A stretch of 25,390 nucleotides of DNA from a bacterium. Lineage in GTDB: Bacteria; JAMOTN01. Location: the NCBI GenBank assembly GCA_027062325.1, contig JAMOTN010000060.1:1-25390 (forward strand), in the 5' to 3' direction. A model generated the notes under the pieces. It did not search any database. It saw only the letters and a list, made by a program, of their open reading frames with translations, and was not told the DNA's origin. Of the stretch, positions 1 through 25,390 are shown piece after piece (positions within the stretch are counted from its first letter, which is position 1; every line of letters starts with the position of its first letter). The position numbers were made by a program, and so were the translations under genes.

Positions 1-46
1 ACACAATTACTAACAAAGCCACCCTTTTCACAATAGATACACTCAT
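1..46 (-). CDS. N-terminus of an unidentified membrane or secreted protein (partial)
   Basis: An ATG at 44-46 on the minus strand is preceded by a consensus AGGAGGTG ribosome binding site (about 53-60), eight bases away. The fifteen readable codons give MSVSIVKRVALLVIV, a short positive start followed by a hydrophobic run, as in a signal peptide or first membrane helix. The rest lies outside the window, so no function can be given. It is on the same strand as the carboxypeptidase upstream of it, but a terminator separates the two. Confidence 0.5.
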   Translation of the reverse strand, partial: MSVSIVKRVALLVIV

Positions 47-120
47 CTGCAACACCTCCTAGGACAATTAGCTTAGAATTTGAACCCCCATACCATACCA
101 TACCATTTCAACTTAAAAAA

Positions 121-165
121 CAAAAACCCCGGCAGCACCATTTTCGGCACCACCGGGGCTTTTTC
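121..165 (-). terminator. Rho-independent terminator after the carboxypeptidase gene
   Basis: Arms at 127-139 and 146-158 flank a 6-base loop. Read on the minus strand, CCCCGG pairs with CCGGGG, and the inner seven positions also pair through C-G and several G-U wobbles, giving about 13 bp. A T run follows (A run at 122-126 on the plus strand, more A at 115-120). Read on the plus strand the inner positions become A-C mismatches, so the hairpin favours minus-strand transcripts. The rest of 47-219 holds only a short ATACC tandem repeat (90-104). Confidence 0.8.
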
Positions 166-219
166 AGCCTTCTTTAACCCTCATCACCAATTTTATTCTA
201 CGCACCAAAACCTCTAATC

Positions 220-1467
220 TTAAAACTCCCTCACAAAATCTGCCTTTTTAACGTAATGCCTCCAAGGCCAATAATTACCTGCATTTGGATTATCGTGCTC
301 TTCCGGTTCAGTAGTATTTGCAATGTGCTGATACTTCTCCTTTATAACATCAACTAACCACAAAAGTGCCTTTATGTTCTTTTGGCTAATTTCATCAATT
401 TGACTCTGATCAGGAATAAATCTGCGCCCTAATTCCAATGTAAATGAGAGAGTATGGCAGTCGTGATAAAGCCAGTCATCACTATCTCCCATTGCAGGAT
501 AAAGATCCGAGGATTTTTCAGGTTTATGCCCGTTAAACTTTGCCATTCCCTCTGCAAGCTCTTTCAATAAGTCATTATCCGGAGCATAAGCTTTGTAAGC
601 ATACCCATAAGGATACAAGTTCAGCTCACCATAGCTGTGGAAAGAAACACTGCACCAGAAGTGCTCTCTTTTTGCAAAGTCACGAATTGCCTGTGTCTCT
701 GGCTCAGAGAAAGCATGCGGACCATGGTAGGTATCAGAACCTGGCCAATCGCTTGTTCCAACACTTCCCCATTGATAACCGTAGTTACGATTTGGATCAA
801 CACCGTAGTAGTTGTCTTTTATGTGACGGCGTGTCTTTCTCCACATGGTGTACTTGGTCATAGAATACACGTATCCATCTGGATTAACTATTGGAACCAC
901 CCAAATTTCACGGCCATTGACAAGCTCAGTGACTTTTTTATCTTTTCCGTAATTATTTACTAAATACTCTGCAAACCTCATAGGAACCTCCGCCGCAATC
1001 CATTCGCGCGCATGATGAAGCCCCATAATTAAAGCAGAAGGTTCATCTTCGTCAACATTTGGATTATCAGAGATCTTTATAGCGTAAATTTCACGCCCTT
1101 CTGCACTTTTCCCTATTACTTCAAGTTTTGTAATCTCTGGGTGATCCTTCGCCAACTTTTTCAAAGCAGCCACCATCTCTTCATAAGTCCTATATCCACG
1201 AACCATCCGAGCACTTAATCTACTTTCAACATCATCAACAATGGTTTTGTAGGAAATTCCAGCCTTTTTCAAAATGTCTAAATCAGAATCCTTAACTAGA
1301 ATTTCCAAGTGATCCGTAAAAGTACCTGCAACATCAAAATTGTTAACAAGCCATGCACGCAAAGGTGTACGTGGAGCTACCTTAACACTCACCAAACTCG
1401 TTGCAAAACCAAAACTAACTACCAACACCAACAACACAGAAACAAACCTCCATGCTACCTTCTTCAT
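220..1467 (-). CDS. Secreted zinc carboxypeptidase, peptidase family M14
   Basis: A 415-residue metallocarboxypeptidase that would remove C-terminal residues from peptides outside the cytoplasm. The chosen ATG at 1465-1467 follows AAGGAGG and opens a signal peptide (MKK, then a hydrophobic run to about residue 25). Residues about 28-88 look like an M14 propeptide, and the catalytic domain starts near RGYRTYEEM. Zinc ligands are H152 and E155 in HHAREW and H277 in FHSYGE. The substrate-binding Asn-Arg pair is in DPNRNY (226-227), the catalytic-site Tyr is near 334 (DWLY), and the general-base Glu is E345 in FTLELG. All core M14 residues are present, so it should be active. The S1' specificity cannot be decided by eye. 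The reading frame extends to 1527, but the extra 20 codons would precede the signal peptide. It is monocistronic, with a terminator 60 bases downstream, and fits a peptide-fermenting lifestyle. Confidence 0.93.
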   Translation of the reverse strand: MKKVAWRFVSVLLVLVVSFGFATSLVSVKVAPRTPLRAWLVNNFDVAGTFTDHLEILVKDSDLDILKKAGISYKTIVDDVESRLSARMVRGYRTYEEMVAALKKLAKDHPEITKLEVIGKSAEGREIYAIKISDNPNVDEDEPSALIMGLHHAREWIAAEVPMRFAEYLVNNYGKDKKVTELVNGREIWVVPIVNPDGYVYSMTKYTMWRKTRRHIKDNYYGVDPNRNYGYQWGSVGTSDWPGSDTYHGPHAFSEPETQAIRDFAKREHFWCSVSFHSYGELNLYPYGYAYKAYAPDNDLLKELAEGMAKFNGHKPEKSSDLYPAMGDSDDWLYHDCHTLSFTLELGRRFIPDQSQIDEISQKNIKALLWLVDVIKEKYQHIANTTEPEEHDNPNAGNYWPWRHYVKKADFVREF

Positions 1468-1617
1468 ACTCCTTGCGCCTCCTTTCCATAAAGTTACATT
1501 TTTAAAACTTTCCCATCCAAAATTCACTCAATATGCAGCTTAATTACAGCTTAGTTCGCAACCCTTCACTTTCATTTTAACCCCCTGATCAAGTTTTGCA
1601 CCACCATATTCATTTTT

Positions 1618-1647
1618 TTACCAGTGGCCAAATATTTGTGTTAGAAT
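1618..1647 (+). promoter_or_regulatory. Candidate promoter of the methylmalonyl-CoA / 2-oxoacid oxidoreductase run
   Basis: TTACCA (1618-1623), an 18-base spacer and TAGAAT (1642-1647), with an upstream TG giving an extended -10. Transcription would start near 1654, leaving a leader of about 75 bases with a small ATCAC/GTGAT hairpin (1658-1675). I looked for a B12-box riboswitch in this spacer, since the first gene encodes a cobalamin protein, and saw none. The divergent spacer 1468-1727 shows no other clear feature. Confidence 0.45.
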
Positions 1648-1727
1648 TTTTATGAATATCACTCCAGCAGGTGATTAGCCGTTACACTCACTGTTATTTT
1701 TCAATGAGACGCAGGGAGGGGTTGCAG

Positions 1728-2147
1728 GTGGAGAGAAGAATAAGAATACTTATTGCAAAACCAGGATTGGATGGTCATGATCGCGGAGCAAAAGTGGTAG
1801 CACGTGCGCTAAGAGATGCAGGATTTGAAGTGATATACACAGGAAGGCGTCAAACAGTTGATCAAATAGTTGAAACTGCAATACAGGAAGATGTGGACGC
1901 AGTAGGACTCTCTTTGCTTTCAGGAGCACACAACACCCTTTTCCCAAAAGTAGTAAGAAAACTCAGAGAAAGAGGAGCAAAAGACATAGTAGTGTTCGGC
2001 GGAGGAGTAATTCCCCCAGATGACATACCATTTCTTCTAGAAAACGGTATAGCTGCAGTGTTTACACCGGGAACACCACTCTCTGAAGTCGTGGAATTTG
2101 CAAAAAAAATTCCAGAGTTGCAAGAACAACTTAGAAAAGAAAATTAG
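1728..2147 (+). CDS. Methylmalonyl-CoA mutase, small B12-binding subunit (C-terminal domain)
   Basis: A 139-residue stand-alone cobalamin-binding protein of the methylmalonyl-CoA mutase C-terminal family. It carries the lower axial-ligand motif DxHxxG (D15, H17, G20 within [10 protein letters not shown]), the SLL segment (62-64) and the GGG nucleotide-loop motif (91-93). With a separate catalytic subunit it would form the adenosylcobalamin mutase interconverting succinyl-CoA and (R)-methylmalonyl-CoA. The GTG start at 1728 was chosen because GGGAGGGG lies six bases upstream and the protein then begins at the conserved fold ([13 protein letters not shown]). An in-frame extension back to 1671 lacks such a site and looks unlike the family. 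No catalytic subunit gene is present in the window. It heads a plus-strand run followed by meaB. Confidence 0.93.
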
Positions 2148-2200
2148 TCCCCATAGATAACCCCAAAGCCTAAATTGGATTCAGCTAGGGAGTGAAATAA

Positions 2201-3112
2201 GTGGAGAGATTAGAAGAATACGAAATACTTAAGCAAAAACTTACCGATTACATAAAAACTCAAGATTTTCTGCATCTTGCGCGGGCTTTATCCATAGTTG
2301 AAAATTCTCAAGATTCCTACGAACTTCTTGAAAAGCTGTGTTCTGAATTTGAAGAAAAAGAAGCAAAGGTCATAGGGTTTACAGGCTCTCCTGGTGCTGG
2401 GAAGAGCTCTTTGATCTCAGCTCTTATTGATAAATACGCTCAAAAATACGGAAAAGTTGCTGTAATCGCAGTTGATCCTTCATCCCCATTCTCAGGAGGG
2501 GCCATTTTAGGAGATCGCGTTAGAATGATAAAGCACTCTCTTAACAAGAAGGTATTTATAAGAAGTGTGGCAACGAGAGGCTACCTTGGAGGTCTTTCTT
2601 CTGCTGTCCACGATATGATTACAGTTCTCAAAATAGCAGGCTTTAAACGTATTCTTATCGAAACTGTTGGAGTGGGGCAAAGTGAAATAGATGTCGTGGA
2701 AATTGCAGATATCGTATGTCTTGTTTTGACCCCCTCAGCAGGAGATGACATCCAAGCAATGAAAGCTGGCATTATGGAGATTGCCGATGTTATTGTTGTT
2801 AATAAAGCTGACTTAGGCGCAGAACGAGTTTTAGTGGCTCTCAAAAATTTCATGGAAGTTGAAGAAGTGAATATCCCCGTTGTCACTACAGTTGCACTTG
2901 AAAACAAGGGGATTGAAGAACTCTTTAATATTCTTGAAGAAGCTCAATCTCGCATTAAACCATCAGACAAAAAATTATTACGTTTAAAACACGCTATTCG
3001 CTCCATCCTTGAAAAAAGAGTAGAAGGAGTTGTTGAAAAATTGCGCTCCGAAGCTAACTTTGAAAATAAGAACTTTTACTCAATACTTAATAACTTAAAA
3101 GGGGTGATATAG
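2201..3112 (+). CDS. meaB: MeaB/ArgK-type GTPase, chaperone of methylmalonyl-CoA mutase
   Basis: A 303-residue G3E-family GTPase that protects and reloads adenosylcobalamin in methylmalonyl-CoA mutase. Visible motifs are the P-loop GSPGAGKSS (62-70), the switch-region segment VDPSSPFSGGAILGDRVRM (91-109), ETVGVGQSE (155-162) and the guanine-specificity motif NKAD (201-204). These fit MeaB/ArgK, and the neighbours (mutase small subunit upstream, epimerase directly downstream) confirm the role. The GTG start at 2201 has AGGGAGTGA upstream. The stop falls directly before the epimerase ATG, so translation is probably coupled. The C-terminal dimerisation arm (about 265-303) is present, so the gene looks complete. 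Confidence 0.95.
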   Translation: MERLEEYEILKQKLTDYIKTQDFLHLARALSIVENSQDSYELLEKLCSEFEEKEAKVIGFTGSPGAGKSSLISALIDKYAQKYGKVAVIAVDPSSPFSGGAILGDRVRMIKHSLNKKVFIRSVATRGYLGGLSSAVHDMITVLKIAGFKRILIETVGVGQSEIDVVEIADIVCLVLTPSAGDDIQAMKAGIMEIADVIVVNKADLGAERVLVALKNFMEVEEVNIPVVTTVALENKGIEELFNILEEAQSRIKPSDKKLLRLKHAIRSILEKRVEGVVEKLRSEANFENKNFYSILNNLKGVI

Positions 3113-3526
3113 ATGAGCATCGATTTGAATCCTGAATTTGTGGATCATATAGCCGTAGCCGTAAAGAATCTTGAAGAAGCCATTAAAAAGTTTGAGCGCA
3201 TAGGATTGAAACCTTATCACACGGAAGAGGTAGCCGATCAAAAGGTCAAAGTTGCCATGATTAAGGTAGGTCCTACAAACATTGAGCTCCTTGAACCAAC
3301 ATCTGAAGATTCGCCTATCGCCAAATTTATCGAAAAAAAAGGAGAAGGATTGCATCATGTTGCTTTGAGAGTTAATGGATTAGAAGAGATTCTAAATTCC
3401 ATGAAAGAAGCAGGTATTCGCCTAATTGACGAAAAACCCCGCCTTGGAGCAGAAGGCAAAAAGATAGCTTTTATTCATCCAAAAGAAACAGGCATTCTTT
3501 TGGAGTTGTCAGAAGTAGAAGAGTAG
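3113..3526 (+). CDS. mce: Methylmalonyl-CoA epimerase
   Basis: A 137-residue protein of the vicinal-oxygen-chelate fold that interconverts (R)- and (S)-methylmalonyl-CoA, linking the mutase (R form) to the carboxyltransferase (S form). Two beta-alpha-beta repeats are visible, starting at [13 protein letters not shown] and [13 protein letters not shown]. Likely metal ligands are H12, Q43, one of H81/H82 and E131 (LLELSE). The segment [18 protein letters not shown] and the later [15 protein letters not shown] are typical of the family. The ATG start directly abuts the meaB stop and has AAAGGGGTGAT upstream. Length is normal. Confidence 0.95.
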
Positions 3527-3577
3527 CAAATATTAACAAACAAATTTTAATTTATCCTTACTAAGGGAGTGGAATTG

Positions 3578-5119
3578 ATGATAGAAAACCTTATAGCAGA
3601 ACTTGAGAGAAAGCGTGAAAAACTCAAAGAGCTTGGTGGGGAAGATAGACGAAAGAAGCAGCATGATAAAGGAAAACTAGATGCCAGAGAACGTTTGGAA
3701 CTTCTGTTCGATGATGGAATTTTTATGGAACTTGACCCCTTTGTAAAACACAGATGTGTATTCTTTGGCATGGATAAGAAAGATATTCCTGCAGAAGGTG
3801 TAATCTGTGCTGTTGGGACCGTGAACGGAAGAGTAACATTTGCTTTTAGTCAAGACTTCACCTCTGCTGGTGGAAGCGTTGGAGAAATGGGGGCTAAAAA
3901 AATGGTGAAGACGATAGAATTGGCAGCTCGTGCCGGAGCTCCCGTCGTGGGAATAAACGATGGCGGCGGTGCAAGGATTCAAGAAGGCGTTGACGCTTTA
4001 TCTGGGTACGGACACATTTTCATGGCAAACGCAAAATATTCGGGAGTCATACCACAAATTGCAGTCATTGCAGGGCCATGTGCCGGAGGCGCTGCATATT
4101 CCCCTGCTCTCATGGACATGGTCATAGTCGTAGATAAAATTAGCCAAATGTTTATTACAGGTCCTCAAGTCATAAAAGCTGTAACAGGCGAGACTATAAG
4201 TGCAGAAGAACTAGGTGGAGCCGATGTTCACTTCACAGTCAGCGGAAACGCACACTTTAAAGCTCCGACCGATAAAGAGGCAATAAATCTAGTAAAACTT
4301 ATTTTAAGCTATCTTCCCCAAAACTGGAAAACTTTACCCCAATCATCAACAGCACCTTCAGCAGATATTATTCCAGAATTGGACAAAATTATACCAATAG
4401 ATCCCAAACAACCTTACAATATGAAAGATGTGATAAATCTAGTTGCTGATTCAAACACTTTTCTCGAATTTTATGCAGGCTTTGCCCCCAACGCAATAAC
4501 AGGATTTGCTCGTATAGAGGGCAAAGTCGTTGGTATTGTCGCAAATCAACCGTCTGTATGGGCTGGAAGTTTGGATATCAACGCTGCTGATAAAATCTCA
4601 TACTTTGTGCGTCTATGCAATGCATACAATATACCAATTGTGAATCTTATAGACGTCCCGGGATTCTTACCCGGTGTTAACCAAGAGTTTGGAGGAATTA
4701 TAAGACATGGCGCTAAAATGCTTTACGCTTACGCTGAAGCAACAGTTCCGAAGGTAAGTATAATTCTTAGAAAGGCATACGGTGGAGCTTATCTTGCAAT
4801 GTGCTCTAAGGAAATGGGAGCAGATTTCGTATTTGCTTGGCCTACAGCAGAGATTGCAGTAATGGGTCCTGAAGGAGCTGTCAACATCGTATTCAAGAAA
4901 GAGATTGCAGCCTCGGACGATCCCGAAAAAACCCGACAAGCAAAGATCGCCGAGTATCGAGAAAAATTCTCCACTCCATACTTTGCAGCAAGTAGAGGTT
5001 ATATTGATAACATAATAAAACCTTCTGAGACAAAAGTATACATTGCAAATGCCCTTAAAATTCTCGAGACAAAGATGAGCGAGAAAATTAAGAAGAAAGC
5101 TGGACTGATACCGCTTTAA
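3578..5119 (+). CDS. mmdA: Acyl-CoA carboxyltransferase: methylmalonyl-CoA decarboxylase alpha or propionyl-CoA carboxylase beta subunit
   Basis: A 513-residue carboxyltransferase with two crotonase-like halves. The N-terminal half carries GGGARIQEG (about 129-137) and the oxyanion-hole segment GPCAGGAAYSPA (166-177). The C-terminal half carries DVPGFLPG (359-366), AYGGAYLAM and GPEGAVNI. It transfers carboxyl between (S)-methylmalonyl-CoA and biotin. Next to the epimerase and mutase genes, either the sodium-pumping decarboxylase alpha subunit (MmdA) or propionyl-CoA carboxylase beta is possible, and the sequence alone does not separate them. No biotin carrier, biotin carboxylase or membrane beta subunit is encoded nearby, so the partners are elsewhere. 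ATG at 3578 was preferred over the in-frame GTG at 3569, because the AAGGGAG site is spaced correctly for the ATG and overlaps the GTG. Confidence 0.92.
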   Translation: MIENLIAELERKREKLKELGGEDRRKKQHDKGKLDARERLELLFDDGIFMELDPFVKHRCVFFGMDKKDIPAEGVICAVGTVNGRVTFAFSQDFTSAGGSVGEMGAKKMVKTIELAARAGAPVVGINDGGGARIQEGVDALSGYGHIFMANAKYSGVIPQIAVIAGPCAGGAAYSPALMDMVIVVDKISQMFITGPQVIKAVTGETISAEELGGADVHFTVSGNAHFKAPTDKEAINLVKLILSYLPQNWKTLPQSSTAPSADIIPELDKIIPIDPKQPYNMKDVINLVADSNTFLEFYAGFAPNAITGFARIEGKVVGIVANQPSVWAGSLDINAADKISYFVRLCNAYNIPIVNLIDVPGFLPGVNQEFGGIIRHGAKMLYAYAEATVPKVSIILRKAYGGAYLAMCSKEMGADFVFAWPTAEIAVMGPEGAVNIVFKKEIAASDDPEKTRQAKIAEYREKFSTPYFAASRGYIDNIIKPSETKVYIANALKILETKMSEKIKKKAGLIPL

Positions 5120-5145
5120 AACATTATGTAAAGGAGGCGAGATTG

Positions 5146-5361
5146 ATGGCTAGAAAAGCTTTTGTTGATGAGGAGAGGTGTAAGGAGTGCGGGCTCTGCA
5201 TAACTGCATGCCCTAAAAGCTGCATTTCCTTCTCCTCAAAGCTAAATTCGAAAGGTTTTCACCCTATAGAGATTGATCACGAAAAGTGCATAGGCTGTGG
5301 TTTCTGCATAGACATGTGTCCAGACACTGCTATTGAGCTTTGGGAAGTGGCAGAAGCCTAA
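5146..5361 (+). CDS. vorD: 2-oxoacid:ferredoxin oxidoreductase, ferredoxin-like delta subunit
   Basis: A 71-residue protein with two classic [4Fe-4S] motifs: C12, C15, C18 and C22 (CKECGLCITAC), then C48, C51, C54 and C58 (CIGCGFCIDMC), each followed by Pro. It acts as the internal electron-transfer subunit, passing electrons from the thiamine-diphosphate subunit to free ferredoxin. The family is known as VorD or KorD. It is the first of four ordered oxidoreductase genes. The ATG at 5146 was chosen over TTG at 5143 because AAAGGAGG (5130-5137) is then eight bases away. It lies 26 bases after the carboxyltransferase with no terminator, so it probably belongs to the same transcript. Confidence 0.93.
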   Translation: MARKAFVDEERCKECGLCITACPKSCISFSSKLNSKGFHPIEIDHEKCIGCGFCIDMCPDTAIELWEVAEA

Positions 5362-5414
5362 AAGCCTAGTTGCTAAGCCACTAATAAAGTGCAGCAATAA
5401 AAGGAGGGATAAAT

Positions 5415-6485
5415 ATGGAAAAAGTGATGATGAAGGGTAACGAAGCCCTTGCAGAAGGTGCTTTGAGGGGTGGCTGTCAATGTTATTTTGGTTACCCAAT
5501 AACTCCTCAAAGCGAAGTTGCAGAGTACATGTCCCGTAGAATGCCGGAGTTGGGACGCGTATTTCTGCAAACAGAAAGTGAGGTTGCTACCATTAATTAC
5601 TTGTACGGTGCTGCAGGAGCAGGTGTCCGTTGTATGACTACATCCTCTTCACCGGGTATAAGTTTGATGCAAGAAGGAATATCCTATCTTATAGGAGCTG
5701 AGCTTCCATGTCTCATTGCAAATGTAGTGCGTGGAGGTCCCGGGCTTGGAAACATACAGCCAGCCCAAGCTGATTACTGGCAAGCTACCAAAGGTGGTAC
5801 TCACGGAGACTGCCGTATGATAGTCCTTGCTCCAAACTCCGTCCAGGAGATGTTTGACTTTGCACGTGATGCTTTTGACCTTGCAGAGAAATACAGAAAT
5901 CCTGTATTTATACTAGCAGACGGAGCTTTGGGCCAGATGATGGAACCCGTTGAACTTAAACCTTTCTTAGAATTTGATCCTCACAAGAATGACAGTTGGG
6001 CTACTACCGGTGCTAAAAATCGTGAACCACACGTTATAACTTCTATCCACCTTGAGCCAGAGGAGATGGAAGAGTTCAACAGACACCTCCAAGCAAAATA
6101 CCTCTTGATGGAAAAGGAGGAAGTTCGTTGGGAAGAGTATCAAACAAACGAGGATGATTTGGATATTCTCATAGTTGCCTATGGTATAGCATCCCGTGTA
6201 TGCCGCAATGCAGTTGACGATTTGCGTGCATCCGGTATAAAAGCTGGTCTTTTGCGTCCTATAACTCTCTGGCCATTCCCAAAAGCAGAAATAAGGAGAT
6301 TTGCAGACAGGAAAATTCCAATTCTCGTCGTTGAGCTGAATATGGGTCAGATGCTTGAGGACGTTCTCCTCGCTGTTGAGGGTAAAACCTTAGTTGACTT
6401 CTACGGAAGGTACGCAGGTATCATCCCATCGGCTGATGAGGTTGTTAGAAAAGCGTTTGATACCTTGAAAAAGGTGGGAAAGTGA
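5415..6485 (+). CDS. vorB: 2-oxoacid:ferredoxin oxidoreductase alpha subunit, VorB type
   Basis: A 356-residue alpha-type subunit (pyrimidine-binding plus transketolase C-terminal-like domains) of a 2-oxoacid:ferredoxin oxidoreductase. The opening MKGNEALAEGALRGGC, FGYPITPQSEV, QTESEVATINYLYGAAGAG, TSSSPGISLMQEGISYLIG and VVRGGPGLGNIQPAQ closely match proteins annotated as 3-methyl-2-oxobutanoate dehydrogenase subunit VorB. The enzyme oxidatively decarboxylates branched-chain or related 2-oxoacids to acyl-CoA, CO2 and reduced ferredoxin. True substrate range (2-oxoisovalerate, 2-oxoglutarate or others) cannot be read from sequence. The ATG follows AAGGAGGGAT. The second domain (about 240-356) carries DILIVAYGIASR and GLLRPITLWPFP, as expected. 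Confidence 0.93.
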   Translation: MEKVMMKGNEALAEGALRGGCQCYFGYPITPQSEVAEYMSRRMPELGRVFLQTESEVATINYLYGAAGAGVRCMTTSSSPGISLMQEGISYLIGAELPCLIANVVRGGPGLGNIQPAQADYWQATKGGTHGDCRMIVLAPNSVQEMFDFARDAFDLAEKYRNPVFILADGALGQMMEPVELKPFLEFDPHKNDSWATTGAKNREPHVITSIHLEPEEMEEFNRHLQAKYLLMEKEEVRWEEYQTNEDDLDILIVAYGIASRVCRNAVDDLRASGIKAGLLRPITLWPFPKAEIRRFADRKIPILVVELNMGQMLEDVLLAVEGKTLVDFYGRYAGIIPSADEVVRKAFDTLKKVGK

Positions 6486-6526
6486 TTAAAACAAGTAATT
6501 CAGGTAAATAAAGGAGGCGAAAAGAT

Positions 6527-7285
6527 ATGGAAAAGAAGAAGCTTATCAGGGGAAGACCTGATGCTTTAAATGATAAAATCATGCACTACTGTCCCGGTTG
6601 CGGACATGGGATTGTGCACAGAATAGTTGCTGAGGTTGTTGACGAATTAGGAATAAAAGACAGATTCGTCGGAATTGCACCTGTTGGCTGTTCTGTCTTT
6701 GCTTATTGGTACTTCAACACAGATTTTCATCAGGCAGCTCATGGAAGGGCTCCAGCGGTTGCTTCTGGTATTAAAAGAGCAAGACCAGAACTGATAGTTA
6801 TGTCGTATCAAGGAGACGGTGATTTAGCAGCTATTGGAACAGCAGAAATTGTACACGCTGCAAACCGTGGCGAGAACATAACTGTCATATTCATAAACAA
6901 CGCAATATATGGAATGACAGGTGGACAAATGGCTCCAACAACTCTTATCGGCCAAAAGAGCACAACTACTCCTTTGGGACGTGACCCACGCAAAGCAGGT
7001 TTTCCAATTAAAATTTCCGAAATGCTAGCAGTTCTACCCGGCTCTCGCTACATTGAGAGAACAACTGTAACATCTCCTAAAGAAGTAAACAAAACTAAAA
7101 AAGCAATAAAGAAAGCATTTGAATTACAGATGAAAGGGGAAGGATTTACCATGGTTGAGGTACTTTCTCCTTGCCCAACCAACTGGCGTTTGACTCCAAA
7201 AGACGCTTTAAAATTTGTGGAGGAGAAGATGGTTGAATACTATCCTTTGGGTGTTTTTAAAGATGAGCCAGTCTTCAATGACTAA
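6527..7285 (+). CDS. korB: 2-oxoacid:ferredoxin oxidoreductase, thiamine-diphosphate beta subunit
   Basis: A 252-residue catalytic subunit that binds thiamine diphosphate. The family-typical N-terminal HYCPGCGHG (20-28) supplies two cysteines. [11 protein letters not shown] surrounds the active site. The Mg-diphosphate motif is GDGD (96-99) followed by [11 protein letters not shown] (124-134). [16 protein letters not shown] and LSPCPTNW near the C-terminus are typical of KorB and VorA proteins. It pairs with the alpha subunit upstream, and the ferredoxin subunit removes electrons. The ATG at 6527 has AAAGGAGGCG upstream. The length is at the short end normal for the separate-subunit form, with no sign of truncation. 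Confidence 0.94.
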
Positions 7286-7302
7286 TCAAGGAGGGATAAA
7301 TT

Positions 7303-7857
7303 ATGAGTGAATTTGTAACTCAAGAGATAATCTCTGCTGGAATGGGCGGTCAGGGAGTCTTAAAAGCAGGACTTCTTATTGCTGAAACCTCTATGAAGGA
7401 AGGCTACAATGTCAGCTGGATTCCATCATATGGACCTGAGATGAGAGGAGGTACTGCAAATTGCAAGGTTGTTGTTTCAAAGAGGCCTGTTGGTTCTCCA
7501 ATCGTAACTTCCCCAAATGTTCTTTTAGCTTTTAACCGTCCATCACTTGAAAAATTTGAGCAATCACTAAAACCAGGGGGAATTCTCATATATAACAAAT
7601 CTCTTATTGAAATCGAACCAAAGCGCACAGATTTGAAACTTGTTCCTATAAAAGCAACTGAAATTGCCGATGAACTTGGAAACACCAAAGCAACTAACAT
7701 GGTAATGGTCGGAGCATACGTAAAAGCCACAGGTTATTTAAATCCAGAAAAGGTTAAAGAAGAAATCAAGCACATGTTTGCAAGTAAACCTCAATTTGTT
7801 GAACTTAATATAAAGGCATTCGAAGCAGGGTACGAAGCCGCTGAAGAGATAAAGTAA
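7303..7857 (+). CDS. korC: 2-oxoacid:ferredoxin oxidoreductase gamma subunit
   Basis: A 184-residue gamma subunit with the usual N-terminal IISAGMGGQGVLKAGLL (about 9-25), SYGPEMRGGTANCKVVVS (42-59) and the NTKATNMVMVGAYVKATG segment. This subunit helps complete the CoA-binding and structural part of the complex. ATG at 7303 follows AAGGAGGGAT by eight bases. It is the last gene of the run: the stop is followed within 50 bases by a strong hairpin terminator. The order delta-alpha-beta-gamma is a common VorDBAC/KorDABC layout. All four subunits appear intact, so a functional complex is likely. Confidence 0.93.
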   Translation: MSEFVTQEIISAGMGGQGVLKAGLLIAETSMKEGYNVSWIPSYGPEMRGGTANCKVVVSKRPVGSPIVTSPNVLLAFNRPSLEKFEQSLKPGGILIYNKSLIEIEPKRTDLKLVPIKATEIADELGNTKATNMVMVGAYVKATGYLNPEKVKEEIKHMFASKPQFVELNIKAFEAGYEAAEEIK

Positions 7858-7903
7858 AAATGAAATTGCATAACACGCATCTCTGTTCGGAGTGACCACG
7901 TTT

Positions 7904-7952
7904 GGGCAGCTTTTAGCTCAAGATGCACATTTGGGCTAAGAGCTGCCCTTTT
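7904..7952 (+). terminator. Rho-independent terminator of the oxidoreductase operon
   Basis: A 17-bp stem (7904-7920 with 7932-7948) encloses an 11-base loop and is followed by TTTT. The two imperfect positions are U-G wobbles when read as plus-strand RNA. On the minus strand no T run follows, so the converging gyr operon needs another signal. I saw none in 7953-8022. Confidence 0.88.
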
Positions 7953-8022
7953 GAAATATATAAGCTGCATCTTACCGCACAATTAACAAGTAGTACTATC
8001 TACACAAACTCGTATACACTAC

Positions 8023-8364
8023 TCACTCATGTGTTTCTCCATCTACTCGTTCTCTTTTAATTTTCCTTATAAGGTGTATTATCTCCCTATCTTTGCTATC
8101 ATAAACAACACAATCCTGCTTCTTACACCTGATACTCCAACCATCCAAAAATTCAACTACGTAAGCTTTATCCATTTGGATAACCACTCTTTTAATAAGT
8201 GCCTCAATTCGCCATGTACTTTTAAGCAGCCTCAAAAACTTATTGAACTCCCTTTTAGCTCTCTCTTTTTTCGCCCCTATAGAAGAAAACTGAAAACCCA
8301 AAATTATGCTAAAAAAAACAACTACTGCTAATATAACCGCGCCGCGTCTTGTATTTCCCTGCAT
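8023..8364 (-). CDS. Small bitopic membrane protein of unknown function
   Basis: A 113-residue protein I do not recognise. Residues about 8-28 (GAVILAVVVFFSIILGFQF) form one transmembrane helix after a basic start, so the C-terminal part would lie outside the cytoplasm. A Lys/Arg-rich helical segment follows (about 32-60), then a short beta-rich tail with two cysteines (CKKQDC). The ATG has AGAGGTGG upstream. It is the last gene of the minus-strand run, 42 bases after the FtsB-like gene, and the same size class and topology hint at an envelope or division role, but this is only context. The ribosome site and co-directional placement support it being a real gene. Confidence 0.7.
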   Translation of the reverse strand: MQGNTRRGAVILAVVVFFSIILGFQFSSIGAKKERAKREFNKFLRLLKSTWRIEALIKRVVIQMDKAYVVEFLDGWSIRCKKQDCVVYDSKDREIIHLIRKIKRERVDGETHE

Positions 8365-8406
8365 TATGCCACCTCTGAAGCCCCTACCTAACCAAACTCT
8401 GCACTT

Positions 8407-8694
8407 TTACCTAGTCACCTTGCTGTCTTTCCATCCCTTTATAACAATTATCTCATTAGTTCCAACATAATCCAGCTCCCTTCTCACAAGCGCCTCAATA
8501 CCCGCTGGGGTTCGGTAATAATCGTAAAGCCTTCTTAACCTATCTATTTTTTCTGTTAAATACGCCATTTCTGTTAGAATTTGTTCCTTCTCTTTTTTTA
8601 AATAGTGCAGCTGAACTATAACCCTCACTCCATCTATTATTTGTATTAAAACTATCAGAGATATTGCTATAAACAGCGTCTTCAAGCTCTTCAA
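8407..8694 (-). CDS. FtsB/DivIC-like septum-formation protein
   Basis: A 95-residue bitopic protein with an N-terminal helix (about 5-30, [14 protein letters not shown]), a coiled coil (about 31-62, [22 protein letters not shown]), and the tail [17 protein letters not shown]. That tail matches the FtsB/DivIC pattern of an Arg-rich helix, LGYV-like turn and a closing EIV strand. In the family this protein bridges FtsL and FtsQ/DivIB in the division complex. The start is TTG, with AAGGAGG about ten bases upstream inside the end of gyrA, and the first codons overlap the gyrA stop by four bases, so translation is coupled. Linkage to gyrA instead of eno or the mur cluster is unusual. FtsL-like identity is an alternative. 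Confidence 0.78.
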
Positions 8695-11117
8695 GATTCA
8701 TCTTCCTCCTTGATAACCGCTATAGACATCACCCTGTCATCTTTAGATAAATCAACCAACTTCACACCGCTTGCATACCTCTTTTGCACTGCTATTCCAT
8801 CTGTCGGTATCCTTATGATTTTACCGTTTTGCGTAATCATAACAAGATCTTCACCGCCATCCAAAGAAGCTATAGCTACCAACTCTCCTGTTCTACCAGA
8901 ACAATTTATTCCTCTTATTCCAACTCCACCCCTTCTTTGCAATCTAAACTCCTCAAAAGGCGTAATCTTGCCGTATCCTCTTGACGTCACAAACAAAACA
9001 TTATTCCGTTGCCTTGCAGCTCCAATCACTTTGTTATTACCAGATAATTTCATTATTCTTACACCTCGTGCTCCTCTTCCCGTCTCCCTTACATCATTTG
9101 AAGAAAACACAATTACATTTCCATCAGATGAGGCGACTACAAAGTTTTCTTCCTCTTCAAACACAAGTACTCCAACCACTTCATCTCCATCTTCTAATCC
9201 TTGGAATATCAATCCGGTGCGCCGAGTACTGGATTTTAAATCACTTATCAATGTAACCTTTCCCATTCCCCTCTTTGTAACTGAGAAAACTTTCCCTTTG
9301 TCAAGAGAAAATACACGAGCTATTTCACCAACTCTTTCTCCTTTTTTCAACTCTACGAGGTAAGAAACCATTGTTCCCCTTCCTTCTCTCTTTACCTCAG
9401 GGATTTTAGAAACCGGAAGGGTATAGACTCTTCCCATATTTGTAAAAAGCATGAGGTAATCGTTTCCTCGCACTGTAACTACACTGACTGGATAGTCTTC
9501 CTCTTTGTAGTTACCAGCAAGTACTCCTTTTCCACCCCTTTTCTGCGCCCGGTACTCCTTGTTTTTGACCTTTTTCAGGTATCCACGACTGCTAAGGGTA
9601 ACAACATAAGTTGATGTATCCTCCTCTTCCTCCTCCGTGAGATCCATGCTGACTCCACCTATCTGTGTTCTTCTCTCATCACCAAACTTATCCTTTAACT
9701 CAATTAGCTCCTTCTTGACTATCTCCATTCTCAACTCGTGGCTTGCCAGAATCTCCTCAAAGCGCTTTATACTCTCTTCAAGTTTTCTCCTTTCCTCTTC
9801 TAGCTTCTCAACTTCTAAAGCAACCAGTTTTGAAAGTTGCATATCAAGAATTGCCTGAGCTTGCTTTTCTGTAAGTTCAAAACGCTCTGTAAGACGCATC
9901 TTTGCCTCTGCTGTACTTTCACTCGTCTTTATCATTTCAACAACCTCTTCAATATTAGCTATTGCTATCAAGAATCCTGTAACAACTTCCAAACGATCCT
10001 TTGCCTTAGCGAGATCGTACTCTGTACGCCTTATTATCACATTTTCTCTGTGTTTCACGTAAAGTTCGAGGAGCTGTTTAAACTTCAGTGTTACTGGAAC
10101 TCCATCTACTATTGCAAGCATGTTTACTGAATAAACTGTTTCAAGCTGTGTATACTTAAACAACTTATTTAAAACTTTATACGCACTTTCTCCTCTTTTT
10201 AGCTCTACAACAACGCGCATTCCCTCCCTATCACTCTCATCACGTAAATCCGCAATTTCTGTAATTTTACCATTTTTTACAAGTTGAGCAATTTTTTCTA
10301 AAATTGTCCCTTTAGATACTTGATACGGAATTTCCGTTATAACTATGGCCTCTTTTCCTCCTTTAATAGGCTCCACATCTACTTTGGCTCTAACTCGTAA
10401 CCTGCCACTTCCAGTAGCATAAATTTTGACTATCTCCTCTGGATTAGTTATTATTCCACCAGTTGGAAAATCAGGTCCCTTGACACAATCCATAAGCTCA
10501 ACAATTGTAATGGACGGATTATCAATATAGGCAACTATAGCATCTACTATTTCAGATAAATTATGTGGTGGTATATTTGTCGACATACCAACAGCAATTC
10601 CACTTGAACCATTTATCAAAAGATTCGGAATAACACTTGGCAGGTACTCTGGTTCCATCAAAGATTCATCAAAGTTTGGCCTGAAAGGCACTGTATTCTT
10701 CTCTATATCCTGTAAAAGGTATTCTCCAAGCGCAGATAACCTAGCCTCAGTGTACCTCATAGCAGCAGGTGGATCCCCATCAACAGATCCAAAGTTACCG
10801 TGACCCTCTATCAATGGGTAACGCATAGAGAAACCTTGAGCCATTCTAACTAATGCCTCATAAACAGCACTATCTCCATGCGGATGATACTTACCCAAAA
10901 CTTCTCCAACTACTCTTGCACTCTTTTTAAAAGGCTTGTTATGACGCAATCCCATCTCGTACATCACATATAAAATTCTTCTTTGGACAGGCTTTAGACC
11001 ATCTTTTACATCAGGAATTGCACGCCCAATTATAACGCTCATTGCGTAATCAAGATAACTTATCCTTATCTCTTCATCTAACCTTTTAGGTATTATCTCT
11101 CCTGCAAAGAGACTCAT
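8691..11117 (-). CDS. gyrA: DNA gyrase subunit A
   Basis: An 808-residue type IIA topoisomerase breakage-reunion subunit. The catalytic tyrosine is Y122 within [11 protein letters not shown], preceded by the winged-helix segment [20 protein letters not shown] long coiled coil is near residues 430-475. The C-terminal beta-pinwheel opens with the GyrA box QKRGGKG (525-531), which marks gyrase rather than topoisomerase IV. ATG at 11115-11117 was chosen because AAGGAGGATT lies seven bases upstream. The reading frame extends to a TTG at 11147, but those ten residues lack a site. It lies 45 bases downstream of gyrB, and its stop overlaps the FtsB-like gene. An acidic stretch (TEEEEED) separates the N-terminal part from the pinwheel. 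Confidence 0.98.
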
Positions 11118-11162
11118 ATTCAATCCTCCTTTACATGCATTTTGCAACAGTTACTCTATTGA

Positions 11163-13079
<1,917 letters not shown>

Positions 13080-13103
13080 CTACCCCTCCTTTAGAATTAC
13101 ATT

Positions 13104-13679
13104 TTACTTTTCTATAACGTATCTCTTAGCAGCTTTGACATAAACCTCAAACTCTTCCAACAATCCCTCTTCAAGCTTACGTTTGGGAATTTTTCTCTTG
13201 ATCTCTTTGTAAGCCTTTAAGAAGGCTATTGCACTTTCTTTAGTAAATTTTTTAAGAAAAGACGAAACCTCAGATCTGAGCTTTTGTATCTCATCTTGAA
13301 ATTCCACGTTTTTTTCTTCTTCCGAGGCTATTTTTCTAAGCTCCGATATTCTCTTCATGTCCTTTTTTTCTTCACAAAGGACACACATTATTCCCTCACG
13401 AATAGGTCTTCCGCAAACAATGCATCTTTTTTGAGGAGGATTGAATTTTTTCAGAAACGAATTTACACTCTCTTTTAAATCTTCAGGAACCTCATCAAAA
13501 GAATCACGTATATCAAAAGCTTTTTCACTACCTATCTCCTCACTCGAGGCTCTCTCATTAGTAACTGTTTCACGTGAAACAGTATAATTCCCATTTCGAG
13601 CGAGCACTTTAAAATTCCCTATTTTCCTTAACAATCTAGCTCCACTTAGTTTTGAGCCCCCTTTTTTCACTCCCGACAC
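13104..13679 (-). CDS. Zinc-ribbon protein of unknown function in the recF-gyrB interval
   Basis: A 191-residue protein I cannot assign to a family with confidence. Residues 1-65 are low-complexity and basic to polar, and their DNA holds a perfect parS site (codons for VSRET, about 34-38). A zinc ribbon follows with C86, C89, C99 and C102 (RCIVCGRPIREGIMCVLC). The last 85 residues are Lys/Glu-rich and predicted helical. Many bacteria place a DUF721 (DciA-like) gene here, and some of those proteins end in a zinc ribbon plus a helical tail. This could be a relative that lost the DUF721 core, but that is inference. Start GTG at 13677-13679 lies one base after the stop of the upstream gene, with AAAAGGTAGG as ribosome site. 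Confidence 0.72.
   Translation of the reverse strand: MSGVKKGGSKLSGARLLRKIGNFKVLARNGNYTVSRETVTNERASSEEIGSEKAFDIRDSFDEVPEDLKESVNSFLKKFNPPQKRCIVCGRPIREGIMCVLCEEKKDMKRISELRKIASEEEKNVEFQDEIQKLRSEVSSFLKKFTKESAIAFLKAYKEIKRKIPKRKLEEGLLEEFEVYVKAAKRYVIEK
13566..13581. promoter_or_regulatory. parS: parS centromere site
   Basis: TGTTTCACGTGAAACA is an exact match to the conserved bacterial parS palindrome bound by ParB. The symmetry extends to 20 bp (13564-13583). It lies inside the coding sequence of the zinc-ribbon gene, about 2.3 kb from the DnaA-box cluster, and a ParB gene is present at the right end of the window. A second partial match in gyrA (10051-10066) is only a half site. Confidence 0.95.
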
Positions 13680-13680
13680 C

Positions 13681-14556
13681 CTACCTTTTGCTAAGCGATG
13701 TAATGTAAAACACTTCTCTAACTTCCTTCAAATCTAAACATCCTTCTCCATTTGAAAGGTACAAAATTAAATTTCCTGTCTCCCCAAGCCTCCTTACCAA
13801 AGGTAAAATCAAGCTCAAGCTCAAACTCAAAAAAGGCTGATCCAACAAAATTACTCCTATGTCCCTCCTCTCAACTCTTTTTTTTAGATAAAAAACAGAT
13901 AGCCATTCTATCAGATTGCAAAGCTCTGTGTATGTTTGCGATCCATTCCAAGCCTTTTGATAAAAGTATATCATATCCTTGGGGCTAAAATTAGACACAT
14001 TTAAATTTTCCAGAAACACACTCATATTATTCCAGAGTTTCTCCAGCAGAAATTCAACGAAATCGTATTTTCTAGGAATAAATTTACGTCTTCCATTTTT
14101 TAACCTATCAACCAACACCCCTTCAAGTTGTACATCAAAATTCTTACCGAACATTTTCTTTATTTTTTTTTCAACCCCAACTTGCATACTCAAATCGGAA
14201 CTTGTGATATAAAGCAGACTAGCTTTAAGTTCTCCTGCACGCATATCAATGTCATCTTTTACTATACACTCTGCACATTTTTCATAAGCTTCAAGATCTT
14301 TCACACATACTTTCACATAAGCCATAGTTTTTCCTCTAGAAAGGTGAGAAACAGGCAGCAGCTTTGTCAACTTACCAGTCAGGCACGTTGAAATTGCCTC
14401 GCAAAATGCTGTTTTACCACCAGCTGGCGGTGCCAATAAAATTGTGGGACTTTTAAAGGTAAGTTCCATATCAGAAAAGACTCTCCAATTCTTAATATTT
14501 ACCTCAACAATCCTTGCTCTTATCTTCTCTCCTTTCTGAGTATTATTCTTGCTCAT
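13681..14556 (-). CDS. RecF-position P-loop protein with degenerate ATPase motifs
   Basis: A 291-residue protein in the place usually held by recF. The N-terminus fits a RecF/SMC-type ATPase head: RARIVEVNIKNWRVFSDMELTF, then a P-loop-like APPAGGKTAF (42-51) in which the first Gly of GxxxxGKT is Ala. Near the C-terminus VILLDQPFLS (235-244) resembles a Walker B strand followed by a D-loop region, but the usual acidic pair is D-Q. I cannot find the ABC signature (SxGQ). RecF is usually about 350-370 residues, so this is also short. It may be a highly diverged RecF or an unrelated paralogue. ATG at 14554-14556 has GGGGGA upstream, and TTG at 14577 is an alternative. Its stop nearly touches the next gene's start. 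Confidence 0.65.
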   Translation of the reverse strand: MSKNNTQKGEKIRARIVEVNIKNWRVFSDMELTFKSPTILLAPPAGGKTAFCEAISTCLTGKLTKLLPVSHLSRGKTMAYVKVCVKDLEAYEKCAECIVKDDIDMRAGELKASLLYITSSDLSMQVGVEKKIKKMFGKNFDVQLEGVLVDRLKNGRRKFIPRKYDFVEFLLEKLWNNMSVFLENLNVSNFSPKDMIYFYQKAWNGSQTYTELCNLIEWLSVFYLKKRVERRDIGVILLDQPFLSLSLSLILPLVRRLGETGNLILYLSNGEGCLDLKEVREVFYITSLSKR

Positions 14557-14609
14557 AAATACAATCCCCCAACTCAAGAACCATTTTCCTTCATCTACAC
14601 GCTTTATTG

Positions 14610-15881
14610 TCAGTTCATCACACTATCTACCACTCTTCTTATCTTGTTGTAAAATTTATTCCCTTCCTCTCCTGAAAGTATTCTCTCTATCTTTTTTATA
14701 GCATGCATTACAGTCGTATGATCTTTGCGCCCACACAGCTTTGCTATCTCTTTTAAAGACGAACCCTTAATTTTTTTCAAAAGGTACATTAGGGTATGAC
14801 GGGCAGCCGAAACTTTGTCAATTCTGGAACTTCCCTGGATATCTTTCAGCGTAACTCCGAATTCTCTACACACAACCTCTACAAGCTCATCAATCGAGTC
14901 TTCGTCCTCAGAAGATGTGTACTCCGACAAAACATGTCTTACCAAATCCACAGAGACAGTACCGCCACTTACTTTCACAAATGTTGCCAGTGTATTTATG
15001 AAACCCTGTATCTTCCTCACACTTCCTTTCAGGCGAGAAGCTATATATGCTACCATCGTAGAGTCTAACTCTAAGTTATAACTAGATGCGTAAAAATTCA
15101 CAAGCTTTCTCCTCAGCTCTGCATCCGGTGGATTTATACCAACTGTAACCCCACTTTCAAACCTACTTACAAGCCTCCCTTCCAAACCCTTTAATTTTGA
15201 AGGCCTTTCATCACTTGTGATGACTATCTGTTTGCCATTAGCGTAAAGAAAGTTGAATATAGAAAAAAACTCTTCTTGAGCCATGGAATTTTTTAGAAAC
15301 TGAACATCATCCATGAGCAAACAGCTTATCTGCCTGTAAAATTCCCTAAACTCTGTCATTGTCCCACTATCCAGTGCTGCAAATAACCTATCCAGAAACT
15401 CCTTTCCACTAACATATACAACCCTGTGACCTCTATCTCTTAAGTAATTACCTATGGCATGTAAAAGATGCGTTTTTCCAACACCAACCCCTCCATATAA
15501 AAAGAGAGGATTCGCCGATTCACCCGGCTTTTTTGCAACGTCTAAACACGTTACGTAAGCCAGCCTGTTGCTCTCTCCCACCACAAAGTTATCGAAGGTG
15601 TAATCTTTAAATATAGTATCATCCACTCTCTCTTGGGGAGCTGTTATCTCCACATCAAATTCCGTGGATCCATATATTCCCCTCATAAAACTTTTAACAG
15701 TTTCATCTATCTCTTCTCTTCTTTCTTCGAGAATTTCGGCACTTATGTCATTTTTAGCAATTATTGTAATTTTTCGTCCTTTAATGTCCCCGTCTATCTC
15801 CTCTATTAAAGCGGCGTCATCTCCTAAAACGTCATCCACACGCTCCTTCAACTTTCTCCATATAACTTCCCTCTTTGTCAA
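14610..15881 (-). CDS. dnaA: Chromosomal replication initiator protein DnaA
   Basis: A 423-residue initiator that binds DnaA boxes and unwinds the origin. The short domain I (about 1-80) is joined almost directly to the AAA+ domain, so the flexible domain II is nearly absent. Walker A is GGVGVGKT (130-137) in NPLFLYGGVGVGKTHLLHAIG, Walker B is CLLMDDVQF (187-195), and sensor and arginine-finger regions follow (ITSDERPSKLKGLEGRLVSRF). Domain IV carries the DNA-binding signature GRKDHTTVMHAIKKI (384-398). The start is TTG at 15879-15881, with GAGAGGTGA six to seven bases upstream. The first DnaA box of the origin begins only 19 bases upstream of it, so autoregulation by DnaA is likely. dnaN does not follow. 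Confidence 0.98.
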   Translation of the reverse strand: MTKREVIWRKLKERVDDVLGDDAALIEEIDGDIKGRKITIIAKNDISAEILEERREEIDETVKSFMRGIYGSTEFDVEITAPQERVDDTIFKDYTFDNFVVGESNRLAYVTCLDVAKKPGESANPLFLYGGVGVGKTHLLHAIGNYLRDRGHRVVYVSGKEFLDRLFAALDSGTMTEFREFYRQISCLLMDDVQFLKNSMAQEEFFSIFNFLYANGKQIVITSDERPSKLKGLEGRLVSRFESGVTVGINPPDAELRRKLVNFYASSYNLELDSTMVAYIASRLKGSVRKIQGFINTLATFVKVSGGTVSVDLVRHVLSEYTSSEDEDSIDELVEVVCREFGVTLKDIQGSSRIDKVSAARHTLMYLLKKIKGSSLKEIAKLCGRKDHTTVMHAIKKIERILSGEEGNKFYNKIRRVVDSVMN

Positions 15882-15899
15882 CTTTTTTCACCTCTCAAG

Positions 15900-15929
15900 T
15901 TTTCCACATTTTCCACATATTTTTCCACA
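15900..15929 (+). repeat. Three DnaA boxes, head to tail
   Basis: TTTTCCACA occurs at 15900-15908, 15909-15917 and 15921-15929, the first two directly abutting and the third three bases on. The cluster is 19 bases from the dnaA start codon and would also overlay the dnaA promoter or leader. Confidence 0.9.
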
Positions 15930-16018
15930 TTTACCTATAAACACGATTAAAACTACACATCGATAATGTCCCTGTATTTCCACATTCTTTTAAATCGCCC
16001 ATTTTTACCACATTTTTA

Positions 16019-16064
16019 TTTTCCACATAATTTTCCACTTTTCCACATTCCACATTATTCCACA
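16019..16064 (+). repeat. Second DnaA-box cluster
   Basis: TTTTCCACA at 16019-16027 and 16039-16047, TTTTCCACT at 16031-16039, and the weaker CATTCCACA (16046-16054) and TATTCCACA (16056-16064) overlap or nearly abut in the same orientation as the first cluster. Confidence 0.8.
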
Positions 16065-16100
16065 ATCCATCCACAAAATATTCACAACTGCTTCCACACA

Positions 16101-16150
16101 AATTTTAGAAATTAATTCCCTAATTACCGAAGTTAATTTTCAAAACTTAC
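16101..16150. other. Candidate DNA unwinding element
   Basis: Of 50 bases, 39 are A or T, and the segment lies beside the second box cluster with few boxes inside it. It is the best candidate for initial strand opening, but AT content alone is weak evidence in an AT-rich genome. Confidence 0.4.
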
Positions 16151-16225
16151 ATTTCCACAGCTTACATTACATTAGACTAGACTTCTAACAAAAAGACAGC
16201 CGATGTAAGGGAATAAGAACCCTTC

Positions 16226-16254
16226 TTTACAACCGCCTCTGAATGAGATATCAT
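16226..16254 (+). promoter_or_regulatory. Promoter of rpmH
   Basis: TTTACA (16226-16231), a 17-base spacer and TATCAT (16249-16254) make a good housekeeping promoter. Transcription would begin near 16261, only about 17 bases before the rpmH start, leaving a leader that is little more than the GGGGGGTGAT ribosome site. Confidence 0.65.
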
Positions 16255-16277
16255 TTTGGATACGGGGGGTGATTACG

Positions 16278-16427
16278 ATGCCAAAGTCTCTCAAAGGAGT
16301 GACTTACCTGCCAAACAAGAGAAAAAGAAAGAAAACTCATGGTTTCTTGGTGAGAATGCGTACAAAAAGTGGCAGAAGGATTATCAAGAGAAGAAGAGCA
16401 AAGGGAAGGAAGAGACTAGCCGTCTAA
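16278..16427 (+). CDS. rpmH: 50S ribosomal protein L34
   Basis: A 49-residue, strongly basic ribosomal protein. It reads [20 protein letters not shown], then [20 protein letters not shown] and AKGRKRLAV. The core HGFxxRMxTxxGRxxxxxRRxKGRxxL is the L34 signature. The N-terminus is a few residues longer than the usual MKRTYQP form but keeps the Thr-Tyr-x-Pro element as [15 protein letters not shown]. The ribosome site GGGGGGTGAT is directly upstream. It starts the conserved rpmH-rnpA-yidD-yidC-jag cluster, in its standard place beside the origin. Confidence 0.97.
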
Positions 16428-16466
16428 ATATAATTGCTGGTAGGCTTTTGTGGTGAGTGGACGTCT

Positions 16467-16913
16467 GTGGCTTTACCAAGAAGCTATAGATTACCTACAT
16501 CTAAAATTGCGAGGTGTATTAGAGAAGGAAAAAGTTTCAGGGGGAGTTACATAAGGTGGCGCTATAGATTGTACCCCCCTGATATTCAAACCGTTAGAAC
16601 TCTTAAAGGGAAAACCTCAGATGTCCAGAAGGTAAAAGGAAAGAAGATCAAGGTTAAAGTAGCGGTGGCCCTCAGGCGTGATCTGAGGGCTTCTTTTATT
16701 AGACAAAAGGTCAAAAGAAGAGTAGAAGCTTCCTTTTGGCAGGCTCTTAGAGAGTTGAGGTCCAGGCAGGATACAAACTTAGTTGCCCATGGGGATGTAG
16801 GGGAGATAGAGGTTCACATAGTCGCAATACCATCTGTTCACTCATACTGGGCAGAGTGGAAGTTTCTAGTTAGAGATTGGGTAAGGTTTTTAAAAAGAGT
16901 GTCGAATTATTGA
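16467..16913 (+). CDS. rnpA: Ribonuclease P protein component (divergent)
   Basis: A 148-residue basic protein placed as RnpA by position and sequence. It assists RNase P RNA in trimming tRNA 5' leaders. The N-terminus ALPRSYRLPTSKIARCIREGKSFRG fits the family, followed by a strand (SYIRWRYRLY). An insertion of about 25 residues (PPDIQTVRTLKGKTSDVQKV) precedes VKVAVALRRDLRASFIRQKVKRRVEASFW. That segment aligns with the usual KKxGKAVxRNRxKRxxRE, so the RNR core reads RQK. RnpA is normally about 110-125 residues, so this copy is long. GTG at 16467 was chosen because GGTGAG lies upstream and the family start follows at once. TTG at 16434, directly after an in-frame stop, is an alternative. Confidence 0.82.
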   Translation: MALPRSYRLPTSKIARCIREGKSFRGSYIRWRYRLYPPDIQTVRTLKGKTSDVQKVKGKKIKVKVAVALRRDLRASFIRQKVKRRVEASFWQALRELRSRQDTNLVAHGDVGEIEVHIVAIPSVHSYWAEWKFLVRDWVRFLKRVSNY

Positions 16914-16970
16914 ACTTAAGCAATACATGGGTTGATTTGAGGATTCTGTAAAATCCAGGGGAGGATATAA

Positions 16971-17213
16971 ATGAGGTCTATCGATCATCTTTTGAGGAAG
17001 GTGTTGGTTCTCATAATAGAAATCTGGCAAAGGTTATTCTCTCCCATTTTTGGACAAAATTGCCGATTCTATCCAACTTGCAGTGCTTACGCAAAGGAAG
17101 CAATAATTAAAAAAGGTGTAGTAAGAGGTAGCATAATGGCTGCGTGGAGAATTTTAAGATGTAATCCTTTTAGTAAGGGTGGATACGACCCTGTTGATCC
17201 AGATGAAAGCTAG
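16971..17213 (+). CDS. yidD: Membrane protein insertion efficiency factor YidD
   Basis: An 80-residue member of the YidD family, thought to assist insertion of membrane proteins by YidC. An amphipathic N-terminal helix (about 7-24) is followed by the family signature CRFYPTCSAYAKEAI (31-45) with C31 and C37, and then WRILRCNPFSKGGYDPVD with C64. ATG at 16971 has GGGGAGGAT upstream. Its place between rnpA and yidC is the standard one. Length is typical, and nothing appears missing. Confidence 0.97.
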   Translation: MRSIDHLLRKVLVLIIEIWQRLFSPIFGQNCRFYPTCSAYAKEAIIKKGVVRGSIMAAWRILRCNPFSKGGYDPVDPDES

Positions 17214-17260
17214 CTTGTAGTTGCAATTACTGCGTTTACTCAATTACCGTGACATTTTCG

Positions 17261-17289
17261 TTGTTAAACGCCTGTAGATGAGTTATACT
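17261..17289 (+). promoter_or_regulatory. Promoter of yidC
   Basis: TTGTTA (17261-17266), a 17-base spacer and TATACT (17284-17289) in the yidD-yidC spacer. Transcription would begin near 17296, giving a leader of about 60 bases. The rest of 17214-17356 shows no gene. Confidence 0.65.
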
Positions 17290-17356
17290 CTATGAAGTGC
17301 TTGAGTTTTTCCTTTCATGGTTTAAAAACTTAAAAGTTATAAAGAGGGGGATGGGG

Positions 17357-18562
17357 ATGAGAAAATTTCTTATTTTAATCTGTGAGGTAGTTCTTGCGTT
17401 TGCAGGTATTGCAGCATCACAAGGTGAAGTACTGGTTGTTTCCCCTGTTCAAGCAACGTCTATTGCAACATGTAAGGTTGGCAGTGCGGAGAATGCGTAC
17501 GGTGTGCTTTCGTTCAAAATAAAAAGGGATAGACTTCGTATAAGGGAAGTTTATAAAGTCCCGATATTTTCCGTTTTAAGAAGAGGTGCATCAACTAAGT
17601 CAAGAGCTGTACGCTTCGTGGAAGTCAAAGGAAAAGGTGTTGTTATAGATTACGCAACCTACCCTGTCGAGATTCGTATATTCAGTTATAAAAAACCTGA
17701 TGACTACGTTCTTATAAACGGTAAAAAGCATTACATAAAAGGTATAAAGTGGGAAGGAAGTGCAACAGAAGCGATTTTTATAGAAAACTTTACGGTCAGA
17801 AGGATTGTTGGAAAAATAATGTCTGTCAGGGCAACAAACGAATATTTGATAATGAGGGTAGCCTCTCCGCTTACATTTTCTGCTACGACTACGGCTATGG
17901 ATGAGCCGTACTTTAAGTACCTGAACAAAAGTATCCTTTACACCATTTTTCTAAAAGCTTTACTTTGGTTTAAAAATCTCACAGGAAGCTTTGGAATTGC
18001 CATAATAATTCTCACATTCATACTTAGATCGGTGCTTCTCAGGCCTCTTAACTGGAAGCAGTTTGATGCTATGAGAAAACTGCAGGAGATGCAACCGGTT
18101 TTGAAGTCTATCCAAGAAAAGTACAAAGACAATCCTCAAGAAATGCAAAAGCAGATGGCAATGGTTTACTCGCGCTATGGAGTAAATCCATTTAGCGGAT
18201 GCCTGCCGGCTCTAATACAAATACCAATTCTAATAGTCATGTTTGGTATTTTAAAAACAAGTGCTGAGATAAAGGGCTACGCGTTTTTGTGGATGAAGGA
18301 TCTGGGAGAAGCTGACAGTACAGGAATAATGCCTCTTCTTGTTGCGCTATCTATGTATTTCCAGCCAGGACAGCAAAATCAGCAAGGGGCTATGGGAATA
18401 GTCATGCCGGTGTTTATGTTCCTAATAGCTAAAATGTTGCCGGCAGGAGTTTTGGTCTATTGGATTTCATCAAGTATATTCGGTTATATTGATCAGATGA
18501 TCTGGACAGGAAAGTTGAATTTGAGCTTTTTAAAAAGCAGTAAGGGGTCTAATAATCAGTAG
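17357..18562 (+). CDS. yidC: Membrane protein insertase YidC
   Basis: A 402-codon insertase that helps membrane proteins leave the Sec channel or insert alone. MRKFLILICEVVLAFAGIAASQ is a signal peptide or first helix, followed by an extracytoplasmic beta domain (about 25-190), as in the longer YidC type but reduced compared with E. coli. The 60KD_IMP core follows: TM helix with the conserved groove Arg (IIILTFILRSVLLRPL), the cytoplasmic hairpin QEMQPVLKSIQEKYKDNPQE, then LPALIQIPILIVMFGIL, PLLVALSMYF and a last pair ending VLVYWISSSIFGYIDQM. ATG at 17357 was chosen because GAGGGGG lies six bases upstream. An in-frame ATG six bases earlier sits directly on that site. Confidence 0.95.
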   Translation: MRKFLILICEVVLAFAGIAASQGEVLVVSPVQATSIATCKVGSAENAYGVLSFKIKRDRLRIREVYKVPIFSVLRRGASTKSRAVRFVEVKGKGVVIDYATYPVEIRIFSYKKPDDYVLINGKKHYIKGIKWEGSATEAIFIENFTVRRIVGKIMSVRATNEYLIMRVASPLTFSATTTAMDEPYFKYLNKSILYTIFLKALLWFKNLTGSFGIAIIILTFILRSVLLRPLNWKQFDAMRKLQEMQPVLKSIQEKYKDNPQEMQKQMAMVYSRYGVNPFSGCLPALIQIPILIVMFGILKTSAEIKGYAFLWMKDLGEADSTGIMPLLVALSMYFQPGQQNQQGAMGIVMPVFMFLIAKMLPAGVLVYWISSSIFGYIDQMIWTGKLNLSFLKSSKGSNNQ

Positions 18563-18641
18563 TGTAAGTGTATAAAGAGACTGGAATAGGTAGATACATT
18601 TTAAAATGATTGAATGCTGCTTGAGGGTTTCTGCATTTTAT

Positions 18642-18669
18642 TTGAAGTTTCTGTTTTGTGTTTTAAAAT
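18642..18669 (+). promoter_or_regulatory. Candidate promoter of the jag-mnmE-mnmG operon
   Basis: TTGAAG (18642-18647), a 16-base spacer and TAAAAT (18664-18669) in the 170-base spacer after yidC. A 12-bp palindrome CATTTTAAAATG (18597-18608) is also there but lacks a T run and is not a terminator. Confidence 0.4.
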
Positions 18670-18732
18670 TTGAGATGTGAGTTAACAACTTATAAGGCTT
18701 CCGGATATTGATAAGGGTGGGATAGTAGAGGC

Positions 18733-19035
18733 ATGCCGAATGTCAATGGAAAGGAGTATACAGATTGTGCAAAAGAAATGTTAAAGATGGCAGTAGCTGC
18801 TATTCTTGCTGGCCAAGATTACAAATTGACAATCGAAAACGTTACTCCAAAAGGAAAAAAAGAACAACATATTGAAGTGAAAATCTATTGTAGAGAAGGA
18901 GGCTGGCTTATAGGAAAGAGGGGAGTAAGGCTTAATAGCCTTGCTAGGTTACTTGAAAGAATAATTCAAGAAAATTGTGAAGAAGATTATGTTCTAGCTT
19001 CTGTGGAGGTGAACGGCTACAGGTGGACACAATAG
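18733..19035 (+). CDS. jag: Short Jag/KhpB-like RNA-binding protein (KH domain only)
   Basis: A 100-residue protein in the jag position. Residues about 47-98 form a Jag-type KH domain: EVKIYCREGGWLIGKRGVRL with the GKRG loop at 61-64, then LNSLARLLERIIQ and a closing VLASVEVNGYR. Jag (KhpB/EloR) normally has an N-terminal Jag_N domain and a C-terminal R3H domain, and is about 200 residues or more. Both are missing, and the frame ends a few residues after the KH strand. It overlaps mnmE by 13 bases, so the short end is not a cut gene fragment at a junction. Lone-KH KhpA is an alternative name, but the sequence resembles the Jag KH more. The ribosome site is weak (GGGTGGG, about 13 bases upstream). 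Confidence 0.83.
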   Translation: MPNVNGKEYTDCAKEMLKMAVAAILAGQDYKLTIENVTPKGKKEQHIEVKIYCREGGWLIGKRGVRLNSLARLLERIIQENCEEDYVLASVEVNGYRWTQ

Positions 19036-20396
19036 TTGCTCCTGCTACTCCAACAGGTGGTGCAATAGCTATAGTAAGAGTATCCGGGGAGGATGCATTC
19101 CACATAGTCGAAAGTAGCTTCAAAGTAAATTTGGCTGTAAAAGATGGAAAGTGGAATGCGACTTTAAAAAAGTTAAAAATTGGCGATGAGGTGCTGGATG
19201 AATGTATAGTCCTTACAATGCCTGCTCCAAAGAGCTATACGGGGGAAAACATGGTAGAGATTCATTCTCACGGTAGCTCATTCATAGTTAGAAAAATTGT
19301 CGATACCTTGATAAAGCACGGAGCAAGAGCTGCACAACCCGGAGAGTTTACCAAAAGAGCTGTTCTCAATGGAAAGATGAGTATACTACAGGCAGAGGCT
19401 ATAAATTGGCTAATACGCTCAGAGAACTCAAAGGGATGGGAGATAGCGAAAAAGCAGCTTGAAGGAGAATTTGAAGCTGTAATTAGAAAGTTACGCAAGG
19501 GTATAATAGACCTAGCTAGTGACATGGTAGCAGATCTTGACTTCTCAGATCAAGTAGAGCTATCTATGGATTATTTCGAAAAGAAGGCAAGATACGTTTT
19601 AGGTGTCCTTGAAAAGATTGTGAAGTCCTTAGAAAGAAGTGTTGTAATATTTAATGAGACAAAAGTAGTCATAGCTGGACGTCCTAATGCAGGAAAGTCA
19701 TCACTTATGAATTCTCTTTTAGGAAGAGATAGAGTAATAGTTTCGGATATCGAGGGCACAACAAGGGATTTTGTCTCAGAAACTGTCAATATAGGTGGTT
19801 TTAGAATCAGATTAGTAGATACTGCCGGTATAAGATTGAATGCGAGTGATGAAGTTGAGAGAGAGGGAATAAGGAAGGCTTACAGGGAAATAGAAGGAGC
19901 CACGGTGCTACTGTTGGTTGTTGATTTAGAGAGGGGATTTGGGGATTACGAAAAGAATGTTTTGTTGAGTGCAAATGGTGAGATCATCATTGTTTTGAAC
20001 AAGTCAGATAGAGTTGATGATTCTAGAATAAGTGAAGTGATGGAAAGTGTGACGACCTGGGTGAAGAATGAAGAGTTGGATTGTGGAAGAGTAAATTTTG
20101 CAATAACTGTTGCAAAAGATGGGATAATACACGAAGTTGTTGATAAGTTGAAGACAATTTTAAAAGGAATTTTGGATGTAGAAATACCAGTTGTTCCCCA
20201 GGAGAGATATCTTGCGTTATTCAAGGATGCGCATAAAAGAGCTCAGGAAGTGGTAGATGCAGTTAGGAATGGCATGTTGGATGCGGCTTCGTTCCTTCTT
20301 GAAGAGATAGTTCGTGATCTTGAATTTGTGCTGGGAAAAGTGGATGTAGAAGAAGTTTTAGACGAAGTTTTCAGTAAATTTTGTATTGGAAAGTAA
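19023..20396 (+). CDS. mnmE: tRNA modification GTPase MnmE
   Basis: A 457-residue GTPase that, with MnmG, installs the carboxymethylaminomethyl (or aminomethyl) group on U34 of certain tRNAs. The N-terminal folate-binding domain reads TIVAPATPTGGAIAIVRVSG, PKSYTGENMVEIHSHG and PGEFTKRAVLNGKMS. The inserted G domain shows GRPNAGKS (219-226), EGTTRD (244-249), DTAG (266-269) and NKSD (326-329). The C-terminus ends in the conserved FCIGK with the essential Cys. All key motifs are intact. The start is GTG at 19023, inside the end of jag, and the gene lies directly before two mnmG-type genes, its partner enzymes. Confidence 0.97.
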   Translation: MDTIVAPATPTGGAIAIVRVSGEDAFHIVESSFKVNLAVKDGKWNATLKKLKIGDEVLDECIVLTMPAPKSYTGENMVEIHSHGSSFIVRKIVDTLIKHGARAAQPGEFTKRAVLNGKMSILQAEAINWLIRSENSKGWEIAKKQLEGEFEAVIRKLRKGIIDLASDMVADLDFSDQVELSMDYFEKKARYVLGVLEKIVKSLERSVVIFNETKVVIAGRPNAGKSSLMNSLLGRDRVIVSDIEGTTRDFVSETVNIGGFRIRLVDTAGIRLNASDEVEREGIRKAYREIEGATVLLLVVDLERGFGDYEKNVLLSANGEIIIVLNKSDRVDDSRISEVMESVTTWVKNEELDCGRVNFAITVAKDGIIHEVVDKLKTILKGILDVEIPVVPQERYLALFKDAHKRAQEVVDAVRNGMLDAASFLLEEIVRDLEFVLGKVDVEEVLDEVFSKFCIGK

Positions 20397-20417
20397 GCTT
20401 ATGTAGAGGTGATGTGT

Positions 20418-22328
20418 TTGTTTGATGATAAATACGATGTGGTTGTTATAGGAGCTGGACATGCAGGAATAGAAGCTGCAGCTGTTGTTAAGAGAATGGG
20501 TAAGAAAGTGTGCCTGTTTACATTTGATTTAGATACAATTGGTCTTACGCCTTGTAATCCAGCAGTAGGAGGTCCAGGAAAAGGACATTTAGTATTTGAA
20601 ATAGACGCTATGGGTGGAGTTATGGGAGAACTAGTTCACCGTTCCTACACTCAAATAAGAGTTCTTATGACTTCGCGAGGAAATACTGCAAGGGTTTTAA
20701 GAGCACAGATAGATAAAAAAATGTATCAGCTTGAAGCTAGAAAAATACTGGAGGAAATGGGGGTAGATGTAAAACAAGACGAAGTTGTTGAGATTGTTAT
20801 AGAGAAAGGGCGTGTCAAAGGAGTAAAGACGGCTCTTGGTAAGCTCTACTCGTGTGAAAAGGTTATTCTAACAGCTGGAACCTACCTCGATGCAGAAATA
20901 GTTTTGGGTTTTAAAAAGTGGAGAGCAGGGCCTTCAAATCATATGGCAAGTTATGCACTAACAAAACGCCTTTTAAAGCATGGAGTTGAGGTAACGCGTT
21001 TTCAAACAGCAACTCCTATGAGGGTTGATGGTAGAACTATTGATTTTCAACTGATGAAGCCTCTAATGCCGGATGTAGGAATAACATCTTTTAAGTTTGG
21101 TAAAAAAGTAGACAAAATTAGACAAGTTCCTAGTTACTTAACTTACACAACAAAAGAAACTGTTGAGGTGATAAAACAGCACCTTTCGACCTCCCCCATA
21201 GTTATAGGAAATATTGCAGAAGCAGGTCCAAGATTCTGTCCTTCAATAGACAGAAAAGTCATAAACTTTCCGGAAAAGCCAGATCATCAGATTTTTGTAG
21301 AACCAGAAGGTTTCAACACAGTGGAGTGGTATTTGCAAGGATTGACCACTAGTATGCCTCCTTACGTACAGCACAAAATTCTAGAGAGTATTCCATCGCT
21401 AAAAAGAGCGAGGATAACTCGTTATGGATATGCTATAGAGTATAATGTTTTTCCTCCGTTTAAACAGTTAAAGCCGACACTTGAGCATATAAATGTTAAG
21501 GGGCTTTACTTTGCAGGGCAGATAAACGGGACAAGTGGTTATGAAGAAGCGGCGGCGCAGGGACTCATTGCTGGAATAAATGCGGCACTTTCGTTGGATG
21601 GAGGTAAAGAGTTGGTGCTGTCGCGCTCATCCAGTTACATAGGGGTTCTAATAGATGATATAACGACAAAGAGTTTTACGGAGCCGTACCGGTTGTACAC
21701 TTCCAGAGTGGAGTACAGAATGATACTGAGGGCAAGCACGGCATACTTTAGATTAACCCCTATAGCGTACAGACTTGGCGTAGTTGATCGGAAGTTTTAC
21801 GAAGAGGTTGAGAGGTTAAGAAAAGAGATTCAACGCACAGTTGAATTATTAAAGCTGAAAAAAATTGCTCCAACAAAAAAGGTTAATGAGAAGCTGAAAG
21901 AGGTTGGTTCTACAGCACTTTCAAAAAAAGTAAGTTTGGCAGAGATTTTAAAGCGTCCGGAGTTTAACTACAGTTTGTTAAAACGCCTTTTTCCGGAATA
22001 TGTTCCCGAATTGAGCTCTCCTGATGCAGAGTTTGAAGTGGAAACTGAGATAAAGTACGAAGCATACATAAAGAGGCAACTTTCAAGAGTATGGAAAAGA
22101 GAAAAGTTTGAGAAGTTTGAAGTGCCAGAAGGTTTTGATTGGAATCTTTTGCGCGGTAAAATTTCTGCAGAGGCTTTGGATGAGTTGATCAGAACAAGTC
22201 CATCTTCTGGCAAAGAAATAGCGAGGTTAGCGCGCGTAAGTGAGGAGGATCTGGTTTTTTTATATCAATTTTTCAGAGACAAGAAGTTTAGATTGAGGAT
22301 TTTAGGTATGAAGGCGGAGGAGTTATAA
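20418..22328 (+). CDS. MnmG-type tRNA uridine modification enzyme, copy 1 (divergent)
   Basis: A protein of about 636 residues, FAD-dependent partner of MnmE. The Rossmann motif VVVIGAGHAGIEAA opens it. TPCNPAVGGPGKGHLV and GPRFCPSI keep the two family cysteines, and AGQINGTSGYEEAAAQG and the C-terminal MnmE-binding helices (KYEAYIKRQ onward) are present. From memory of canonical MnmG, several motifs are altered: LNxSKGPAV reads LMTSRGNTA, RLKTGTPPRID reads RFQTATPMRVD, PSIEDKV reads PSIDRKV, and the REDNADLRLT element reads RASTAYFRLT. It is therefore related to but not a standard copy. The start is uncertain: TTG at 20418 has AGAGG at good spacing, while ATG at 20412 and GTG at 20409 sit too near it. 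Its stop overlaps copy 2's ATG. Confidence 0.88.
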   Translation: MFDDKYDVVVIGAGHAGIEAAAVVKRMGKKVCLFTFDLDTIGLTPCNPAVGGPGKGHLVFEIDAMGGVMGELVHRSYTQIRVLMTSRGNTARVLRAQIDKKMYQLEARKILEEMGVDVKQDEVVEIVIEKGRVKGVKTALGKLYSCEKVILTAGTYLDAEIVLGFKKWRAGPSNHMASYALTKRLLKHGVEVTRFQTATPMRVDGRTIDFQLMKPLMPDVGITSFKFGKKVDKIRQVPSYLTYTTKETVEVIKQHLSTSPIVIGNIAEAGPRFCPSIDRKVINFPEKPDHQIFVEPEGFNTVEWYLQGLTTSMPPYVQHKILESIPSLKRARITRYGYAIEYNVFPPFKQLKPTLEHINVKGLYFAGQINGTSGYEEAAAQGLIAGINAALSLDGGKELVLSRSSSYIGVLIDDITTKSFTEPYRLYTSRVEYRMILRASTAYFRLTPIAYRLGVVDRKFYEEVERLRKEIQRTVELLKLKKIAPTKKVNEKLKEVGSTALSKKVSLAEILKRPEFNYSLLKRLFPEYVPELSSPDAEFEVETEIKYEAYIKRQLSRVWKREKFEKFEVPEGFDWNLLRGKISAEALDELIRTSPSSGKEIARLARVSEEDLVFLYQFFRDKKFRLRILGMKAEEL

Positions 22329-24202
22329 TGTTGGGCTCAAAGTTTGATGTTGTAGTCATTGGAGCGGGGCACGCCGGTGTAGAGGCTGCCCTAGCAGCAG
22401 CAAGAATAGGGGCAAGGGTGCTTCTTATAACGCAAAATTTGGATGTTGTTGCTAAAGCTTCTTGTAATCCATCTGTTGGGGGACCTGGGAAAACTCAACT
22501 TGTATATGAGATATCTGCGCTAGGTGGGGCAATAGGAAGGTTTACAGATAAAACCAGCATCCATAAGCGAATATTGAATACCAGAAAGGGCAAAGCTGTG
22601 TGGGCTTTGCGAGCTCAAATTGATAGGTTTTTTTATGCAAAATATGCTAAGGAGTTTGTAGAGAAGGAGCAAAATTTGGTGGTTTTACAAGGAGTGGTTG
22701 ACAAAATTATTTTAGAAGGGGAAGGGAAATATAGGGTTAAAGGAGTATGGGTTCGTCATGTTGGTGAATTTTTTGCGCCTTGTGTGGTATATTGCCCTGG
22801 CACTTTTCCGAATGGAAAGGTTTTCATAGGTAAAGATTTTGAAATAAAAGTTGGAAGGATGGGAGAAAAGGCTACGGGAAAGATAACAGATCAGCTAAAA
22901 GAGCTTGGAATGGATATAGGGAGGTTAAAAACGGGTACTCCACCTCGTGTGAAGATAACTAGCGTTAATCTAAAGTTGTGTGAACTCCAACCTTCAGAAG
23001 CTATAGATTGGCCATTTGACTATTGGGAGGAATTGAATGAGAGCAGAATAGAACTTCCATGTTATATAACACGCTTGAGTGAAGAAGGTGCCAAGTTTAT
23101 CAAGGAAAATTTATTAGAGAGTGCTTTATTTCTGGGGAAATTTGAAGGAGTTGGTCCTCGCTATTGTCCTTCGATCGAGGATAAGGTGCATAAGTTTGGA
23201 GTGAAGGAGTACTTGGTTTTTCTAGAGCCAGAAGGAGTTGGAATTGATGAATTTTATGTACAGGGGATGTCAACAAGTCTTCCTATGTGGGCTCAGGAGA
23301 TTTATATCCGTAAGATTAGAGGACTTGAAAATTGTGTGATAACACGCTATGGATATGCAATAGAGTACGACTATTTAAAGCCGTATCAGATAGAGAAAAC
23401 GCTTGAGGTAAAGAAGATAGAAGGGTTGTTCACGGCAGGGCAGATAAACGGAACGAGTGGTTATGAAGAAGCAGCGGCTCAAGGAATTTTAGCAGGAATA
23501 AACGCGGCATTGAAAAGTTTAGGGGAGGATCTTTTGGTTTTAGGAAGAGATAGCTACATAGGTGTGTTGGTGGATGATCTTGCGGATAAGGTAATAGATG
23601 AGCCTTACAGAATGTTTACCTCAAGGCTTGAGAGGAGAATGAGTGTGAGATGGGATAATGCGTGGCTTAGAATGGCCAAGATTTCTAGAAAACTTGGACT
23701 TCTTGATAGAAGGGCAGAGAAGAAACTTTTAGATATGGAGAATACTTACAAGGAGATTGTTAAATTTTTAAGATGCTCTACGATTAAATGCGAAGTTAAG
23801 GGAAAGAGAAAAAGTGGCTTTAAGAAAAAATCTTTGTGGGAATTGTTGAAAAGGCAAGATGTTACACTTGAGAATTTGCTGAATTTTGCTTGCAATGAAG
23901 GAATGCTTCAATGTAGTTTGAAAAATGAGTGGTTAAAAAATAGATTTGTTACAGCTGCTGTGGAGATTGATTGCAAGTATGAAAATTTTATAAAAGCAGA
24001 GAAGAGAATTTCTTTTGATGAAAGGACTTTAAAGAGAGTGGATTTGAGCAATGTAGATTACGATAAAATTCCCATATCTTTTGAAGCTAGACAGAAGTTA
24101 AAGAAGTACAACCCCAAAACACTGCTTGAGGCTTATAAAATTGGTGGAATAAGAACTTCAGATATTGAGAATATACTGAAGTTTGTTTTAAGGGAAAGGT
24201 AA
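22328..24202 (+). CDS. mnmG: MnmG-type tRNA uridine modification enzyme, copy 2
   Basis: A 624-residue FAD-dependent protein of the MnmG/GidA family. It opens with VVVIGAGHAGVEAA. It keeps ASCNPSVGGPGK with its Cys, LRAQIDR, RLKTGTPPRV, GPRYCPSIEDKV with the second Cys, and AGQINGTSGYEEAAAQG. These are closer to canonical MnmG than in copy 1. Other parts differ: GKGHLV reads GKTQLV, LNxSKGPAV reads LNTRKGKAV, and AEYRLMLREDNADLRL reads LERRMSVRWDNAWLRM. The C-terminal domain (CKYENFIKAEKR, then YDKIPISFEARQKL) is present. ATG at 22328 overlaps the copy 1 stop as TAATG, with GGAGGAG upstream, so both are translated together. It is the likelier copy for the standard activity, if only one has it. 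Confidence 0.9.
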   Translation: MLGSKFDVVVIGAGHAGVEAALAAARIGARVLLITQNLDVVAKASCNPSVGGPGKTQLVYEISALGGAIGRFTDKTSIHKRILNTRKGKAVWALRAQIDRFFYAKYAKEFVEKEQNLVVLQGVVDKIILEGEGKYRVKGVWVRHVGEFFAPCVVYCPGTFPNGKVFIGKDFEIKVGRMGEKATGKITDQLKELGMDIGRLKTGTPPRVKITSVNLKLCELQPSEAIDWPFDYWEELNESRIELPCYITRLSEEGAKFIKENLLESALFLGKFEGVGPRYCPSIEDKVHKFGVKEYLVFLEPEGVGIDEFYVQGMSTSLPMWAQEIYIRKIRGLENCVITRYGYAIEYDYLKPYQIEKTLEVKKIEGLFTAGQINGTSGYEEAAAQGILAGINAALKSLGEDLLVLGRDSYIGVLVDDLADKVIDEPYRMFTSRLERRMSVRWDNAWLRMAKISRKLGLLDRRAEKKLLDMENTYKEIVKFLRCSTIKCEVKGKRKSGFKKKSLWELLKRQDVTLENLLNFACNEGMLQCSLKNEWLKNRFVTAAVEIDCKYENFIKAEKRISFDERTLKRVDLSNVDYDKIPISFEARQKLKKYNPKTLLEAYKIGGIRTSDIENILKFVLRER

Positions 24203-24223
24203 AAAATAAGAGAGTTGTCAAAA

Positions 24224-24874
24224 ATGGACAAAATATACCAATATAAAATAGAAGGATATATCGGGAAAAATATAGAGTTTTTTCAAAGGATTTACAATTA
24301 CTCACTTTTAAAAATAGAAAAATATAAGACAGAATTATACAAAATTAACAAAGCTAAAAATTTAACCTCTATACCTCCCGTAGAGTTTGAAAAACGCGTT
24401 ATTGCTCCTGCATTTTCTATGTTTAAAGTGATTTTCTATTTCGTAAAGGAAGAAAATTTATCCGAAATTGTTGACATAGGATCAGGAGGTGGGTTGTTGG
24501 GAATACCAGTGAGCATATTTTTAAGTGTTTCAAAAGAGCTGGGATTCCTGGAAAAAAATCCTATGACTGTACTAGTTGAGAGAAGAAAAATGAAAGCTGC
24601 TGCTTTGATGCTTTTTAAGGCTTTTTTAAGGGAGAACTTCAAAGTTTATGAAATGGGAGTTGAGGATTACTTTGCTGGAGTAAAACGAGGCAAGAGGTTG
24701 TGTATTGCAAGGGCGTTAAGGATAGAGAATAAGATGGCACATTCTATGAAGGGTAAGATTGGTGCTTTACTTACCTTTACTTCTTTAGATGATAAAGTTT
24801 TAAAGCTGTTCAATTTTTCCGATGTGTGCAGGCTCACAATTGACTCTGTTGAGATTTGGATGCACGTTGTTTAA
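24224..24874 (+). CDS. rsmG: RsmG-like 16S rRNA guanine methyltransferase (divergent)
   Basis: A protein of about 216 residues in the rsmG position after mnmG. RsmG methylates N7 of a guanine in 16S rRNA near the decoding site. The SAM-binding loop is IVDIGSGGGLLGIPVSI (about 82-98), for the usual DxGSGxGfPGIPLAI. LVERRKMKAAAL stands where LLxSxxKRxxFL is usual, and CIARAL matches the sRA element. The N-terminus (IYNYSLLKIEKYKTELYKINKAKNLTSI) keeps the WN-xxxNLTaI pattern only in part. It is recognisable but strongly diverged, so activity is likely, not certain. ATG at 24224 was preferred with a weak GAGAG upstream, and TTG at 24215 is the alternative. Confidence 0.83.
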   Translation: MDKIYQYKIEGYIGKNIEFFQRIYNYSLLKIEKYKTELYKINKAKNLTSIPPVEFEKRVIAPAFSMFKVIFYFVKEENLSEIVDIGSGGGLLGIPVSIFLSVSKELGFLEKNPMTVLVERRKMKAAALMLFKAFLRENFKVYEMGVEDYFAGVKRGKRLCIARALRIENKMAHSMKGKIGALLTFTSLDDKVLKLFNFSDVCRLTIDSVEIWMHVV

Positions 24875-24882
24875 CGGTAAGG

Positions 24883-24888
24883 TATAAT
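24883..24888 (+). promoter_or_regulatory. Candidate -10 element of the parB promoter
   Basis: A perfect TATAAT lies in the 48-base rsmG-parB spacer, about 35 bases before the parB start. No good -35 hexamer stands 16-18 bases upstream, so the site is tentative. Confidence 0.35.
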
Positions 24889-24922
24889 TTTTGTGAAGTG
24901 CGGGTCGTAAGGGGGAGATTTA

Positions 24923-25390
24923 GTGGTTGATAATAAGTCTTCTATTTCATCCGGAAATTCTAGTTTTGAGGTAAAGATACTTTCGCTGTCTCTTGTTAGG
25001 CCAGCTCTTGAACAGCCTAGAAAATACTTTGATGAGGATAAGCTAAGAAAGCTTGCAAGTTCTATAAAGGAAAAGGGGTTGATTCATCCAATAGTGGTTA
25101 GAAAAAAGGGAGATTACTATGAAATAGTTGCAGGTGAGAGAAGATACATTGCTTCTCAAATGGCGGGGCTGCAGGAGGTACCGGTGATAATACTCGATGT
25201 TGATGACAAAGAGGCAATGGAGATAGCGCTTGTTGAGAATGAGTTGAGAGAAGATTTGAATCCGATAGAGAAGGCGGAAGCAGTTCAAAGAATGATAAAA
25301 ATGTATAACATGACTCAGGATGAGGCTGGGGAAATTTTAGGTGTGGATCGATCTACGATAAGTAATCTACTTAGACTCCTTAAGCTTCCA
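24923..25390 (+). CDS. parB: ParB-family chromosome segregation protein (3' end outside window)
   Basis: The first 156 residues of a ParB CTPase clamp, open at the window edge. After a short N-terminal tail, LEQPRKYFDEDKLRKLASSI gives the first CTP-contact box (QPRKYF), followed by GLIHPIVV. The second box is GERRYIAS (71-78), where the usual GERRxRA has Ile for the last Arg. The third is ENELREDLNPIEKA (105-118). The helix-turn-helix TQDEAGEILGVDRSTISNLL (131-150) leads to RLLKLP. Its R143 sits where parS-binding ParB has Arg and Noc has Gln (from memory), favouring ParB over Noc. GTG start with GGGGGAG six bases upstream. It follows rsmG directly, with no parA between, and parS is in the window. 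The short N-terminal tail leaves little room for a ParA-stimulating peptide, but residues 1-15 remain possible. Confidence 0.93.
   Translation, partial: MVDNKSSISSGNSSFEVKILSLSLVRPALEQPRKYFDEDKLRKLASSIKEKGLIHPIVVRKKGDYYEIVAGERRYIASQMAGLQEVPVIILDVDDKEAMEIALVENELREDLNPIEKAEAVQRMIKMYNMTQDEAGEILGVDRSTISNLLRLLKLP

Follow-up and report, generated by a model that had tools for sequence, protein, structure and literature searches.

MnmG (GidA) acts together with MnmE, and the partnership is nearly universal; the human counterparts are MTO1 and GTPBP3, and mutation of the human form leads to disease. The known MnmG proteins are homodimers encoded by a single gene copy.

In the cryo-EM structure of the E. 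coli MnmEG complex the MnmG dimer is asymmetric, with motif 1 (residues 273-287) ordered only in the MnmE-bound subunit, where it touches the MnmE swivel helix, and with K283 anchoring the MnmE C terminus (PMC12397908). Its authors suggested that one MnmG subunit may hold MnmE and the other tRNA, and how one MnmG dimer handles both was named by them in 2025 as an open question (PMC12397908). The locus described here departs from the single-copy arrangement in encoding two diverged MnmG proteins beside one mnmE gene, which a reading of the letters alone (the sequence-only reading) had taken to suggest an obligate heterodimer or a second enzyme with a different substrate.

Organization of the locus

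The window, by which we mean the whole stretch of DNA analysed, comprises 25,390 nucleotides (positions 1 to 25,390 of contig JAMOTN010000060.1, assembly GCA_027062325.1). MnmG proteins with the signature of the mnmE-linked copy, QTATPxR plus CPS[IL]DRK, are here called A-type, and those with the canonical forms B-type. The relevant features are as follows.

19023..20396, + strand: mnmE, 457 aa, C-terminal FCIGK motif intact; TIGR00450 score 311 bits against a cut-off of 252.6
20409..22328, + strand: MnmG copy 1 (P0001), A-type, 639 codons from GTG 20409; TIGR00136
21000..21022, + strand: A-type signature 1 in the copy 1 sequence, FQTATPMR (canonical KTGTPPR; E. coli K198Q, G200A)
21237..21257, + strand: A-type signature 2 in copy 1, CPSIDRK (canonical CPSIEDK; E. 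coli E281D, D282R, beside catalytic Cys277)
about 22316..22322 (both bounds approximate), + strand: Shine-Dalgarno-like GGAGGAG for copy 2, within the 3' end of copy 1
22326..22330, + strand: TAATG overlap of the copy 1 stop (TAA 22326-22328) and copy 2 start (ATG 22328-22330)
22328..24202, + strand: MnmG copy 2 (P0002), B-type with canonical signature, 624 aa; TIGR00136
22928..22948, + strand: canonical KTGTPPR of copy 2, from sequence and alignment
23165..23185, + strand: canonical CPSIEDK (MnmG-specific motif 1) of copy 2, from sequence and alignment
24215..24874, + strand: rsmG (gidB), the usual downstream neighbour; PF02527 score 42 bits against a cut-off of 27

The order is thus mnmE, MnmG-A, MnmG-B, rsmG, and both mnmG genes are intact, bearing out the description of two full-length MnmG proteins lying back to back and joined by TAATG. 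Translation of copy 1 could begin at GTG 20409, ATG 20412 or TTG 20418; the last, which the sequence-only reading had taken as the start, is the best spaced after AGAGGTG (20405-20411) and is the likely start. Since copy 2 has a Shine-Dalgarno sequence of its own, the forced co-translation that had been proposed for the pair is too strong a description. Upstream, the gene in the jag position (18733-19035) encodes 100 aa, overlaps the start of mnmE and has no Pfam match at 1e-5, and its product looks like a KH domain by itself.

Family identity of the two copies

Both copies exceed the cut-off of the MnmG equivalog model TIGR00136 (524.85 bits), with scores of 680.1 bits for copy 1 and 644.5 bits for copy 2, and the MnmG structures of E. 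coli, Aquifex and Chlorobaculum align to both from end to end. Like E. coli MnmG and human MTO1 they share the family's domain order, FAD Rossmann motif (GxGHAG), Cys47, Cys277 and K283 (E. coli numbering throughout), and they likewise neighbour mnmE and rsmG; retention of the Rossmann motif and of both cysteines had been correctly read from the sequence. An identity with TrmFO, which has the FAD-binding core in common with both copies, was considered and rejected: copy 1 scores 77.7 and 67.0 bits and copy 2 79.0 and 74.4 bits against TrmFO cut-offs of 262 and 428.65, and TrmFO is a separate gene in the same genome. It accounts for the third PF01134 match there, and no further mnmG, the finding that the sequence-only reading had named as speaking against itself, was found in this assembly (1.65 Mb in 81 contigs, 84% complete).

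The two copies are 37% identical in the alignment, so neither is a recent copy of the other. Copy 1 reads LMTSRGNTA, QTATPMRVD and SIDRK at the family motifs, while copy 2 retains KTGTPPR and SIEDK and is altered at GKTQLV and RVK; REDNADLRL has become RASTAYFRL in copy 1 and RWDNAWLRM in copy 2. The alignment therefore agrees with the motif changes reported earlier for each copy. Motif 1 in full, GPRYCPSIEDK, is present in copy 2 together with KTGTPPR, and copy 1 has GPRFCPSIDRK and QTATPMR instead. Copy 1 is A-type both in carrying QTATPxR and CPS[IL]DRK and in its placement within the A clade when those columns are left out.

Distribution of the A- and B-types

Almost all genomes in successive surveys of 59 and 192 genomes contain one MnmG. 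The first clear exceptions were two genomes of a single phylum (G022 and G169), in which 76 of 80 genomes, some of only 1.2-1.4 Mb, proved to have two copies encoded by unlinked genes. This phylum is likely to be Fusobacteriota, as a search of five of its genomes gave FadA adhesin matches in three. Its mnmE-linked copy has the signature of copy 1, and its other copy is canonical like copy 2.

A scan of 386 genomes from 327 genera with a codon-complete pattern for CPS[IL]DRK found the A-type only in the window, in the inferred Fusobacteriota and in a further phylum, here phylum X (G118, G334 and G460); none of the genomes sampled outside these three phyla contains it. The window's genome is the single representative of its own phylum in the sample. 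An independent search with QTATPxR gave, among matches with a fetched locus, MnmG in the same three phyla only. QTATP by itself was rejected as a marker of the A-type in additional phyla, the other matches with a fetched locus not being MnmG.

Two MnmG copies are present in 27 of 39 phylum X genomes, and in 22 of these 27 an A copy is followed by a B copy on one contig. Eight of the 22 pairs are adjacent or less than 1 kb apart, and 14, all from family f119, are approximately 2-2.5 kb apart. The phylum X pairs (in G118, G497, G465 and others) consist of the same A and B types in the same tandem order as in the window, except that the A and B genes of family f119 are separated by a gene of about 2 kb. 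In G118 a gene for a HEAT-repeat protein lies between the two (L128:6160-8229), and G471 has a gene of similar size; the HEAT-repeat protein is a possible accessory of the pair.

Each type also occurs alone. B is found without A in three genomes of family f267 (G489-G491; L114, L121 and L123) and in G250 (L161), and A without B in G228 (L130), which is 97% complete. Several further genomes seem to have a single copy, but there the gene is at a contig end or the genome is incomplete.

The order yidC-jag-mnmE-A-B-rsmG in G465 is that of the window. The A copy of G465 is present as two open frames (L132:3238-5142), which points to a sequencing error or to decay of A beside an intact B. In the inferred Fusobacteriota the A-type directly follows mnmE and the canonical B-type is elsewhere, upstream of rsmG, so that the two are unlinked there and overlapping in the window. 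Such an arrangement would be expected if an ancestral mnmE-A-B-rsmG operon had been broken up in the inferred Fusobacteriota, though transfer may also account for it. UniProt annotates two genes in Fusobacterium, as MnmG 1 and MnmG 2.

Phylogeny of the pair

The A sequences, copy 1 among them, form one clade with support of 100/99 in a tree built without both signature blocks (99 in another tree), and in one tree copy 1 groups with the Fusobacteriota-like A sequences at 94/90. With all columns included, copy 2 joins the phylum X B copies (95/93). A sister relationship of copies 1 and 2, both of which are long branches, is rejected when all columns are used (AU p = 0.003) and is disfavoured, below the strength of rejection, when the signature columns are removed (AU p = 0.12).

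In an RpoB tree the window's genome is sister to phylum X (100/99) and separate from the two-copy phylum. The A-B pair was thus probably inherited vertically in the lineage of the window and phylum X, and deep common descent or an old transfer may account for its link to the third phylum's copies. RpoB is itself long in the window's genome and in phylum X, with open frames of 1320-1615 aa (1603 in the window's genome; G000:C37:5358-6920; L223-L228), compared with approximately 1150-1170 aa in the inferred Fusobacteriota; the longer forms suggest large insertions.

Whether the pair is old and conserved was the key check put forward with the sequence-only reading, and the A clade, together with a signature and synteny common to several phyla, answers it in the affirmative. 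We conclude that the two genes are almost certainly an ancient and functional MnmG pair.

Residues that distinguish the two types

All 49 A sequences, from three phyla, carry the QTATP/DRK signature, so that K198Q, G200A, E281D and D282R are fixed, and all 49 keep C47, C277, P278, K283 and the FAD glycines. In all but two sequences Y276 is replaced by H or F, and none retains L316 (L316M). The six positions altered throughout the A-type are all retained in copy 2 and almost always in the other B copies, with L316 variable in some of these; no position is changed throughout the B copies. The A-type has its own set of invariant residues, indicating that it is under selection of its own. At the level of sequence these comparisons show that the A-type is a separate MnmG subfamily in which the surroundings of the catalytic Cys277 have undergone a fixed change, and that the B-type is canonical in its signature.

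Of 164 positions conserved in single-copy MnmG copy 1 has lost 37 and copy 2 has lost 26, and 10 are lost by both where 5.9 would be expected by chance; the losses are thus not complementary. This result, and the occurrence of each type alone in some genomes, undercut the argument that different motif losses in the two copies imply an obligate heterodimer.

The helical bundle at the C terminus, on which MnmE docks (Pfam SAM_GIDA_C), is detected in copy 2 (E = 2.2e-9), and no match is found in copy 1 at E<=0.001. Of the conserved positions beyond residue 570, copy 1 keeps 45% and copy 2 55%, compared with 73-100% for single-copy MnmG. The earlier statement that both copies keep the MnmE-binding region needs correcting for copy 1, in which the region is not clearly kept. 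More broadly, 10 of the 17 A sequences and 17 of the 18 B sequences have a match to the domain, and the bundle is degraded as well in the B copies of family f119. An apparent regain of canonical C-terminal residues in the B-only genomes was discarded, having vanished once these genomes were left out of the reference set. MnmE ends in FCIGK or FCVGK in the window and in all paired genomes examined. An AlphaFold model of copy 1 made from a two-row alignment had a mean pLDDT of 37.7.

Discussion

The A-type differs from described MnmG in having QTATPxR and CPS[IL]DRK for the canonical KTGTPPR and CPSIEDK and in its weak C-terminal bundle. It is apparently an undescribed subfamily, accompanying a canonical MnmG in three phyla at the least; we found no description of it in the open-access literature on MnmG paralogues, Fusobacterium MnmG or mnmG1/mnmG2, and, as automatic annotation names both copies 'MnmG', it has been overlooked as far as we have found.

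There is good support for A and B dividing the work between them. The form that we tentatively favour, as a possible rather than a probable reading of the sequences, is an MnmE-dependent A-B heterodimer in which B is canonical and A specialized. On this view both proteins would join the one MnmE in modifying the wobble uridine (U34), and an A-B dimer is their most likely form. Docking of the C-terminal swivel helix of MnmE and the canonical FAD and methylene chemistry would fall to B; A, whose motif 1 is rewired and whose MnmE-docking bundle is weaker, would complete the dimer and be specialized for holding tRNA or for another step. The appeal of such a heterodimer is that the A-B pairing would be a permanent, genetically fixed form of the asymmetry that the E. 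coli homodimer adopts only upon binding MnmE. The block changed in the A-type is the MnmG-specific motif 1. This location, the six substitutions fixed across phyla alongside an unchanged Cys47, Cys277, K283 and Rossmann glycines, the single A clade, the tandem or near-tandem pairs of phylum X, the seemingly split operon and the upkeep of two copies in the inferred Fusobacteriota, and the unequal retention of SAM_GIDA_C (10/17 A against 17/18 B) speak for the heterodimer. Against it are the non-complementary losses, the A-only genome G228 and the B-only genomes G489-G491 and G250, and the unlinked genes of the inferred Fusobacteriota; its kept cysteines and FAD motifs suggest, moreover, that A may be a self-sufficient enzyme. 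The stricter proposal of a heterodimer that is obligate in all three phyla and permanently asymmetric, in which one subunit accepts methylene from MnmE while its partner, carrying the rewired Cys277 motif, positions or modifies tRNA, seems to us possible but less likely.

Two separate MnmG homodimers sharing one MnmE, and serving different tRNA sets or making cmnm5U (with glycine) and nm5U (with ammonium) respectively, are nearly as likely as the heterodimer, since the catalytic cysteines are kept in both types, as are the FAD motifs. The genomes with either type alone, the unlinked genes of the inferred Fusobacteriota and the separate selection on A evident from its invariant residues all accommodate this arrangement, whereas a shared complex would explain at least as well the near-constant co-occurrence of the two types and the tandem arrangement seen in phylum X and in the window.

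We consider it improbable that A is a non-catalytic pseudo-subunit, binding FAD, MnmE or tRNA as a regulator or scaffold that tunes B. In favour of such a role, every A sequence is altered where insertion domain 2 is most conserved (E281D, D282R, K198Q and G200A), and retention of the C-terminal bundle is weak. Against it, all 49 A sequences have C47, C277, K283 and the FAD glycines unchanged, and in G228, where an A and no B is detected, A must act unless B lies in an assembly gap.

An ordinary recent duplication followed by drift in this lineage, with no special function, is very improbable: sisterhood of the copies does survive removal of the two motif blocks (AU p = 0.12), and both branches are long, but it is contradicted by the test on all columns (AU p = 0.003), by the grouping of copy 1 with the A sequences of two other phyla (100/99) and by a signature and synteny common to several phyla. 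That the mnmG genes of two organisms were joined during assembly or binning is scarcely credible, fragmented as the assembly is (81 contigs, 84% complete), given that both genes are intact, overlap within a single contig and have the neighbours expected of them; it is contradicted by the A-B order recurring in several independent sister-phylum genomes.

Lineages in which MnmG is split into unlike subunits, with fixed changes by the catalytic cysteine, make the question of how one dimer deals with MnmE and tRNA testable by mutation of a single subunit, and the genomes in which one type naturally stands alone (A in G228; B in G250 and the three f267 genomes) are useful for establishing what each type can do by itself.

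Elsewhere in the window, genes for a B12-binding domain, a MeaB GTPase and a carboxyltransferase (1671-5119) form a methylmalonyl-CoA mutase/carboxylase cluster, and gyrA, gyrB and dnaA (8691-15881) lie on the minus strand, opposing yidC-mnmE-mnmG-rsmG-parB, in what is probably the chromosome origin region. The sole full-length MnmA-like match in the window's genome (G000:C79:53267-54283) scores 184.7 bits against a family cut-off of 237, and from this sub-cut-off score the 2-thiolation enzyme also appears to be diverged.
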